The position numbers and the translations under genes were made by a program. A model generated the notes under the pieces. The model ran no database searches. It saw only the letters and a list, made by a program, of their open reading frames with translations, and was not told where the DNA came from. Source: Azorhizobium caulinodans ORS 571 (GTDB lineage Bacteria; Pseudomonadota; Alphaproteobacteria; Rhizobiales; Xanthobacteraceae). From it: a stretch of 64,000 bases of DNA. The stretch is taken from NCBI RefSeq assembly GCF_000010525.1, contig NC_009937.1, forward strand, positions 2,671,501-2,735,500, written 5' to 3'. Positions 1-64,000 of the stretch are shown here, piece after piece (position 1 is the stretch's first letter; the number at the start of each line of letters is the position of its first letter).

Positions 1-601
1 CGCCCAGCATCCCGCTCCGCTCCGGGTCCAGCCGGTCGCAGATGTCGAGCGCCTGACCCATGGTGTTCACGCATGCACGGTCAGCGGCATACATGGGATG
101 GAGCGGCTCGATGGCGAGAGGCATGTGGGCGCTGCGGGCGTACTCCAGTAGCGTGCCGATGCCGTCCTCCACCATGGCACGGGCGGCCCCGATGTCCTTC
201 GAAGGCGCCGAGCCCGGCCGGGCATATTGCGGCAGGCCACCCACCACGAGAACGAGGCAGGACGCGCCCAGAGCCTCCGCCTCATCCACCGCGCGGCGGT
301 TGTCGTCGCGCACCTCCGGCAGGCGCGCGGGATCGGCCGGGAACATGCCGCCCCGGCAATAGCCCGAGAGCGCGAGGCCGGTCGCCTTCACCGCCTCAAC
401 GGCGCGGGGCAGGCCGATATGGGCCACCTGATCCCGCCAGGGCGAGATGGCGCGGATCTGCGCCCGCGCGCACGCCTCGATGATGGTCGCAAGATCGCCC
501 TGCCTGCGCACCGTCGCGGTGTTGATGGAGAGCAGGCGGTGATCCGCCGAGAAGTCCCTCAGGGCGGGCTTGAGGGCGCTGGGTGCGACACGGTCCTGCA
601 T
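1..601 (-). CDS. Sugar phosphate isomerase/epimerase family TIM-barrel protein (partial, C-terminus beyond window)
   Basis: The first 200 residues are visible; the gene runs off the window start. They read as a xylose-isomerase-like TIM barrel: an early strand with SINTATVR, then ISPWRDQVAHIG, LSGYCRGGMFP, LVLVVGGLPQY and a metal-site-like IEPLHPMYAADR near residue 180. Proteins of this class isomerise, epimerise or cleave keto-sugars and related polyols with a divalent metal. The ATG lies one base after the stop of the DUF993 gene, so the two are certainly co-transcribed and probably translationally coupled. It is the last visible gene of the ABC/catabolic operon starting near 7.4 kb. The fold is clear; the substrate is unknown. 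Confidence 0.8.
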   Translation of the reverse strand, partial: MQDRVAPSALKPALRDFSADHRLLSINTATVRRQGDLATIIEACARAQIRAISPWRDQVAHIGLPRAVEAVKATGLALSGYCRGGMFPADPARLPEVRDDNRRAVDEAEALGASCLVLVVGGLPQYARPGSAPSKDIGAARAMVEDGIGTLLEYARSAHMPLAIEPLHPMYAADRACVNTMGQALDICDRLDPERSGMLG

Positions 602-602
602 C

Positions 603-1796
603 TCAGGCCTCCACGCCACGCACGGCGAGCACGGCACGCATCCGCTGCACCGCCAGATCCGGATCGGTCAGCAGCCCGGCCCGATCCGCAAGACGGAACA
701 GTTCGGCCAGATGAAGGGTCGAGCGGGCGCTCTCCTGACCGCCGACCATCGTGAAATGGTCCTGATGGCCATTGAGATAGGCCATGAACACCACTCCCGT
801 CTTGTAGAAGCGCGTGGGCGCCCGGAAGATATGGCGCGACAGAGGCACGGTGGGCGCCAGGATGTCGTGGAAGCCCGCCTCGTCACCCGCCGCCAGCGCG
901 GTGAGCGCGGCCGAAGCGGCCGGGGCGATGGCATCGAAAATACCCAGCAAGGCGTGCGAATAGCCCTGCGCGTCTCCGGCGACCAGCTCCGCATAGTTGA
1001 AGTCATCGCCCGTATACATGCGCACGGCCGGGTCCAGCCGGCGGCGCATGGCGATCTCCTTGTCCTTGTCGAGGAGCGAAATCTTCACGCCATCGACCTT
1101 GGCCGCATGGGCATTGATGATGGCGACCGCCGTATCCATGGCTGCGTCGAGATCGCGCGTGCCCCAGTAGCCGGCGAGCGCGGGATCGAACATGTCGCCC
1201 AGCCAGTGGATGATGACCGGCTCGCGCACCTGGCTCAGGATGCGGCCATAGACGGTCTCGTAATCCGCCGCCGATGTGCCGATGCGGGCAAGCGCGCGGG
1301 AGGCCATCAGGATGATGCGCCCGCCCACCTTCTCCACCGCCGCCACCTGCTCTTCATAGGCGCGGATCACGTCGTCGAGCGACCTTGCGGCCTCAGGTGC
1401 GAGGTGGTCCGTGCCCGCTCCGGAAAAGACCAGCGCCTCCGGCCCGTGCGCCTTCGCAGCCTCCACCGAGCGGCGGATCAGGTCCAGCGAGGTCGGCCAG
1501 TCGAGACCCATGCCGCGCTGGGCCGTATCCATGGCTTCCGCAACGCCGAGGCCGAGGTCCCATAGGCGCTGCCGATAGGCGATGGTGTGGTCCCAGTCGA
1601 TGGCGGCTTCGAGCCACGGATCGCTGGCCGCCAGCGGGTCCGCCACCACATGGGCGGCGGAAAAGGCGATGCGGTTCATCGGCCCCGACGCACGCGCGGG
1701 AAAATCGCGGGGGGCCGAGAGCTTGAACGTCTCAAGCCCGCCCCCGGCGAGCGGCAGGCGAAGGGACAGGGCGGTGGCGTTCGCGCGTTCGTTCAT
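603..1796 (-). CDS. DUF993 family (dihydrodipicolinate synthase-like) protein
   Basis: This 397-residue protein matches the DUF993 family, usually annotated as a dihydrodipicolinate-synthase-like TIM barrel. Recognisable stretches include LIRRSVEAAKAHG, EQVAAVEKVGGRIILMASRALAR, VIIHWLGDMFDPALAGYWG, DGVKISLLDKDKE with the KIS lysine where a Schiff-base lysine would lie in aldolases, and RMYTGDDFNY. I infer an aldolase or lyase acting on an acid-sugar intermediate; no member's reaction is known to me. It lies between the Gfo/Idh/MocA oxidoreductase and the isomerase gene. The 207-base gap upstream carries palindromes, but the order and strand still fit one operon. Confidence 0.8.
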   Translation of the reverse strand: MNERANATALSLRLPLAGGGLETFKLSAPRDFPARASGPMNRIAFSAAHVVADPLAASDPWLEAAIDWDHTIAYRQRLWDLGLGVAEAMDTAQRGMGLDWPTSLDLIRRSVEAAKAHGPEALVFSGAGTDHLAPEAARSLDDVIRAYEEQVAAVEKVGGRIILMASRALARIGTSAADYETVYGRILSQVREPVIIHWLGDMFDPALAGYWGTRDLDAAMDTAVAIINAHAAKVDGVKISLLDKDKEIAMRRRLDPAVRMYTGDDFNYAELVAGDAQGYSHALLGIFDAIAPAASAALTALAAGDEAGFHDILAPTVPLSRHIFRAPTRFYKTGVVFMAYLNGHQDHFTMVGGQESARSTLHLAELFRLADRAGLLTDPDLAVQRMRAVLAVRGVEA

Positions 1797-1888
1797 CGTT
1801 TCTGATCCTTCTTGGTCGCGGCTCCGCCGCCGCTGAAACCCATGTCCCCGTGGTCCGGTCCGAGCGCCCCCGTGCGCTGCGTCCCTAA

Positions 1889-1919
1889 GGTCATGGCCAG
1901 GCGTGTCCCGGCCATGACC
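1889..1919. repeat. Perfect 10-bp inverted repeat between oxidoreductase and DUF993 genes
   Basis: GGTCATGGCC at 1889-1898 faces GGCCATGACC at 1910-1919 across an 11-base loop. It sits in the 207-base gap between two minus-strand operon genes and has no T-run on either side. It is therefore more likely an mRNA-processing or repeat-type hairpin than a strong terminator. Confidence 0.55.
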
Positions 1920-1950
1920 GTGGTTCGGCTAGGTGCGCGGATGGTGGGAT

Positions 1951-1979
1951 GTCATGCCCGGACCAGCTCCGGACACGAC
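1951..1979. repeat. REP-like imperfect palindrome (GTCATGCCCGG type)
   Basis: GTCATGCCCGGA at 1951-1962 pairs with TCCGGACACGAC at 1968-1979, 10 of 12 positions. The leading GTCATGCCCGG recurs, read on the minus strand, in the palindrome at 17942-17964. This suggests a dispersed extragenic palindromic family of the kind common in Hyphomicrobiales. Confidence 0.45.
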
Positions 1980-2003
1980 GGCCGTGCCTGAAGGTGCAGC
2001 CCC

Positions 2004-3188
2004 TCACTCGGCGGCTTGCAGGACGGCCCGTTCGGACGCTTCCAGCGTCGGCACGTCGATCCAGCGGCGCTCCTTCCAGCTCTGGAGCGCGCATTCCACG
2101 AGTTGCACGCCCTTGGCGCCTTCGCGGAGCGTGAAGCGATAGGGCGCATCCTCCACCACGTGGCGGATGAACATCTCCCACTGCACCTTGAAGCCGTTGT
2201 CGAACACCGCCGTGTCGGGCACCGGCTGCCAGTGGTTGTAGAAGTCCATGGTCTGCTTCTGGTCCGGGTTCCACACCGGGCGCGGGGTGCCGACGCGGGA
2301 CTGGAAGACACAGTCCGAAAGCCCCGCCACCGCCGAACCCAGCGTGCCGTCCACCTGGAACGTCACCAGGTCGTCGCGATAGACGCGGGTGCACCAGGAC
2401 ATGTTGATGTGGGCGATCACGCCGTCCTGAAGCTCGAAGGTGGCATAAGCGGCATCATCCGCCGTCGCCTCATAGGGCTGGCCGCGCTCGTCCACGCGGG
2501 AGGGGATGTGGGTCGCGCCGAGACAGGACACCGACTTCACTTCGCCGAAGAGATTGTCCAGCACGTAGCGCCAGTGGCAGACCATATCGAGGATCATGCC
2601 GCCGCCCTCCTGCGAACGGTAATTCCAGGAGGGGCGCTGCGCCGGCTGGCCCCAGTCTCCCTCAAACACCCAGTAACCGAACTCCCCGCGCACCGAGATC
2701 ATGCGGCCGAAGAAGCCGGAATCCCGCAGCAGCTTGAGCTTCTGAAGGCCGGGCAGGAAGAGCTTGTCCTGCACCACGCCGTTCTTCACGCCCTTCTCCT
2801 CCGCGAGGCGGCAGATGCGGACGGCTTCCGGCAGATTGGTGGCGATGGGCTTCTCGCAATAGACATGCTTGCCGGCGCGGATGGCCTTTTCCAGCAGGAT
2901 GGGACGCATCTGGGTGGTGGCGGCGTCGAAGAAGATTTCGTTGCCGGGATCGGCCAGGGCGGCGTCGAGGTCCGTGCCCCAGCGCTCGATGCCATACTGC
3001 TTCGCGAGCCCTTCCACCTTGTCCGCATTGCGGCCGATGAGGATGGGATCGAGCTGCACTTTCGTGCCGTCGGAAAGGGGCACGCCCCCCTGCGCGCGGA
3101 TGGCCACCACGGAGCGGATGAGGTGCTGGTTCAGCCCCATTCGCCCGGTGATGCCGTTCATGATGAGGCCGAGGCGCTTCTGGGTCAT
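2004..3188 (-). CDS. Gfo/Idh/MocA family oxidoreductase
   Basis: A 394-residue NAD(P)-dependent oxidoreductase. The N-terminus MTQKRLGLIMNGITGRMG opens a Rossmann fold, and the family signature CEKPIATN lies near residue 113. A C-terminal alpha/beta domain follows, with GGGMILDMVCHWRYVLDNLFG carrying the usual active-site Asp/His region. Enzymes of this family oxidise or reduce a secondary hydroxyl or keto group of sugars, inositols and similar polyols. The ATG overlaps the stop of the preceding enolase-superfamily gene by four bases (ATGA), so translation is coupled. It is probably the dehydrogenase step of the operon; which carbon and which substrate cannot be told. Confidence 0.9.
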   Translation of the reverse strand: MTQKRLGLIMNGITGRMGLNQHLIRSVVAIRAQGGVPLSDGTKVQLDPILIGRNADKVEGLAKQYGIERWGTDLDAALADPGNEIFFDAATTQMRPILLEKAIRAGKHVYCEKPIATNLPEAVRICRLAEEKGVKNGVVQDKLFLPGLQKLKLLRDSGFFGRMISVRGEFGYWVFEGDWGQPAQRPSWNYRSQEGGGMILDMVCHWRYVLDNLFGEVKSVSCLGATHIPSRVDERGQPYEATADDAAYATFELQDGVIAHINMSWCTRVYRDDLVTFQVDGTLGSAVAGLSDCVFQSRVGTPRPVWNPDQKQTMDFYNHWQPVPDTAVFDNGFKVQWEMFIRHVVEDAPYRFTLREGAKGVQLVECALQSWKERRWIDVPTLEASERAVLQAAE

Positions 3189-4576
3189 GCCGGTATCTCC
3201 TGATGAAGTCTGGTTTCGGGAAGCGTGACGGGCGCAAGGCTCGCCCAGTCGGGTTCGGCCCGCCCGGCAAAGCCGGGGGCGGAGAGCAGGGAGGCGGTGG
3301 CCAATACGCCGCGCGAGACATCGAGCGCGGCGCCCGCATCCGTGAGGCGATAGAGATCCGGGTGCGCCGCCGCGAAGGCGCCGGCCTCTTCCTCGGGCGC
3401 GGGACCAAAGCCCGCGACATAATGGTGGCCGTTGCGCTCGCCGTGGGTGAGGCCAAGCGTGGCCACGAGCGCAAGGTCCTGCTGGAGGCCGAGCCCCGGC
3501 TGGCAGGTGAGGTCCTCGGCGGTCAGGAAAGTGCCCTCCCCCGCCTGCACCCGCACCGCATTGAGGATGGACTTGTAGAGCCCCTTGCAGGCTTTGGAGG
3601 ATACGCCGCGATAGCCGAGAGCGATGGCTCGAGGGAAGGCATCGAGGCCGCCATCGGCCTCGTCGATGATGACGGGAATACCATCAAGCGCCGGCGGCAG
3701 CGGACGCGTGAAGGTCTCCGTCCGGTCAAACGGCTGCTCGATATAGAGCAGCCGCGCCTTCAGAGGCCTGAGAGCCGGCGTGTCGAGCCCGGCCGCGAGC
3801 TGGCAGAGACGCTCGGGGTCGTATTGCTCGTTCGCATCCAGCGTCGCGCGGAAATCCGGCGCGAGATGGGTGAGTAAGGCCGTGATGGCGGCGAGCCGGT
3901 CGAGGTCGGCGGCAAGATCGCCACCGATCTTGATCTTGAAGAAGCGCAGCCGAGCGGCTGCGATCTCGGCAGAAAGGCCGTGCGGCCCCTCCAGCGGATC
4001 GAGCAAACCGATCGTGTGCCGCACAGCCACGGCCGGGACAGGCGTGAGAGACGCAAGGAGCGCAGGGATCTGCTCAGGAGAGAGGTCACGAGCGTTCCGG
4101 GCATCAAGCCCCATCACATTGCGGGAAAGCCCCTCCGGAAACGTCAGGGATAGGGCGCGCAACAGGGCATCCACGACCGCCTTGTCCAGCAAGGCGGGAC
4201 CGAAATGGGCCGCGAGCGCGGGGATGCCCCGCCCTTCGGCCCAGCCGAGTTGCATGGCCGCCGCATCCGCCGAAAGGCCGTAGGCCGTGGACCATGGGGC
4301 ATCCGCATAGAGGGCCGCGGCGTGCAGCAGGACCCGGCGCAGGTCGTCGACCGTCTGTTCGGGCGACTTGTGCGGCGCCTTGTCGAACCAGCGCGGCATC
4401 ATCATCTCGGCCGCCTGTCCCACGGCACGACCCGCGCCTTCTACCTCCAGTTCGATCCGCACGAACGCCTGCGGCGCCGCCTCGACCACGGACGGGCCGA
4501 AGCGGAAGGGACGCACGAACGGCATCATCCGTTCGCGGACCTCGACCGACAGGATGCGGAGGCGGGGCGCAGTCAT
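3185..4576 (-). CDS. Enolase superfamily (mandelate racemase/muconate lactonizing-like) enzyme
   Basis: 463 residues from the ATG chosen here (MTAPRLRIL); an in-frame start 30 bases upstream would run into the ATPase stop region and is less likely. The barrel shows the superfamily pattern: KIKIGG (K214, K216), DANE (D247), IEQP (E280), DEAD (D305) and SSKACKG (K328). These are the general bases and metal ligands that abstract the proton alpha to a carboxylate. Most relatives are acid-sugar dehydratases or racemases. The gene begins 7 bases after the ABC ATPase stop and overlaps the oxidoreductase by four. It probably dehydrates or epimerises the imported carboxylated compound. Confidence 0.88.
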   Translation of the reverse strand: MTAPRLRILSVEVRERMMPFVRPFRFGPSVVEAAPQAFVRIELEVEGAGRAVGQAAEMMMPRWFDKAPHKSPEQTVDDLRRVLLHAAALYADAPWSTAYGLSADAAAMQLGWAEGRGIPALAAHFGPALLDKAVVDALLRALSLTFPEGLSRNVMGLDARNARDLSPEQIPALLASLTPVPAVAVRHTIGLLDPLEGPHGLSAEIAAARLRFFKIKIGGDLAADLDRLAAITALLTHLAPDFRATLDANEQYDPERLCQLAAGLDTPALRPLKARLLYIEQPFDRTETFTRPLPPALDGIPVIIDEADGGLDAFPRAIALGYRGVSSKACKGLYKSILNAVRVQAGEGTFLTAEDLTCQPGLGLQQDLALVATLGLTHGERNGHHYVAGFGPAPEEEAGAFAAAHPDLYRLTDAGAALDVSRGVLATASLLSAPGFAGRAEPDWASLAPVTLPETRLHQEIPA

Positions 4577-4583
4577 GGCGGGC

Positions 4584-5405
4584 TCAGTCGATGTGCCCGC
4601 GGGCATAGAAGTGGCCGCGCACCTGCTGGGCCAGTTCGGCGAAAGCGGGTGTTCCCATCAGTTCCAGAGCCCGCGGGCGGGGAAGCGGCACGTCGTAGAT
4701 GGCGGCGATGGAGCCGGGACGGTCCGTCATCACCACCACCCGATCGCCGAGGAAGATGGCTTCCGGAATGGAGTGCGTGATCAGCAGGATGGTCTTGCGG
4801 GTCTCGAAATGGATGCGCTGGAGTTCCAGGTTCATCCGCTCCCGAGTCATGGCATCGAGCGCGCCGAAGGGTTCGTCCATCAGGACGATCTTGGGATCGT
4901 GGACAAGGGCGCGGCAGATGGCGGTGCGCTGCTGCATCCCGCCGGACAGCTGCCACGGATACTTGTTCTCGAAGTCCGAAAGCCCAGCGGTCGCCAGAAG
5001 CTGGCGGGCTCGCGCAAGGTGCGAGGCCTTGTCCAGCCCCCGCACCTCCACGGGCATCATGACGTTGCGCAGAACCGTGCGCCAGGCAAGCAGGACCGGG
5101 CTCTGGAATACGATGCCCACGTCATCCGGGGGTTCGGTGACGCGCGTACCGTCGATGACGATCTCACCGTCGCTCGCCGGGATGAGGCCGGCCACCAGCT
5201 TCAGCAAGGTGGACTTGCCGCATCCCGAGGGGCCGACCACGGAGATGAACTCGCCCTCGCGGATGTCGAGAGTGATGGGCTTCAGCGAGGGCATCTCGCC
5301 GTCGCGCGTCCGGTAGGTCTTGGTCAGGCCGCGGATCTCGATGAGCCGACGGCGCACGTCGGTCGTCTCGTCGCGCGACACGACCCGCAGGGTATTGGCG
5401 GCCAT
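4584..5405 (-). CDS. ABC transporter ATP-binding protein (SsuB/TauB/NrtD class)
   Basis: 273 residues from the ATG at 5405, preferred because GGAG lies six bases before it; the ATG four codons upstream has no such site. Walker A GPSGCGKST is at 58-66, the signature LSGGMQQR at 153-160, and Walker B IVLMDEP at 173-179. It energises the importer formed with the permease at 6555-7364 and the binding protein at 5466-6482, the nitrate/sulfonate/taurine-type ABC class. The order permease, binding protein, ATPase, then four enzymes suggests uptake feeding directly into catabolism. Confidence 0.93.
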   Translation of the reverse strand: MAANTLRVVSRDETTDVRRRLIEIRGLTKTYRTRDGEMPSLKPITLDIREGEFISVVGPSGCGKSTLLKLVAGLIPASDGEIVIDGTRVTEPPDDVGIVFQSPVLLAWRTVLRNVMMPVEVRGLDKASHLARARQLLATAGLSDFENKYPWQLSGGMQQRTAICRALVHDPKIVLMDEPFGALDAMTRERMNLELQRIHFETRKTILLITHSIPEAIFLGDRVVVMTDRPGSIAAIYDVPLPRPRALELMGTPAFAELAQQVRGHFYARGHID

Positions 5406-5465
5406 GAGGTTCTCCATCGGAGTTCGACTGGTCCGCGCGCCGGACCACCGGCGCGCGGCGACGGG

Positions 5466-6482
5466 TCAGTTGCCGGCGGCGGGAAGATAGTCGCGCGTAT
5501 AGAAGGACTTGGTGTTGTCCTTCGCCGAGGCTTCGAGACCGCCGTATTCGATGAGGAGATCCACCGTGGAGGTCATGTCCGCATCGGTGACCTGAAACGG
5601 CGGGCGGCCTTTGGTTTCGTCTGTGTGATAAAGGGGCGTCGTCAGCGCGAAGCCCTCCAGCAGCGTCTCGCGCTTGCCCGCCTTGGGCAGGTCCGCGAGC
5701 AGCGCATCGACCGCCGCGCCGGGATCCTTCTCCGCACCGATGAAGGCAGCCGTGGTCGCCTTCATGAAGCGGCGGACAAGGTCGGGATTGGACTTCAGCA
5801 GGTCCTTGTTGGTGATGATGCCGGACGAGACCATGTGGATGCCGTAGTCGGCGAACATGATCGGACGCACGTCCTTTCCGGTGGCATCCTTCAGCTTCAT
5901 GCTCTGGTCCATGACATAGCCGAGCAACAGATCGGCGCGGCCGTTGGCGACGGCATTGAGCTTGGTTTGCGCGTCACCCGACACCACCTGGAAATCGGAG
6001 GCCCTCAGCCCCGCCTGCTTCAGGAAGAGCGGCCAGATCTGGGACATGGAGTCACCCGGCGTGGTGGCGACGATCTTGCCCTTGATGTCTTCCGGCTTGC
6101 GGATGTTCTTGTCAGAAAAGCCCATGACGGACATTGGGCTTTTCTGAAGCGCCACGCCCACGGCCACGACGGGAGCACCCTTGGCGGCGGCGCGGATCAT
6201 GGTGGGCACGTCCGCATAACCGAACTGCACGGTGCCGGCCGCCACTGCCTGGATGGTGACGGCGGACCCGCGGCCCTCTTGGATGTCGAGATCGATGCCC
6301 TCGGCAGCATAAAGGCCCTTGGCCTTGCCGTAGAAGAAGGGCGCGTGCTCGCCATAGACGTACCAGTTGAGCAGCAGCGTCACCTTGTCGGCAGCGGCCG
6401 CGGGTATTGCGGTGGCAGCGAGAAGCGAGGCACCCAGCGCGGCGCCAAGGCACCGCAGGGCGGTGCGGCGAACAACGGTCAT
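5466..6482 (-). CDS. ABC transporter substrate-binding protein (NMT1/THI5-like)
   Basis: 338 residues with a cleavable signal peptide (MTVVRRTALRC, hydrophobic core, AAA-A at about 29-31). The ATG at 6482 is preceded by GGGAGGAAATC, a strong ribosome binding site, so the longer reading frame upstream was rejected. The mature part begins with LLLNWYVYGEHAPFFYGK, typical of NMT1/SsuA-type periplasmic proteins that bind small organonitrogen, sulfonate or heterocyclic ligands. The ligand cannot be assigned. It is encoded between its permease and ATPase and probably delivers the substrate degraded by the enzymes encoded downstream. Confidence 0.9.
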   Translation of the reverse strand: MTVVRRTALRCLGAALGASLLAATAIPAAAADKVTLLLNWYVYGEHAPFFYGKAKGLYAAEGIDLDIQEGRGSAVTIQAVAAGTVQFGYADVPTMIRAAAKGAPVVAVGVALQKSPMSVMGFSDKNIRKPEDIKGKIVATTPGDSMSQIWPLFLKQAGLRASDFQVVSGDAQTKLNAVANGRADLLLGYVMDQSMKLKDATGKDVRPIMFADYGIHMVSSGIITNKDLLKSNPDLVRRFMKATTAAFIGAEKDPGAAVDALLADLPKAGKRETLLEGFALTTPLYHTDETKGRPPFQVTDADMTSTVDLLIEYGGLEASAKDNTKSFYTRDYLPAAGN

Positions 6483-6554
6483 GATTTCCTCCCGGACATT
6501 TTTCTTTGCTGGCGAACGCATCACGCACACAGGGCGCCGCCTTGCGGCGCCGGA

Positions 6555-7364
6555 TCAGGCGGTAGCGAACACGTCCTGCCGCTGGCTGGCGTGCCACGGG
6601 ACGCACAGACGCTCGATGACATCGACGACCCAGAAGAGCACCACGCCGATGAGCGCCAGCAGGATCAGCGCCGCGAACATGGTGGGGAGCTCGAAATTGC
6701 CGATGGAACGTTGGAGCACGAAGCCCAGCCCGGAATTGGCGCCGACGAACTCGCCGACCACCGCCCCCACCACCGCGAGCGTCACCGACACCTTCAGGCC
6801 GGCGAATATGGCCGGCATGGCATGGGGCAGGCTCACCATGGCAAAGGTCTGGAGCTTGGAGGCCTTCATGGCGCGAGCGAGATCCCGCATGTCGCCTTCG
6901 ACGGACTTGAAGCCCTGAACGCCGGCGACGATGACGGGAAAGACCCCGAGCAGGAAGGCGGAGATGACCTTCGGCACCATCCCGAACCCGAACCAGACCA
7001 CGAAGAGCGGCGCGATGGCGACCTTCGGGATGGATTGGGAGAAGACGAGCAGCGGATAGAGATAGCCCTCCACGGTGCGGGAGCCGGCGATCATCATGGC
7101 GAGCGGAATGCCGATCAGCGCGGACAGCGCGAAGCCGGATACCGTCGCGATGGTGGTGGGGATGGCTTCCTGGAGCAGCATGCCGCCTTCCGTCCGGAAG
7201 GCCATGAACACATCCCACGGCGCCGGAATGAGATAGGGCGGAATCTTGAACAGCCGCACGCTCACGTCCCACAGCGCGATAAGCACGACAAGAAGCGCGA
7301 CGGGCTTCACGGACGGCGAATTGAAGAAGGCGTGCGCGGACAATCCCGGGCGTCGTGACGCCAT
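6555..7364 (-). CDS. ABC transporter permease (SsuC/TauC class)
   Basis: 269 residues with about six membrane helices. The cytoplasmic EAA-type loop reads DLARAMKASKLQTFAMVSLP and contacts the ATPase. The ATG at 7364 has GGGAGGAG seven bases upstream. It is the first gene of the operon; a sigma-70-type promoter and palindromic operator candidate lie 46-90 bases upstream. Family knowledge places it in the inner membrane as the channel of a nitrate/sulfonate/taurine-type importer. Confidence 0.92.
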   Translation of the reverse strand: MASRRPGLSAHAFFNSPSVKPVALLVVLIALWDVSVRLFKIPPYLIPAPWDVFMAFRTEGGMLLQEAIPTTIATVSGFALSALIGIPLAMMIAGSRTVEGYLYPLLVFSQSIPKVAIAPLFVVWFGFGMVPKVISAFLLGVFPVIVAGVQGFKSVEGDMRDLARAMKASKLQTFAMVSLPHAMPAIFAGLKVSVTLAVVGAVVGEFVGANSGLGFVLQRSIGNFELPTMFAALILLALIGVVLFWVVDVIERLCVPWHASQRQDVFATA

Positions 7365-7409
7365 GGCGATCTCCTCCCATGTATCTGCGGGCTCTTGCGG
7401 CTCGCTAAA

Positions 7410-7427
7410 TAACTAACCGGTGAATTA
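7410..7427. promoter_or_regulatory. Candidate repressor operator centred on ACCGGT
   Basis: TAACTAACCGGTGAATTA is an imperfect palindrome (14 of 18 positions symmetric) with ACCGGT at 7416-7421. It overlaps the -10 hexamer and start site of the promoter at 7424-7453, a position typical of repressor operators. TetR- and GntR-type regulators often bind ACCGGT-centred sites; a LysR site is less likely. Confidence 0.5.
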
Positions 7428-7453
7428 CATGCAGAGGGTCGAGGCCCTGTCAA
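7424..7453 (-). promoter_or_regulatory. Sigma-70-type promoter of the ABC/catabolic operon
   Basis: On the minus strand TTGACA (7453-7448) matches the -35 consensus exactly. After 18 bases TGTAAT (7429-7424) matches the -10 consensus at five of six positions. Transcription would start near 7417, leaving about 50 bases of leader before the permease ATG. Confidence 0.6.
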
Positions 7454-7671
7454 GCGGTGCCGCAACGGTGATTGCGGGGCGCCCCGGACGCGTGTCCGTC
7501 ACGTTGCGGCGCACAAGAAGTAAGAAACGGACGAAAGGCAGTGCCTCGCTCGAGGCCGCCGTGTGAGGCTTCCCTCGAGCACCTTAGGCGTTGCCGCGAC
7601 AGGCATAAAGGAAGCTGCTGACCTGCCGCTTCTCTCGCCAATGATCCTCTGCTTATCTCCGAGCGGTCACC

Positions 7672-8613
7672 CTAAGTCGCCGCCGGAAAAGGGGCATCCG
7701 GCTCCATGCGGGACCAGTCTTCCGACAGGATCCATTCGCAGAACGCCGCGACGCTCTTGAGCCGCCGATTGGAGCGCGGCAGCACGAGATAGAAGCCCGG
7801 CACATCGGCCGGGTCCATGCCCGCCATTGCATCAAGGCCGAAGGGCGCGACGAGTCGACCCGCCTTGAGGTCTTCCTGGGCATCGAGCACGGAAATGAGG
7901 CCGATCCCGAGCCCGGAGAGCGTCGCCCGGCGCATGCTGGCGGCGTCGTGGAACTGGATTTCCTTCTGCACCTCGCCCGGATCCACGCCGAGATGGCGCA
8001 ACACGCGCGGCCAGAGGTTCGTTGCCAGCACCAGATGGAGCAGCGGTGCGGTCCTGAGGTCCTGCGGACTGCGCAGGGCCGAGGCCCGCGCCGGTGAGCA
8101 GCAGATCACCTTCGGATCCTGGACCAGCAGCGTCGATTCATAATCCCGCCACTGGCCGAAGCCCCACTGAATGGCCGCATCCACCTCGTCGGCTGAAAAG
8201 TCCGGGAGCTCCACCATCGTCTTCAGCCGGATATCCGCACCGGGTAGACGATCGCGGAATCGATCGAGCCGGTCCACGAGATAGCGCGTCGCGAAATAGG
8301 GGCTGGCATTCAGGTTGATGCGGTTGCGATGGCCCACCTTGCAGATGCGCCTGACCCCCTCGCGGAACTCGTCGAAGCCACTCTGCACGTAATGGGAGAG
8401 GAGAATGGCCTCTTCAGTGGGTTCGATCGCCCGTCCCCGTCGATCGAACAGAGGCACCGCGAGGGTGTCTTCCAGAAGCTTGATCTGCTGGCCCACAGCC
8501 TGCGGGGAGACAAGCAGTTCGTCCGCGGCGCTGCGGAAACTGCCGTGACGCATGACCGCGTGGAACACCCGCAGGGCATTGAGAGGGGGCAGACGAACGG
8601 TATCGGACCTCAT
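7672..8613 (-). CDS. LysR family transcriptional regulator (GcvA-like)
   Basis: 313 residues from the ATG at 8613; longer starts upstream were rejected because LysR proteins begin just before the helix-turn-helix. That domain reads LNALRVFHAVMRHGSFRSAADELLVSPQAVGQQIKLLE at residues 10-47. The C-terminal effector-binding domain follows, with an arrangement like GcvA/AmpR-type members (SPYFATRYLVDRL, AIQWGFGQW). It lies between the hyuAB pair and the ABC/catabolic operon on the same strand. It may regulate either; LysR genes often control a neighbour, but no T-N11-A site was pinned down. Confidence 0.9.
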   Translation of the reverse strand: MRSDTVRLPPLNALRVFHAVMRHGSFRSAADELLVSPQAVGQQIKLLEDTLAVPLFDRRGRAIEPTEEAILLSHYVQSGFDEFREGVRRICKVGHRNRINLNASPYFATRYLVDRLDRFRDRLPGADIRLKTMVELPDFSADEVDAAIQWGFGQWRDYESTLLVQDPKVICCSPARASALRSPQDLRTAPLLHLVLATNLWPRVLRHLGVDPGEVQKEIQFHDAASMRRATLSGLGIGLISVLDAQEDLKAGRLVAPFGLDAMAGMDPADVPGFYLVLPRSNRRLKSVAAFCEWILSEDWSRMEPDAPFPAAT

Positions 8614-8792
8614 CGCCAGCCCTTGTCCCCCGGATCGATGCACGGCAGCGGGCGCAAGGCTAGGCCCGCGTGCCCGCCATCGCAAGGCATCCACGGGAAG
8701 GTGCCCCCGCCTCCGTGCAGGGGCGCGTCTCAGGCCTCCCGGTGAGGCGAGAGCCGACCGGACAGAACGCCTTAAGCCGGGCGGGCTCCCGT

Positions 8793-10412
8793 TCAGTGCT
8801 CGCTTTCCGTCACATACCCCTTGATGGCATCGTCATGCCGCGCCGCATCCGAACGTCCCTCGGGCGGCCCGTAGCCGCCGCCACCCGGCAGGGTGAGAAT
8901 GAGCCGGCGGCCCGCTGGCACATGCTGCCAGCCCTTGCCGCGCATCTTCGTGCCGTCGTCAAGGCGGACGCCGCCAGGCGCGCCCTGCCCTCCCCCGGCG
9001 CGGCCTCGGGCGGGATAGGTGATGCGATCGAACATGGCCGAGAAATCGAACTCATGCCCCTCGGCGGCGGCGATCTCGATGATCTGGCCAAGGCCGCCCC
9101 GATAGGTGCCGTCGCCGCCGGAATCGGGCCGCAGTTCCTTGCGCCAGATCACCACCGGGCCGGTCTGTTCCGTGGCCTCGATGGGCATGGTGTGGACGCC
9201 CGAGGGGAAGGCCGTGGCCGAGAGCCCGTCGAGCCCGGGGCGCGCGCCCATGCCCCCCGAGTTGAACATCAGCACTTCCGCGCGGCGGCCGGCCCCGCCC
9301 GCCACCGGCCGCAGCGAGAGATGGATGTTCCACAGCGAGGCCGCGCCTTCCGCGAGCACCTGCCCCGGCAGGGCATCCGCGACGGCGCCGAGCACCAGAT
9401 CCGGCACGAGGTGGCCGAGCACATGGCGCAAGCTCACGGGCGCCGGACGCTCCGCATTGAGGATGTTCACCGGCGAGGACACGGTGAAGAAGCCGAGCGA
9501 GGCCCAGTTGTTCGGAATGTCCGGGGCCACCACGCACTTCAGCGCATAGGAGGCATAGGCCTTGGTGTAGCTGATGGGCACGTTGATGCCCCATCGGCTC
9601 ACCGGCGCGCTGCCGGTGAAGTCCACATGCACGCTCTCGTCCCGAATGGTGACGCAAGCGGCAAGCGGGATCGCCTCATCATAGCCATCAGTGACCATGG
9701 TGTTGGACCAAGAGCCCTTGGGCAGGGCGCGGATGCGTTCGGCCATGGCGCTGCTGGTGCGCGTGAAGATGAAATCCGCCAGCGGATCGAGGCTGGCGAG
9801 GCCCACTTCGCGCATCATCTCCACGAGGCGACGATGGCCCACGTCGTTACACGCTGCGAGCGAATAGAAATCGCCGACCACCTGATTGGGCTCACGCACA
9901 TTCTGGCGCAGGATGCGGACGAGGTCCCGGTTCACCGTGCCGCGCTCGGCGAACTTCATGATCGGGATCTGGATGCCTTCCTCATAGACGGACTTGCCGT
10001 CCGCCCCGAAACCACGCCCGCCAACATCCACCACATGGGCGGTGCAGGCGAAGAAGCCGACCAGCTCCCCGTCGAGGAAGGATGGGGACACCATGGTGAT
10101 GTCGTGCAGATGCCCGGTGCCCTTCCACGGGTCGTTGGTGACATAGGTGTCGCCCTCGTACATCTCGGCGCGGGGGATCTCCGCCATGAAGTTCCCCACC
10201 GCCTCGGCCATGGTGTTCACATGGCCCGGTGTTCCGGTGACCGCCTGCGCCAGCATGCGGCCCATCGGGTCGAACACTCCGGCGGACAGGTCGCCCGCCT
10301 CGCGCACCGAGGTCGAGAAGGCCGTGCGCAGCAGGGTCATCGCCTGCTCTTCCACCACCGAGATCAGGCGATTCCACATCACCTGCATACGGATGTCGTC
10401 GATTTCGCTCAT
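8793..10412 (-). CDS. hyuB: Hydantoinase B/oxoprolinase family protein (HyuB subunit)
   Basis: A 539-residue HyuB subunit. The N-terminus has VREAGDLSAGVFDPMGRMLAQ, then GTPGHVNTMAEAV and YEGDTYVTNDPWKGTGHLHD, all family hallmarks; the glycine-rich end GGGYGPPEGR is typical too. It pairs with HyuA to hydrolyse a cyclic amide (hydantoin, N-methylhydantoin or 5-oxoproline) with ATP. Acetophenone-carboxylase-like chemistry is an alternative. The ATG overlaps the hyuA stop by one base (TGATG), so the subunits are translationally coupled. The substrate is not identifiable here. Confidence 0.9.
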   Translation of the reverse strand: MSEIDDIRMQVMWNRLISVVEEQAMTLLRTAFSTSVREAGDLSAGVFDPMGRMLAQAVTGTPGHVNTMAEAVGNFMAEIPRAEMYEGDTYVTNDPWKGTGHLHDITMVSPSFLDGELVGFFACTAHVVDVGGRGFGADGKSVYEEGIQIPIMKFAERGTVNRDLVRILRQNVREPNQVVGDFYSLAACNDVGHRRLVEMMREVGLASLDPLADFIFTRTSSAMAERIRALPKGSWSNTMVTDGYDEAIPLAACVTIRDESVHVDFTGSAPVSRWGINVPISYTKAYASYALKCVVAPDIPNNWASLGFFTVSSPVNILNAERPAPVSLRHVLGHLVPDLVLGAVADALPGQVLAEGAASLWNIHLSLRPVAGGAGRRAEVLMFNSGGMGARPGLDGLSATAFPSGVHTMPIEATEQTGPVVIWRKELRPDSGGDGTYRGGLGQIIEIAAAEGHEFDFSAMFDRITYPARGRAGGGQGAPGGVRLDDGTKMRGKGWQHVPAGRRLILTLPGGGGYGPPEGRSDAARHDDAIKGYVTESEH

Positions 10413-12505
10413 CAGTGGCGGCCCTTGCGGACGAGGAGGATGGAGCCGTCGCTCTGCAGCACGGCATCGAAGAGAGAGGTGATGACCGTGGCGGTCTCCC
10501 GCTCCACGATCACTGCGGGGCCACTCACGCGGTCCCCGGCCGAGAGCGCCCCGCGCTCGACGATGGCGCTGTCGCGCAGCGCGCCGCTCGCCGGATCGAA
10601 CACGGCGCGGGTGGCGCCGGCGATCGCTGCCGGGCGGCCTCGGGTATCCAGGGCGACGGGGTCCGGTGCGGGCCGTTCGTCCTGCATCTTCACGGAGATG
10701 GTCACGATCTCGATTTCGAGACCATCCAGCCCGTCGATGGCGCGGCCGAAGAAGCGCGCATAATTGGCGCGGAAGGCCTCACGGATGAGATCGGCATCAG
10801 CCGCCGTGAAGGCGCGATCGGGGAGCGCGACCGGGATTTCCCAGCCCTGTCCGGCATAGCGCATGAAAGCGGTGATTTCGCAGATCAGCGGCGCGTCGGT
10901 TCCGGCACGCACGAACTGCTCGGCGCTCGCCTTCAGGTCGGCCACCAGCCCGTTCACCAGCGCCGGATCGAACTGTGACAGGCGCACGAGACGCGAACCC
11001 ACCGCCTCATAGCCGAAGGGCGCCTTGAGGAAGCCGATGGCCGATCCCACGCCGGCGCCGGACGGCACGAGGCACAGATCGAGACCGAGTTTCTCGCACA
11101 GCCGCGCCGCATGGAGCGGCGCGGCGCCGCCGAAGGCGATCATCACGTTGTCGGAGATGTTCTTGCCATTCTCCACCGCATGCACGCGGGCGGCATTGGC
11201 CATGTTCTCGTCCACCACCTCGCAGATGCCGAAGGCGGCGGACAGGGGGGCGAGGCCGAGGCGGTCTCCCACTTCGGCGCGGATCGCAGCCTCCGCCTTC
11301 TCGCGCGAGAGGCGGATGGCGCCGCCGGCGAAATTGTCAGGGTCGATCTTGGCGAGGACGAGATCCGCGTCCGTAATGGCGGGCCGCGTGCCACCGCGCT
11401 GGTAGCAGGCCGGACCCGGCTCGGAGGCCGCGCTCTCGGGACCGGTCTGGATGCGGCCCATCGAATCCACCCAGGCGATGGAGCCGCCACCGGCGCCGAT
11501 CTCGATCATCTCGATGACCGGGATGGAGATGGGCATGCCCGAGCCCTTACTGAAGCGATAGGTGCGTGCCACCTCGAAGGTTCGGGCCGTGCGGGGCTGA
11601 TAGTCCTCGATGAGGCAGATCTTCGCCGTGGTGCCGCCCATGTCGTAGGAGGCGGCCTTCCCGATGCTGAAGCGCCGGGCGATGTCCGCCGCGAAGATGG
11701 CGCCGCCCGCCGGCCCGGATTCCACCAGCCGCACAGGAAATTCCGCCGCCGTCTCCACGGAGACGAGACCACCGCCGGAATGGATCATGAAGATGGGACA
11801 GGTGGCGCCGGCCTCCTTCAGTCGCACCTGGAAGCGGCCGAGATAATCGGCCATCTGCGGGCGCACATAGGCATTGGCGCATACCGTGTTGAAGCGCTCG
11901 AACTCGCGCATCTGCGGCGAGACTTCCGAGGAAAGGGAGATGGGCGCGGAAATCCTGCGCGCGAGAATCTCCTTGGCCCGCTTCTCATGGGCCGGATTGG
12001 CATAGGCATGGATGAAGCCGATGGCCACGGCGCCGAAACCCGCGCCCGCCAGTTGCTCCGCCAGCGCCTCCAGCGCCGCTTCGTCGAGCGGCAGGAGTTC
12101 GCGCCCGTCGGCACCGATGCGGCCCTTCACCGTAAAGCGGTGCTCGCGCGGCACCAGCGGGGTGGGCAGCCGCAGGTTAAGGTCATATTGCTCGAAGCGG
12201 TTCTCGGTCCGCATTTCGATCACGTCACGGAAACCCTCGGTGGTGACGAAGGCCGTCCGCGCACCCCGCCGCTCGATGAGCGCATTGGTGGCGAGCGTCG
12301 TGCCATGAATGACGAGATCGATTTCCGCCACGCCGATTCCCGCTTCCTTGGTCAGGATCGCGATGCCGTCGAGGATCGCCTGTTCGGGGGCGGTGTAACT
12401 GGTGAGCACCTTGGTGGAATGAAGCCGCCCACGCACATCGAGCACGATGTCGGTGAACGTGCCGCCGATGTCGGCACCGAGGCGGATCTGCCGTGAGGAG
12501 GTCAT
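10412..12505 (-). CDS. hyuA: Hydantoinase A/oxoprolinase family protein (HyuA subunit)
   Basis: 697 residues. The actin-like ATPase start is RLGADIGGTFTDIVLD, with VIHGTTLATNALIERRG near residue 70, ESGPAGGAIFAADIA in the middle and SYDMGGTTAKICLIED later. These are the nucleotide-binding and linker motifs of HyuA/5-oxoprolinase alpha regions. AAAGGAAAACGC before the ATG provides a ribosome binding site. It is the first gene of the hyuAB unit. Together the two subunits carry out ATP-dependent ring opening in the cytoplasm. No transporter gene for a hydantoin is adjacent, although the NMT1-type importer downstream on the same strand could serve. Confidence 0.92.
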   Translation of the reverse strand: MTSSRQIRLGADIGGTFTDIVLDVRGRLHSTKVLTSYTAPEQAILDGIAILTKEAGIGVAEIDLVIHGTTLATNALIERRGARTAFVTTEGFRDVIEMRTENRFEQYDLNLRLPTPLVPREHRFTVKGRIGADGRELLPLDEAALEALAEQLAGAGFGAVAIGFIHAYANPAHEKRAKEILARRISAPISLSSEVSPQMREFERFNTVCANAYVRPQMADYLGRFQVRLKEAGATCPIFMIHSGGGLVSVETAAEFPVRLVESGPAGGAIFAADIARRFSIGKAASYDMGGTTAKICLIEDYQPRTARTFEVARTYRFSKGSGMPISIPVIEMIEIGAGGGSIAWVDSMGRIQTGPESAASEPGPACYQRGGTRPAITDADLVLAKIDPDNFAGGAIRLSREKAEAAIRAEVGDRLGLAPLSAAFGICEVVDENMANAARVHAVENGKNISDNVMIAFGGAAPLHAARLCEKLGLDLCLVPSGAGVGSAIGFLKAPFGYEAVGSRLVRLSQFDPALVNGLVADLKASAEQFVRAGTDAPLICEITAFMRYAGQGWEIPVALPDRAFTAADADLIREAFRANYARFFGRAIDGLDGLEIEIVTISVKMQDERPAPDPVALDTRGRPAAIAGATRAVFDPASGALRDSAIVERGALSAGDRVSGPAVIVERETATVITSLFDAVLQSDGSILLVRKGRH

Positions 12506-12985
12506 GCGTTTTCCTTTGCCGCGGGAACTGCGGCTCGGATCGGGGAGAGGAGATGGCGGGGCGTGAGCCCGATTGCAGAGATGGCGAGATTACAGACCTT
12601 CGGTAGAAGGATGCTTGGGAAGGCGCCGGGGATCTTGAGCCACATGGTTCGCACCTGCTCGCCTTGCGCCATGGCCATGCCTTCCGTCGCTCTGTCCCTG
12701 GCCCCGCTCGCCGCTCGAACGATCGGACGTTTCGCGGCGAAGGCGGCAACCGCCCAAAGGCTGGCGCGCCGATCCGAAAAATGTACGACAGGGAGAGTGC
12801 GCGCGAAGCGAAGAACGTCCACACACAGCAAAGAAAAACTTTCGCGGCACCTTCTTTCACAGGACCGCCGCGACGGGGCGATGTCGGCGCGCGCATCTCC
12901 TGCCTGTGCAGGCCGCGCACCACCGTGGGAACACCGCGCGGCGTGCTTTAATACGCCCTGTGATGATCCGGGATGTCTTCACTCC
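12506..12985. other. 480-bp divergent intergenic region (hyuA / cardiolipin synthase)
   Basis: No coding sequence can be supported. The open frame leading into the cardiolipin synthase lacks conserved residues and a signal before residue 1 of that protein. A TGTAAT hexamer on the minus strand at 12594-12589 could be a -10 for hyuA, but no matching -35 was found. No repeat or RNA gene was recognised. Confidence 0.5.
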
Positions 12986-14437
12986 ATGCACGATTCGGCC
13001 GTTCTCGCCTGGCTGCTGTTCGCGGTCCATGCCAGCCTCCAGCTTTTCTTCATCGTTCGGGCGCTGCTGCGCCCGCATCGCGAACCGTCCTCGCGCATCG
13101 CCTGGGTGCTGGTGATCGGCCTCGCGCCGGTGGTGGGCATCCTCGCCTATGTGTTGTTCGGCGAGGTCAATCCGGGGCGCAGGCATGTTGCCCGCCTGAG
13201 GGAGGCATTCGAGAAACTGCCTCCGGCACAGACCATCGCCGGGCCGTCCGCCGAGGCCGACCTGCCGGAACGCTATGTCCCCTTGTTTCGCGTCGGCCAG
13301 TCGGTGAGCAATTATCTGCCGGTCGCCGGCAACAGGGCCCGCCTGATGGCCGATTCTGCCGCAGCGATCGCGTCGATGGTCGATGACATCGATGCCGCGC
13401 GCGAAAGCGTGCATGTGCTGTTCTATATCTGGCTGGCGGACGACAGCGGACTGAAGATCGCCGAAGCCCTCAAGCGCGCGGCGGCACGCGGCGTCGTGTG
13501 CCGGGCGATGGCCGACGATCTCGGCTCGCGGCATCTCATCCGCTCCTCCCATTGGGCCGACATGGCCAGCGCGGGAGTGCGCCTTGGGCGCGCGCTGCCG
13601 GTGGGCAACCTGCTGCTGCGGCCGTTCAAGGGGCGGATCGATCTGCGCAATCACCGCAAGATCGTGGTGATCGACAATGCCATCACCTATTGCGGAAGCC
13701 AGAATTGCGCGGATGCCGCCTTCGCGCCCAAGGCCCGCTTTGCCCCATGGGTGGACGTCATGGCGCGGTTCGAGGGGCCGGTGGTGCGCCAGAACCAGCA
13801 CCTCTTCGCGAGCACCTGGATGGCGCAGGTGGAAGAGGATCTGTCTCCCCTATTTACGCCGACCGTCTCAAGCGACGTGTCCAAAGCGGGGTTCGTGGCA
13901 CAGGTCATCGGCTCCGGCCCCAGCGTGCGCTATTCGGCGATGCCCGAAACCTTCGTGGCTCTGATGAATGCGGCGCGCCGTGAACTGGTGATCACGACGC
14001 CCTATTACGTGCCCGACGAACCGATCCAGGCCGCCCTGCGCGCAAGCGCGCGGCGTGGCGTCGCCACCACCATCGTCTTCCCGCGGCGGAACGATTCCTG
14101 GATCGTCGCCGCCGCCAGCCGCAGCTATTATCAGGACCTGCTGGAGGCGGGTGTCGCGATCCGCGAATATGCTGGCGGCCTTCTTCACGCCAAGACGCTG
14201 ACGATCGATGGCGAAGTCACGCTGATCGGCTCGGCCAACATCGACCGCCGCAGTTTCGAACTGAATGCCGAAAACAACATCCTGCTCCATGATCCCGCCT
14301 TCACTCAGGCGCTGCGGGAACGTCAGCAGGTTTTCATGGATGCTGCGGAGCCGGTCACTCTCGCCCATGTAGAGAGCTACGGCCTCTTGCGGCAGCTCTG
14401 GAATAACTCCGTCGCGATGCTCGGCCCGATCCTGTGA
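12986..14437 (+). CDS. cls: Cardiolipin synthase (phospholipase D superfamily)
   Basis: 483 residues from the ATG at 12986, which places two N-terminal membrane helices (about 5-28 and 38-60) at the start, as usual in bacterial Cls. Upstream codons in frame add no recognisable sequence. Two HKD motifs are complete: H223/K225/D230 (NHRKIVVIDNAITYCGSQN) and H401/K403/D408 (LHAKTLTIDGEVTLIGSAN). The enzyme condenses two phosphatidylglycerols to cardiolipin and glycerol at the inner membrane. The length fits the E. coli ClsA class. It stands alone, divergent from hyuA and convergent with the DUF2059 gene. Confidence 0.92.
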   Translation: MHDSAVLAWLLFAVHASLQLFFIVRALLRPHREPSSRIAWVLVIGLAPVVGILAYVLFGEVNPGRRHVARLREAFEKLPPAQTIAGPSAEADLPERYVPLFRVGQSVSNYLPVAGNRARLMADSAAAIASMVDDIDAARESVHVLFYIWLADDSGLKIAEALKRAAARGVVCRAMADDLGSRHLIRSSHWADMASAGVRLGRALPVGNLLLRPFKGRIDLRNHRKIVVIDNAITYCGSQNCADAAFAPKARFAPWVDVMARFEGPVVRQNQHLFASTWMAQVEEDLSPLFTPTVSSDVSKAGFVAQVIGSGPSVRYSAMPETFVALMNAARRELVITTPYYVPDEPIQAALRASARRGVATTIVFPRRNDSWIVAAASRSYYQDLLEAGVAIREYAGGLLHAKTLTIDGEVTLIGSANIDRRSFELNAENNILLHDPAFTQALRERQQVFMDAAEPVTLAHVESYGLLRQLWNNSVAMLGPIL

Positions 14438-14639
14438 GCGCGGTCATGCGCGTCCGGCTCCGGTCAAAGTCATCCCCGTCGAAGGAATCTGCCGGGACCG
14501 CACGCGTCATCAAATGACGTCATGCGAGTGCGGGCCCGGACATGCACCTGGATACGAGGCCCCACTTCCCCGCCGGGTCCAAGAACAGGGCGAAACCCCA
14601 TCCTTGGCCCGCTCTGGCAAAGGGGCGCCCGCAGGGCGA

Positions 14640-15176
14640 TCAGAGATCGTAGCCCTGCTTCTTCATTTCCTCGCGGATGCGGTTCATGGCCTCGCTGTTG
14701 AGCTTGGCGCCCCAGGCCTGAATGGCGATCACCGCCTGCTGCACGATCTGCGCGCGGTCGCTCACCAGCTTCTTGCCGACGGGGGTCTGGTAGAAAGCGA
14801 GCGCGTCCTTCAGCTCCTGCTCGGTGAAGCGCTGGGCATAGGACGCAGCCAGGATGTCCATCAGCTCGCCCTTGCGCTTCTCGAACTCCGGCCGCAGCGC
14901 CTTGGCCGTGTCCCGCAGCTTGGGCGCGAGATCCGGATTGGTCTGCAGGAAGCCGAGCGCCGCGCCATCCACGATGTTCGGGATGATGCCGTCGAAGGCA
15001 TGGGCCTCGCCATTGGCTTCCACGAGCTGGCGGGCGATCTGCATCTGCGCCGCCGTCGGCTGGGGCAAGGCGGCCGGGGCGGCGGGCGCCGCTGTCTGGG
15101 CCAGCGCGCTGCCCGCCATCAGCCCGAGGGCGAGAAGGCCGGCTCCGAAAGAGCGAACCGAGGGAAACACAGCCAT
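14640..15176 (-). CDS. DUF2059 domain secreted protein
   Basis: 178 residues with a signal peptide (MAVFPSVRSF, hydrophobic core, AxA near 24-26) and an Ala/Pro-rich linker. The DUF2059 domain follows: RQLVEANGEAHAFDGIIPNIVD, then a long helical section ending YAQRFTEQELKDALAFYQTPVGKKLV, the family's most conserved block. The function is unknown. It lies 82 bases downstream of rpiA on the same strand, an arrangement I associate with many Hyphomicrobiales, so it is probably co-transcribed. It is most likely periplasmic. Confidence 0.85.
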   Translation of the reverse strand: MAVFPSVRSFGAGLLALGLMAGSALAQTAAPAAPAALPQPTAAQMQIARQLVEANGEAHAFDGIIPNIVDGAALGFLQTNPDLAPKLRDTAKALRPEFEKRKGELMDILAASYAQRFTEQELKDALAFYQTPVGKKLVSDRAQIVQQAVIAIQAWGAKLNSEAMNRIREEMKKQGYDL

Positions 15177-15258
15177 GACATTCTCCAGAAGGGGCGTTCT
15201 CTATAACTGATCCAGAGTGGGATGCATCCAGAAGCTTGCCGCTTCCGGCCGCTCGTCC

Positions 15259-15957
15259 TCAGGGCGTGATGACCGAAATGCCATTGGCGCCGGCGAGCAC
15301 CGCGCGGCGGGCGAGGCCGAGGAACAGGCCATGCTCCACGACGCCGGCCACCTCTTCCAGCGCACGGGCGAGTGCACGCGGATCGGGGATGCGGCCGAGA
15401 TGCGCGTCGACGATCACATTGCCCTGATCGGTGATGAAGGGCTTGCCATCCGCCTTGTGGCGCAGCTTCAGCTCGCCATCGCATCCGGCCGTCGCGATGG
15501 CGCCCTTCAGCCGCAGCTTGATGGCCTCGACGCCGAAGGTCACGACCTCGATGGGCAGGGGAAAGCGGCCGAGGGTCGCGACAGTCTTGGTCTCGTCGGC
15601 AATGACGATCATCTCGCGGGCGGCGCTGGCGACGATCTTCTCGCGCAGCAGAGCGCCGCCACCACCCTTGATGAGAGCGAGCTCCGGGCCGATCTCGTCG
15701 GCACCGTCGATGCACAGATCGAGCTCCGGCAGTTCATCCAGCGTCGCCAGCGGCACGCCGAGGGAAAGCGCCTGCGCCTTGGTCTGCTCGGAGGTCGGCA
15801 CGCCCGTCACCTTGAGGCCGGCGGCGACCCGCTCGGCGAGCAGCGCCACGAAATGCTTGGCGGTGGAGCCCGTGCCGAGGCCGAGGCGCATGCCGTCGGT
15901 CACGTATTCGAGCGCCTTGGCGGCGGCGGCGCGTTTCAGCTCTTCGGCGTCGGCCAT
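15259..15957 (-). CDS. rpiA: Ribose-5-phosphate isomerase A
   Basis: 232 residues from the ATG at 15957; the 60-codon upstream extension is not conserved in the family. [12 protein letters not shown] near residue 26 binds the phosphate, [10 protein letters not shown] holds the catalytic Asp residues, and [14 protein letters not shown] provides the Lys/Glu region. It interconverts ribose 5-phosphate and ribulose 5-phosphate in the pentose phosphate pathway. The gene diverges from gph, with 230 bases between the starts, and leads into the DUF2059 gene. Confidence 0.96.
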
Positions 15958-16187
15958 GTCTGTGCTCCAGCGGTTCGCCGGTTGCCTAGCCGCGAACGGC
16001 GCGAACCTCAAGCGGCTGGCGCATCTTCGCGTCCCTCTGCCGCCTGGCTTGAACAGGCAAAGCGGCGCACCGGCCACCCGTGCCGTCCCGCAAACGCCGC
16101 CCTTGAAGGTGCGGCCGAACCTGCGACAAGGAGGCAAGGCGCCCCGTGCGCCGCGTTTGCTCCGATGACTTCAGCAGGGATTGCGTC

Positions 16188-16874
16188 ATGTCTCAGGTTC
16201 GCCCGGTGATCGCCTTCGACCTCGACGGGACACTCGTCGATACGGCACCGGACCTTCTCTCAACCCTCGACGTGGTGCTCTCCGCCCATGGCATCGCGCC
16301 GGTGGACCGCGCGGAAGCACGCCCCATGATCGGCGGCGGCGCCCGGATGCTCATCGTGCGGGCGTTGAAGCGCGCCGGCGTCGACGTTCCACCGGAGGAA
16401 CTCGACCGCATGAACCGGCAATTCCTCGACCATTACGCCGCTCACATCGCAGATGAGTCGCGCCCCTTCCCCGGCATGGTGGAGGCGCTCGACAGGCTTG
16501 CCGCCCAGGGCGCCGTCCTCGCGGTCTGCACCAACAAGCTCGAATATCTCGCCCGCCTGCTGCTGGACGGCCTCGGCCTCTCGCCACGCTTTGCCGCCAT
16601 TACCGGCGCGGACACCTATGGCATCGCCAAGCCCGACCCGCTGCCGCTCCTCTCCACCATTTCCGCCTGCGGCGGCACGCCCGCCCGTGCGGTGATGGTG
16701 GGCGACAGCGCCACTGACATCGCCACGGCCAAGGCAGCGCAGATTCCCTCGGTGGCGGTCTCCTTCGGCTATACGGAGACGCCGGCCGCCCATCTCGGCG
16801 CCGATCGGCTCATCGAGCATTACGCTGACTTGGTTCGGGCTGTGGAAGACGTACTGTCATCCACAGCCGCCTAA
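16188..16874 (+). CDS. gph: Phosphoglycolate phosphatase-like HAD hydrolase
   Basis: 228 residues. HAD motif I is AFDLDGTLVDT at 9-19 with the nucleophile Asp first, motif II is VCTNK in the middle, then the lysine in GIAKPDPLPL, and motif IV is MVGDSATDI. The cap domain between motifs I and II is of the phosphoglycolate phosphatase size. It dephosphorylates 2-phosphoglycolate formed by RuBisCO oxygenation or DNA repair. The ATG at 16188 (MSQVRPVIAF) is preferred to the one 14 codons earlier, which adds unlike sequence. Divergence from rpiA agrees with the gph/rpiA grouping of this order. Confidence 0.9.
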   Translation: MSQVRPVIAFDLDGTLVDTAPDLLSTLDVVLSAHGIAPVDRAEARPMIGGGARMLIVRALKRAGVDVPPEELDRMNRQFLDHYAAHIADESRPFPGMVEALDRLAAQGAVLAVCTNKLEYLARLLLDGLGLSPRFAAITGADTYGIAKPDPLPLLSTISACGGTPARAVMVGDSATDIATAKAAQIPSVAVSFGYTETPAAHLGADRLIEHYADLVRAVEDVLSSTAA

Positions 16875-16977
16875 GGGTGTCAGCGGGGGCGAGACGGGGG
16901 GACGCTTGACACCCCCGAGCCCACGACCTAAACAGCCGACCTCGCCGGTTGGCAACTGCCCCGGCGCCGCATCGGAT

Positions 16978-17052
16978 GGGCGATTAGCTCAGCGGGAGAG
17001 CACTCCCTTCACACGGGAGGGGTCGCAGGTTCAATCCCTGCATCGCCCACCA
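16978..17052 (+). tRNA. tRNA-Val(CAC)
   Basis: 75 bases forming a full cloverleaf. The acceptor stem GGGCGAT (16978-16984) pairs with ATCGCCC (17042-17048). Discriminator A and an encoded CCA end the gene. The anticodon stem CTCCC/GGGAG encloses TTCACAC with anticodon CAC at 17010-17012. The T arm reads GCAGG-TTCAATC-CCTGC. It decodes GUG valine codons. It stands alone between gph and the L,D-transpeptidase gene, with no flanking duplication that would mark an integrated element. Confidence 0.97.
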
Positions 17053-17240
17053 TCCGGCCTCAAAGCTCAGACACTTCGATCGTTTGTGCCTTCGGCCTCA
17101 AGCTGAGCCGCAATGCACGCTTAACCCTGCCGCGCATTCCCTTGCGCCGTCCGACAATTCGGTTGCATCACCTGCGCGTTTGCGGCGAGATTTCGGCAGT
17201 CTCGTGTCCGGCTCTTTCGCGTGCGTGGAGTGACCGACTG

Positions 17241-17828
17241 ATGATGCGTCGAAGCCTTGCCGCCGCAGCCGTGCTGGCTGTCTCCCTCGGGTCGGCGGTC
17301 GCCGCCCCTTACCAGTCCCCCCAGCCCACCGATTTCTTCGGCTTCGCCGCTCTGTTCAGCGGCGCGGGCAATGTGGCGGGCACCTCGCCCTTTCCCCGGC
17401 ATCTGGTAGCCTTCGATGCCAAATACCAGCCGGGCAGCATCGTGGTGAACACCGCCCAGCGGCGCCTCTATTTCGTCACCGCCCCCGGTCAGGCCATGGA
17501 ATATGGCGTGGGCGTCGGTCGCGACGGCTTTCAGTGGTCGGGCGTGAAGACGGTGAGCGCGAAGAAGGAATGGCCCTCCTGGACGCCGCCGGAGCAGATG
17601 CTGAAGCGTCGCCCCGACCTGCCACGCTATATGCCCGGCGGCATCGAAAATCCGCTGGGCGCGCGGGCCATGTATCTGGGGTCGAGCCTCTACCGCATCC
17701 ACGGCTCGAACGAGCCGGAGACCATCGGGCAGGCCGTGTCGTCCGGCTGCATCCGCATGACCAATGATGACGTCATCGACCTCTATAATCGCGTGAAGGT
17801 CGGCGCGACGGTCTATGTGATGCGCTGA
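17241..17828 (+). CDS. L,D-transpeptidase (YkuD/ErfK family)
   Basis: 195 residues with a signal peptide (about 1-21, ending VAA). The YkuD domain spans roughly 60-195 and carries the catalytic pair H154 (YRIHGSN) and C170 (SSGCIRM). Such enzymes make 3-3 peptidoglycan cross-links or attach proteins to peptidoglycan in the periplasm. GTGGAGTGA precedes the ATG at 17241; a longer frame upstream crosses unlike sequence just after the tRNA. The protein is short, with no LysM or other binding domain, a form that is multi-copy in Hyphomicrobiales. Confidence 0.92.
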   Translation: MMRRSLAAAAVLAVSLGSAVAAPYQSPQPTDFFGFAALFSGAGNVAGTSPFPRHLVAFDAKYQPGSIVVNTAQRRLYFVTAPGQAMEYGVGVGRDGFQWSGVKTVSAKKEWPSWTPPEQMLKRRPDLPRYMPGGIENPLGARAMYLGSSLYRIHGSNEPETIGQAVSSGCIRMTNDDVIDLYNRVKVGATVYVMR

Positions 17829-17862
17829 GGGGCTTTCAGGCGCCGCGCGTCCGCCACGCCTG

Positions 17863-17897
17863 CCGTAGTTGGTCGGGCTTGTCCCTGCCAACTACGG
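17863..17897. repeat. Inverted repeat after the L,D-transpeptidase gene
   Basis: CCGTAGTTGG (17863-17872) faces CCAACTACGG (17888-17897), ten perfect base pairs around a 15-base loop. It lies between convergent genes, 35 bases past the L,D-transpeptidase stop. There is no T-tract, so it could be a weak or Rho-assisted terminator or an mRNA-stabilising hairpin. Confidence 0.5.
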
Positions 17898-17941
17898 GCG
17901 CCGCTTCGAACGGTAGCGGTCTGGCGAGCCGATCGGCGTGG

Positions 17942-17964
17942 ATGCCCGGGTCGAGCCCGGGCAT
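17942..17964. repeat. REP-like palindrome ATGCCCGGG/CCCGGGCAT
   Basis: Nine perfect base pairs surround TCGAG. On the minus strand it begins GTCATGCCCGGG, like the palindrome at 1951. It lies between two convergent genes, where bacterial REP elements typically occur and can act as transcription or mRNA-decay barriers. Confidence 0.55.
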
Positions 17965-18008
17965 GACGTCTGTTCTGCCGCGGATAACGCCTCCGGCAGC
18001 GACCATCC

Positions 18009-19052
18009 TCACTTGATGGTTTCGGCGGCCTTCTTCACGAACCTGCCATCGAAGGTCTTCGGCAGGTCGATGGTGGCGCTCTTCAGCTCCGGATCGAACT
18101 CCACCAGCATGTTGAGCGCATTCTTCATGCCGCTCTCGGGGATGACGCCGGTCTGCGAATAGGTGGGCTTGGAGGCCTTCACCGCCGCCACATAGAGCGC
18201 CCGTTCACCCAGCAGATATTCCGGCGGCACGACGTTCGCCACATCGTCCGGGCTCGCCTTCTCCAGCCACTTGAGGGCCTTGTAGAAGGCGTTCGTGAGC
18301 TTCTGGGTGGTCACCGGGTTGGCTTCGACGAAATCGCGCTTGAGATAGAGCACGGCGGCCGGATTGGTTCCGCCGAAGATCTTCTGGTTGCCCTCCTCCG
18401 TGCGGGTGTCCGCGAGGACCGTCACGTCGCCGTCGCTCTCCAGCTTGGTGATAACGGGATCGAGATTGGCCATGGCATCGATCTCGCCGCGCTTCATCTG
18501 GGCGACAGCGGAAGCCCCGCCGCCGACGCCGATATAGGAGACGTCGCTGGGCTTGAGGCCGTTCTTGGCGAGCAGGAAATCGACGAAGAAATTGGTGGAG
18601 GAGCCCGGCGCTGTGACGCCGATCTTGGCGCCCTTCAGGTCGGCGATGGTCTTCAGCTTCGCCGCCTTGTCCTTCTGGACCACCAGCACGATGCCCGGAT
18701 AGCGGCCGAGCTCGATCACCGAGACGATGTCCTGCCCCTTGGCCTGCATGCGGATGGTGTGCTCATAGGCGCCGGTCACGGCATCGATGGAGCCGCCGAT
18801 GAGCGCCTGGAGCGACTTCGCGCCGCCGCCGAAGTCGTTGATGGTGACATCGAGCCCCTCCTCCTTGAAGAAGCCCTTCTGCTCGGCGATCGTCAGCGGC
18901 AGATAATAGAGCAGCGGCTTGCCGCCCACCCCGAGGGTGAGGCTCGGCTTCTCCGCCTTTTGCGCCGCCGCCGGCGTGGCCGCGAGACCGAACAGGGCTG
19001 CCGCCGTCGAAACGGCGAGCAGCGTGCGCCGTGTCAGGGTGATGCTGGACAT
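18009..19052 (-). CDS. ABC transporter substrate-binding protein (SsuA/NMT1 class)
   Basis: 347 residues. The signal peptide MSSITLTRRTLLAVSTAAAL has a twin-arginine-like TRRTLL and a cleavage region near AAAQ. The mature domain contains LTIAEQKGFFKEEGLDVTINDFGGG and LKGAKIGVTAPGSSTNFFVDF, typical of SsuA/TauA-type proteins. GAGAGGAAACCC just before the ATG at 19052 decides the start. It is the last gene of an ATPase-permease-binding protein operon. Sulfonates, nitrate and pyrimidine precursors are all possible ligands; none can be chosen. Confidence 0.9.
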   Translation of the reverse strand: MSSITLTRRTLLAVSTAAALFGLAATPAAAQKAEKPSLTLGVGGKPLLYYLPLTIAEQKGFFKEEGLDVTINDFGGGAKSLQALIGGSIDAVTGAYEHTIRMQAKGQDIVSVIELGRYPGIVLVVQKDKAAKLKTIADLKGAKIGVTAPGSSTNFFVDFLLAKNGLKPSDVSYIGVGGGASAVAQMKRGEIDAMANLDPVITKLESDGDVTVLADTRTEEGNQKIFGGTNPAAVLYLKRDFVEANPVTTQKLTNAFYKALKWLEKASPDDVANVVPPEYLLGERALYVAAVKASKPTYSQTGVIPESGMKNALNMLVEFDPELKSATIDLPKTFDGRFVKKAAETIK

Positions 19053-19087
19053 GGGTTTCCTCTCCATGGGGCGTCTTGTTGGGTGAT

Positions 19088-19912
19088 TTATCGTTGCTGG
19101 CTGGCGGGTGCCGGCCGCCAGACCGTGAGCCTGTTCTCGATCACCGTGACCACGGCATCGATGAGGATGACGAAGACGGCGAGCACGAACATCCCGGAAA
19201 ACACGCCCGTCACGTCGAACACGCCCTCCGCCTGATGGATGCGATAGCCGAGGCCGGCGGCCGAGCCGAGATATTCGCCAACCACCGCCCCCACCAGCGC
19301 GAAGCCGACGGAGGTGTGAAGCGAGGAGAACATCCAGGTGAGCGCCGAGGGCCAATAGACGTGTCGCAGCAACTGGCGCTCGCTCATGCCGAGCATGCGG
19401 GCGTTGGCGAGCACGGTGGGGCTCACCTCCTTCACGCCCTGATAGACGTTGAAGAAGACGATGAAGAACACGAGGCTGACGCCCAGCGCCACCTTCGACC
19501 AGATGCCGAGCCCGAGCCAGAGCGCGAAGATGGGCGCCAGCACCACGCGCGGCAGGGCATTCGCCATCTTCACGTAAGGGTCGAACACCGCCGCCACGAT
19601 CTGCCGGCGGGCGAACCAGAAGCCCACCAGAATGCCGCCGAGGGCCCCAATCGCGAACGCGAGCGCCGTCTCCAGCGCCGTGATGCCGAGGTGATACCAG
19701 ATGACGCCCGTGGCAAAGTCCTGCCAGGTGCGCTGGAACACGGCGATCGGGGTGGAAAAGAAGAAGGGATCGAGCGGATAGAAGGCCTTGGCGGTGAGGA
19801 CACCGGCCGGGATCTTGATGGTCGAGCCGAAATGCCAGAGCGCGATGAGGACGATAGCGACGAGAACCTGCAAGGCCAGCAGCAGGGGCCGGGACATGGC
19901 ACCCCGCATCAC
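19088..19912 (-). CDS. ABC transporter permease (SsuC/TauC class)
   Basis: 274 residues with about six membrane helices. The EAA loop VLANARMLGMSERQLLRHVYWPSAL contacts the ATPase. Its ATG overlaps the ATPase stop by four bases (ATGA), giving coupled translation, and it ends 35 bases before the binding protein start. It forms the inner-membrane channel of the second NMT1-class importer in the window. It differs clearly from the one at 6555-7364, so it is not a recent tandem copy. Confidence 0.92.
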   Translation of the reverse strand: MMRGAMSRPLLLALQVLVAIVLIALWHFGSTIKIPAGVLTAKAFYPLDPFFFSTPIAVFQRTWQDFATGVIWYHLGITALETALAFAIGALGGILVGFWFARRQIVAAVFDPYVKMANALPRVVLAPIFALWLGLGIWSKVALGVSLVFFIVFFNVYQGVKEVSPTVLANARMLGMSERQLLRHVYWPSALTWMFSSLHTSVGFALVGAVVGEYLGSAAGLGYRIHQAEGVFDVTGVFSGMFVLAVFVILIDAVVTVIENRLTVWRPAPASQQR

Positions 19913-20769
19913 GCCACCTCTTCCGTCTGCCGATACCCCTTCACCACTTCCTCCCTCAGCGCGCCCCAGATTTCCCGGTGCAAGGCATGGAATTCCGGCA
20001 GCAGCCGGACCTCGGCGATGTCACGCGGCCTGGCAAGGCCGATCCGCCATTCCCCGATGATGCGCGAGGCCGGGCCCGCGCTCATGATGACCACCCGGTC
20101 GGCGAGCGCGATGGCCTCATCGAGATCGTGAGTCACGAACAGCACCGCCTTGCGGTCCTGTGTCCAGAGATCCAGCAGCAGATTGCCCATGATCTGGCGC
20201 GTCTGCGCGTCGAGCGGGCCGAACGGCTCGTCCATGAGCAGAATCTTGGGATCGCGGATCAGCACCTGCGCGAGGCCGACGCGCTTCCGCTGGCCGCCGG
20301 AGAGCATGTGGGGATAGCGGTCGGCGAAGGCGCCGAGGCCCACCCGCTTCAGCCACGCGGCCGCACGCTCGCGCGCCTGCGCGGTCGGCACGCCCGCGAC
20401 GTCCAGCCCGATGGCGACGTTATCGATGACCGTCTTCCAGGGAAACAGCGCCTCGGCCTGGAAGAGATAGCCCGCGCTGCGGTTGAGCCCCTTCAGGGGC
20501 GCGCCGAAAATGGAAACCGACCCGACGCTCGGCACGAGCAGGCCGGCGGTGGCATTGAGCAGGGTGGACTTGCCACAGCCCGTGGGGCCCACGATGGCGA
20601 CGAACTCGCCATCGGCCACCGTAAGGCTCGCCCCCTCGACGGCGATGAACTCCGCGCCGCGCGGACCGCTTGCGGGAAAGGAAATCCGGACGCCGTCCAG
20701 TTGCGCAGCAGGTGCTGCGCCCGCCGCCGCCTGAAGCGCGCCGGGGGCGGCCGTGTTGAGCCCCGTCAT
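19909..20769 (-). CDS. ABC transporter ATP-binding protein (SsuB/TauB/NrtD class)
   Basis: 286 residues. Walker A GPTGCGKST is at 61-69, the signature LSGGQ at 156-160, Walker B ILLMDEP at 176-182 and the switch His in VTHDLDEA. An Ala-rich N-terminal extension of about 20 residues precedes the domain. GGAGGAAAC immediately before the ATG at 20769 fixes the start. It is the first gene of the second importer operon, divergent from a small unknown gene at 20935. No enzyme gene is attached to this transporter. Confidence 0.93.
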   Translation of the reverse strand: MTGLNTAAPGALQAAAGAAPAAQLDGVRISFPASGPRGAEFIAVEGASLTVADGEFVAIVGPTGCGKSTLLNATAGLLVPSVGSVSIFGAPLKGLNRSAGYLFQAEALFPWKTVIDNVAIGLDVAGVPTAQARERAAAWLKRVGLGAFADRYPHMLSGGQRKRVGLAQVLIRDPKILLMDEPFGPLDAQTRQIMGNLLLDLWTQDRKAVLFVTHDLDEAIALADRVVIMSAGPASRIIGEWRIGLARPRDIAEVRLLPEFHALHREIWGALREEVVKGYRQTEEVA

Positions 20770-20934
20770 GTTTCCTCCGGTGCCGGGGTCGAGCCCGGCT
20801 GATTGGGGCCGTGAGGTTAGCCAACCCGATTGGCGGCGCAAGCCCGGGTGCGGAAGATCGCCGGACCGGATGGGTCTTTGAAAGTTCACGGAAGCCGCCA
20901 TGACACGCATGGCGCGGCGTGCTAGCGGAGCACC

Positions 20935-21261
20935 ATGATGCGAGCCCTGCCCCTCCCCGTCCGCACGCCTCCGGGTGAAACCGGTACGGCCCCTGCGTCA
21001 TCCGCTCCGCCGGCCTTCAAGACGCGCATCGTCCTCAGCCAGGCCGCGCAGTCCCTCGTCGTCCAATCCGGCCTTTCGGTGCGGATGACCTGGTTGTCGG
21101 AGCGGGCGGATGAACTGTTCAGCACGCTGCAGCAGGGCGACCGTGTGGCCCTGTCCGATTCCGGCCGGCACGACCTCGTGGTCCTGCGGCGCCGGCTGGT
21201 GGCGGACCCGGCAGCCCCGGTGATCGAGATCCTGCTGGATCTCCCATCGAGCCGCCTCTGA
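20935..21261 (+). CDS. Hypothetical protein, 108 residues
   Basis: I do not recognise this protein. The first 27 residues are Pro/Ala-rich and probably disordered. The rest (FKTRIVLSQAAQSLVVQ, VALSDSGRHDLVVLRRRL, VIEILLDLPSS) alternates like a small beta-rich fold with no membrane helix or signal peptide. It diverges from the second ABC operon and ends 30 bases before a strong bidirectional terminator shared with infA. Codon choice and the terminator support a real gene, but conservation could not be tested. Confidence 0.55.
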   Translation: MMRALPLPVRTPPGETGTAPASSAPPAFKTRIVLSQAAQSLVVQSGLSVRMTWLSERADELFSTLQQGDRVALSDSGRHDLVVLRRRLVADPAAPVIEILLDLPSSRL

Positions 21262-21286
21262 CGTTTCCATCGGGACACCTGAACGC

Positions 21287-21315
21287 AAAAAGGCCGGGCG
21301 CAAGCCCGGCCTTTT
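21287..21315. terminator. Bidirectional intrinsic terminator between the 108-residue gene and infA
   Basis: AGGCCGGGC (21291-21299) pairs with GCCCGGCCT (21304-21312) around GCAA. AAAAA precedes and TTTT follows, so it can stop transcription from both sides: the plus-strand small gene and the minus-strand helicase-infA unit. Confidence 0.85.
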
Positions 21316-21344
21316 GCATCTGACGTCTGGCGCCGCGGCCGCAA

Positions 21345-21620
21345 TCAGCGGCGGCGGAAATTCTGCTGGCGCCGGGCGCCGGGCGGCGGCGCGTTGCCTT
21401 CCGCCTTGTGGCGGAAATTGATCCGGCCGCGATCGAGATCGTAGGGGGACATTTCCACCACGACGCGGTCGCCTTCGATGGTGCGGATGCGGTTCTTCTT
21501 CATCTTGCCGGCCGCATAGGCCAGGATCTGATGATCATTGTCGAGCCGCACGCGGAAGTTCCCGTCGGGCAGGACTTCCGTCACCGTTCCTTCGAACTCC
21601 AGCAGTTCCTCTTTCGCCAT
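21345..21620 (-). CDS. infA: Translation initiation factor IF-1 with C-terminal extension
   Basis: 91 residues; the IF-1 OB fold covers 1-72 ([20 protein letters not shown] through [15 protein letters not shown]). An added basic tail follows, with [14 protein letters not shown]. Typical IF-1 has about 72 residues, and the longer form is frequent in Alphaproteobacteria. IF-1 occupies the ribosomal A site during initiation. The gene starts 26 bases after the DEAD-box helicase stop and ends in the shared terminator at 21287. This helicase-plus-IF-1 pairing suggests a cold-responsive or RNA-unfolding role; a second, main infA may lie elsewhere. Confidence 0.93.
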
Positions 21621-21646
21621 ATAGTCTTCTCCAGCTTCCCCGAATT

Positions 21647-23269
21647 TCAGCGGACCGGACGACGTGCCGGACCGGTCTTGTCGCTGCGGGCAGGCGCCCG
21701 CATGAAACCAATGGCTCCGATCTCGGAGCTCTGAGCGCGCTGACCGCCCTGCGCCCGGCCGCCACGCTCGCTGCGCGGCTGCTCGGCGCGGCCACCATGG
21801 GCCGGACGGGCGTCGGCCTTGCGGCCCTCACCATGAGGCCCGGCCGCCGAACGCTGACGCGCTCCCGCCGGACGCTCGGAATGCACGCGCTCGGCGCCAT
21901 GACGCTCAGCACCATTGCGCTCGGCACCGTTGCGCTCCGCGCCGGTGCGCTCGCCACGCGGACGTTCACCGCGCGGGCGATCGCCCTGGACGCGCTCACC
22001 CTGCGGGCGCTCGGCCCGCGGCGGACGCGCTTCCTTGCGTTCGCCACGCGGCTCGCGCCGCTCCTGACGTTCGCCCCGGGGCTGGGCATTCGCCCGCGGA
22101 CGATCCTCGCCCACCGCGTCCGCAGCCTCCGCCGGGCGTGCTTCGCCCCGGCGGTCGGTGGTCGGAAGCGTCATGCGGATGAGCTTCTCGATGGACCGCA
22201 GGTAGGCGCGCTCCTCGCCGTCACAGAACGAGATGGCGATGCCTTCGCGCCCCGCGCGGGCCGTGCGGCCGATGCGGTGAACGTAGGATTCGGGAACGTT
22301 CGGCAGGTCGTAATTTATCACATGGCTCACGCCGGTGACATCAATGCCGCGTGCGGCGATGTCGGTGGCCACCAGGGTGCGCAGCGAACCTTCGCGGAAG
22401 GCCGCGAGCACACGGTCGCGCTGGTTCTGGGACTTGTTGCCGTGGATGGCCTCGGCCTTGTGGCCGGCGCGGGCGAGCACCTGCACCACCTTGTCCGCGC
22501 CATGCTTGGTGCGGGTGAAGACGAGGGCGCGGTCGACCTCCTCGGTGCTGAGCACCTCGGCGAGCATCTTCGCCTTGGCGGGCTTCTCCACGAAGATGAC
22601 CCGCTGGTCCACGCGGTCGGCCGTCTTGGCGACCGGCGTCACAGCAACCGTGACCGGATTGCGGAGCATGGAGGCCGCAAGATCGGCGATGGCCGAGGGC
22701 ATGGTGGCGGAGAAGAAGAGGCTGTGCCGCTTGTGCGGCAGGCGACGGACGATGGCCTTGATGGCATGGACGAAGCCCATGTCCAGCATCTGGTCCGCCT
22801 CGTCGAGCACGAACACCTCGACGGTGTCGAGCTTCAGGGCATTGTTCTCGACCAGGTCCATGAGGCGGCCGGGGGTGGCGACGAGCACGTCGACGCCCCG
22901 CTGGAGCGCCCGGATCTGCCGGCCCATGGGCACACCGCCGATGGCGAGCGTGGTGGAGAGGCGGATGTGGCGGCCGAACTTGTCAAGATTGTCGAGGATT
23001 TGGCCGGAGAGCTCGCGGGTGGGCGAGAGGATCAGCACCCGGCAGGAGCGGGGCTCGATGCGGCGCGGGTTGCGCGAGAGGTGGTCAAGGATGGGAAGGC
23101 CGAAGGCGGCGGTCTTGCCGGTGCCCGTCTGGGCGATGCCGATGAGATCCTTGCCAGAGAGGATGGCCGGAATGGCCTGTGCCTGAATGGGCGTGGGCGT
23201 CACGTGCTTTTCTTCGGTCAGCGCACGGACGATGGGCTCGGCAAGGCCGAGTTCAGAAAATGAGGTCAA
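21647..23269 (-). CDS. DEAD-box ATP-dependent RNA helicase (RhlE-like)
   Basis: 540 residues. The core (1-370) carries the Q motif [10 protein letters not shown], Walker A AQTGTGKT at 46-53, PTREL, DEAD at 156-159 ([15 protein letters not shown]), SAT, and [10 protein letters not shown]. From about 385 the tail is very rich in Arg, Glu and Gly with repeats such as [11 protein letters not shown] and [14 protein letters not shown], a likely disordered RNA-binding extension. It unwinds structured RNA, probably in ribosome assembly or at low temperature. It is co-transcribed with infA; the 394-base upstream region is long for a leader but no element was identified. Confidence 0.92.
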
Positions 23270-23663
23270 GCTCTGTCTTTCATGGGCGAGAGCCGCGCGC
23301 CTGTCGTGTTGAGGCGCAGCGCAATCGCGAGGGCGTTTGACACCCCGCGTGGCCTGGGCTGTCGCAATCGATCATACGGTAGTCGGGCCGAAGCCGTTCG
23401 GGTGCGGCGAGCAAAGCTCTGCCTAACAACCCTTGAGCGGTTTCCGCTACGCGGCCCGAGCGCGACCGTAGATGACGCTTCATCAGTCATCCTGATCGCT
23501 ACGGCTGGCATATGGCTCAGATCCGTGGAGATTTCAAGGCACGCCCGCGCTTATTCGCGCCGGAATGGCGCTTTCCCCCGCCGGCGGACGCAAATTCCCG
23601 TCAGACCGGAGCCTTGCCTTGCAATCGCCGACAATGCCCTCGATCTAGTTCCGCGGAGGACCG
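23270..23663. other. 394-bp divergent intergenic region (helicase / DedA)
   Basis: No gene is supported. A plus-strand TTGACA sits at 23337-23342 but has no convincing -10 at 16-18 bases. Part of this region may be a long 5' leader of the helicase mRNA, as in cold-regulated genes, but no conserved cold-box was recognised. Confidence 0.45.
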
Positions 23664-24188
23664 ATGATCGACTTCAGCTCTTTCGTTGCCGATACACTGG
23701 CCCTGGTTGAACAGCACAAGCAATGGGCAGTGCCTATCGTCTTTGCACTCGCTTTCGGGGAATCCCTGGCTGTTCTTTCGATCTTCATTCCCGCGACGGT
23801 GCTTCTGCTGGGCATCGGCGCGCTGATCGAGGCATCCAATCTCGCCTTCTGGCCCATCTGGGTCGCCGCCGCCGCGGGCGCAATGCTGGGCGACAGCGTG
23901 TCCTATGCACTCGGCTACTATTTCAAGGACGGGGCGAAGACCGTGTGGCCGCTCTCCCGCCGGCCGGAGATGGTCGCGCAGGGCGAAGCCTTCTTCGCCC
24001 GGTTCGGGGTCTGGAGCATCGCGGTGGGCCGCTTCTTCGGCCCGGCCCGTGCCGTGGTGCCGCTCATCGCCGGCATCCTGGCCATGCGGCAGATCCCTTT
24101 CCAAGTGGCCAATGTGGCGAGTGCCCTCCTCTGGGCTTTCGTGATGCTCGCACCGGGCGGGGCCGCGCTCAAGCTCATCGGCTACTGA
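23664..24188 (+). CDS. DedA family membrane protein
   Basis: 174 residues with four or five hydrophobic segments. The DedA/SNARE-associated core shows GIGALIEASN, GAMLGDSVSYALGYYFKDG (glycine plus Asp/Glu pair) and FGVWSIAVGRFFGPARAVVPLIAGIL, containing the conserved Arg residues essential for DedA transporters. The family includes lipid-carrier flippases for undecaprenyl phosphate. It is slightly shorter than E. coli members (about 220) because the C-terminal helix is reduced. The start has GCGGAGGACC upstream. It is followed 57 bases later by a small secreted-protein gene. Confidence 0.88.
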   Translation: MIDFSSFVADTLALVEQHKQWAVPIVFALAFGESLAVLSIFIPATVLLLGIGALIEASNLAFWPIWVAAAAGAMLGDSVSYALGYYFKDGAKTVWPLSRRPEMVAQGEAFFARFGVWSIAVGRFFGPARAVVPLIAGILAMRQIPFQVANVASALLWAFVMLAPGGAALKLIGY

Positions 24189-24244
24189 CCGGAACAGGGC
24201 AGGCGGCGGCCGGGTTTGCCTTCCGACAACAGGAAGGAACGGCA

Positions 24245-24541
24245 ATGACCTGGCATATCCCCCTCGCCGTCTCGCTGGCCCTCGCCGGCAGCCTGGCACT
24301 TGGCGCCGCCCCCGCCGCCCATGCACAGGCGGGCAACGATCCCCGCCCGCCGACCGCGCCCGGCCCAACCCTGCCCGCGCCCCAGCCGGGCGACACGCTC
24401 TCCGACCAGCTTCGCCGCAACGACGGCGTCATTCCCCCGCCGCGCAGTGTCGATCCGGACATGCACAAGCCTGCGCCAGACACCGGGACCATGCCCGTGA
24501 TCCCGCCACCGGACGGAAACGGCAGCGTGCAGCCAAAATAG
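24245..24541 (+). CDS. Small proline-rich secreted protein, unknown
   Basis: 98 residues. A signal peptide ends at AAHAQA (about 24-29). The mature 70 residues are low complexity, over a quarter proline (PRPPTAPGPTLPAPQPG, DGVIPPPRSVDPD, MPVIPPPDG), without cysteine. Such a chain would be extended in the periplasm; no domain was recognised. AAGGAACGGC precedes the ATG. It probably shares the DedA transcript and lies upstream of the modABC control region. Confidence 0.6.
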   Translation: MTWHIPLAVSLALAGSLALGAAPAAHAQAGNDPRPPTAPGPTLPAPQPGDTLSDQLRRNDGVIPPPRSVDPDMHKPAPDTGTMPVIPPPDGNGSVQPK

Positions 24542-24563
24542 GCATCCACAAGGTGCCCCTCTT

Positions 24564-24594
24564 TTGACGTGGCCTTCGGAAGGGAAGCTATATA
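24564..24594 (+). promoter_or_regulatory. Candidate modA promoter
   Basis: TTGACG (24564-24569) resembles a -35 box, and TATATA (24589-24594) could be the -10, although the 19-base spacer is long. The -10 overlaps the left arm of the ModE-type palindrome, so a bound repressor would block the polymerase. Confidence 0.4.
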
Positions 24595-24612
24595 TGAGGA
24601 GATATAACTTCC
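24583..24612. promoter_or_regulatory. ModE-type Mo-box operator upstream of modA
   Basis: GGAAGCTATAT (24583-24593) and ATATAACTTCC (24602-24612) form an 11-bp inverted repeat with one mismatch around an 8-base spacer. The TATATA-N6-GATATA heart matches the layout known for ModE boxes. It lies 16 bases before the modA ATG, just upstream of the ribosome binding site. Molybdate-loaded ModE would repress modABC when molybdenum is plentiful. A ModE-like gene is at the end of the same locus. Confidence 0.8.
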
Positions 24613-24627
24613 TTTCCGGAGGCGGAC

Positions 24628-25440
24628 ATGTCTCTTGTTTCCTTTGCCGTTCAACGCCTTGCCACCAGCCGTTTCGCGCGCCGCACCTTTCTGTCCCTCG
24701 CCCTGTCCGCACTCGCTCTTTCGGCGCCTGCCGCCCACGCGCAGGAGGCCGTCACGGTTTTCGCCGCGGCCAGTATGACGAATGCGCTTCAGGACATCGC
24801 CAAGGCCTATACGGCGAAGACCGGCGTGCCGGTGCGCTTCTCGTTTGCCGCTTCCTCCGAACTGGCCAAGCAGGTCGAGGCCGGCGCACCGGCCAACATC
24901 TTCATCTCCGCCGACAATCGCTGGATGGACTATCTGGAGCAGCGCAACCTCATCGTGAAGGACACGCGCGTTCCGGCGCTGGGCAACACGCTGGTGGTGG
25001 TCGTCCCCGCCAGCAAGCCGACGCAGATCACCATCAGCCCCGCCTTCGACTTCGCGGCCCTGCTCGGCAAGGACGGGAAGCTGGTGACGGGCAATGTGGA
25101 TAGCGTGCCGGTCGGCGTCTATGCCAAGGCGGCGCTGACCAAGCTCGGCCTGTGGGACAAGGTGAAGGCCCAGATCGCGGGCGCCGACAGCGTGCGCGCC
25201 GCCCTCGCCTTCGTTGAGCGCGGCGAGGCCCCGGCGGGCATCGTCTATGGCACGGATGCGGCCATCGCGAAGAATGTCGTCATCGCGGGTACGTTCCCGT
25301 CCGATAGCCACGAGCCCATCACCTATCCCTTTGCACTGGTGAAGGATCACGACACGGCCGCCGCCAAGGCCTTCTATGCGGAACTGCTGAGCCCCGAGGC
25401 GAAGGCGGTCTATGCCAAATACGGTTTCACGGTGAAGTAG
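24628..25440 (+). CDS. modA: Molybdate ABC transporter substrate-binding protein
   Basis: 270 residues with a signal peptide (to about AHAQE, 36-38). The mature protein begins VTVFAAASMTNALQDIAKAY, the ModA signature, followed by VRFSFAASSELAKQVEAGAPANIFISAD; the FAASS and ASM serines form the oxyanion pocket. It binds molybdate (and tungstate) in the periplasm. CCGGAGGCGGAC provides the ribosome binding site. It is first in modABC, directly behind the Mo-box. Confidence 0.95.
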   Translation: MSLVSFAVQRLATSRFARRTFLSLALSALALSAPAAHAQEAVTVFAAASMTNALQDIAKAYTAKTGVPVRFSFAASSELAKQVEAGAPANIFISADNRWMDYLEQRNLIVKDTRVPALGNTLVVVVPASKPTQITISPAFDFAALLGKDGKLVTGNVDSVPVGVYAKAALTKLGLWDKVKAQIAGADSVRAALAFVERGEAPAGIVYGTDAAIAKNVVIAGTFPSDSHEPITYPFALVKDHDTAAAKAFYAELLSPEAKAVYAKYGFTVK

Positions 25441-25514
25441 GCGCTTCCCCCTTCGCAGCGCAATGCGCGGGGGCGTAAGCTTTCCTTGCCCCCGCCGATC
25501 CTCAAGGACCCGCC

Positions 25515-26207
25515 GTGATTCTGACCCCGGAGGAATGGACGGCCGTGCGGCTGAGCCTGCAGGTGGCCTTCTGGGCCACCGTGTGGAGCCTGCCCCCCGG
25601 TATCGTCGTCGCCTTCATCCTCTCCCGCCTCGATTTCCCGGGGCGCGGGCTGGTGGATGGCGTCATCAACCTGCCGCTCGTCCTGCCCCGCGTGGTGGTC
25701 GGCTATCTGCTGCTGCTGTTCCTCGGGACGCGCGGCGCCCTTGGCTATTATCTCTATGAGTGGTTCGGCATCCGGCTGATCTTCTCCACCGCTGGGGCCA
25801 CCGTCGCCGCCGCCGTGGTCTCGTTCCCGCTCACCGTCAGCGCCATCCGCCTCTCGCTCGATGCGGTGGACCGGGGGCTGGAGACGGCCGCGCGCACGCT
25901 CGGCGCCTCACGGCTCGACGTCTTCTTCAGCATCACCCTGCCGCTGATGCTGCCGGGCATTCTCTCCGGCACGCTCATGTCGCTCGCGTCCGCGCTGGGC
26001 GAGTTCGGCGCCACCATCACCTTCGTCTCCAACGTGGAAGGCGTGACGCGGACCATCCCGCTCGCCATCTACAGCGCCACCAGCGTGCCCGACGGCGACG
26101 CCATCGCACTGCGCCTCACGGTCGTCTCCATCATCCTGGCGCTCGGTGCCCTCCTGCTGGCGGAGTTCGCCGACCGGCGCATCCGCATGGTCCTGGGGCG
26201 GGCATGA
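25515..26207 (+). CDS. modB: Molybdate ABC transporter permease
   Basis: 230 residues with five membrane helices. The ModB core includes NLPLVLPRVVVGYLLLLFLG and the EAA loop ETAARTLGASRLDVFFSITLPL, which binds ModC. Its stop overlaps the modC ATG by four bases (ATGA). It forms the inner-membrane channel for molybdate. Confidence 0.95.
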   Translation: MILTPEEWTAVRLSLQVAFWATVWSLPPGIVVAFILSRLDFPGRGLVDGVINLPLVLPRVVVGYLLLLFLGTRGALGYYLYEWFGIRLIFSTAGATVAAAVVSFPLTVSAIRLSLDAVDRGLETAARTLGASRLDVFFSITLPLMLPGILSGTLMSLASALGEFGATITFVSNVEGVTRTIPLAIYSATSVPDGDAIALRLTVVSIILALGALLLAEFADRRIRMVLGRA

Positions 26208-27379
26208 TCGAGATCGACGTCGCGCTGACGCGCTCCTCCAGCTTCCGGCTCGCGGCCCGTTTCGTGGCGCCCGAGAAGGGCATCACCTCGCTGTTCGGCC
26301 GCTCCGGCGCGGGCAAGAGCACCATCATCCACATGGTGGCGGGCACCGTACGCCCGGACAGCGGCAGCATCCGCATCGGCGACACGGTGTTTTTCGACGC
26401 CGCGCGGGGCATCGACCTCGCCATGGAGCGCCGGCGGGTGGGCTATGTCTTCCAGGACGCCCGCCTGTTTCCGCACATGCGCGTGGAAACCAACCTGCGC
26501 TATGGCGAACGGCGGGCGAAGGGCGAAAAGCGAATCGGCTTCGATGCGGTGGTGGGCATGCTCGGCATCGGCCATCTGCTCGGCCGCCGGCCGCACACCC
26601 TCTCCGGCGGCGAGCGCCAGCGGGTGGCCATCGGCCGCGCCCTGCTTGCCCAGCCCCGCCTGCTCCTGATGGACGAGCCCCTCGCCGCCCTCGACGAACA
26701 GCGCAAGGCGGAAATCCTGCCCTACCTTGAAGTGCTGCGGGACGAGCTGAAGCTGCCCATCCTCTATGTCAGCCACGCCATCGAGGAGGTGCTGCGCCTC
26801 TCCGACATGGTGGTGGCCATGGCGGACGGGGGCGTGGTGGCGGCCGGCAGCGTGGCGGATGTGATGTCCCAGCCAGCGCTGCTGCCGGTGGTGGGGCGCT
26901 TCGACCTCGGCACCATCGTGGACTGCACGGTCGCCGCCCACGATACCCATTATGCCCTCTCCAGCCTCGCCTTTCCCGATGGCGAACTGCGCGTGCCGCT
27001 GGTGGATCTCCCGCTTGGCGCCCCGGCCCGCGCCCGCATCCGCTCGCGCGACGTGGCGCTCTCCTTGTCGCGGCCCATGGATGTCTCCGTCACCAACCGC
27101 ATCGCGGGCAAGGTCAGCGACATCCGCCGCGAGGAGGGCCCCTATGCGGACGTGGGCGTGGACCTCGGCCACGTCACCCTGCGCGCGCTCGTGACCGTGG
27201 AGAGCGTCAATCGTCTGGCGCTGGAGCCCGGCATGCCGGTGTGGGTGATGATCAAGGCGGTGGCTGTCGATTCCCGCTCGCCTTTGTTCGCGGCGCCGGC
27301 GGACGGCCCGTTCAGCCCGCCTGGGACTCCGGCTCTGCGTCTGGTCGAGCCTGATAATCCTTCGCAAGCGAACGCATGA
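26204..27379 (+). CDS. modC: Molybdate ABC transporter ATP-binding protein
   Basis: 391 residues, longer than the usual 350 or so because of a C-terminal tail after the TOBE/mop domain. Walker A is FGRSGAGKST (31-40), the signature LSGGERQR (133-140) and Walker B LLLMDEP. The mop-like TOBE domain lies around 285-355 (SVTNRIAGKVSDI, VTLRALVTVESVNRL) and can sense molybdate. The last 22 codons overlap the end of the opposite ModE-like gene by 68 bases. Confidence 0.95.
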   Translation: MIEIDVALTRSSSFRLAARFVAPEKGITSLFGRSGAGKSTIIHMVAGTVRPDSGSIRIGDTVFFDAARGIDLAMERRRVGYVFQDARLFPHMRVETNLRYGERRAKGEKRIGFDAVVGMLGIGHLLGRRPHTLSGGERQRVAIGRALLAQPRLLLMDEPLAALDEQRKAEILPYLEVLRDELKLPILYVSHAIEEVLRLSDMVVAMADGGVVAAGSVADVMSQPALLPVVGRFDLGTIVDCTVAAHDTHYALSSLAFPDGELRVPLVDLPLGAPARARIRSRDVALSLSRPMDVSVTNRIAGKVSDIRREEGPYADVGVDLGHVTLRALVTVESVNRLALEPGMPVWVMIKAVAVDSRSPLFAAPADGPFSPPGTPALRLVEPDNPSQANA

Positions 27380-27704
27380 TCTCGCCGCCCGCGCCCTCGG
27401 TGGCGCGGGCCGCCTGCCGCTCCATGGCGCGATAGAGCGCGATGAGGCGATGGCCGAAAGGCGTCACTTCCGACCCGCCACCCCGGCGGCCGGGAAAGGT
27501 GCGCAGCACCGGCTCCTCGAACATGCGGCCGAGTTCGTCCATCAGCATCCAGGCGCGGCGATAGCTCATGCCCAGCGCCTTGGCAGCGCCGAGGATGGAG
27601 CCGCTGAGATGGATCGCCTCCAACAATGCGATCTTGCCGGGGCCGAGGCGCCGGCCGTCACCAAAATCGAGACGGATGAACAGGGCGGGGGACGTGTCGG
27701 CCAC
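27312..27704 (-). CDS. Single-domain ModE-like winged-helix repressor
   Basis: 130 residues, carrying only the ModE N-terminal helix-turn-helix: GRRLGPGKIALLEAIHLSGSILGAAKALGMSYRRAWMLMDELG at about 17-59, then the wing FPGRRGGGSEVTPFG. Full-length ModE (about 260 residues) adds two molybdate-binding mop domains, absent here, as in several rhizobial homologues. It should bind the palindrome before modA. How it senses molybdate is open, perhaps through ModC or a separate molbindin. It is convergent with modC and overlaps it by 68 bases. Confidence 0.85.
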   Translation of the reverse strand: MADTSPALFIRLDFGDGRRLGPGKIALLEAIHLSGSILGAAKALGMSYRRAWMLMDELGRMFEEPVLRTFPGRRGGGSEVTPFGHRLIALYRAMERQAARATEGAGGEIMRSLAKDYQARPDAEPESQAG

Positions 27705-27779
27705 GGCAGTTCCTCTCAGACTGCCGGATGATAGCCCAAAGCGGACCGGGGCGGACCCGCGAATTCCGGGCGGCAGCCC

Positions 27780-28142
27780 TCAATGGCTCGTGCACACGAA
27801 CGGCGGCCGGCCGCAGCGGGAGAGATAGCGCTCGCACTGCTGCTCGCGGTCGTAGCCGAGCATGAAATCCTCCTCCGGTGTCAATTGGCACAGGGGCTTG
27901 GTCACGATGCTGCGGGTGGTCTGCACAAAGGCGGTCCGGCCGAAGAACAGATTCACCTTCTCCGCATTCACCTGCTGGACGAAATGCTCGATCTGCGATC
28001 CCTCCAGCCGCACGAGGATGGGCGGCAGGTCATGGGCGGCCATGGTCATGAGGAACAGGCAGCGGACGCCACGCCGGAACTCATAGACATTGTGGTTGAA
28101 GATGCGCAGCGTCACCTGGTCTAGAGCAGCTTCGCAAGCCAT
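27780..28142 (-). CDS. DUF2023 family protein, flavodoxin partner
   Basis: 120 residues of the DUF2023 family: VTLRIFNHNVYEFRRGVRCLFLMTM near the start, then VNLFFGRTAFVQTT and LTPEEDFMLGYDREQQCERYL. The cysteines include a terminal CGRPPFVC. The family is unassigned, but members recur next to flavodoxin genes. The ATG lies 22 bases inside the flavodoxin reading frame, so translation is coupled. It probably modulates or accompanies the flavodoxin during iron limitation or nitrogen fixation; that is inference from the pairing. Confidence 0.8.
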   Translation of the reverse strand: MACEAALDQVTLRIFNHNVYEFRRGVRCLFLMTMAAHDLPPILVRLEGSQIEHFVQQVNAEKVNLFFGRTAFVQTTRSIVTKPLCQLTPEEDFMLGYDREQQCERYLSRCGRPPFVCTSH

Positions 28143-28603
28143 GCGGTGACCCGTTTTTCGGTGAGGGAGGACTGGGTGTCGGGGTCGATGGCAAGGCCAA
28201 CGAACTGCCCGTCGCGCTCGGCCAGCGAACCGGTGAAGTCATAGCCCGAGGTCTCGGTGAAGCCGACGACGGCGGCCCCCTTCTCCGCCACGAGATCATA
28301 GAGGAGGCCCATGGCGTCCACGAAGGAGTCCGGATAGGTGGCCTGGTCTCCCGTGCCGAAGAGGGCCACCTTCTTGCCCGCGAGGTTGGCGGACTTGAGC
28401 GTGTCGATATTGGCTTCCCAGTCGGACTGGAGATCGCCCGCCCCATAGGTGGGCGAACCGAGGATGAGCAGGTCGCACTGCTCGAAATCACCGACGCTCG
28501 CGGCCTTGATGTCGATGGAGCGGCCCGAGGCCTTCTTGCAAATGCGGGCGGCAACGGCCTTGGTGGCCCCCCCGTCCGAACCGAAAATCACGTTGACGAT
28601 CAT
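28121..28603 (-). CDS. Flavodoxin (long-chain type)
   Basis: 160 residues from the ATG at 28603. The phosphate loop of the FMN site is FGSDGGATKAVA (about 7-18). The conserved SPTYGAGDLQSDWE and the loop GTGDQATYPDSFVDAMG indicate a long-chain flavodoxin. It carries one or two electrons on FMN in the cytoplasm and replaces ferredoxin when iron is scarce; NifF-type members feed nitrogenase. The SPTYGAG tyrosine and GDQ loop fit the FldA/NifF group, but a nif assignment is not proven. A Fur-like box is 134 bases upstream and the DUF2023 gene overlaps its end. Confidence 0.9.
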   Translation of the reverse strand: MIVNVIFGSDGGATKAVAARICKKASGRSIDIKAASVGDFEQCDLLILGSPTYGAGDLQSDWEANIDTLKSANLAGKKVALFGTGDQATYPDSFVDAMGLLYDLVAEKGAAVVGFTETSGYDFTGSLAERDGQFVGLAIDPDTQSSLTEKRVTAWLAKLL

Positions 28604-28730
28604 CTGCCTTCTTCCGTGTGCGGCCGGCGGCCCAGCCGCCCTGCCCTGTCGCCCGCTGGACCTGCGCATCCGTGAGGCAGGCCCAAGGCTGAGGCACCGG
28701 AAGGCGCGCCTCAAGACGGAGGCGCCCAGT

Positions 28731-28751
28731 TCTAAATGAGAATGATTAGAC
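28731..28751. promoter_or_regulatory. Fur-like iron box upstream of flavodoxin
   Basis: TGAGAAT-G-ATTAGAC at 28737-28751 matches the Fur 7-1-7 model TGATAAT-N-ATTATCA at most positions. It also lies within an inverted repeat TCTAA-N10-TTAGA (28731-28750), somewhat like Irr-type boxes. It is 134 bases upstream of the flavodoxin ATG, suitable for iron control of that transcript. Confidence 0.5.
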
Positions 28752-28837
28752 GGGACGGCGGCTAAGGCCTTGGTGCCGAAGTCATTCCGCCGCTTCTTTA
28801 GGAGGCTTCTGTCGTGCAGCGGATCGGATGGGCACCC

Positions 28838-28868
28838 TGAAACAGAAACGGGCGCCTTCCGGCGCCCG
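28838..28868 (-). terminator. Intrinsic terminator of the ilvC transcript
   Basis: On the minus strand CGGGCGCC/GGCGCCCG (28849-28856 and 28861-28868) forms a GC-rich stem with a four-base loop, followed by GTTTCTGTTTC. It lies 28 bases beyond the ilvC stop. Confidence 0.75.
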
Positions 28869-28895
28869 CTCCCTGTTCCAGAACCTGACTGAAAC

Positions 28896-30478
<1,583 letters not shown>

Positions 30479-30555
30479 CGAGGGGACTCTGCGAAAACAG
30501 GGAATGGAGGGGCGCGGCGAGGCCGGGCGCAAAGGCGCGCCCGGCGGCAGGAGGC

Positions 30556-32316
30556 TCACACCAGCATCTTGCCTTCGTCGGTGATGGCCTCGTCGAGATC
30601 GACCGCCATGTCGCCGAGGATCATCTCATTGTGCGCGCGGCCGGACGGGATCATGGGGAAGCAGTTTTCCTGCTGGTCCACGATGCAGTCGAAGATCACC
30701 GGGCGCTTGATGTTGATCATCTCCTGGATGGCCCCGTCGAGGTCGCCGGGCTTCTCGCAGCGGATGCCGACGCCGCCATAAGCGTCCGCGAGCTTCACGA
30801 AGTCGGGCAGCGCCTCCGAATAGGAGTGCGAGTAGCGCCCGCCGTGCAGCAGTTCCTGCCACTGGCGCACCATGCCCATGTAGCGGTTGTTCAGGATGAA
30901 GATCTTCACCGGCAGGTTGAACTGCACGGCCGTCGACATCTCCTGCATGTTCATCAGGATGGAGGCCTCGCCGGCGATGTCGATGCACAGGCCGTCCGGA
31001 TGGGCGATCTGCGCGCCGATGGCGGCGGGCAGGCCGTAGCCCATGGTGCCGAGGCCGCCGGAGGTCATCCAGCGGTTCGGCTCCTCGAACCGGAAGAACT
31101 GCGCCGCCCACATCTGGTGCTGGCCGACCTCGGTGGTGATGTAGACGTCCTTGTCCTTCGTCGCCGCATAGAGGCGCTCGATGGCCTGCTGCGGCTTGAT
31201 GACGTCCGGCAGCAGACGGTAGGCGAGCGAGTTGCGCGCACGCCAGCGGTCGATCTGCTTCCACCATTCGTCGAGCGCCGCCTTGTCGGTCTGGCGGTCC
31301 TGCGACTTCCAGAGGGCAACCATCGCCTCCAGCACCTTGGTGCAGTCGCCGATGATGGGCAGGTCGACCTTGACGTTCTTGTTGATGGACGAGGGGTCGA
31401 TGTCGATGTGGATCTTCTTCGAACCCGGCGCGAAGGCGTCGAGGCGGCCGGTGATGCGGTCGTCGAACCGCGCGCCGATGCAGACCATCACGTCGCAGCC
31501 GTGCATGGCCATGTTGGCTTCGTAGGTACCGTGCATGCCGAGCATGCCGAGCCACTGGCTGCTGGCGGCGGGGAAGGCGCCGAGGCCCATCAGGGTCGAG
31601 GTGACCGGAACGCCCGAGAGGCGCGCCAGCTCGCGCAGCGCACGGCTTGCCGCCGGGCCGGAATTGATGACGCCGCCGCCGGTGTAGAAGATCGGACGCT
31701 TGGCGCCGGCGATCATCTCGATGGCCTGGCGGACCGCGCCGTCATCGCCCACGAGCCGCGGCTTGTAGGTCTTGTGCTCGATATTCTCGCGGCCGATGTA
31801 GGTGCCCTTGGCGAACTGGACATCCTTGGGGATGTCCACGACCACCGGACCCGGACGCCCGTTCTGGGCGACATAGAAGGCCTCGTGCAGCACGCGGGCG
31901 AGATCGTTGACGTCGCGCACCAGATAATTGTGCTTGGTGCAGGGCCGGGTGATGCCGACCGTGTCGCACTCCTGGAAGGCATCGTTGCCGATGAGGTGTG
32001 TCGCGACCTGGCCGGTGATGCAGACGATCGGGATCGAATCCATCAGGGCATCCGTCAGGCCGGTGACCGCGTTGGTGGCACCGGGGCCGGACGTGACGAG
32101 GACGACGCCGACCTTGCCGGACGAGCGGGCATAGCCCTCCGCCGAATGCACAGCCGCCTGCTCGTGGCGCACGAGGATGTGCTCGATCCGGTTCTGGTGG
32201 AACAGGGCGTCATAGATGGGCAGCACCGCGCCGCCCGGATAACCGAACAGGTGTTCGACACCCTGATCGGTGAGCGCCTGGATCACCATTTCGGCGCCGG
32301 TCATCTCCTTGGTCAT
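30556..32316 (-). CDS. ilvI: Acetolactate synthase large subunit
   Basis: 586 residues from the ATG at 32316, chosen because GAGGAG is eight bases upstream; the GTG three codons earlier abuts that site. Domains follow the ThDP-enzyme order: FGYPGGAVLPIYDAL with the catalytic Glu at RHEQAAVHSAEGYAR, a central FAD-type domain, then the ThDP/Mg motif IAGEASILMNMQEMSTAVQFNLPVKIFILNN with GEA where most enzymes have GD. It condenses two pyruvates, or pyruvate and 2-oxobutyrate. It is first in ilvI-ilvN-ilvC and is preceded by an attenuator. Confidence 0.96.
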   Translation of the reverse strand: MTKEMTGAEMVIQALTDQGVEHLFGYPGGAVLPIYDALFHQNRIEHILVRHEQAAVHSAEGYARSSGKVGVVLVTSGPGATNAVTGLTDALMDSIPIVCITGQVATHLIGNDAFQECDTVGITRPCTKHNYLVRDVNDLARVLHEAFYVAQNGRPGPVVVDIPKDVQFAKGTYIGRENIEHKTYKPRLVGDDGAVRQAIEMIAGAKRPIFYTGGGVINSGPAASRALRELARLSGVPVTSTLMGLGAFPAASSQWLGMLGMHGTYEANMAMHGCDVMVCIGARFDDRITGRLDAFAPGSKKIHIDIDPSSINKNVKVDLPIIGDCTKVLEAMVALWKSQDRQTDKAALDEWWKQIDRWRARNSLAYRLLPDVIKPQQAIERLYAATKDKDVYITTEVGQHQMWAAQFFRFEEPNRWMTSGGLGTMGYGLPAAIGAQIAHPDGLCIDIAGEASILMNMQEMSTAVQFNLPVKIFILNNRYMGMVRQWQELLHGGRYSHSYSEALPDFVKLADAYGGVGIRCEKPGDLDGAIQEMINIKRPVIFDCIVDQQENCFPMIPSGRAHNEMILGDMAVDLDEAITDEGKMLV

Positions 32317-32404
32317 GTCGTCCACTCCTCGCAGCCCCAGCTGCCCGGCGCCTCGCGCGCCCTCAATCCCGATTGATCACCATATGTGGGCTCCGGAGCC
32401 GAGC

Positions 32405-32436
32405 TCCAGAAACAACGAAGGGGCCCGAAGGCCCCT
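32405..32436 (-). terminator. Attenuator terminator ahead of ilvI
   Basis: On the minus strand AGGGGCC (32436-32430) pairs with GGCCCCT (32425-32419) around a TTCG loop, followed by TCGTTGTTT. It lies between the branched-chain-rich leader peptide and the ilvI start. Ribosome stalling in the leader should prevent it from forming. Confidence 0.8.
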
Positions 32437-32468
32437 GATCGCGCGCCACCTGTCCCCCGGACGGCCCG

Positions 32469-32525
32469 TCAGGCCGCCGCGACGATGGCGCGCTCACGTA
32501 CAAGAAGGATAATGAAGTTGCGCAT
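32469..32525 (-). CDS. ilv operon leader peptide (attenuation)
   Basis: An 18-residue open frame, MRNFIILLVRERAIVAAA, ends in TGA at 32469. Eight residues are Ile, Leu or Val (FIILLV, then AIV), a density expected only of a leader peptide that senses branched-chain aminoacyl-tRNA. AAAGGGCGGG upstream can bind ribosomes. A terminator follows 33 bases downstream, then ilvI about 90 bases later. When Ile, Leu or Val tRNAs are uncharged the ribosome would pause here and favour an antiterminator. Too short for standard gene finders. Confidence 0.85.
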   Translation of the reverse strand: MRNFIILLVRERAIVAAA

Positions 32526-32709
32526 CGGCGCACCCGCCCTTTCGAAAGTTGCGCGAACCTACCCACGGACGAAATCTCCGTCAAGCGGGGCCCTCACGCT
32601 TTTTTGCGCGCCGGTCGCTGCGGCACCTATTCCCCGGCTCTGCCGCGATATTGCCCCAAGCGTGCTGTCTTTGTAAGGAAACCCCAGTTCCGACGTTGCG
32701 GAAGAGACC

Positions 32710-33222
32710 ATGCTCCGGATTTCCCATCCCTCGCGCCTCAAGGGCTCGATCGCCATCGGGCTTGCCTTAGCCTTCTGCGCGGCCGGAACCCTGCCGGCCC
32801 TCGCGGACTGCCAGACCGACTTCAACGCCTTGCGCGCCGACATGGAGACCAAGGGCAAGGCCCTACAAGCGGCCGGCAAGGCCAAGGCCGGTCCGCAGGA
32901 ACTCTGCCCGCTGTTCCGCACCTTCACGACCGCCGAGGCCAAGGCCGCCAAGTACCTTGAAGACAACAAGGACTGGTGCCAGATCCCGCCGGAGGCGATC
33001 AAGCAGGCAGTGGAGAACAACAAGAAGACCGCCCAGCTGCGTGATCGCGTCTGCCAGGCTGCGGCCAATGGCGCCACGGGCGCTTCGGGCGGCCCGGCCA
33101 AGCCGCCGCCGCAGGGCAGCCTGTCCCAGGCTCTGGGTGTCACCACCGGCTATGTGCCCGGCGAGAGCAACGGCCGCGGCGGTGTGTTCGACACGCTGAC
33201 CGGCAACGCCCTCTCCAAGTGA
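32710..33222 (+). CDS. Conserved-looking secreted protein with four cysteines, unknown
   Basis: 170 residues. A signal peptide ends near LPALAD (about 29-33). The mature helical part contains four cysteines (ADCQTDF, ELCPLFRTF, DWCQIPPEA, RVCQAAA), enough for two disulfides, then a Gly/Pro linker (GASGGPAKPPPQG) and a C-terminal GGVFDTLTGNALSK. I know no named function. It starts divergent from the ilv leader and ends 7 bases before ubiA, so it probably shares the ubiA transcript. Confidence 0.7.
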   Translation: MLRISHPSRLKGSIAIGLALAFCAAGTLPALADCQTDFNALRADMETKGKALQAAGKAKAGPQELCPLFRTFTTAEAKAAKYLEDNKDWCQIPPEAIKQAVENNKKTAQLRDRVCQAAANGATGASGGPAKPPPQGSLSQALGVTTGYVPGESNGRGGVFDTLTGNALSK

Positions 33223-33229
33223 CCAGAAC

Positions 33230-34207
33230 GTGAGCGGAGACCTGGGAGAGGCGGCCCGCGCGCCGGAACTGGCCGCGGTCGCCGACGCGCCGTCCGGCAA
33301 TTGGGTGGACCGGCATGCGCCGGCGGCCCTGCGTCCCTATCTGCGGCTGGCCCGCCTCGACCGGCCCATCGGCAGTTGGCTCCTGCTCATGCCGTGCTGG
33401 TGGTCGACAGCGCTCGCCGCCGGTGCCGCGCACCAGCCCTATCCCGATCCGAAGCTGCTGATTCTGTTCGCCATCGGTGCGGTCGCCATGCGCGGCGCCG
33501 GCTGCACCTGGAACGACATCCTCGACCGCAAGATCGACCGCATGGTCGCGCGCACCCAGAACCGCCCTGTCGCCAGCGGCGCGGTCAGCGTGCCGGCGGC
33601 CATGGCGTTCCTGGTGTTCCAGTGCCTCGTCGGCCTCGCGGTGCTGCTGTCCCTGCCCCGCTTCGCCGTCATCACCGGCATCGCCTCCCTTGGTGTCGTC
33701 GCCATCTATCCGCTGATGAAGCGCATCACCTCGGTGCCGCAGGCGGTGCTGGGCATCGCCTTCTCCTGGGGCGCCCTGATGGGCTGGGCGAGCGTCTTCC
33801 GCAGCATCGACGATCCCGCGCTTCTGCTCTTCGCGGGTTCGGTGTGCTGGGTGTTCGCCTATGACACCATCTATGCCCATCAGGATCGCGAGGACGACGC
33901 CATCGTGGGCGTGCGCTCGACGGCATTGCTGTTCGGCCAGTCGAGCTGGGTGGCGCTGGCGCTGAGCTACACGGCCACCGTCATCTTCTTCGCGCTGGCG
34001 CTCATGGAGACGCCGAGCGGCTTCTTCGCCTGGGCGGGGCTCGTGGCTTTCGCGGCCCATCTCTTCAATCAGGTCCGTCGGCTCGATATCGACGATCCGG
34101 ACCTGTGCCTTGCGCTCTTCAAGTCCAACCGCGACGCCGGCCTTCTCTTCTTCGTCGGCCTGTCCCTGGACGTGGTGGCGCAGCACCTGTCCGCCCTTTG
34201 GCCGTGA
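33230..34207 (+). CDS. ubiA: 4-hydroxybenzoate polyprenyltransferase
   Basis: 325 residues, GTG start seven bases after the preceding stop. The two prenyl-diphosphate/Mg motifs are NDILDRKID at 95-103 and YDTIYAHQD at 211-219. Eight or so membrane helices surround them. It attaches the polyprenyl tail to 4-hydroxybenzoate in ubiquinone synthesis at the inner membrane. The first 30 residues are a soluble extension; an internal start closer to RPYLRLARLDRPIG is not available as ATG. It belongs to a block conserved in this order with the lipid A genes that follow. Confidence 0.94.
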   Translation: MSGDLGEAARAPELAAVADAPSGNWVDRHAPAALRPYLRLARLDRPIGSWLLLMPCWWSTALAAGAAHQPYPDPKLLILFAIGAVAMRGAGCTWNDILDRKIDRMVARTQNRPVASGAVSVPAAMAFLVFQCLVGLAVLLSLPRFAVITGIASLGVVAIYPLMKRITSVPQAVLGIAFSWGALMGWASVFRSIDDPALLLFAGSVCWVFAYDTIYAHQDREDDAIVGVRSTALLFGQSSWVALALSYTATVIFFALALMETPSGFFAWAGLVAFAAHLFNQVRRLDIDDPDLCLALFKSNRDAGLLFFVGLSLDVVAQHLSALWP

Positions 34208-34298
34208 GTGCGCGCTCGGCGGGAACGGGCCTCAACTTTCTCCGGAGTGAACGCAAGTCGTCTTGCCACGGACATGCGAGGCGCTTAAGGGCAGCCCC

Positions 34299-35138
34299 AT
34301 GAAGTCGCAGGATCAGACCCCGCCCCGTTCCGGCGCACCGGCGCCGGACGCGCCGGATGCCATCGCCCGGCTGATGGCCGATGCGGTGACCGCGGCGGGA
34401 GCCATCGCGCTCGATATGTTCCGCGCGGGCCGGCTTGAAAGCTGGAGCAAGGCCAACGATTCGCCGGTGACGGCGGCCGACATCGCCGTGGACCGCTTCC
34501 TGAAGGATCGCTTCACCGCGCTGGCGCCCGACTACGGCTGGCTCTCGGAAGAGAGCGTGGACAGCCCGGATCGCCTGGCTCGCAGCCGGGTCTGGGTGGT
34601 GGACCCCATTGACGGCACCCGCGGCTTCATGGCGGGCGGCGTGGACTGGGCGGTCTCCGCCGCTCTGGTCGAGAACGGCCGGCCTGTCGCCGCAGCCCTG
34701 TTCGCACCGGCGAGCGAAGAGCTGTTCGTCGCCTCTGTCGGAGCGGGGGCGACGCGCAACGGCGTCCCGCTCGCCGTTTCCGATCTGACGGCACTGGCGG
34801 GCGCGCGCATCTCCGGTCCCGTGGCGAGCCTCGACCGGCTAGCCCAGCACGCCCCCATCGAGCGGCGCCCGCGTGTGCGCTCGCTCGCCTTGCGCATCAC
34901 CCGCGTGGCCACGGCCGAACTGGATGTGGCGCTGGCCGCCCCCAATGCCCATGACTGGGACATCGCGGCGGCCGACCTTCTGGTGCAGGAGGCCGGCGGC
35001 CTTCTGTCCGGCTTGGATGGCCGGCCTCTCACCTATAATGCTACGGTGCCCCGGCACGGGGCGCTCGTCTGCGCGGGGACCGCCCTGCATCCTCACATTC
35101 TCGCTGCGGCGCGTGCGGGCGCCGGCGGCGCATCCTGA
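34299..35138 (+). CDS. Inositol monophosphatase family / CysQ-like 3'(2'),5'-bisphosphate nucleotidase
   Basis: 279 residues. The metal-binding motifs are the Glu pair in WLSEES (about 85-90), DPIDGTRGF (about 102-110) and HDWDIAAADLLVQEAGG near 215. These define the Li-sensitive phosphatase superfamily. In this position the enzyme is usually called CysQ, removing the 3'-phosphate from PAP made in sulfation, but inositol-phosphate hydrolysis is possible. It is followed after 33 bases by DUF4170 and the lipid A genes, probably one transcript. Confidence 0.85.
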   Translation: MKSQDQTPPRSGAPAPDAPDAIARLMADAVTAAGAIALDMFRAGRLESWSKANDSPVTAADIAVDRFLKDRFTALAPDYGWLSEESVDSPDRLARSRVWVVDPIDGTRGFMAGGVDWAVSAALVENGRPVAAALFAPASEELFVASVGAGATRNGVPLAVSDLTALAGARISGPVASLDRLAQHAPIERRPRVRSLALRITRVATAELDVALAAPNAHDWDIAAADLLVQEAGGLLSGLDGRPLTYNATVPRHGALVCAGTALHPHILAAARAGAGGAS

Positions 35139-35171
35139 CGTTCCTCCCGTTTTCGCCTGTCCCAGGAACTT

Positions 35172-35420
35172 ATGACCATGACCGAACGCAAGCAGTTGCT
35201 TCATCTCGTCTTCGGCGGTGAGCTCAAGGATCTCGACTCGGTTGACTTCAAGGATCTGAGCCAGCTCGACATCGTTGGCATCTATCCCGACTATGCCAGC
35301 GCCGCCGCCGCGTGGCGCGGCAAGGCGCAGATGACCGTGGACAACGCGATGATGCGCTATTTCGTCGTCCACCTGCATCGCCTGCTCGATCCGGACACCG
35401 ACAAGACGCACGGCAGCTGA
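35172..35420 (+). CDS. DUF4170 small protein
   Basis: 82 residues of the DUF4170 family: QLLHLVFGGEL, then FKDLSQLDIVGIYPDYASAAAAWRGKAQMTVDNAMMRYFVVHLHRLLDPD. No signal or membrane segment; a small cytoplasmic alpha/beta fold. The function is not known. It stands between the CysQ-like gene and DUF374/waaA, a placement I associate with many alphaproteobacteria, so a link to lipid A assembly is plausible but unproven. An ATG two codons downstream is an alternative start. Confidence 0.85.
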   Translation: MTMTERKQLLHLVFGGELKDLDSVDFKDLSQLDIVGIYPDYASAAAAWRGKAQMTVDNAMMRYFVVHLHRLLDPDTDKTHGS

Positions 35421-35439
35421 AGGACGGAACCCCTCACTC

Positions 35440-36177
35440 ATGTGGCGTCGTATTCGGACCAACCGGGGCGTCCAGGTCGCCCTGGGAACGACCTTTGCTT
35501 ACTATTTCAAGGCTGTGGCCCACACGACGCGTTTCGTGGTGGAGCCGGCTGACATCTACGCGCGGATCGAAGAGAACCTGCCGCTCATCATGACCTTCTG
35601 GCATGGGCAGCACTTCCTCACGCCGTTCGTGATGAAGCCGCACCACAAGGCGAAGGTGTTGATCTCCCGCCATGCGGATGCGGAGATCAATGCCATCGCC
35701 GCCGAGAAGCTCGGGGTCGGAACCATCCGCGGTTCCGGCGCCACCTCCCCGCGCGACTTCCACCGCAAGGGCGGGGTCTCCGCCACCTATGCGCTCATTG
35801 ACACGCTGGCCGAGGGGATCAATGTGGCGATGACGGCGGACGTGCCGAAGATCGCGCGCCATGTGGGCAAGGGCGTCGTGGTGGTGGCCCGTCATTCCGG
35901 CCGTCCCATCGTTCCAATCGCCATGGCCACAAGCAACCGCATCACCCTGAAGAGCTGGGACAAGGCCAGCCTCAACCTGCCCTTCAGCCGCGGCGCCGCC
36001 GTAGCGGCGGCGCCCATCTGGGTGCCCCGCGATGCGGACGACGCCGCCATCGAAGCCGCGCGGCTTCTGGTGCAGCGGCGCCTCGAAGCCGCGACGGCCC
36101 GTGCCGAGGCGCTGGTGGGACGCGGCAGCGCCCCGGCCCTCATCGACGGCAGGGCCCCCGGCGAGGCCGCCCGATGA
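35440..36177 (+). CDS. DUF374 lysophospholipid acyltransferase-like protein
   Basis: 245 residues. The DUF374 domain shows LIMTFWHGQHFLTPF with the acyltransferase-like W-H-G, then SRHADAEINAIAAEKLGVGTIRGSGA and VAMTADVPKIARHVGKGVVVVARHSGRPIVPIA. The family belongs to the LPLAT acyltransferase fold and lies beside waaA in Alphaproteobacteria, so acylation of a lipid A precursor is likely though unproven. It overlaps waaA by four bases (ATGA) and follows DUF4170 by 19. Confidence 0.85.
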   Translation: MWRRIRTNRGVQVALGTTFAYYFKAVAHTTRFVVEPADIYARIEENLPLIMTFWHGQHFLTPFVMKPHHKAKVLISRHADAEINAIAAEKLGVGTIRGSGATSPRDFHRKGGVSATYALIDTLAEGINVAMTADVPKIARHVGKGVVVVARHSGRPIVPIAMATSNRITLKSWDKASLNLPFSRGAAVAAAPIWVPRDADDAAIEAARLLVQRRLEAATARAEALVGRGSAPALIDGRAPGEAAR

Positions 36178-37469
36178 CCCGACGGCCGCTCCCGGTTCCG
36201 CTCCGCCTCTACCGGGGCGCCGCCTCGTTCGCGACGGTGCTGGCCCCGGCCTGGCTGAAGTACCGGGTACGCAAGGGCAAGGAAGACCCGGCACGCATCG
36301 CCGAGCGGCGCGGCATCACGCGGGTGGAGCGGCCGCAGGGTCCGCTCATCTGGGTCCATGGGGCGAGCGTCGGCGAGATCGTCTCCATTCTGCCCCTCGT
36401 GGAGCGGCTTCAGGATCGCGGTTTCGCCATCCTGCTCACCTCGGGCACGCTCACCTCGAGCCGCGTCGCCGCCCGTCGGGCGCCGGCCTCGGTGATCCAC
36501 CAGTTCGTCCCCCTCGACGCCCCCGCCTTCGTGCGCCGCTTCCTCGACCACTGGAAGCCCGATCTCGCGCTGCTGGCGGAATCCGAGCTCTGGCCCAACC
36601 TCATGACCGAGCTCGACAAGCGCGGCACGGCGGTTGTGCTTGTGAACGGCCGTCTGTCCGCCCGTTCAGCGCAGCGCTGGGCCCGCCTGCCCCGCAGCGC
36701 GCGGGCGCTCCTTTCGCGCGTCGATCTCTGCCTCGCCCAGACGCCCGAGGATGCCGCACGTTTCCGGGGCCTTGGCGCGCCGCGCGTTCAGGTCGCCGGC
36801 AATCTCAAGTTCGACGTTCCGGCGCCGCCCGCCGACCCCAGCATGCTCGCCCGCCTCCAGGCCGCCATCGGCGAGCGTCCCGTCCTGCTCGCGGCCTCGA
36901 CGCATCCGGGCGAGGACGAATACGTTCTGGAAGCGCACGGGCGGCTGCGGCAGGACCTGCCGGGCCTTCTCACCATCATCGCCCCCCGTCATCCCGAGCG
37001 CGGCGGTGCCATCCGCCAGCTGGCCCACGACGCGGGATTTGCGGCCACCCAGCGCAGCCAGGCCCCGCTCCCGCTGCCCGAGGCGGAGGTCTATGTGGCC
37101 GACACCATCGGCGAGATGGGTCTGTTCTATCGGGTCGCTCCGGTCGCCTTCCTCGGCGGCTCGCTGATCGAGCATGGCGGGCAGAACCCCATCGAGCCCG
37201 CCAAGATCGGCACGGTGGTGCTGCACGGTCCGCATGTGTGGAATTTCGCTGCCGTCTATGGCCGGCTGGACGAGGCCGCCGGCTCCGTCCCGGTGATGGA
37301 TGCCGAGGACATCGTGCGCGCCACGCTCGACATCTTCTTCACGCCCGGCTGCCACGAGCGCATCTCCCACGCCGCCTGGCAGACGGTGGAAAACCTCAGC
37401 GGTGCGCTGCCGCGCACGCTGGCGGCCATCGAGCCCTATCTCCTGCAGATCCGGCTGGAAGGGAAATGA
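36174..37469 (+). CDS. waaA: 3-deoxy-D-manno-octulosonic acid (Kdo) transferase
   Basis: 431 residues of the GT30 family. An N-terminal hydrophobic stretch anchors it, and LIWVHGASVGEIVSILPLVERLQ contains the catalytic Glu. The nucleotide-sugar side includes VYVADTIGEMGLFYRVAPVAFLGGSLIEHGGQNPIEPAKIG. It transfers Kdo from CMP-Kdo to lipid IV-A on the inner leaflet. It overlaps DUF374 before it and lpxK after it (ATGA), so all three are coupled. Confidence 0.95.
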   Translation: MTRRPLPVPLRLYRGAASFATVLAPAWLKYRVRKGKEDPARIAERRGITRVERPQGPLIWVHGASVGEIVSILPLVERLQDRGFAILLTSGTLTSSRVAARRAPASVIHQFVPLDAPAFVRRFLDHWKPDLALLAESELWPNLMTELDKRGTAVVLVNGRLSARSAQRWARLPRSARALLSRVDLCLAQTPEDAARFRGLGAPRVQVAGNLKFDVPAPPADPSMLARLQAAIGERPVLLAASTHPGEDEYVLEAHGRLRQDLPGLLTIIAPRHPERGGAIRQLAHDAGFAATQRSQAPLPLPEAEVYVADTIGEMGLFYRVAPVAFLGGSLIEHGGQNPIEPAKIGTVVLHGPHVWNFAAVYGRLDEAAGSVPVMDAEDIVRATLDIFFTPGCHERISHAAWQTVENLSGALPRTLAAIEPYLLQIRLEGK

Positions 37470-38482
37470 TCGGGCAGGCGCCCGCCTTCTGGTCCCGCCG
37501 CAACAGCCTCATGGGCTGGGTGCTCTCGCCGATCGGCGCGCTTGTCGGCGCCCTCACCCTGAAGCGGATGGCCGGCCCCTCGACGGGCGTCCCGGTCCCC
37601 GTCATCTGCATCGGCAATCCCACCGTCGGCGGCTCCGGCAAGACACCAACCGCCCTCATGGTCCTGGCGCGCCTGCAAGAGCAGGGCGCACGCCCCTTCG
37701 CCCTGCTGCGCGGCCATGGCGGGCGCCTCGCAGGTCCGGTCCTCGTCGATCCGCAGACCCATACGGCGGCTGACGTGGGCGACGAAGCCCTGCTGCTTGC
37801 GCAGGCGACACCCACCGTCGTGTCCCGCGACCGCCCCGCCGGCGCCGCCCATGCGGTGGCCCTCGGCGCCAGCCATGTGGTGATGGACGACGGCTTCCAG
37901 AACCCGTCGCTCGCCAAGGACGTGAGCCTGCTGGTCATTGATGGTGAGGCTGGCGTCGGCAACGGGCGCGTGCTGCCAGCCGGGCCTTTGCGCGCACCGC
38001 TGGCGCCGCAACTCGATCGCGCCGATGCGCTGCTGGTGGCCGGTGGCGGGCGCTGTGCCGACGCGCTCGGAAGGCTTGCCCACAGCCATGGCAAGGTGGT
38101 GCTGAGGGGGCAGGTCCGGCCCGATCCGTCGGTCATCGCCACGCTCGAAGCCGGGACCGTGCTTGCCTTCGCGGGCATCGGCCGACCGCAGAAGCTCGCC
38201 GACACGCTGGCGGCAGCGGGCGTGCGGATCGGGCGGCTCCAGCCCTTTCCCGATCATCATCCCTACCAGCCGTCGGACATCGCTCCGCTCATCGCGGAGG
38301 CCGCGCGCGAACGGTGGCAGCTCGTCACCACCACGAAGGACCATGTGCGGCTGGCAGATCGGCGCTTTGCCGACATGGCCGGCGCCATCACGGCCCTGCC
38401 GGTGACCATGCAGTTGGATGCGCCCGAGGCCCTGGATGACATTCTGCGGCTGGCAGAGGCACGGGCCGCGGCCCGGAGCTGA
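37466..38482 (+). CDS. lpxK: Tetraacyldisaccharide 4'-kinase
   Basis: 338 residues. The P-loop GNPTVGGSGKTPT at 50-62 follows an N-terminal membrane helix (about 17-32). DDGFQNPSLAKDVSLLVIDG holds the catalytic Asp pair. It phosphorylates the 4' position of the lipid A disaccharide at the inner membrane. The ATG overlaps the waaA stop. The gene ends 12 bases from the opposing DUF2093 gene, with no visible terminator. Confidence 0.95.
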   Translation: MIGQAPAFWSRRNSLMGWVLSPIGALVGALTLKRMAGPSTGVPVPVICIGNPTVGGSGKTPTALMVLARLQEQGARPFALLRGHGGRLAGPVLVDPQTHTAADVGDEALLLAQATPTVVSRDRPAGAAHAVALGASHVVMDDGFQNPSLAKDVSLLVIDGEAGVGNGRVLPAGPLRAPLAPQLDRADALLVAGGGRCADALGRLAHSHGKVVLRGQVRPDPSVIATLEAGTVLAFAGIGRPQKLADTLAAAGVRIGRLQPFPDHHPYQPSDIAPLIAEAARERWQLVTTTKDHVRLADRRFADMAGAITALPVTMQLDAPEALDDILRLAEARAAARS

Positions 38483-38494
38483 AGCCGCTAGGGC

Positions 38495-38737
38495 TCAGTC
38501 CTCGTCGTCGGCCGCTTCGATCTTGGTCGGGCCGAGCACCCGCGTCAGGACAGCCTGCGGGTCCGCATAGGCCTCCTGCAGATCGACACTCCAGTACCGC
38601 AGTTCATCGAGCGGGATCTGCTGACCGGTCACGGCGCAACGCACATAGCTTCCCGGCCGAATGATCCGGAATTCACCGTCCAGATACCGGATCTCCGCTT
38701 CGCCCTGCGGCTCGGGAAAACGTTCGAATCGATTCAT
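38495..38737 (-). CDS. DUF2093 small protein
   Basis: 80 residues from the ATG at 38737 (MNRFERFPEPQGEAEIRYLDG), matching the usual DUF2093 start. A second ATG at 38773 would add 12 residues and cannot be excluded. The core EIRYLDGEFRIIRPGSYVRCAVTGQQIPLDELRYWSVDLQEAY is the family signature. It includes RCAVTGQQIP, a zinc-knuckle-like fragment with only one Cys. Its function is unknown. It lies between lpxK and xseA, as I recall for other Hyphomicrobiales. Confidence 0.85.
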   Translation of the reverse strand: MNRFERFPEPQGEAEIRYLDGEFRIIRPGSYVRCAVTGQQIPLDELRYWSVDLQEAYADPQAVLTRVLGPTKIEAADDED

Positions 38738-38840
38738 CACGGCGAAGAGAGACCCCAGAAACGAAGCAGACATGGCAGACCTGCCCGAAAGATACTGGTT
38801 TTCGGGAGAGGCCGAAAGGGCAACACCCTGCGGCGGCGCG

Positions 38841-40439
38841 TCAATCGTCGAACAGCGACGGCTGCGCCGCCTTGGTCCGGGCCCCCTTCGAGGGCCGCGC
38901 AGCCTGCGGCGGCTCGACAGGAGCCCCCTCTCCCAGCGCCTGGACGCCCAAGCGCCCGTCGGCGAATTCCAGTTCCAGTCGCGCGCCCGGCACGACCGCG
39001 CCGGCAGCCCGCACCGCGCCGCCCTGCGCATCGCGCACCAGCGCGAAGCCGCGGGCCAGAACCCCGCGATAGGAGAGGGCCTTCAGCAATTGTTCCATCG
39101 CGGCGAGACGATTGGTCCGCTCCCGCAAGTCGTGCCTCACCGCCCGTTGCGCTCGCGTCGAGAGGACAGAGAGGCGCTCCCGGCAGCGGGACAGATGGAG
39201 GACATGGGCGCGCAACGAGGCGGCCCGTGCCGATCCGAAGCGCGCCGTCATCGCCGAAAGACGCTCGCTGCGGCGGGACACGAGGCCCGTCAGCCCCCAC
39301 TGGAGGCGCCCGCCCAAAGCCGCGACGCGGTCCTGCGCGCGGGCGAGCCGCAGGCGGAAGGCGGAAGCGGAATGACGTGTGCGCACTGCCTCGAAGGCCA
39401 GCCGATGCGCCGCCGCATTGGCCCTGAGCGCGCGCGGCAGCCGCTCGCCGGCGGCATCCAGCCGCTGACGCGGGACAGCAAGCAAAGCATCCGCTGTCGG
39501 CAGGTGCCGGGCGAGCGCGCGGAAATCGGCCCGGCGGCGCTCCAGAAGGCGCCGGGGCGCCGCAGAAAGGCGCTCGCCATAGGCGTCTATGCCCGCGAGC
39601 AGGTCGGCACGCACCGGCACCACCATCTCGGCGGCGGCGGTGGGGGTCGGCGCCCGCACGTCGGCGGCAAAATCGATCAGCGTCACGTCGGTCTCGTGGC
39701 CCACCGCCGAGACCAGCGGAATGAAGCTCTCGGCCGCCGCGCGCACCACCGCCTCGTCGGAGAAGCCGAGCAGATCCTCCAGCGAGCCGCCGCCGCGCGC
39801 CACGATGAGCACGTCCGGCCGCGGGATGGGACCGCCCTCGGGCAAGGCGTTGAAGCCCCGGATAGCCTCGGCCACCTCCGCCGCGCTAGTCTCGCCCTGC
39901 ACCCGCACGGGCCAGACGATCACCTGACGCGGAAAGCGGTCGGAGAGCCGGTGGAGAATGTCGCGGATGACGGCGCCGGTGGGCGAAGTGACGACGCCGA
40001 TCACCTTCGGCAGGAAGGGAAGTTCCTGCTTGCGGGCGGCATCGAACAGGCCCTCGGCGGCGAGACGGCGCTTGCGCTCCTCCAGCATGGCCATGATGGC
40101 GCCGGCCCCGGCGAATTCGAGGCTCTCGATGACGATCTGGTAGCCGGACTTGCCCGGATAGGTGGTGAGCTTGCCCACCGCCACCACCTCCAGCCCTTCC
40201 TCGGGCCTGAGCTTCAGGCGCGCGAAGGCGGATTTCCAGATCACCGCATCGAGGCGCGCGCCCTCGTCCTTGATGCTGAAATAGGCGTGGCCCGAGGAAT
40301 GGGGCCCGCGATATCCAGAGATTTCTCCGCGCACCCGGACATGGCCATAGGCGTCCTCCACCGTCCGCCGCAGGGCGAAAGAGAGTTCGGAGACGGTCCA
40401 TTCCGGCGCATTGGCGCGGGTTTCAGGCAGATCGGTCAT
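38841..40439 (-). CDS. xseA: Exodeoxyribonuclease VII large subunit
   Basis: 532 residues from ATG 40439 ([25 protein letters not shown]); an ATG five codons upstream is also possible. The N-terminal OB fold contains [33 protein letters not shown]. The catalytic domain shows [42 protein letters not shown] and [29 protein letters not shown] long Arg-rich coiled coil follows. It degrades single-stranded DNA with XseB, which is not in this window. Confidence 0.95.
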
Positions 40440-40568
40440 CGAATCAGACGGCACCAGACAATCGAGGCAGAAGCATAGCCGCTATCTCATATGCGGCGGG
40501 CGCAATGCCCTACCCCTTGTTCACGGCCTCTCGACCCGATAGCCAAACCGAAACGGGGAAACAGTCCG

Positions 40569-41825
40569 ATGAACGTGCTCCTGCTCGGTTCCGGTGGCCG
40601 CGAACATGCCCTTGCCTGGAAGCTCGCCCAGAGCCCGGACATGGGTCAATTCTATGCCCTGCCGGGCAACCCCGGCATTTCCGATTTCGCCGAGGCCATC
40701 GAGGGCATCGCTTTGTCCGCCCACGACACGCTCGTGCGCTGGTGCAAGGACCATGCGATCGAACTCGTGATCGTCGGCCCCGAAGCACCGCTGGTGGCGG
40801 GTCTCGTGGACCGGCTGGCGGAAGCCGGCATCGCCGCCTTCGGCCCCACCGCCGCCGCCGCGCGCCTTGAGGGCTCCAAGCTCTTCACCAAGGAACTGTG
40901 CCGCGCCAACGGCATTCCCACCGCCGCCTTCGCCCGCTTCACCAAGGCGGAAGCCGCCTGGGCCTATGTGACCGCCGAGGGCGCCCCCATCGTCATCAAG
41001 GCCGACGGCCTCATGGCCGGCAAGGGCGTGGTGGTGGCGCAGACGGTGGAAGAAGCCATCTCCGCCATCGATCAGGTGTTCGCCGCCGGCGGGCAGGAAG
41101 TGCTGATCGAGGAATTCATGGAGGGCGAGGAGGCGAGCCTCTTCTGCCTCGTGGACGGCGAGACCGTGGTGCCCTTCGGCAGCGCGCAGGACCACAAGCG
41201 CGCCTTCGACGGCGACCTCGGCCCCAACACCGGCGGCATGGGCGCCTATTCCCCCGCCCCCGTGCTGACGCCGGAGCTGGAAAAGCGGGCCATCGACGAG
41301 ATCGTCATCCCCACCGCCAAGGCCATGGCGGCGGCGGGCACGCCTTATCGCGGCGTGCTCTATGCAGGCCTGATGCTCACCTCCACCGGTCCCAAGCTCG
41401 TGGAATACAACTGCCGCTTCGGCGACCCGGAATGCCAGGTGCTGATGCCCCGCTATACCGGCGACCTCCTGGAGACGCTGAATGCCGTCGCCCACGGCCG
41501 GCTGTCGCAGGTGAAGGTCTCCTGGTCGGACGACGCCGCCATCACGGTGGTCTATGCCAGCCGCGGCTATCCCGGCGCCCACCAGACGGGCAGCGAGATC
41601 AAGGGGATCGAGGCCGCCGCCGCACTGCCGGACGTGCTGGTCTTCCAGGCCGGCACCAAGAAGAACGGTGCCCGCCTGCTCTCCAACGGCGGCCGCGTGC
41701 TGAACGTGACCGCCACCGGCAAGACGTTGAAGGATGCCCGCGACCGGGCTTATGAGGCCGCCGGCCTCATCGACTGGCCGGATGGCTTCCACCGCAACGA
41801 CATCGGCTGGCGCGCCCTGCGCTGA
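40569..41825 (+). CDS. purD: Phosphoribosylamine-glycine ligase
   Basis: 418 residues. MNVLLLGSGGREHALAWKLAQS opens the N domain, and the ATP-grasp domain contains PIVIKADGLMAGKGVVVAQT and LGPNTGGMGAYSPAPV. It joins glycine to phosphoribosylamine in purine synthesis. The ATG at 40569 is typical for PurD; upstream codons are unlike the family. It diverges from xseA and ends in a strong intrinsic terminator. Confidence 0.97.
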   Translation: MNVLLLGSGGREHALAWKLAQSPDMGQFYALPGNPGISDFAEAIEGIALSAHDTLVRWCKDHAIELVIVGPEAPLVAGLVDRLAEAGIAAFGPTAAAARLEGSKLFTKELCRANGIPTAAFARFTKAEAAWAYVTAEGAPIVIKADGLMAGKGVVVAQTVEEAISAIDQVFAAGGQEVLIEEFMEGEEASLFCLVDGETVVPFGSAQDHKRAFDGDLGPNTGGMGAYSPAPVLTPELEKRAIDEIVIPTAKAMAAAGTPYRGVLYAGLMLTSTGPKLVEYNCRFGDPECQVLMPRYTGDLLETLNAVAHGRLSQVKVSWSDDAAITVVYASRGYPGAHQTGSEIKGIEAAAALPDVLVFQAGTKKNGARLLSNGGRVLNVTATGKTLKDARDRAYEAAGLIDWPDGFHRNDIGWRALR

Positions 41826-41850
41826 CCGCAGGCCGATTTTCGACTTCTGC

Positions 41851-41880
41851 AACGGCGGGACACCAGTCCCGCCGTTTTGC
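41851..41880 (+). terminator. Intrinsic terminator after purD
   Basis: AACGGCGGGAC (41851-41861) pairs with GTCCCGCCGTT (41866-41876) around ACCA, 11 base pairs, running into TTTT. It lies 26 bases beyond the purD stop. Confidence 0.9.
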
Positions 41881-41946
41881 GTTGTGCGGGTGGTGGCGCG
41901 CCCGACGGCGTGCGACGCTGACCGAAAATGCGCCGGAGGACTGCCC

Positions 41947-42855
41947 ATGCCCGACCTTGCCGACCTCTACCCGGGCTTCGAGGCCCATAACATCGATACG
42001 GCGGCCGGCCGCATCTTCGTGCGCACCGGCGGCTCGGGCACGCCGCTCCTGCTGCTGCACGGTTTCCCGCAGACCGGCGTCATGTGGCACAAGGTGGCGC
42101 CGGAGCTCGCGAAGACCCACAGCCTCGTCATCGCCGACCTGCCCGGCTACGGCTGGAGCGCCGCGCCCGAGCCCGGCCGCGATCATGCGCCTTATTCCAA
42201 GCGCGCCATGGGAGAAGCCATGGTGCGGGTGATGGAGCATCTGGGCCACGCCCATTTCGCGCTCATGGGGCACGACCGGGGGGCGCGCGTCGGCTATCGC
42301 ATCGGCCTCGACCATCCCGGGCGGCTCGACCGTCTCGTGGTGCTCGACATCGTGCCCACCATGGCCATGTGGCACGGCATGGACCGCAGCCGGGCCATGT
42401 CCGTCTATCACTGGATGTTCCTCGCCCAGCCCCATCCGCTGCCGGAGACACTGATCGGCAAGGATCCCGGCTTCTATTTCGACTGGACGCTGGCGAGTTG
42501 GACCCGCGACAAGGATCTCTCCGCCTTCAATCCCAAGGCGCTCGCCCATTACCGGGCCTCCTGCGCCGTGCCCGAGCGCATCCGGGCCATGTGCGAGGAC
42601 TATCGGGCCGGGGCCACCATCGACCTTGCCCATGACGAGGCGGATCGCGCGGCGGGGCGCACCATCGATTGTCCGGTGCTGGCGGTGTGGGGGGCGAGCG
42701 GCATTCCCGCCAAGGGCGAAAGCCCGCTCAATGCCTGGCGCGCCTTTGCCCCGGAGGTGACAGGGCAGGCGGTCGAAAGCGGGCATTTCGTCTGCGAGGA
42801 AACGCCCGAGGCGGTGCTGGCCGCCGTCACGCCCTTCCTCGCGCAGGGACGCTGA
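41947..42855 (+). CDS. Fluoroacetate dehalogenase-type alpha/beta hydrolase
   Basis: 302 residues. The full active-site set of the Rhodopseudomonas palustris enzyme is present at the same numbers as I recall for it. D110 is the nucleophile in MGHDRGARV, with R111 and R114 for the carboxylate, D134, the fluoride-pocket H155-W156 and Y219, and H280 in ESGHFV. The start MPDLADLYPGF also resembles that protein. It would hydrolyse fluoroacetate (and chloroacetate) to glycolate and halide. It stands alone after purD. Activity on other haloacids or esters cannot be excluded from sequence. Confidence 0.85.
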   Translation: MPDLADLYPGFEAHNIDTAAGRIFVRTGGSGTPLLLLHGFPQTGVMWHKVAPELAKTHSLVIADLPGYGWSAAPEPGRDHAPYSKRAMGEAMVRVMEHLGHAHFALMGHDRGARVGYRIGLDHPGRLDRLVVLDIVPTMAMWHGMDRSRAMSVYHWMFLAQPHPLPETLIGKDPGFYFDWTLASWTRDKDLSAFNPKALAHYRASCAVPERIRAMCEDYRAGATIDLAHDEADRAAGRTIDCPVLAVWGASGIPAKGESPLNAWRAFAPEVTGQAVESGHFVCEETPEAVLAAVTPFLAQGR

Positions 42856-42861
42856 GGCGGC

Positions 42862-43425
42862 TCAGGTCAGCAGGGCGACAAGCCAGTCCGGATGGACAGA
42901 CCAGCCGGCGAAACCGGCGGTGCCCATGAAGAAGCCGTAAGCCCCGAAGCCCCAGGAGACATAGAGCAGCCACCACAGGCTGGTCAGGGCCGCGACGGCC
43001 GCAAGCGACAGGGAGATAGCGAGCGCCGCGTCGGCCAGATCGAACTGGTCGTCGCGCATGTTCGCCTGATTGTAGGTCTCTTCCAGGTCCTTCGCCTTCT
43101 GGGCGAGCTTGTCCGAGCGGCTTTGGTAGCGCTGCTTCTCGCTCTCGATGGCCGCAAGCTTCGCCACCACATTGGCGGGCGGCGCCTCGCCGAACTGGAC
43201 TTTGAGGATCTCGGCCGTCTGCTCGTTCATATGCAGCTTGAGACGGGCGGCCTGGTATTCGTTCCAGGTGTCGACGATGTCGGCCTTGGCCGCCTGCATG
43301 GCCTGGACGATGTTGTCGTCCTTGATCTTGGCCACGGCCATGAAGACCGAGAGCAGCACGACGGTCATGGCGACCGCCCGGTTCAGCGCGCGGGTATGCC
43401 CCTCGCTGGTGATTTCCACTTCCAT
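42862..43425 (-). CDS. DUF4337 membrane protein
   Basis: 187 residues of the DUF4337 family: MEVEITSEGHTRALNRAVAMTVVLLSVFMAVAKIKDDN includes one membrane helix at about 16-32. A coiled coil follows (about 85-120, KLAAIESEKQRYQSRSDKLAQKAKDLEE), then two closely spaced C-terminal helices (about 130-175). The function is unknown. GGGGACATTC precedes the ATG at 43425; an earlier start gives a non-conserved tail. It ends 6 bases from the convergent dehalogenase gene with no terminator between. Confidence 0.82.
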   Translation of the reverse strand: MEVEITSEGHTRALNRAVAMTVVLLSVFMAVAKIKDDNIVQAMQAAKADIVDTWNEYQAARLKLHMNEQTAEILKVQFGEAPPANVVAKLAAIESEKQRYQSRSDKLAQKAKDLEETYNQANMRDDQFDLADAALAISLSLAAVAALTSLWWLLYVSWGFGAYGFFMGTAGFAGWSVHPDWLVALLT

Positions 43426-43558
43426 GAATGTCCCCTGCCCCATGCGGGAGTACCGCTGCACTGCACCATAATGCGTCACGCTCAGGTGCAAAATCCTCCC
43501 CCTGTGGCAATCCGCTCCGCCCAGGGCCGGATGCAGAGGTAGCGGGCGATTCACCGCT

Positions 43559-44002
43559 CTAGCGGCGCGCCTGGAAGAAGTTGCGCAGGATCTCCGCCGA
43601 ATGCCGCTCGGCGATGCCGCCATAGACGTCCGGCGCATGATGGCAGGTGGGCTGGGTGAAAAAGCGCGGCCCGCTGTCCACCGCCCCGCCCTTGGGATCG
43701 AGTGCGCCGTAATAGAGGCGGCGGATGCGGGCGAAGGAGATGGCCCCGGCGCACATGGCGCAGGGCTCCAGCGTCACATAGAGGTCGCAGGTCAGGAGCC
43801 GTTCGGCGCCAAGCGCCTTTGCCCCCGCGCGCAGCACCTGCATCTCCGCATGGGCGGTGGGATCGGACAGTTCGCGGGTACGGTTGCCGTCACGGGCGAT
43901 GACCTGGCTGTTGCGCACGAGGACGGCCCCGACCGGCACCTCGCCCCGCTCGGCGGCGGCGCGGGCCTCGGAAAGGGCCGTCTGCATGAAAGTCTCGCTC
44001 AC
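43559..44002 (-). CDS. tadA: tRNA(adenine34) deaminase
   Basis: 147 residues from a GTG at 44002 (MSETFMQTALSEARAAAERGEVPVGAVLV), preferred because family members carry a few residues before the FM; the ATG at 43987 is the alternative. Zinc and catalytic residues are in TAHAEMQVL (HAE) and LEPCAMCAGA (PCxxC). It converts A34 of tRNA-Arg(ACG) to inosine. A free guanine or adenosine deaminase is less likely. It diverges from rluB, with starts 51 bases apart. Confidence 0.9.
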   Translation of the reverse strand: MSETFMQTALSEARAAAERGEVPVGAVLVRNSQVIARDGNRTRELSDPTAHAEMQVLRAGAKALGAERLLTCDLYVTLEPCAMCAGAISFARIRRLYYGALDPKGGAVDSGPRFFTQPTCHHAPDVYGGIAERHSAEILRNFFQARR

Positions 44003-44053
44003 CGGATGCCCCGCGATCTCGTCTCGCCGCACGGTTCGTGCTATCGCCCCTCC

Positions 44054-46207
44054 ATGCCTCGAACATCGCCCCCCCGCAAGGACAAGAACCGCGTTCCCCG
44101 CGCCAAGCGCGAGCTGCCCGCCGCTGCGCCCAAGGAAGCCGAACGCATCGCCAAGGTCATCGCCCGCGCCGGTCTCGGCTCGCGTCGCGAGATTGAAGAG
44201 TGGATCACCGCCGGCCGTGTGTCGGTGAATGGCGAGGTGCTGGCCTCCCCGGCCTTCACCGTGACCGCCGAAGATGAGATTCGCGTGGATGGCGAGCCGC
44301 TGCCCGAGCGCGAGCGCACGCGGCTGTTCCTCTATCACAAGCCCATCGGCGTCGTGACGACCAACCGCGACCCGGAAGGCCGCACGACCCTGTTCGAGCT
44401 TTTGCCCGGGCATCTGCCGCGCCTTGTCTCGGTGGGCCGGCTCGACATCAATTCCGAAGGCCTGCTGCTGCTGACCAATGACGGGGGCCTCGCCCGCGTT
44501 CTGGAACTGCCGGAGACCGGCTGGCTGCGCCGCTATCGCGTGCGCGCCAAGGGCACGGTGGATCAGGCGCAGCTCGACGCCCTCATCAAGGGCATCGTGG
44601 TGGAGGGCGTGGAGTACGGCCCCATCGAGGCGGTGCTGGACCGGGTGCAGGGCGCAAACGTGTGGATCACGGTGGCGCTGCGCGAAGGCAAGAATCGCGA
44701 AGTGCGCAACGTGCTCGGCGCGCTCGGCCTTCAGGTGAACCGCCTCATCCGCATCTCCTACGGCCCCTTCCAGCTGGGCGAGATCGCTGAAGGCGGCGTG
44801 GAAGAGGTGCGCACCCGCATCCTGCGCGACCAGATCGGCAACGATATCGCCGCTGCTGCGGGCGCCGATTTCAACGGTCCGCTTGTCGAGCGCGAGCCTG
44901 AGGAGGAGGCCCCCCGCCGCCCCCTCGGCCTCGACAAGCGCAAGCTGCCGCGCGCCGCCGAGGTGGCGGACGCCAAGGCGGCGGTCTCCAAGCCGGCCCG
45001 CCGCGAGCGTCGCAGTGCCGAGCCGGAGATCGATCCCGAGCGTCCGCCGCGCGTGCCGCTGCGCAAGCGCATGCAGGACGAGGAACGCAAGGTGGTGAAG
45101 GTGGGCACGGTGGCTGACCGCAAGGGCCGCGCCGTGAAGGTCGAGCGCAAGCTCGCGCCGGTCACGGAAGAGGCCGTTGAGCGCCGCCCCCGCCGCAAGG
45201 CCGACGACGGTCGCGCCTTCGACGCGCCGCGCGGCCGCAGCCGCCGGCCGGACTTCGAGGCCGAGGCGGAGGCCCCGCGCGGCCGCCGTCCCGCCGGCGA
45301 ACGCCCGACCCGCTCGCGCCGGACGGAAGAGGCCGAATCCATCGGCTTCGCCCAGGCGGCTGAAGGCCCTCGCGCCCGGCGCGCGCCGCGTGGCGAGGGC
45401 TTCGCCGACCGCAAGCCGTCCGACCGGAAAGGCGGCGAGCGCGCCTTCGGCGACCGCAAGGGTGCTGACCGCCGGAGCGAGCGCCCCGAGGGCCGCGAGA
45501 AGGACGTCTATCCCTTCCGCGACAGGATCGAGCGCAGCTCCTGGCGGGCCGACGATGCCGGCCCGAAGCGCCGCTCCCGCGACGAGGGCGCCGAGCGCCC
45601 CGCCCGTGGCGGCTTCGACAAGCCACGCCGCGACCGCGACGATGCCCGCCCCTTCGGCGGTGACAAGCGCCGGAGCGACAGGCCCTTCGGCAAGCCGGAA
45701 GGTGGCCGGGGCCGTCGCGAACAGCCGGCCGAGGACGTTGGCTTCGGCGGCAGCTTCGAGGGGCGTCCGCCCCGTGGTCGGGGCGGCTTCGCCAAGGACG
45801 GCGGGAGCGAGCGTCCGGCCCGCTTCGGGTTCGACAAGCCCCGTGGCGAGCGTCGCACCGACAAGCCGTTCGGCCGTCCGGAAGGCGGTCGCACCCGCCG
45901 CGAGCAGCCGGCCGGAGAAGGCGGGTTCGAGGGGCGTGCGCCCCGCGGCCGTGGCGGATTCGCCAAAGAGGGCGCAAGTGAGCGCCCGGCCCGTTCCGGC
46001 TTCGACAAGCCGCGCGGCGAGCGCAGCTTCGGCAAAAGCGAAGGCCGTCCGCCTCGCGAAGACCGTTCCCCCGGCGGCAAGCCCGCAGGCAAGCGGCCGG
46101 GCTTCGGCGCCGGCCCGCGCACGGGCGCGCCCAAGGGGCGGCCCGGTGGCGGCAAGGGCGGCCCGGCACGCGGCGGCAAGCCGCAAGGTCCGCGTTCGCG
46201 CGGCTGA
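44054..46207 (+). CDS. rluB: Ribosomal pseudouridine synthase RluB-like, with very long Arg/Gly-rich tail
   Basis: 717 residues; RluB proteins are usually near 300. An S4 RNA-binding domain (about 28-80) and the RsuA/RluB catalytic domain (about 90-270) are complete, with the catalytic D131 in SVGRLDINSEGLLLLTNDG. It would modify 23S rRNA near position 2605. From about 280 the chain is low complexity, basic and Gly/Arg/Pro rich. It includes three imperfect units of roughly 50-75 residues built on RPARxGFDKPRGER, REQPA and PRGRGGFAK. A similar though shorter tail occurs on the helicase at 21647. rsmD follows after four bases. Confidence 0.9.
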   Translation: MPRTSPPRKDKNRVPRAKRELPAAAPKEAERIAKVIARAGLGSRREIEEWITAGRVSVNGEVLASPAFTVTAEDEIRVDGEPLPERERTRLFLYHKPIGVVTTNRDPEGRTTLFELLPGHLPRLVSVGRLDINSEGLLLLTNDGGLARVLELPETGWLRRYRVRAKGTVDQAQLDALIKGIVVEGVEYGPIEAVLDRVQGANVWITVALREGKNREVRNVLGALGLQVNRLIRISYGPFQLGEIAEGGVEEVRTRILRDQIGNDIAAAAGADFNGPLVEREPEEEAPRRPLGLDKRKLPRAAEVADAKAAVSKPARRERRSAEPEIDPERPPRVPLRKRMQDEERKVVKVGTVADRKGRAVKVERKLAPVTEEAVERRPRRKADDGRAFDAPRGRSRRPDFEAEAEAPRGRRPAGERPTRSRRTEEAESIGFAQAAEGPRARRAPRGEGFADRKPSDRKGGERAFGDRKGADRRSERPEGREKDVYPFRDRIERSSWRADDAGPKRRSRDEGAERPARGGFDKPRRDRDDARPFGGDKRRSDRPFGKPEGGRGRREQPAEDVGFGGSFEGRPPRGRGGFAKDGGSERPARFGFDKPRGERRTDKPFGRPEGGRTRREQPAGEGGFEGRAPRGRGGFAKEGASERPARSGFDKPRGERSFGKSEGRPPREDRSPGGKPAGKRPGFGAGPRTGAPKGRPGGGKGGPARGGKPQGPRSRG
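45598..46030 (+). repeat. Three imperfect in-frame repeats in the rluB tail
   Basis: The coding motif for RPAR-x-GFDKPR recurs near 45598, 45817 and 45985. REQPA occurs twice and PRGRGGFAK twice between them. Spacings are about 219 and 168 bases, so units were gained or lost by in-frame slippage or recombination. The encoded protein segment is likely disordered. Confidence 0.65.
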
Positions 46208-46210
46208 TCC

Positions 46211-46774
46211 ATGCGGATCGTCGGCGGCAAGCATCGCGGGCGCCCTCTTCAGGCGCCCGCTTCCAAGGCGACGCGGCCGACCACGGACCGGCTGCGCGAG
46301 AGCCTCTTCAACATGCTCGCCCATGCCTATGGCGATGCGGCCGACGGCGCGCGGGTGCTGGACCTGTTCGCCGGCACCGGGGCGCTCGGCATCGAGGCGC
46401 TATCACGCGGCGCGGTGTTCGCGCTGTTCGTGGAGGAGGCGGCGGAGGCCCGCGCCCTCATCCGGGCGAATGTGGACGCGCTGGGCTTGGCCGGTTCCAC
46501 CAAGATCTTCCGCCGTGATGCGACCGCGCTGGGCGAGATGGGGCCGGGCGGTCCCTATGATCTCGTCTTCTGCGATCCGCCCTATGGCAAGGGGCTGGCG
46601 GAAGCCGCCCTCGCCTCCGCCCGCGACGGCGGCTGGCTGGCACCCAATGCGCTGCTCATTGTCGAGGAACAGACGGGCGCCTTCACGGTGCCGGACGGCT
46701 TCGAGGAAATCGAGCGCCGGCGCTATGACGACAGCGAACTGACCTTCCTCCAGCCGGTGGCCAGCGCACCCTGA
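46211..46774 (+). CDS. rsmD: 16S rRNA (guanine966-N2)-methyltransferase
   Basis: 187 residues. The SAM site is VLDLFAGTGALGIEALSRGA (about 44-63) and the catalytic DPPY lies in LVFCDPPYGKGLAEAAL. The start MRIVGGKHRGRPL is the family norm. It methylates G966 of 16S rRNA. It begins four bases after rluB, so two rRNA-modification genes share one transcript. Confidence 0.95.
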   Translation: MRIVGGKHRGRPLQAPASKATRPTTDRLRESLFNMLAHAYGDAADGARVLDLFAGTGALGIEALSRGAVFALFVEEAAEARALIRANVDALGLAGSTKIFRRDATALGEMGPGGPYDLVFCDPPYGKGLAEAALASARDGGWLAPNALLIVEEQTGAFTVPDGFEEIERRRYDDSELTFLQPVASAP

Positions 46775-46777
46775 GCT

Positions 46778-49120
46778 TCACACCCGCTCGGGGTGGCGCT
46801 CCACGGTGGGCAGGATCTCCTGCGCCTCGTCGTCCCGGCGCTCCCGCGCGCCCGGATGCTCCTCGATATGCGGTCCCGGCCGACGGGCGGCGCGGGCGGC
46901 CTCCGCCACGCGGCGCCGGTCCTCCTGCACCTGAAGGGCGTTGGCATCGGTGAGGATATGCAGCGGCGGGGCGTTGCCGGCCTTGTCGGTGCCGAAGAAG
47001 AGCCGGCGCTGGGGAAGCGGAATCTCGATGCCCCGCGCATCGAACGCTGCCTTGATGCGCCGGTAGAATTCGCGCTTCACGTTCCACTGGCCGAGCGGGC
47101 GCGTCTTGAAGCGGCCGCGCAGCCAGACGGCGGATTCCTGAAGGCCCTCCACGCCCACCACCTCGAACGGCTCGATGATGGTCTCGGCCAGCGGCCCGGC
47201 GCGGCGCATGTCCTCCGCCACCTCGGCCATGGTCTTCAGCGCCTCGTCGATATTCTCCCGGTAGGAGACCATCACGTCCACGACCGCATAAGCGAAGCCC
47301 TTGGACATGTTCTTGATGGTCTGCACCTCGCTGAAGGGGATGGAATGCACGTTGCCGTCGAAATCGCGCATGTGCACCGTGCGGATGGTGATTTTTTCCA
47401 CGAGACCCGAATGGGCGCCCACCTCCACCACATCACCCACCGACAGCGTGTCCTCCATGAGGATGAAGATGCCGGTGATGACATCCTTCACCAGCGTCTG
47501 CGCCCCGAAGCCGATGGCGAGGCCGAAGACACCGGCACCGGCCAGAAGCGGGGCGATGTTGACGCCGATTTCCGAGAGCAGGATCAGCCCCACCAGCGTC
47601 AGAAGCACCACGCGAAAGCCATTCTGGAGGAAGGGCAACAATGTCTTTAGCCGGCTTGACGACGGATGCCGGCGGATCAGCCGCTCGGCAAAGGCGGTGC
47701 CCACCTCCCAGGCGATGAGCGCCGAGAGCGCCACGACGCCAATGGAGATGCAGCGGCTGAGCAGGCGCTGGCCGTTGTCGGAGGCGAGCCACGCGAAGGG
47801 ACTTCCGCCCCAGATTTCCAGCAGCACCAGCAGCGTCAGGACCGCCAGCAGGCCCTGGAACACCTGCCGCAGGATGGGCAGATAGCGGTTCGCTCGCGCC
47901 TCCAGCAGCGGATACTGCCGCCGCACCTCGGGGCTGAGGTGGAAGATCATGCCGAAGCCGCGCTGGAGGAGGCGCGCGGCGAAGCGCGCAGCGACGATGG
48001 CAAGCACCGAGAGAGCGGTCGCCTGCGCGAGAAAGGCAAAGCCGTCCCGCACATCCAGAACCCAGACGAAATAGCCGGCCACCACATAAGCGATGGCGAG
48101 CAGGTGCCAGAAATCCGCCACCTGATTGCGCAGGCGCGTAAGCGACGTGCCGGCTTCGCCCGAGGCCCGCAGCCAGCCCGCCACCGAGGCGCGGATCTGG
48201 AGCAGGAAGACGATGGCCATGCCGGCCACCAGCAGCCCGAGCACATCCAGGAGGAAGGCATAGGCGCTGGTCGAGAGGCCGAGGATCCAGGCCGCCCGCA
48301 GCAGGAAATAGCCATAGACGACGGTGTTGGCGAAGCGCCCGACCCAAAGGAAGCCATAGGCCGCACTCTCGTCGTCCAGCGGCGGCAGGCGCAGGCGCCG
48401 GCTCTCGGGCGAGAGCACCGCATGGCCGAACGCAATGATCGCCCGCGCCATCACGCTCGCATTGACCAGCGTGACCACGGCGAGGCGCACCACGAAGCTC
48501 ATCTCCACCGCGCCCAGCACCGCGAAAGCGGCGGCGGCAAAAGCGATGATGGGCAAGGCCAGCAGCACCGCCCGCACCAGAATGAGGAAGAGGCGGATGA
48601 CGAGAAGATCGCCCGCCCGCCGCTCGATGGCCCGGCGCGGGCGCGCGAGCAGCAAGGACGCCAGCCACTCGGCGGCAAAGGCGGCCGCCAGCGCGAGCAC
48701 CACGGTGCCGGCCGCCCACGCGATACGCCGCAGGGCCGCCGGGTCGCGCAGCGCTTCCACGGCCTCGGACATCTGGGTCGGCAAGTTCTCGATCTCGCCC
48801 ACCACGGTCAGCACGCCGCTGGAGAAATCGGAGAGGGAGCGGGTGGTGCCGGCCACCCAGTCATCGGCGGCCGGCGTGCCGGTCGTGGCGTCGCGCGCTT
48901 CGAGCAGAGCGCGCAGCCGGGCGGTGAAATCCGCCCGCGCCTTGTCGTCGGAGAGCGTGTCGAGGAGCACCTTGAGGCTGTCCTCGCTCTTGGGCGCGGC
49001 GGTGGCGGGAGACGTTACGGACCCCGCAGGCGCGGCCGGGGTCTGGGCGAAACTGGCAGAGCTGAACAGGAGGCAAAGCGCCAGGCACAAGGCCCGGATC
49101 ATGGCGCATCGCTGCATCAA
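46778..49120 (-). CDS. Mechanosensitive ion channel family protein (large MscS type)
   Basis: 780 residues. A signal peptide (1-25, ending SFAQ) precedes a periplasmic segment to about 130, with DKARADFTARLRALLEARD. About ten membrane helices follow. The MscS core begins near 555 with the pore-lining helix GAGVFGLAIGFGAQTLVKDVITGIFILMEDTLSVGD, and then the beta domain HSIPFSEVQTIKNMSKGFAY. A basic cytoplasmic tail ends the chain. It would release solutes in osmotic downshock. It is convergent with rsmD and ends three bases from it. Confidence 0.92.
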   Translation of the reverse strand: MMQRCAMIRALCLALCLLFSSASFAQTPAAPAGSVTSPATAAPKSEDSLKVLLDTLSDDKARADFTARLRALLEARDATTGTPAADDWVAGTTRSLSDFSSGVLTVVGEIENLPTQMSEAVEALRDPAALRRIAWAAGTVVLALAAAFAAEWLASLLLARPRRAIERRAGDLLVIRLFLILVRAVLLALPIIAFAAAAFAVLGAVEMSFVVRLAVVTLVNASVMARAIIAFGHAVLSPESRRLRLPPLDDESAAYGFLWVGRFANTVVYGYFLLRAAWILGLSTSAYAFLLDVLGLLVAGMAIVFLLQIRASVAGWLRASGEAGTSLTRLRNQVADFWHLLAIAYVVAGYFVWVLDVRDGFAFLAQATALSVLAIVAARFAARLLQRGFGMIFHLSPEVRRQYPLLEARANRYLPILRQVFQGLLAVLTLLVLLEIWGGSPFAWLASDNGQRLLSRCISIGVVALSALIAWEVGTAFAERLIRRHPSSSRLKTLLPFLQNGFRVVLLTLVGLILLSEIGVNIAPLLAGAGVFGLAIGFGAQTLVKDVITGIFILMEDTLSVGDVVEVGAHSGLVEKITIRTVHMRDFDGNVHSIPFSEVQTIKNMSKGFAYAVVDVMVSYRENIDEALKTMAEVAEDMRRAGPLAETIIEPFEVVGVEGLQESAVWLRGRFKTRPLGQWNVKREFYRRIKAAFDARGIEIPLPQRRLFFGTDKAGNAPPLHILTDANALQVQEDRRRVAEAARAARRPGPHIEEHPGARERRDDEAQEILPTVERHPERV

Positions 49121-49222
49121 GCCATCCCTCTTTGCTGCGGGCAGAGGCGCCCCGCGGCAAGGGGCGCCTCTCCTGCAACGGTCGGGCGGCGGGATCGTTC
49201 CGCAGCGCAGCGCGACGGGGCC

Positions 49223-51100
49223 TCAGCGGCGGGCGAACAGTTTTTCCACGTCCTTCAGGGACAAAGTGATGAAGGTCGGCCGTCCGTGATTGCACTCGCC
49301 GGCGTTCGGCGTCTCCTCCATCTCCCGCAGGAGGGCGTTCATCTCCTCCACCCTAAGGCGCCGGCCGGCCCGCACGGAGCCGTGGCAAGCCATGGTGGCG
49401 GCCACGTGCAGCAGGCGCCGCTCCAGCGGGAGCGCGTCATCCCATTCCGCGGAATGCTCAGCCACGTCCCGCACGAGTTTCGTCACGTCCGCCTTGGCGA
49501 GCAGCGCCGGCACCTCGCGCACCAGAACCGCGCCGATGCCGAAGGGCTCGATGACGAGCCCGAGCGCCGCCAGATCCCCAGCCCGCTCCGCCAGCCGGTC
49601 CGCCTCGGCCGGATCGAGATCGACCACCGCAGGCACCAGCAGGCCCTGCCGTGCCACCCCGTCCCGCTCCAGCGCGGCCTTCAGCTTCTCATAGACGAGG
49701 CGCTCATGGGCGGCGTGCTGATCCACCAGCACCATGCCCTCGCGGGTTTGCGCGACGATGTAGGTCTCGTGCAGTTGCGCGCGCGCCGCGCCCAGCGGCC
49801 GGTCGAGATCGCCCGTCTCGGGCACGGCCGCATCGGCGCGGGCGTCCGCGGCGGGCATCCCGACGTCGAAGGAAGCCTGCACCGCTTCGGCGAAGCTTTC
49901 CATCTCGGCCTCGAGCGCCCCGTCCGGCTCCGCCACGTTCAGCGGGCGCGCGGGGGAGGCGCGCCAATCGTAGCCCCCGGCCGGCATGGGCTCGGCCCGA
50001 TAGGGCCGGAACTCCGGGATGGCGGCGGCGGGGCGCGCCGGCTCCAGTTCCGGCGTGCGGGCGAGTTCCACCAGCCGGTCGGCGATGGTGCCGGCGGTGC
50101 TCGGCACGCGGGCGGCGAGCGCATCGGTCAGCGTGCGCACCAGAAGGGCGCGCACGTTCCCCCCGTCGCGAAAGCGCACCTCGGTCTTGGCGGGATGAAC
50201 GTTCACGTCCACCTCGCGCGGATCGAGGCTGAGGAAGAGGGCGAGCACCGGATAGCGGTCGGAAGGCAGCAGGTCGGAATAGGCGGCTCGAAGCGCGCCC
50301 ATCAGCAGTTTGTCCCGTACCGGCCGGCCGTTCACGAACAGGAATTGGGAGAGCGAATTGGCCTTGGAATAGGTGGGCAGTCCCGCGAGCCCCACCAGCC
50401 GCACCCCGCCCCGCTCGCCCACCACCGGAATGAGGTTGCGCCCCGCCTCCGCGCCGAGGACATCGGCGACACGGGCTGCGCGACCGGCCTCATCCATGGA
50501 CCTCGCCACCCAGGTGAGGGGCTGGCGGTCATCAGTCATCAAGGTGAAGGCGACATCGGGCCGGGCCAGCGCGAGGCGGCGCACCACGTCCGCGGCGGCG
50601 GCGGCTTCGGCCCGGTCGGATTTCAGGAATTTCAGGCGCGCGGGCGTCGCGAAGAAGAGATCGCGCACCTCCACCCGCGTGCCGCCATTGAGCGCCGCCG
50701 GACGGGGCGGGGTGACGACCCCGCCCTCGACGCGAATCTCGAAGGCATGGGGCGCGGACTTGGGGCGGCTGGCGATGGAGAGGCGCGCCACGGCGCCAAT
50801 TGAGGGCAGCGCCTCACCCCGGAAGCCCAGCGTCGAAATGGCGAGAAGGTCTTCGGTGGGGAGCTTGGAGGTGGCGTGACGCTCGACGGCGAGGGACAGT
50901 TCGTCCGCACTCATGCCGGAGCCATTGTCGGAGATGCGGATCATCTCCCGTCCGCCACCGACCACCAGCACCTCGATCTCCGTGGCGCCGGCATCGATCG
51001 CATTCTCGACCAGTTCCTTCACGGCCGCCGCAGGACGCTCGACCACTTCGCCCGCGGCGATGCGATCAATGAGAACGGGCGGAAGGCGACGGATGGTCAT
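49223..51100 (-). CDS. mutL: DNA mismatch repair protein MutL
   Basis: 625 residues. The GHKL ATPase start IAAGEVVERPAAAVKELVENAIDAG is at about 11-35, followed by DNGSGM and FRGEALPSIGAVA. The C-terminal domain carries the endonuclease signature VDQHAAHERLVYE (DQHA-x2-E-x4-E), so this is a nicking-type MutL, unlike that of E. coli. MutS is not in the window. The gene follows the opposite direction to the receiver protein's upstream gap and shares no obvious operon. Confidence 0.96.
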   Translation of the reverse strand: MTIRRLPPVLIDRIAAGEVVERPAAAVKELVENAIDAGATEIEVLVVGGGREMIRISDNGSGMSADELSLAVERHATSKLPTEDLLAISTLGFRGEALPSIGAVARLSIASRPKSAPHAFEIRVEGGVVTPPRPAALNGGTRVEVRDLFFATPARLKFLKSDRAEAAAAADVVRRLALARPDVAFTLMTDDRQPLTWVARSMDEAGRAARVADVLGAEAGRNLIPVVGERGGVRLVGLAGLPTYSKANSLSQFLFVNGRPVRDKLLMGALRAAYSDLLPSDRYPVLALFLSLDPREVDVNVHPAKTEVRFRDGGNVRALLVRTLTDALAARVPSTAGTIADRLVELARTPELEPARPAAAIPEFRPYRAEPMPAGGYDWRASPARPLNVAEPDGALEAEMESFAEAVQASFDVGMPAADARADAAVPETGDLDRPLGAARAQLHETYIVAQTREGMVLVDQHAAHERLVYEKLKAALERDGVARQGLLVPAVVDLDPAEADRLAERAGDLAALGLVIEPFGIGAVLVREVPALLAKADVTKLVRDVAEHSAEWDDALPLERRLLHVAATMACHGSVRAGRRLRVEEMNALLREMEETPNAGECNHGRPTFITLSLKDVEKLFARR

Positions 51101-51219
51101 GAGGATGATTCGGCCGATGACTGGGAACGGCCCGATCCTAGAGCAGCGGGCCCCTCCTCCCTAATCGAGGGCCCGGAGGCTGCTGCGTCGTCCACGCAAA
51201 CCGGCGTGGTGCCGCAAAG

Positions 51220-51636
51220 TCAGAAGGACATGGACTGGTCGTTGTCCGAATGCCGGTCCGGCCCCGCATCATCGTCGCCGTCGAAGATCTCGCGCAGCGC
51301 CGCCGCCATGCTGGCGATGGTATAGGGCTTCGGCACGCGCACGGCGTCCGCAAAGCGATCGGGCACGCGCGAGACGCCGATGTAATCACTGCAGAAGATG
51401 AGCGGGATGCCGCGGTCGCTGAGGATCTCAGCGGCGGGAAACACCACCTCTCCCTTGAGATTGATGTCGAGGATGGCGGCATCGAGCGGCTCGCGCTCGG
51501 CCGCCTGAACGGCCATGGCGAGGGTGGTGGCGGGTCCGACCGTCTCGTAGCCGAGGACGCGCAGATTGTCCTGCAGGCCCAGCGCTACGAGGAACTCGTC
51601 CTCGACCACCAATATCCGCTTTCCCGAAACACTCAT
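51220..51636 (-). CDS. Single-domain response regulator
   Basis: 138 residues consisting only of a receiver domain: acidic pair in LVVEDEFLVALG (12-14), phosphoacceptor D57 in AAILDINLKGE, and lysine in RVPKPYTIASM. No output domain follows; the tail DDDAGPDRHSDNDQSMSF is acidic. It may act as a phosphate shuttle or a CheY-like effector for an unlinked histidine kinase, since none is near. AAGGTGG precedes the ATG at 51636. Confidence 0.9.
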   Translation of the reverse strand: MSVSGKRILVVEDEFLVALGLQDNLRVLGYETVGPATTLAMAVQAAEREPLDAAILDINLKGEVVFPAAEILSDRGIPLIFCSDYIGVSRVPDRFADAVRVPKPYTIASMAAALREIFDGDDDAGPDRHSDNDQSMSF

Positions 51637-51813
51637 CACAGAACCACCTTCTTCCCCCGCTGGTGTTGCAACGGGGAAAGACGAGACGCGGTTCCATTTG
51701 CCGCCTTGCATGGAACGCGGGAGGGTCATACCGCCAAGTTGCAGCACGCGTCCCGCGCTCGCGTCAGCAACAGCCGAGCAGCGCCGGAGCCGATGGTCCG
51801 GCGCACCTTCGGA

Positions 51814-52383
51814 TCAGTCCTTGGCACGCTCCACATAGGAGGCGTCAGCGGTCATGATCACCACCCGGGTGCCGGCCGCAATGTGCGGGGGCACCATCGT
51901 GCGCACGCCGTTCGACAGCATGGCCGGCTTGTAGGACGAGGAGGCCGTCTGGCCCTTCACGGTGGGCTCGGTGTCCACGATCTCCAGCACCACGCGCTGG
52001 GGCAGCTCGATGGCGATGGCATTGCCATTGTGGGTGGAGATCATGCATTCCATGCTTTCCTGGAGATACACGGACTGATCGCCCACCACGTCCTTGGGAA
52101 CGGTGATCTGCTCGTAATTCTCCGGATTCATGAAGGTGTAGCCGTCGCTATCCTCATAGAGATAGGTATAGGGGCGGTCTTCCACGTAGGCGCGCTCCAC
52201 CTGCTCGGTGGTGCGGTAGCGCTCGGAGATCTTCACCCCGTCGGAAATGCGGCGCATGTCCATCTGGGTCACCGGGGTGCCCTTGCCGGGATGGATGTTC
52301 TCGGCACTGAGAACCACGTAGAGCTTGTCATCGATCTCGACGACATTGCCCTTGCGCAGAGAGCTGGCGATGACCTTGACCAC
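51814..52383 (-). CDS. efp: Elongation factor P
   Basis: 189 residues, GTG start ([15 protein letters not shown]). The KOW-like N domain carries the modification loop [11 protein letters not shown] with the lysine that receives beta-lysine. The two OB domains follow, with [20 protein letters not shown] near residue 140. EF-P relieves ribosome stalling on polyproline. The modifying ligase gene epmA diverges from it 119 bases away. Confidence 0.97.
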
Positions 52384-52502
52384 GTTTTTTCTTCCTCAGA
52401 CAGATGTCGGCGACATGCCGCAGTGTTTCAGCCGGGCGCACCATAACGATCTTCGCGATTTGCGCCAGTCCTGCCCGGCAACCCTGCGCCCGGGCCGCTG
52501 AC

Positions 52503-53552
52503 ATGACCCGCCCCAGCCCCTGGTGGCACCCGAGCGTCCATGAGGACCGCCGCCCCTTTCTCCTCGCCCGCGCCCGCATCGCCGCAGCCATCCGCGCCGA
52601 TTTCGCCGCCCGCGACTTTCTGGAAGTGGAAACGCCTGTGCTTCAGGTGTCGCCGGGGAACGAGGCGCACCTGCACGCCTTCGCCACGCTCTGGCGGCGA
52701 CCGGAGGGCGGCACCCTGCCCTATTATCTGCGCACCTCGCCGGAGTTTGCCGCCAAGAAGCTGCTGGCGGCCGGGGAGCCCCGCATCTTCGAATTCGCCC
52801 GTGTCTTCCGCGACCGCGAGCGCGGCACGACGCACCATCCCGAGTTCACCATGCTGGAATGGTACCGGGCCCGCGAACCCTACGAGACCCTGATGGAGGA
52901 CTGTGTCCGCCTGCTCCGCCTTGCTTCCAACGCGGGCGGCATCTCCGGTTTTTCGTTCCGGGGGCGGAGCTGCGATCCCTTTGCCGAGGCCGAGCGGCTG
53001 ACGCTCGTCGCGGCATTCGCGCGGCATGCGGGCATCGATCTGTCCCGCTTTCTCGCGCCGCCGGGGCACGAGCCGGAAGCCGCTCCCTTTGCCGAGGCGG
53101 TGGCGGCGGCGGGCATCCGCACCGCGCCGGACGACACTTGGGCGGACCTCTTCTCCCGTGTTCTCGTGGAGAAGGTGGAGCCGCATCTGGGCGACGGACG
53201 CCCGACCCTGCTCTGCGAATATCCCACCAGCGAGGCGGCCCTCGCCCGTCCCACCGTGGCCGACCCGCGCGTCGCGGAACGTTTCGAGCTCTATGCCTGC
53301 GGAGTCGAACTCGCCAATGCCTTCGGAGAACTGACGGACCCGGTGGAGCAGCGGCGGCGCTTCGAGATCGAGATGGCGGAGAAGGCCCGCCTCTATGGCG
53401 AGCGCTATCCCATCGACGAGGGGCTTCTGGAGGCGCTGGAGCATATGCCCGAGGCGAGCGGCTGCGCGCTCGGCTTCGACCGCCTTGCTATGCTGGCGAG
53501 CGGTGCCCGGCGCCTCGACGACATGCTGTGGGCGCCAGTCGAGATTTCGTGA
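52503..53552 (+). CDS. epmA: EF-P-(R)-beta-lysine ligase
   Basis: 349 residues, a truncated class II lysyl-tRNA synthetase without the anticodon domain. Motif 2 is FRDRERGTTHHPEFTMLEWYRA and motif 3 is GCALGFDRLAMLASGARRLDD. Together with efp it supplies the EF-P lysine with beta-lysine. EpmB, the 2,3-aminomutase often encoded nearby in other bacteria, is absent here. The start MTRPSPWWHPSVHEDRRPFLLARARI is the family norm. Confidence 0.94.
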   Translation: MTRPSPWWHPSVHEDRRPFLLARARIAAAIRADFAARDFLEVETPVLQVSPGNEAHLHAFATLWRRPEGGTLPYYLRTSPEFAAKKLLAAGEPRIFEFARVFRDRERGTTHHPEFTMLEWYRAREPYETLMEDCVRLLRLASNAGGISGFSFRGRSCDPFAEAERLTLVAAFARHAGIDLSRFLAPPGHEPEAAPFAEAVAAAGIRTAPDDTWADLFSRVLVEKVEPHLGDGRPTLLCEYPTSEAALARPTVADPRVAERFELYACGVELANAFGELTDPVEQRRRFEIEMAEKARLYGERYPIDEGLLEALEHMPEASGCALGFDRLAMLASGARRLDDMLWAPVEIS

Positions 53553-53642
53553 TCCACGTTTTCGCCACATTTTGCGTTGCGTCAATCACAGACTGTTCTG
53601 CCCCGCTCAAGATCAGCCTCACTGATTAAGTGGAGAACAGTC

Positions 53643-54119
53643 ATGTCGATCGGAATTTCTCACGGCAAGGCGATCCCCGAAGGCAACGGCTCGCTGCTGC
53701 GCAAGCTGATCGGCCCGGTGACGTTGCCCAACCGCTTCGCGCTCACGGACGGCATGAATGTGGTGCGCATCATGGCCGGCCTCTGGTACGCGCCTCATGT
53801 CTATCAGAAGCTGAGCGGCATCGAGGCCTCGCTGGGCTTCTTCACCAAGGCGGGCTTGGTCCCGGCGCCCTTCTTCCTCGGTCTGTCGATCCTGTTCGAG
53901 AGCCTCTGCTTTCTCGGTTTCACCTTTGGCCTGTTCACCCGCTGGATCGGCCTGATCTCCTTCGGCTGCATGGTCGTCGCGGCCTATGCCATCATCCAGA
54001 CCAAGGGTGTCAACTGGTACTGGGCCAAGGGCGGCATCGAATATCTCGCCTTCTGGGGCATCACTTCGCTGGCCATCGCCATCGATGCCTGGCGCAAGGA
54101 GCAGGCGTTGAAGGCCTGA
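53643..54119 (+). CDS. DoxX family membrane protein
   Basis: 158 residues with four membrane helices in the DoxX pattern: MNVVRIMAGLWYAPHVYQKLSG, PFFLGLSILFESLCFLGFTFGLF, IGLISFGCMVVAAYAII and IEYLAFWGITSLAIAID. Members are tied to redox or membrane thiol functions in some bacteria, but nothing specific is known here. It lies 90 bases after epmA on the same strand and ends in a strong terminator. Confidence 0.82.
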   Translation: MSIGISHGKAIPEGNGSLLRKLIGPVTLPNRFALTDGMNVVRIMAGLWYAPHVYQKLSGIEASLGFFTKAGLVPAPFFLGLSILFESLCFLGFTFGLFTRWIGLISFGCMVVAAYAIIQTKGVNWYWAKGGIEYLAFWGITSLAIAIDAWRKEQALKA

Positions 54120-54137
54120 GCTTGTCGCGAAACGCAG

Positions 54138-54170
54138 AGCCCCTCCGGCCATGGGTCGGAGGGGCTTTTT
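54138..54170 (+). terminator. Intrinsic terminator after the DoxX gene
   Basis: AGCCCCTCCG (54138-54147) pairs with CGGAGGGGCT (54157-54166), ten base pairs, running into TTTTT. It lies 19 bases past the DoxX stop and 40 from the end of the opposing rnhB. Confidence 0.9.
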
Positions 54171-54210
54171 GCTGTTCGCGCGCTGGCGCCGAAGGCCGCG
54201 ATGTTGCGTG

Positions 54211-54918
54211 TCACACGAGCGCGTCGACCAGCGGCTCGGCTTCGATCTCCAGCATTTCCGTCTCGAAGAGCACAAGCTGCTGCGCCCGCACCGGTGCGAA
54301 AGACGTGCGGTGGTGCCGGCAGGGGCCGAGCCGGCGCAGCGCCGCCCCGTGCTCCGCGGTGCCGTAGCCCATGTGACGCTCGAATCCATAGCCCGGAAAG
54401 GCCGCACCAAGCCCCACCATGAGGCGGTCGCGCGTCACCTTGGCGACGATCGAGGCGGCTGCGATGGAGGCGATCAGCCCGTCGCCGCCGATGACCATCT
54501 CCACCTCGCATTCGAGCGGAGGCCGGTCGTTGCCGTCCACGAAGACGAGGCGCGGGTCTTCAGGAAGGCCCTTCACCGCATTGGCCAGCGCCCAGAGCGT
54601 CGCCTGCCGGATGTTGTCGCGATCGATGCGGCTCGGCGGCGCCATCACCACCGAAACCTCGGCAGTGGCGCAAATCTCGTCGAACAGCGCCTCGCGCCGG
54701 GTGGCGGTGAGCTTCTTCGAATCGTCGAGGCCGGCCGGAATGCGCTTGGGATCGAGAATGACGGCGGCCGCGACCACCGGACCGGCGAGTGGACCCCGTC
54801 CCGCCTCGTCCGCGCCGGCGACCGGTGCCATCCCTGACTTCAGGACCGCCCGCTCCCGCTTGAAGCTGAGGCCGGCCAGTGTCTTCACGGCCGTGGCCGA
54901 GCGCGCCATGCGATTCAT
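54211..54918 (-). CDS. rnhB: Ribonuclease HII
   Basis: 235 residues from the ATG at 54918; another ATG three codons in is possible. [21 protein letters not shown] holds the first catalytic Asp and Glu, DDSKKLT the next motif, and DGNDRPP another Asp. It removes ribonucleotides and RNA primers from DNA. The N-terminal 30 residues are a basic extension beyond the E. coli form. It is separated from the DoxX gene by a terminator. Confidence 0.95.
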
Positions 54919-55113
54919 CCCCGTTCCAGAACGTCGGGGAAAATGCACGGGGCCGTGGGCACTTGGCAACTTCGGAGGAGTGCTGAGCACAGACGGTCGC
55001 AGGCCGGTGCTTGACGGCCACCGGCGCGGGGGCCACTCATCCGTGCGTTTGCCTGATGAACCCGTGGGGCTGGCCGGAGGTTGACCTCGGCCGCTGCACG
55101 CCGGGAGATCAAG

Positions 55114-55974
55114 ATGCGTCTGGACGACTTCAAACCCAGCTCCAATGTCGAGGACCGCCGGGGGATGAATTTCCCCGGAGGCGGCGGCGGACTGGGGATC
55201 GGCACCGTCATCGTGGTGGGCCTCTTGGGCTGGGCGCTCGGCATTAATCCGATGACGCTGCTCGGCGGACTGGAGGCCCTTCAGGGCTCTGGCCAGCAGC
55301 AGACGACGCAGGGCCGCAAGGGGCCGCCGGACGATCAGGTGGCGCAGTTCGCGGCCAAGGTGCTCGCAACGACCGAGCAGGTGTGGACCGACCAGTTCCG
55401 CCAGCAGGGCCGCACCTACACCAAGCCCACCATGGTGCTGTTCTCGGGCCGGGTGCAGTCCGCCTGCGGCGACGCCTCGGCAGCGGTCGGGCCCTTCTAT
55501 TGCCCCGTGGACCAGAAGATCTATCTCGATCTCGACTTCTTCAGGGAGTTGGCCACGCGCTTCGGCGCACCGGGAGATTTCGCCTCGGCCTATGTGATCG
55601 CCCATGAGGTCGGCCACCATGTGCAGAACCTCATCGGCATCCTGCCCAAGCTCCAGCAGGCCCAGCGCAATGCCGCGACCCAGCGGGAGGCCAACGGCAT
55701 CTCCGTGCGCTCCGAACTCATGGCCGACTGCCTAGCCGGCGTCTGGGCCAATCACGCCAATGCGGATTACCGCGTGCTGGAACCCGGCGACGTGGACGAA
55801 GGCATGAAGGCGGCGGCCGCCGTGGGCGATGACCGGCTCCAGCGGCAGGCCACCGGGACGGTGGTGCGCGACAACTTCACCCACGGCTCCTCCCAGCAGC
55901 GCGTCACCTGGTTCATGCGTGGACTGAAGGCCGGAAACATGAACCAGTGCAACACCTTGCAGGGAACGCCCTGA
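55114..55974 (+). CDS. Neutral zinc metallopeptidase (YpfJ family)
   Basis: 286 residues. A single N-terminal membrane helix (about 26-45, [17 protein letters not shown]) follows a Gly-rich start. The catalytic zinc motif HEVGHH lies in [15 protein letters not shown] near 170, with the glutamate [11 protein letters not shown] as third ligand. [10 protein letters not shown] and CPVDQ precede it. It is probably a periplasm-facing peptidase; its substrate is unknown. GGGAGATCAAG precedes the ATG. Its stop overlaps the moaB ATG by one base. Confidence 0.9.
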
Positions 55975-56537
55975 TGCCCGGCATCGACGAGAGCCGCCCG
56001 TTCGTGGCGCTGAACATCGCCGTCCTGACCATCTCCGACACGCGGGTGATGGAGGATGACCGCTCCGGCAGCCTGCTGGTGGAGCGCCTCACCCTCGCCG
56101 GCCACAGGCTGGCGGACCGGCGCATTGTCACCGACGACGTGGAGGAGATCCGTGGCGCGGTCAGTGCCTGGATCGCCGATCCGACGGTGGACGTGGTCAT
56201 CACCACCGGCGGAACCGGCTTCACCGGCCGCGATGTCACGCCGGAGGCCGTGGAGCCGCTGTTCGAGAAGCGGATGGAGGGCTTCTCCACCGTCTTCCAC
56301 ATGATCTCCTTCCCCAAGATCGGCACCTCGACGCTCCAGAGCCGGGCGACGGCCGGGGTCGCGAACGCCACCTATATCTTCTGTCTGCCGGGCTCGCCGG
56401 GGGCATGCCGGGACGGCTGGGACGAGATCCTCGCCAACCAGCTCGACGTGCGCTTCCGCCCCTGCAATTTCGTGGAAATCCTGCCCCGCCTCGACGAGCA
56501 TCTGAAGCGCGCCAAGGCGAAGGGTGCCACCGTCTGA
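55974..56537 (+). CDS. moaB: Molybdenum cofactor biosynthesis protein B
   Basis: 187 residues. The MoaB/Mog-type fold shows VLTISDTR near the N-terminus, the signature VVITTGGTGFTGRDVTPEAVEPL and the closing LPGSPGACRDGWDEIL. It prepares molybdopterin for molybdate insertion by adenylylation. It overlaps the metallopeptidase stop (TGATG). The modABC locus lies 30 kb away in the window, so molybdenum use is important in this organism, perhaps for nitrogen fixation or oxidoreductases. Confidence 0.94.
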   Translation: MPGIDESRPFVALNIAVLTISDTRVMEDDRSGSLLVERLTLAGHRLADRRIVTDDVEEIRGAVSAWIADPTVDVVITTGGTGFTGRDVTPEAVEPLFEKRMEGFSTVFHMISFPKIGTSTLQSRATAGVANATYIFCLPGSPGACRDGWDEILANQLDVRFRPCNFVEILPRLDEHLKRAKAKGATV

Positions 56538-56540
56538 GCC

Positions 56541-57320
56541 CTATTCCACCTCGGCGCGCTGCGGCTTCGGCCGGGGCGCGCTGCGCCGGCGCGGCTGCTG
56601 CGGCGCGGGCGGCGGTGGGGGCGGCGCCATCAGGCGGCGCATGCCGAGATACATGAGGGCCGCCGGCACCAGCCCGTTCAGCACCTGCAGGCCGTTCAGC
56701 GGCCAGAGCGGAAGATAGCCGCGCAGAAAGGCCATCAGCGATCCCATCAGCACCGCATGGACCGCGATTCCGCCGGCAAGCGTCAGGCCAAGCGCCCGCA
56801 GCGGCGCGCCGAGGCGCGCGCGTGCGACCCACAGCGTCCAGATGTTAAGCGGCACGAAGAGGACGCAGGCGGTCAGGAGGCCGGGGTTGTAGCGCCATTC
56901 CACAACCGCCGACCCGATGTGGGTCAGCGCATTGACGAGCGGGATGGCGAAGAAGCTGAGACCTATGGGTGGCATGCGCCGCACCAGGAGCCCCGAGATC
57001 AGACCCGCGATCCAGACCGTGCCCACATTGACCGCCGTGATGAAGGACAAGGGCACCGGACAGGCGATCGGGTCCCGATAGCTCAGGATGCGGCAGAGAT
57101 CGGTGCGGAAGGCATAGGGCTGGCCGAAGAGATCGACCCCATGCTCCTCGAACTGGTGCAGCAGGTAGGCGGCAAAGGCGAGCCAGACCAGCCATTGCAG
57201 GTCAAACCAGCGGGAGGCGCGGCGATCCGCCTGCAGCCCATCCGTGGCGAACAGGACCACAAGCAGCGCGACGGCGGCACCGAGGCCGATCCAGGGCCAG
57301 ATGATCGCGAACACGGGCAT
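56541..57320 (-). CDS. HXXEE domain membrane protein
   Basis: 259 residues with about seven membrane helices. The signature HQFEEHGVDLFG near residue 55 fits the HXXEE family (His-x-x-Glu-Glu), and WRYNPGLLTACVLFVPLN adds the second polar cluster. A Pro-rich, basic C-terminal tail (APPPPPPAPQQPRRR) extends into the cytoplasm. The function is unknown. It is convergent with moaB (four bases apart) and divergent from the aidB-like gene. Confidence 0.85.
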   Translation of the reverse strand: MPVFAIIWPWIGLGAAVALLVVLFATDGLQADRRASRWFDLQWLVWLAFAAYLLHQFEEHGVDLFGQPYAFRTDLCRILSYRDPIACPVPLSFITAVNVGTVWIAGLISGLLVRRMPPIGLSFFAIPLVNALTHIGSAVVEWRYNPGLLTACVLFVPLNIWTLWVARARLGAPLRALGLTLAGGIAVHAVLMGSLMAFLRGYLPLWPLNGLQVLNGLVPAALMYLGMRRLMAPPPPPPAPQQPRRRSAPRPKPQRAEVE

Positions 57321-57469
57321 GGCCGCAGCCTAAGGGAGAGTCGGGGAGCCGCAAAGGGCGCGGCCGACGACGCGGACCGCTGTGCCCAGTTTGCGTGAGG
57401 CGCGTGTCGGGCGCACTCTGGAGCCAGTCGCGGCCCGCAAAGAGGCCGCCCAGCCCCGGGAGGGTGCCC

Positions 57470-59119
57470 ATGCCAGTTTCCTTGCGCGAGGCCACGCGTC
57501 CGCCCGTGGCCGGACTGGAGGCGGAGGGTTTCAACCAGCCGCCGCCCTTCACGGATGTGGACCTTCTCGCCTGTGACGCCGCTCTGCGCGATGCGCTCGG
57601 GGCGCATGGTCCGGTGCCCGCCCATCTGCGCTCCGCGGGCGCCGAGTGGGGCAGCCGGGAGCGCATGTGCCTCGGCCGGCAGGCCAACGAAAACCCGCCC
57701 CGCCTCCACTCCCATGATGCGCGGGGGCAGCGGCTCGATACGGTGGAATTCCATCCCGCCTACCACGCCTTGATGGCGGCGAGCAGCGCCGGCGGCTTGC
57801 ACTGCGCCACCTGGCAGGGGGAGCGGCACCTCCACCGGGCGGCCCGGCTTTATCTCACGGCGCAGGTGGAGGCGGGGCACATCTGCCCGCTTACCATGAC
57901 CCACGCCGCCCCCGCCGCCCTCGCCGCAGCCCCGGAGCTTCAGGCCGAATGGCTGGGGCGCCTCACCTCCCGCCTCTATGACGGCCGCTTCCTGCCCTTC
58001 TGGGAAAAGACCGCCGTCACCCTCGGCATGGGGATGACCGAGAAGCAGGGCGGCACGGACGTGCGCGCCAACGTCACCCGCGCGGACCGCACCGGTGGCA
58101 GCGAATATGAGATCAGCGGGCACAAATGGTTCTTTTCCGCGCCCATGTGCGATGCCTTCCTCGTGCTCGCCCAGGCGCCGGAAGGGCTGACCACCTTCCT
58201 CATGCCCCGCTTCCGGCCTGATGGCAGCGTGAACGGCCTCCGGCTCCAGCGGCTCAAGGACAAGCTCGGCAACCGCTCCAATGCCTCCTCCGAGGTAGAG
58301 TTCGACCGTGCCTTCGCCTGGCGCGTCGGCGCCGAGGGGCGAGGCGTCGCCACCATCCTTGAGATGGTGCAGCTGACCCGCCTCGACTGCGCAGTCTCCT
58401 CCGCTGGCCTGATGCGGCGGGCACTGTCCGAGGCGCTTCACAATGCCCGGCACCGCAGCGTGTTTGGCCGGCGGCTGGTGGTGCAGCCGGCCATGCGTCT
58501 TGTGCTCGCCGACCTCGCGCTGGAGGCGGAAGCGGCGACGGCGCTCGCGATGCGCCTTGCCGCCAGCTTCGACGCGGCCGCCGGATCGCCGCAGGAGGCC
58601 GCCCGCGCCCGGCTGCTGACGCCGGCGGTGAAGTTCGCCGTCTGCAAGGCGGCCCCCGACTTCATCTATGAAGCCATGGAGGCGGTGGGCGGCAATGGCT
58701 ATGTGGAAGACAGTCCGCTGCCGCGCCTGTTCCGGGAGGCGCCGGTGAATGCCATATGGGAAGGCACCGGAACGGTGGTGGCGCTCGATCTGCTGCGCGC
58801 CGCCGGCCGCGATCCGCAGGCCATGGCGCTGCTGCTCGACGACCTCGGTCGCGAGGCCGGCGGCCTGCCGGGCGTGACGGCGACCATCCGGCAGGTATCC
58901 GGCCTGCTGCGCGACCCGGAGCCCGAACGCCACGCACGCCTTGCGGCCCAGCGCATTGCGATTCTCGCCGCCACCGCCGCCCTCGCCCGACAGGCTCCGG
59001 CTGCGGTAGCCGAGGCCTTCGCGCGCACCCGCCTTGCGGCCGGCGCGGGTCTCATCGGCACCAACGAGGTCGAAGGCGCCGCGGACCTGCTTCTGGAGCG
59101 GGCGCTGGTCGGAGCCTGA
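57470..59119 (+). CDS. aidB: AidB-like acyl-CoA dehydrogenase family protein
   Basis: 549 residues, near the 541 of E. coli AidB. Family blocks include FNQPPPFTDVDLL at the N-terminus, GMGMTEKQGGTDVRANVT in the middle, the FAD-site SGHKWFFSAPMCDAFLVLAQ and the base region YEAMEAVGGNGYVEDSPLPRLFREAPVNAIWEGTG. AidB is part of the adaptive response to DNA alkylation. The C-terminal DNA-binding helix region is present in outline. It starts divergent from the HXXEE gene, 149 bases away. Confidence 0.88.
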   Translation: MPVSLREATRPPVAGLEAEGFNQPPPFTDVDLLACDAALRDALGAHGPVPAHLRSAGAEWGSRERMCLGRQANENPPRLHSHDARGQRLDTVEFHPAYHALMAASSAGGLHCATWQGERHLHRAARLYLTAQVEAGHICPLTMTHAAPAALAAAPELQAEWLGRLTSRLYDGRFLPFWEKTAVTLGMGMTEKQGGTDVRANVTRADRTGGSEYEISGHKWFFSAPMCDAFLVLAQAPEGLTTFLMPRFRPDGSVNGLRLQRLKDKLGNRSNASSEVEFDRAFAWRVGAEGRGVATILEMVQLTRLDCAVSSAGLMRRALSEALHNARHRSVFGRRLVVQPAMRLVLADLALEAEAATALAMRLAASFDAAAGSPQEAARARLLTPAVKFAVCKAAPDFIYEAMEAVGGNGYVEDSPLPRLFREAPVNAIWEGTGTVVALDLLRAAGRDPQAMALLLDDLGREAGGLPGVTATIRQVSGLLRDPEPERHARLAAQRIAILAATAALARQAPAAVAEAFARTRLAAGAGLIGTNEVEGAADLLLERALVGA

Positions 59120-59154
59120 ACGGCGCGCTTTACCGTCCTCCGCAGGCGGTGCCA

Positions 59155-59183
59155 TTGAAACCGGGAACGGCCTTCGCTATAGG
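59155..59183 (+). promoter_or_regulatory. Candidate acpXL promoter
   Basis: TTGAAA (59155-59160), then 17 bases, then TATAGG (59178-59183). The first matches five of six -35 positions and the second four of six. It lies 115 bases before the acpXL ATG, in a 178-base gap after aidB, and would drive the very-long-chain fatty acid cluster. Confidence 0.5.
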
Positions 59184-59297
59184 GGCCACGACGATTCAAT
59201 ATGAGGCCACCCGGCCACCCTTTGCCGTGGCTGCCGTTCTCGCGCAAGCGAGTCGGCCGCGCACCCAGCGGCCGAGACCATTCAAAGAGGCGTACTG

Positions 59298-59579
59298 ATG
59301 TCTTCAACGTTCGATACCGTGGCCAACATCATCGCCGAGACCTGCGACATCCCGCGTGACACGATCACGCCGGAAAGCCATGCCATCGACGATCTCGGTA
59401 TCGACAGCCTGGACTTCCTCGACATCGCCTTCGCCATCGACAAGGCGTTCGGCATCAAGCTGCCTCTCGAGCAGTGGACGCAGGAAGTGAACGACGGCAA
59501 GGCGACCACCGAGCAGTATTTCGTGCTCAAGAACCTCTGCGCCCGGATCGACGAACTGGTCGCTGCGAAGACCGCCTGA
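59298..59579 (+). CDS. acpXL: Acyl carrier protein AcpXL for very-long-chain fatty acids
   Basis: 93 residues, longer than a housekeeping ACP. The phosphopantetheine site is S37 in [12 protein letters not shown]. The family's [19 protein letters not shown] region identifies AcpXL of Hyphomicrobiales. It carries the growing 27-hydroxyoctacosanoyl-type chain before transfer to lipid A. It is the first gene of the cluster and is followed by a strong hairpin. Confidence 0.95.
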
Positions 59580-59588
59580 GGCCCTTTC

Positions 59589-59610
59589 CCGGCGGGCACC
59601 CGCCCGCCGG
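59589..59610 (+). terminator. Stable hairpin between acpXL and fabZ (possible partial terminator or mRNA stabiliser)
   Basis: CCGGCGGGC (59589-59597) pairs with GCCCGCCGG (59602-59610) around ACCC, nine perfect GC-rich pairs. No T-run follows. It could hold back 3' decay of the acpXL segment so more AcpXL is made than the enzymes downstream. Confidence 0.5.
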
Positions 59611-59696
59611 ACCATTCAAGCCTGCGCGGCGCTTGAGCGAAACCCACGCGGCAACGGCCCTCGCCGCTGCCGTTGGCATGACGTCGGACGGAGCGA

Positions 59697-60170
59697 ATGC
59701 GCCCTGAAGTTTTCAAGATGGTGGACCGCGTGGTCGCCATCGATCCCGGCCTTGAGACCATCCACTGCGAAGGTCTGGTCCCGCACGAGAGCTCCATCTT
59801 CGAGGGGCACTTTCCCGGCCACCCGATCATGCCGGGGGTACTGCTGATCGAGGCCATGGCCCAGACCACGGGCTGGCTGGTGCTCGCCCGCAACCGCTTC
59901 GACAAGATGCCGTTCCTCGCGACGGTGAAGGAAGCCAAGCTGCGCACCTTCGTGGTGCCCGGCCAGATGCTCGACCTCCACTCGCGCATCCTACACGAGG
60001 GCTCCGGCTTCGTGGTGGCGCAGACCAAGGCGCTCATCGAAGGCAAGCCGGTGTGCAATGCGGAGCTGGTGTTCCGCGTCCTGCCCTGGCCGGAGGGCCG
60101 CATGAAGGACGTGGTGCTGAAGGTGGCCGAGCGCGTGGAATTCCCGCTGGCGGACTTCGCCGATGCATGA
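59697..60170 (+). CDS. fabZ: 3-hydroxyacyl-ACP dehydratase of the AcpXL pathway
   Basis: 157 residues with the hot-dog fold signature FEGHFPGHPIMPGVLLIEAMAQT near 36-58, containing the catalytic His. The C-terminus KDVVLKVAERVEFPLAD is slightly extended relative to FabZ. It dehydrates the 3-hydroxyacyl intermediates on AcpXL. The ATG has GGAG seven bases upstream. Its end overlaps the next gene by eight bases (60163-60170). Confidence 0.92.
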   Translation: MRPEVFKMVDRVVAIDPGLETIHCEGLVPHESSIFEGHFPGHPIMPGVLLIEAMAQTTGWLVLARNRFDKMPFLATVKEAKLRTFVVPGQMLDLHSRILHEGSGFVVAQTKALIEGKPVCNAELVFRVLPWPEGRMKDVVLKVAERVEFPLADFADA

Positions 60171-61362
60171 CGACAGGAAGCCGGGCCAGCGCGACGTCTG
60201 GATCACCGGCATCGGCCTTGTCACCTCGCTTGGCGAGGGACTGGACGCCCACTGGACAGCGCTGGCTGAAGGCGCGACCCCGGTTGTCGATACAGAGAGC
60301 TTCAAGCCCTACATCGTCCATCCGCTGGTCAAGCTGAACTATGACCAGCAGATCCCCAAGAAGGGCGATCAGCGGCAGATGGAGGCGTGGCAGCGCATCG
60401 GCACCTATGCGGCCGGCCTTGCGCTCGATTCCGCCGGCATCGCCAAGAACCCGGAGATCCTCGGCCGCACCGACATGGTCGTGGCCGCCGGCGGCGGCGA
60501 GCGCGACTTCCAGGTGGACGCGGCGATCCTCAACGATCTGCTGGCCTCCAACGACTGGGGCCGCTCGCTGAACGAGCGTCTGCTCTCGGACCTGCGCCCC
60601 ACCCTGTCGCTGGCCCAGCTCTCCAACCTGCTCGCCGGCAACATCTCCATCGTGCACGGCGTCACCGGCTCCTCGCGCACCTTCATGGGCGAGGAGAGCG
60701 CCGGTGTGGACGCGGCGCGCGTCGCCTATTCGCGCATTGCCGCCGGCCAGAGCGAGATCGGCCTCGTGGGCGGTGCCTACAATGCCGAGCGCGAGGACAT
60801 GCTCCTCCTCTATGCGCTCAACGACCTGTGCATGACCGGCGACTACCGGCCGGTGTTGGGTGCCGAGACCGCGCCCGGCATTCCGTCCGGCTCCATGGGC
60901 GCCTTCCTCGTCCTCGAATCGCCCGAGCACGCCACGGCCCGTGGCGCCAAGCCCATCGCCAAGCTGTCCGGCGTATGGTCCGAACGCGCCCGCCGCACTG
61001 AGGCGGGAACGGTCGCCGCCAAGGTGGGCGAGTTGATTGCCGACGCCGGCAAGACGCCGGGCACGGTCGTTTATTCGGCCGCCACCGGTGCGCCCGGCGC
61101 GACGGAAGCCGAGGGCGAGGCGCTCAAGGCGGCCGGCCTCCCGGTGCGCGTCGCGACCAATCGCATTGGCCATGGCTTCGAGGCGCAGTTCTCCGCGGTG
61201 ATCGCGCTTGCCGCGCTCAGCCTGTCACGCGGTGCGGCCATCGCCCCGCTCGCGGCCTCGCCGCTCGAGACGGCTCAGGATGGCGCGCTGGAGCGCGTCA
61301 TCGTCACCTCCGTCGGCCATTGGCGCGGCGAAGGCGCGGCGCTGGTCGAGAAGGCTGGCTGA
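60163..61362 (+). CDS. Ketosynthase-like protein without active-site cysteine (FabF2XL; chain-length-factor-like)
   Basis: 399 residues with the thiolase/KAS fold: DVWITGIGLVTSLGEGLDAHW at the start and GLVGGAYNAEREDMLL in the middle. Aligned on the shared AxxG, the ketosynthase Cys is replaced by E178 (MGEESAGVDAA). The first His is lost (YSAATGAPG in place of NAHGTGTP), while the second region keeps RIGHGFEAQF. It thus cannot be a normal condensing enzyme. I infer a chain-length-factor-like partner of the next gene's ketosynthase, as in type II polyketide systems. In rhizobia it is annotated as FabF2XL. Confidence 0.88.
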   Translation: MHDDRKPGQRDVWITGIGLVTSLGEGLDAHWTALAEGATPVVDTESFKPYIVHPLVKLNYDQQIPKKGDQRQMEAWQRIGTYAAGLALDSAGIAKNPEILGRTDMVVAAGGGERDFQVDAAILNDLLASNDWGRSLNERLLSDLRPTLSLAQLSNLLAGNISIVHGVTGSSRTFMGEESAGVDAARVAYSRIAAGQSEIGLVGGAYNAEREDMLLLYALNDLCMTGDYRPVLGAETAPGIPSGSMGAFLVLESPEHATARGAKPIAKLSGVWSERARRTEAGTVAAKVGELIADAGKTPGTVVYSAATGAPGATEAEGEALKAAGLPVRVATNRIGHGFEAQFSAVIALAALSLSRGAAIAPLAASPLETAQDGALERVIVTSVGHWRGEGAALVEKAG

Positions 61363-61400
61363 GGCAGACCGCTCGCGCGGCGATCTTCAGAGTTATGCGG

Positions 61401-61436
61401 GCCGCCCGGATGTTTTTCGTCCGGGCGGCTTCGTTT
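61401..61436 (+). terminator. Hairpin with T-rich loop and tail between the two ketosynthase genes
   Basis: GCCGCCCGGA (61401-61410) pairs with TCCGGGCGGC (61420-61429), ten perfect base pairs around a T-rich nine-base loop, followed by TTCGTTTC. The tail is weak, so partial termination inside the operon is more likely than a hard stop. Confidence 0.55.
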
Positions 61437-61520
61437 CAAGGGTGAAAAATCGCTCCGGCGCATTAGGTTTGGGCCAAGTTCCGCCCGCCGCGCGCGGGCC
61501 GCTCAGATCAGGAGGCGCCC

Positions 61521-62801
61521 ATGGCGCAGACCTATAACGACAAGTTCGGCCGCCCCATCGTGGTCGTGACCGGCATCGGCATCGTCACCTCCCTCGGGCA
61601 GGGCAAGGCCGAAAACTGGAAGAAGCTGACGGCCGGCGAGTCGGGCATCCACCGCATCACGCGCTTCCCCGTTGAGGGCATGCGCACGACCATTGCGGGC
61701 ACGGTGGACTTCCTGTTCGACGAGCGCGTCGCCGCCCCGAACCTGTCCGAGAAGCTCGCGACGCTCGCCGCAGAGGAAGCCATTTCCGAGGCCGGCATCG
61801 GCGGCAATGGCGATTTCCCCGGTCCCCTGTTCGCGGCCGTTCCGCCGGTCGAGATCGAGTGGCCCGAGCGCCGGCAGCTGGCGGAAGTCGTGACCCACCG
61901 CCCGATGGTCTACCACGACCTCCTCGGCGCAGCCGCCACCGGCAAGTTCCGTCCCTGGCACGAGCGTTTCCTGTTCGGCTCTGTGGCCGATGCGCTTGCC
62001 GACCGTTTTGGGACGCGGGGCCAACCGATCTCCCTGTCCACGGCCTGCGCGTCGGGCGCCACCGCCATCCAGCTCGCCGTCGAGGCGATCCGGCGCGGCG
62101 AGTGCGATGTTGCGCTCTCCCTCGGCACGGACGGCTCGGTGCATCCCGAAGCGCTCATCCGCTTCTCGCTGCTCTCGGCCCTTACCACCGCCAATGACAA
62201 TCCCGCCGAGGCCTCCAAGCCCTTCGCCAAGAACCGGGACGGCTTCGTCATGGCCGAGGGCGCAGCGGCGCTGGTGCTGGAGAGCTACGAGCACGCCAAG
62301 GCGCGCGGCGCCAGGATCCTCGGCGTGCTGGAAGGCGCCGGCGAGATGGCCGACAATTTCCATCGCACCCGCTCCAGCCCGGATGCCAAGCCCATCATCG
62401 GCTGCATCAACCGGGCACTTTCGGATGCCGGCGTCACCATCGCGGATGTGGGCTACATCAACGCCCACGGCACCTCGACCCCCGAGAACGACCGCATGGA
62501 GCATGTGGGCTTCTCGGCGGTGTTCGGCGAGCAGCTGAAGAACGTGCCCATCTCGTCCAACAAGTCGATGATCGGCCACACGCTCACTGCCGCCGGCGCC
62601 ATCGAGGCGGCCTTCTCGCTGCTGACCATCCAGAACAGCCGTATCCCGCCGACCATCAACTACCACGTGCCCGATCCGGCCATTCCGCTGGACGTGGTGC
62701 CGAATGTCGCCCGTGACGCCGAGGTGAAGCGGGTGATCTCGTCGTCCTTCGGCTTCGGCGGCCAGAACGTGTGTCTGGTCATTGCGGGTGAGCCCGCGTG
62801 A
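61521..62801 (+). CDS. Beta-ketoacyl-ACP synthase of the AcpXL pathway (FabF1XL)
   Basis: 426 residues with a complete condensing triad: C176 in STACASGATA, H316 in INAHGTSTP and H353 in SNKSMIGHTLTAAGA. FEGAAALV and SSFGFGGQNVCLVI are also typical of KAS II. It extends acyl-AcpXL by two carbons, repeated to about C28. CAGGAGGCGCCC before the ATG provides a ribosome binding site. It overlaps the next gene by four bases (GTGA). It is the catalytic partner expected for the preceding Cys-less protein. Confidence 0.93.
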   Translation: MAQTYNDKFGRPIVVVTGIGIVTSLGQGKAENWKKLTAGESGIHRITRFPVEGMRTTIAGTVDFLFDERVAAPNLSEKLATLAAEEAISEAGIGGNGDFPGPLFAAVPPVEIEWPERRQLAEVVTHRPMVYHDLLGAAATGKFRPWHERFLFGSVADALADRFGTRGQPISLSTACASGATAIQLAVEAIRRGECDVALSLGTDGSVHPEALIRFSLLSALTTANDNPAEASKPFAKNRDGFVMAEGAAALVLESYEHAKARGARILGVLEGAGEMADNFHRTRSSPDAKPIIGCINRALSDAGVTIADVGYINAHGTSTPENDRMEHVGFSAVFGEQLKNVPISSNKSMIGHTLTAAGAIEAAFSLLTIQNSRIPPTINYHVPDPAIPLDVVPNVARDAEVKRVISSSFGFGGQNVCLVIAGEPA

Positions 62802-63559
62802 GCGAACCGAAGAAACGCGTTCTCGTCACCGGCGGCGGGCGGGGCCTCGGCTCCGCCATCGTCCGTGCGCTCGCCGCACAGGGCTTCGCGGTGACCTTCA
62901 CATACCGCAGCGCCGGAGCCGAGGCCGAGGCGTTGATTGCGGCGATCACAGCTGATCTGCCCGACGCCGAGGTGAGCGCCCGCGCCGTTGATCTCGCCGA
63001 CCGGGCCGCCGTTGAGGCACTGGCCGAAGAACTGGAGAATGGCGAGACCTTCTACGGCTTCTGCCACAATGCCGGGGCGTCCTACGACACGCTCGCCGCC
63101 ATGGTGGACCAGGACAAGGCCGAAGCGGTCATGCAGGTGAACCACTTCGCCTTCGTGCGCCTCAGCCGCGCCCTGGTGCGGCCCATGACCCGCGCGCGGG
63201 AAGGCCGCATCGTCGCCATCGGCTCGGTGGCGGCACTCCAGGCCAATCCGGGCAATGTGGCCTATGCGGCCTCCAAGGCGGCCCTGCTCGCCCATGTGCG
63301 CGGGCTTGCGGTCGAAAGCGCCAAGCGCGGCGTCACCGTGAACTACATCGCCCCCGGCTTCATCGACACCGCCATGCTGGCGAAGTTCGCCGATCATCGC
63401 GCGCGCCTCGAAAGCCAGATTCCGGCCGGCCGTTTCGCCCAGCCGGACGACGTGGCACAGGTTGCCGCCTTTCTCTTCTCGCCCGGCGCGAGCTATATCA
63501 CCGGCGCCGTGATCCCGGTGGACGGCGGCCTCACCGCCACGCTCGCCGCCCACCGCTGA
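62798..63559 (+). CDS. fabG: 3-oxoacyl-ACP reductase-like short-chain dehydrogenase
   Basis: 253 residues, GTG start overlapping the ketosynthase stop. The dinucleotide site is VLVTGGGRGLGSAIV, the NAG motif is CHNAGASY, and the catalytic Ser-Tyr-Lys lies in SVAALQANPGNVAYAASKAAL. It fits reduction of 3-oxoacyl-AcpXL with NADPH. With fabZ and the ketosynthase it leaves only the enoyl reduction to be supplied, perhaps by the dehydrogenase that follows. Confidence 0.9.
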   Translation: MSEPKKRVLVTGGGRGLGSAIVRALAAQGFAVTFTYRSAGAEAEALIAAITADLPDAEVSARAVDLADRAAVEALAEELENGETFYGFCHNAGASYDTLAAMVDQDKAEAVMQVNHFAFVRLSRALVRPMTRAREGRIVAIGSVAALQANPGNVAYAASKAALLAHVRGLAVESAKRGVTVNYIAPGFIDTAMLAKFADHRARLESQIPAGRFAQPDDVAQVAAFLFSPGASYITGAVIPVDGGLTATLAAHR

Positions 63560-63577
63560 ACCTCGTCAGGACCAACA

Positions 63578-64000
63578 TGCGCGCCCTTCAACTCGTTTCC
63601 GACCGTTCGCTCCAGCTCGTCGACCTGCCCGAGCCCGACGCCCCCGGCGCCGGCGAGGTGCAGGTGCGCGTGAAGGCGCTCGCCCTCAACCACATCGACG
63701 TGTGGGGCTGGCGCGGCATGGCCTTTGCCAAGCGCAAGATGCCGCTGGTGGTGGGTGCGGAAGCGGCCGGCGAGATCGTCGCGCTGGGTGCCGACGTGCG
63801 CGGCCTGAAGGTCGGCCAGACCGTCTCCATGTATGGCGCCCTGACCTGCGGCCACTGCTCCAACTGCCTCAAGGGCCGCGACAATCTCTGCGAGAACGTG
63901 GGCGGCGTGCTCGGCTTCCACGTGGACGGCTTCGCCCGCGACGTGCTGAACATGCCCGAGCGCCTCGTCATTCCCGCCCCCGAGGGCGTGACCTTCGAGG
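63578..64000 (+). CDS. Zinc-binding alcohol dehydrogenase/enoyl reductase-like protein (partial)
   Basis: The first 141 residues are visible; the gene runs off the end. MRALQLVSDRSLQLVDLPEPD opens a medium-chain dehydrogenase. ALNHIDVWGWRGM and MYGALTCGHCSNCLKGRDNLCEN follow, the last holding the structural-zinc cysteines. In rhizobial acpXL clusters a gene of this type (adh2XL) precedes the acyltransferase lpxXL. It may act as the enoyl reductase of the elongation cycle. Confidence 0.85.

Follow-up and report, generated by a model that had tools for sequence, protein, structure and literature searches.

An orphan operon with a DUF993 protein and an enolase-superfamily enzyme in Azorhizobium caulinodans ORS 571, conserved among soil and root-nodule bacteria

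Which compound might be taken up and broken down by the products of the genes at the start of the window, the stretch of 64,000 nucleotides of Azorhizobium caulinodans ORS 571 (contig NC_009937.1, positions 2,671,501 to 2,735,500) that was analysed here? An initial annotation described seven minus-strand genes as an operon for transport and catabolism whose enzymes are of enolase, dehydrogenase, aldolase-like and isomerase-like type, and this description is supported. Every gene named was found on the minus strand, with the family assigned to it, by Pfam profile search; the last of the seven is cut by the window, and an eighth gene, encoding a TetR regulator, lies beyond the edge. The operon consists of genes for a permease, an NMT1-type binding protein, an ATPase, an enolase-superfamily enzyme (Eno), a Gfo/Idh/MocA dehydrogenase (Gfo), a DUF993 protein, a xylose-isomerase-like barrel (XI) and the TetR regulator (Table 1). 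Slightly above even, in our judgement, stands the explanation that this is an inducible operon by which one polyhydroxy carboxylate (a sugar acid, a lactone or a cyclitol acid) is imported and degraded. It is a well-conserved orphan pathway of an ordinary kind, not a categorically new one.

The genes had been described as joined by ATGA overlaps or short gaps. A clean 4-base ATGA overlap is found at the Eno/Gfo junction only, and the intergenic gap between Gfo and DUF993 measures 207 bp. Farther upstream lie a LysR gene (7672-8694) and the hydantoinase A/B genes; their membership in the operon was weighed and rejected, as 0 of the 3 have a match in the 80 loci.

Table 1. Features of the operon, in positions of the window except where the prefix L002 is given
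Feature	Position	Strand	Evidence and remarks
ABC importer permease (BPD_transp_1), first gene of the operon	6555..7364	-	PF00528, 111.7 bits; present in 74 of 80 close loci
NMT1/THI5-type periplasmic binding protein	5466..6530	-	PF09084, 156 bits; Sec-type signal by eye; start probably 6482
ABC importer ATPase	4584..5417	-	PF00005, 110.3 bits
Eno, enolase-superfamily enzyme, muconate-lactonizing-type subgroup	3185..4606	-	Profile, residues and fold; start probably 4576
Gfo/Idh/MocA NAD(P)-dependent dehydrogenase	2004..3188	-	Pfam; PDB 3oqb match, 667 bits
DUF993 protein, putative DHDPS/NAL-like barrel, candidate Schiff-base Lys238	603..1796	-	Pfam, 634.6 bits, cut-off 24
XI, xylose-isomerase-like TIM barrel	1..601, on past the window edge to ~-301 (L002:9199)	-	Pfam; PDB 3ju2, 3qc0, 7vpf
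TetR gene, eighth, just outside the window after XI	L002:8378-9262		PF17938 and TetR_N
Candidate TetR operator TAATTCACCGGTTAGTTATTTA	7406..7427	-	Overlaps -10 TGTAAT; pattern chosen after seeing the sequences

All eight genes occur together and in the same order in 70 of the 80 closest DUF993 loci, so the gene set is not due to chance. Bradyrhizobium is a genus of crop symbionts, and almost all of its loci found have the complete operon wherever the contig extends far enough; the set recurs as a unit in many bacteria of soil and root nodules. Clusters of open reading frames from both strands include antisense frames, and the conclusions therefore rest on annotated records, Pfam-checked genes and profile hits.

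Importer and enzymes had been expected to travel together across genome neighbourhoods. The enzymes are kept, but the importer is swapped: Eno-bearing relatives carry TTT, CUT1, peptide-type ABC or MFS transporters instead of the NMT1-type importer, which is therefore not obligate and not core to the system. The dehydrogenase is likewise swapped in relatives. In Xanthobacter YC-JY1 both Eno and DUF993 are present, but the locus lacks Gfo, XI and the binding protein, and a Gfo orthologue was not found elsewhere in that genome either. Assignment of the A. caulinodans importer to taurine or sulfonate was rejected on its NCBIfam scores (SsuA family 77.5 vs 163.5, TauA (TIGR01729) 35.7 vs 304.25, TauC 91.5 vs 342).

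The enolase-superfamily call was right, though the family match by single-sequence search is weak (33.5 bits against a cut-off of 29.4) and profile and structure work was needed. Enzymes of the muconate-lactonizing (MLE) type are marked by a catalytic KxK on strand 2, three acidic metal ligands and a lysine on strand 6. In an alignment of 23 Eno sequences K224, K226, D257, N259, E290, D315, E316, K338 and K341 are invariant, and the signature is present as K224/K226, D257/E290/D315 and K338/K341. The AF2 model (mean pLDDT 91.7) has a two-domain fold with a C-terminal barrel; its best Foldseek matches are MR/MLE proteins (E 1e-14), and all 50 matches listed have this fold, with TM values by target of 0.60-0.75. 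Residues and predicted fold place Eno, as to mechanistic class, among the muconate-lactonizing-type members. With these (dipeptide epimerase, muconate cycloisomerase, OSBS/NSAR) it has in common the KxK motif, the three acidic ligands, the second lysine pair and the fold, whereas it exceeds the PDB members listed by about 100 residues, reaches an identity of at most 22% among the 50 Foldseek matches listed and carries a conserved HxERNGHH stretch near the C-terminus.

The catalytic motif of Gfo (E112-K113-P114, D201, H205) is found in 83 of 83 sequences, and the close structure 3oqb is titled only 'Oxidoreductase'. The best NCBIfam match is inositol 2-dehydrogenase (TIGR04380), but with 73.3 bits against a cut-off of 355 this function was rejected, as was levoglucosan dehydrogenase (65.2 bits against a cut-off of 650 for NF052479). 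In XI the residues E177, D216, H219, H242 and E286 occur in 86 of 86 sequences, one shorter sequence being left out, and E177, D216, H242 and E286 provide the Glu/Asp/His/Glu metal site. The window-truncated form of XI scores 54.4 bits with Pfam AP_endonuc_2, and weak matches to 3-keto-glucoside 4-epimerase and IolI were obtained. Inositol (iol) and levoglucosan catabolism combine a Gfo dehydrogenase with a xylose-isomerase-like protein, as the operon does; the operon differs in that the dehydrogenase models stay far under their cut-offs and in that IolD, IolB and IolC are not among its genes.

That DUF993 is aldolase-like is weakly borne out by its matches in fold and by hhalign to dihydrodipicolinate synthase (DHDPS) and N-acetylneuraminate lyase (NAL). 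These two are the best fold matches after 4dnh (E 1e-4 to 1e-3) of a low-confidence model with a mean pLDDT of 56.4, probably from too shallow an alignment, and hhalign links DUF993 weakly to DHDPS (E 5.6e-5, probability 66%). In this weak match K238, invariant in 24 DUF993 sequences, is aligned with the invariant Schiff-base lysine of ten DHDPS-family proteins. The DHDPS/NAL motifs GTTGE and catalytic Tyr are not kept in DUF993: by hhalign GTTGE falls on DTAQR, of which the first Thr is kept, and the Tyr on His197, both stretches being nearly or fully invariant within DUF993. A by-eye match of GTTGE to GAGTD was dropped in favour of this alignment. DUF993 appears to bear a weak resemblance to the Schiff-base aldolases of the DHDPS/NAL group; these class I aldolases (PF00701) are its nearest neighbours in predicted fold after 4dnh, with the candidate Lys238 aligned to their Schiff-base lysine, whereas DUF993 is about 100 residues longer and forms a separate Pfam family.

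Before the permease gene, promoter hexamers were recognized by eye (-10 TGTAAT at 7429-7424, -35 TTGACA at 7453-7448). The operator candidate TAATTCACCGGTTAGTTATTTA, which occurs once in the genome, was also picked by eye and scored afterwards, so that the following scores are no independent test. Post hoc, its pattern scores on average 9.04 of 13 in 76 upstream regions, against 7.60 in shuffles; a score of at least 9 is reached in 61 of the 76 regions, in 58 of these at 45-85 bp before the permease start, and a score of at least 10 in ten. The Chelatococcus upstream region, with a score of 7, does not rise above the shuffles, and the candidate is absent upstream of TetR in seven regions examined (scores 7-8). 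A search for exact palindromes upstream of the permease gave nothing above control (at best 9 loci upstream vs 26 inside the permease gene).

As the conserved operator candidate suggests, the TetR repressor would keep the promoter before the permease gene blocked as long as neither the compound nor an early product is present. The NMT1-type ABC system would import the compound, and Eno, by the class to which residues and fold assign it, would take the proton beside the carboxylate, the predicted outcome being dehydration, epimerisation or cycloisomerisation. Gfo, a dehydrogenase by class, would turn a hydroxyl of its putative substrate into a ketone. DUF993 may form a Schiff base via Lys238 and cleave a C-C bond by retro-aldol reaction, as its distant DHDPS/NAL match suggests, and XI would isomerise or epimerise a product that enters central metabolism. 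The substrate had been proposed to be a carboxylated polyol or amino-sugar derivative, which is still a guess: a carboxylate is implied because of enolase-superfamily chemistry, but nothing found points to an amino sugar. Identification of the substrate would give names to several protein families together and might reveal what these bacteria draw from plants or soil.

DUF993 proteins are also encoded on plasmids of Proteobacteria and Actinobacteria. In each of the 15 annotated DUF993 loci read there is an oxidation-type gene (Gfo, SDR-type or shikimate-dehydrogenase-type), and in 12 of them an annotated XI-type barrel. Glycerate kinase adjoins DUF993 in six annotated loci, which suggests a three-carbon product of the route. 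Several DUF993 genes adjoin genes for a CoA-transferase and an acyl-CoA dehydrogenase, most also with an enoyl-CoA hydratase; this is not sugar-acid chemistry and counts against a polyhydroxy carboxylate as the substrate. It is conceivable, though rather doubtful, that DUF993 is the hub of an undescribed scheme, in which a non-canonical Schiff-base lyase is combined with an oxidation step, usually an XI-type barrel and interchangeable front ends, with a keto intermediate common to several substrates. Just as tentatively, the front ends would be the importer and MLE-type enolase in one branch and the CoA-transferase and acyl-CoA dehydrogenase in another. In ten Eno loci the stretch read contains no DUF993 gene; a DHDPS-like gene is present in four of them, which speaks for the proposed route, and was not seen in six, which speaks against it.

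We consider it unlikely that a neutral sugar or cyclitol is degraded oxidation-first, on an inositol or 3-keto-glycoside plan built from other parts: Gfo would produce a keto-cyclitol or 3-keto sugar, XI would eliminate or epimerise, DUF993 would open or cleave, and Eno would act late on a derived acid. The best NCBIfam match of Gfo agrees with such a plan, though at 73 bits vs 355 it is under the cut-off, as do the weak XI matches to 3-keto-glucoside 4-epimerase and IolI. The Rhizobium Eno has among its neighbours an annotated 5-deoxy-glucuronate isomerase gene and a GH39 glycosidase, and in L087, a locus without annotated Gfo, a shikimate-dehydrogenase substrate-domain protein adjoins DUF993. 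However, the operon holds no gene for the inositol-ring-opening IolD, for IolB or for IolC, and the tricarboxylate-type transporters that several relatives carry suggest that the external compound is an acid.

In a Sinorhizobium meliloti record the genes for TetR, Gfo, DUF993, a 'mandelate racemase' and XI stand in a single run, which is probably the SMc04130-SMc04133 region, 3ju2 being SMc04130 and 4dnh SMc04132. This run has the same TetR, Gfo, DUF993, enolase-type and XI set as the operon, but its importer is a CUT1 sugar importer encoded on the opposite strand, and there is an additional Gfo gene. For three operon proteins there is a close PDB entry to which no role has been assigned (4dnh, 3oqb, 3ju2), and the names of 3ju2 and 4dnh give no function. 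Within the entries available from a transcriptome table, SMc04132 is uncharacterised and SMc04133 a putative oxidoreductase; SMc04134 appears in an excerpt of a computed network as a transcription factor, there with no function given.

Plasmid pAO1 of Paenarthrobacter nicotinovorans encodes a DUF993 relative with 50.5% identity, in a run of sugar ABC, aldehyde dehydrogenase, Gfo, DUF993 and glycerate kinase genes. An oxidative xylose-catabolic pathway is, by the title of a paper, reportedly derived from pAO1, and we take the DUF993 cluster to be the one concerned. The family name DUF993 was found in no paper of the open literature searched, which describes no such pathway, with the caveat of the pAO1 xylose report, available as a title alone; the statement of the initial annotation that no named pathway has this set holds for these papers, but DUF993 stands beside Gfo on the very plasmid of that report. 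A route of the pAO1 type, in which Gfo would oxidise an aldose, Eno dehydrate the pentose or hexose acid and DUF993 cleave the 2-keto-3-deoxy acid, is nevertheless quite improbable for the operon. The pAO1 run, where DUF993 follows Gfo and a sugar importer, an aldehyde dehydrogenase and a glycerate kinase are encoded alongside, argues for it, as does the reported pathway; yet no Eno or XI is annotated in the pAO1 stretch shown, and the binding protein of the operon is of the NMT1 type, not a sugar binder. The pAO1 stretch also differs from the operon in having no annotated TetR and in its genes for a GMC oxidoreductase, the aldehyde dehydrogenase and the glycerate kinase.

Among 199 genomes sampled from the order, DUF993 is present in 54 and Eno was found in 26, with at most eight Eno candidates scored per genome, so that some absences may be misses. 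In the Eno genomes the two genes lie within 15 kb of each other in 18 cases, far apart on the same contig in five and on different contigs in three. It is highly improbable that Eno and the DUF993 set belong to different pathways and adjoin each other merely since both are common in these bacteria: in 28 of the 54 genomes with DUF993 no Eno was seen and eight of the 26 Eno genomes have it apart, but DUF993 is present in 26 of 26 Eno genomes (P ~7e-18, uncorrected for relatedness), mostly close by, and the set is kept in 70 of the 80 close loci.

At its start the window opens inside an eight-gene operon on the minus strand, delimited with Pfam and by reading the genome beyond the window edge. 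The best-supported reading is that the operon is inducible and serves the catabolism of a polyhydroxy carboxylate. The sequences show the classes of its chemistry: ABC import, proton abstraction beside a carboxylate by an enolase-superfamily protein (Eno), NAD(P)-dependent oxidation by a Gfo/Idh/MocA oxidoreductase (Gfo) and a metal-dependent isomerase-type barrel resembling xylose isomerase (XI); DUF993 would perform a retro-aldol cleavage. All parts except DUF993 belong to known families. We infer both the order of the enzyme steps and the substrate; an acid is favoured because tricarboxylate-type importers occur in several relatives, and a three-carbon product because glycerate kinase adjoins DUF993 in six annotated loci. 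No paper describing the gene set was found in open-licence PubMed Central. Its nearest published context is the cluster on plasmid pAO1 of Paenarthrobacter, where DUF993 lies between Gfo and glycerate kinase and from which, according to a title in a reference list, an oxidative xylose-catabolic pathway was reported.

Features of the operon and its upstream border (window positions; L002, DNA of the same genome read past the window edge)
Feature	Position	Strand	Basis or remark
Hydantoinase A/B-type pair	8793-12505	-	upstream of operon
LysR gene, GcvA-like	7672-8694	-	directly upstream of operon
Candidate operator TAATTCACCGGTTAGTTATTTA	7406-7427	-	5' of permease gene
Permease	6555-7364	-	Pfam
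NMT1/THI5-type binding protein	5466-6530	-	Pfam
ATPase	4584-5417	-	Pfam
Eno	3185-4606	-	Pfam
Gfo	2004-3188	-	Pfam
DUF993	603-1796	-	Pfam
XI, cut by window edge	ends L002:9199	-	Pfam; genome read past edge
TetR-family gene	L002:8378-9262 (outside window)	-	genome read past edge

Pfam confirmed every gene family named in the initial annotation, whose count of seven genes is raised to eight by the TetR-family gene beyond the window edge. The LysR gene and the hydantoinase pair were rejected as members because they were matched in none of 80 related loci; the nearest NCBIfam models for the pair are caprolactamase CapA/CapB, far below cut-off. The gap between Gfo and DUF993 (1797-2003) measures 207 bp; among six relatives with coordinates compared, five have a gap of 10-23 bp and the sixth has overlapping genes. 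On the 3' side (L002:1107-7849, window about -8393 to -1651) lies a gene run whose families were judged by eye: an IclR gene, a 3-hydroxyacyl-CoA dehydrogenase look-alike, a binding protein of the Leu/Ile/Val type, an SDR, an alpha/beta hydrolase and a member of the cyclase family.

From a species-genome collection, the best 80 of at least 580 confirmed DUF993 relatives were compared. All eight genes, each with more than 40% identity, are present in 70 of these loci, on a single strand and in a single gene order, mostly in Bradyrhizobium and also in Microvirga, Ancylobacter, Tardiphaga and a Reyranella MAG. In most loci TetR is the first gene; in the two Ancylobacter loci and the window's genome it is the last. 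Seven of the ten incomplete loci (L021, L023, L041, L061, L064, L076, L077) are cut by contig ends, which do not account for the gaps in the other three. In Microvirga zambiensis (L004) the ABC genes are missing from the locus, and in a Bradyrhizobium MAG (L012) the permease and ATPase matches are short, with no binding protein between them. Xanthobacter sp. YC-JY1 (L003, 6824-11194) retains only permease, ATPase, Eno and DUF993, still adjacent; an XI relative (42%) and binding proteins (up to 53%) lie elsewhere in its genome, in which no Gfo orthologue was found (best match 29% identity over 132 residues). This locus may belong to a natural series of deletions, or its pathway may have been rewired.

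Co-occurrence was surveyed in one sample of 199 genomes of the same order, Rhizobiales (Eno profile, E <= 1e-40, at most eight candidates scored per genome). DUF993 is present in 54 and Eno in 26, all of which also carry DUF993 (genome lists compared by hand; hypergeometric P 7e-18, kinship ignored). In 18 of the 26 no more than 15 kb separates the two genes; in five they are far apart on one contig and in three on different contigs. Since 28 of the 54 DUF993 genomes show no detected Eno, the association is one-way: Eno accompanies DUF993, not vice versa.

In annotated plasmid records of relatives, the enzymes are accompanied by other transporters. The operon enzymes occur with an NMT1-type ABC importer in Chelatococcus and with a tripartite tricarboxylate transporter in Paroceanicella and Nitratireductor; Pseudoroseomonas has the latter transporter with no Eno annotated in the stretch. 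In Sinorhizobium meliloti the importer is of the CUT1 sugar type and is encoded on the opposite strand. In Erwinia and Paraburkholderia, neither with an annotated Eno, an MFS gene adjoins DUF993 and XI. A Gfo, SDR-type or shikimate-dehydrogenase-type gene was present in all 15 annotated DUF993 loci read, and an annotated sugar-phosphate-isomerase-type (XI) gene in 12; the dehydrogenase-like partner in Paraburkholderia has a shikimate-dehydrogenase substrate domain.

What speaks most strongly against a simple sugar-acid pathway is that other DUF993 genes lie in a CoA-type context. Some DUF993 genes with no annotated Eno adjoin a CoA-transferase, an acyl-CoA dehydrogenase and an SDR-type enzyme, in most cases with an enoyl-CoA hydratase and frequently with glycerate kinase. 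This second context, CoA-transferase and mostly enoyl-CoA hydratase, was seen in Proteobacteria and a Rhodococcus, in annotated loci (L091, L093, L094, L095, L143, L144) and by ORF clustering with two members Pfam-checked (L107, L109, L111, L112, L113, L116, L118); several loci add acyl-CoA dehydrogenase, ETF, aldo/keto reductases or glycerate kinase. It suggests another undescribed route.

In the operon itself, the residues and fold of Eno show its chemistry class, not the exact reaction. K224, K226, D257, N259, E290, D315, E316, K338 and K341 are invariant in 23 aligned sequences, a pattern which we take to be that of the muconate-lactonizing-type group. A PDB profile search matched a dipeptide epimerase (E 1.5e-7) and muconate cycloisomerases, and the confident model (mean pLDDT 91.7) has an MR/MLE fold match. 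The metal-site residues of XI are invariant in 86/86 sequences, its nearest PDB entries being 3ju2 (SMc04130), 3qc0 ('sugar isomerase') and 7vpf ('Xylose isomerase'). EKP, D201 and H205 of Gfo are present in 83/83, and its nearest entry is 3oqb ('Oxidoreductase', 667 bits).

The only close solved relative of DUF993 is 4dnh, titled hypothetical protein SMc04132. Fold searches with the DUF993 model, which is poor (pLDDT 56.4), ranked DHDPS and N-acetylneuraminate lyase next behind 4dnh (E 1e-4 to 1e-3). Compared with a profile of ten DHDPS-family proteins, nine from the A. caulinodans genome and one from Chelatococcus, DUF993 scored E 5.6e-5 (probability 66%), with invariant K238 at the Schiff-base lysine. 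In that alignment the DHDPS motif GTTGE corresponds to DTAQR, retaining the first Thr alone, and the catalytic tyrosine to His197. A Schiff-base aldolase-like action is thus plausible for DUF993, whereas its being a DHDPS is not. In the S. meliloti record the genes run TetR-Gfo-DUF993-'mandelate racemase'-XI, probably SMc04134 to SMc04130, judging by the tags of 4dnh and 3ju2. A computed regulatory network lists SMc04134 among its transcription factors; the passages available give no function.

The site upstream of the permease is a candidate operator only, because its pattern was picked after viewing the sequences. By eye, it overlaps a -10 TGTAAT preceded by TTGACA; an automatic scan, whose rule demands A at position 2, reported no promoter before the permease. 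Close versions occur in Ancylobacter and Microvirga; by eye, a similar sequence in Bradyrhizobium matches best when reversed. The pattern scores at least 9 of 13 in 61/76 upstream regions (shuffled mean 7.60), 58 of these matches lying 45-85 bp 5' of the permease start; the Chelatococcus region, at 7, scored no better than shuffled sequence. An unbiased palindrome search upstream did not recover the site. With up to two mismatches the pattern occurs once in the window's genome, and the backward control gave zero.

In ten further Eno loci (L084, L119-L123, L139-L142) no DUF993 match was found in the stretch read; four (L119, L120, L123, L142) carry a DHDPS-like gene, which was not found in the remaining six. 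The Rhizobium Eno, about 42-45% identical, has as neighbours a peptide-type ABC importer, a GH39 glycosidase and a 2-hydroxyacid dehydrogenase, together with a further XI-like barrel and a gene whose annotation reads 5-deoxy-glucuronate isomerase. Haloarchaeal plasmids of Natronococcus and Haladaptatus (L139, L140) carry distant Eno relatives (32-34% identity) with several Gfo/Idh/MocA genes nearby.
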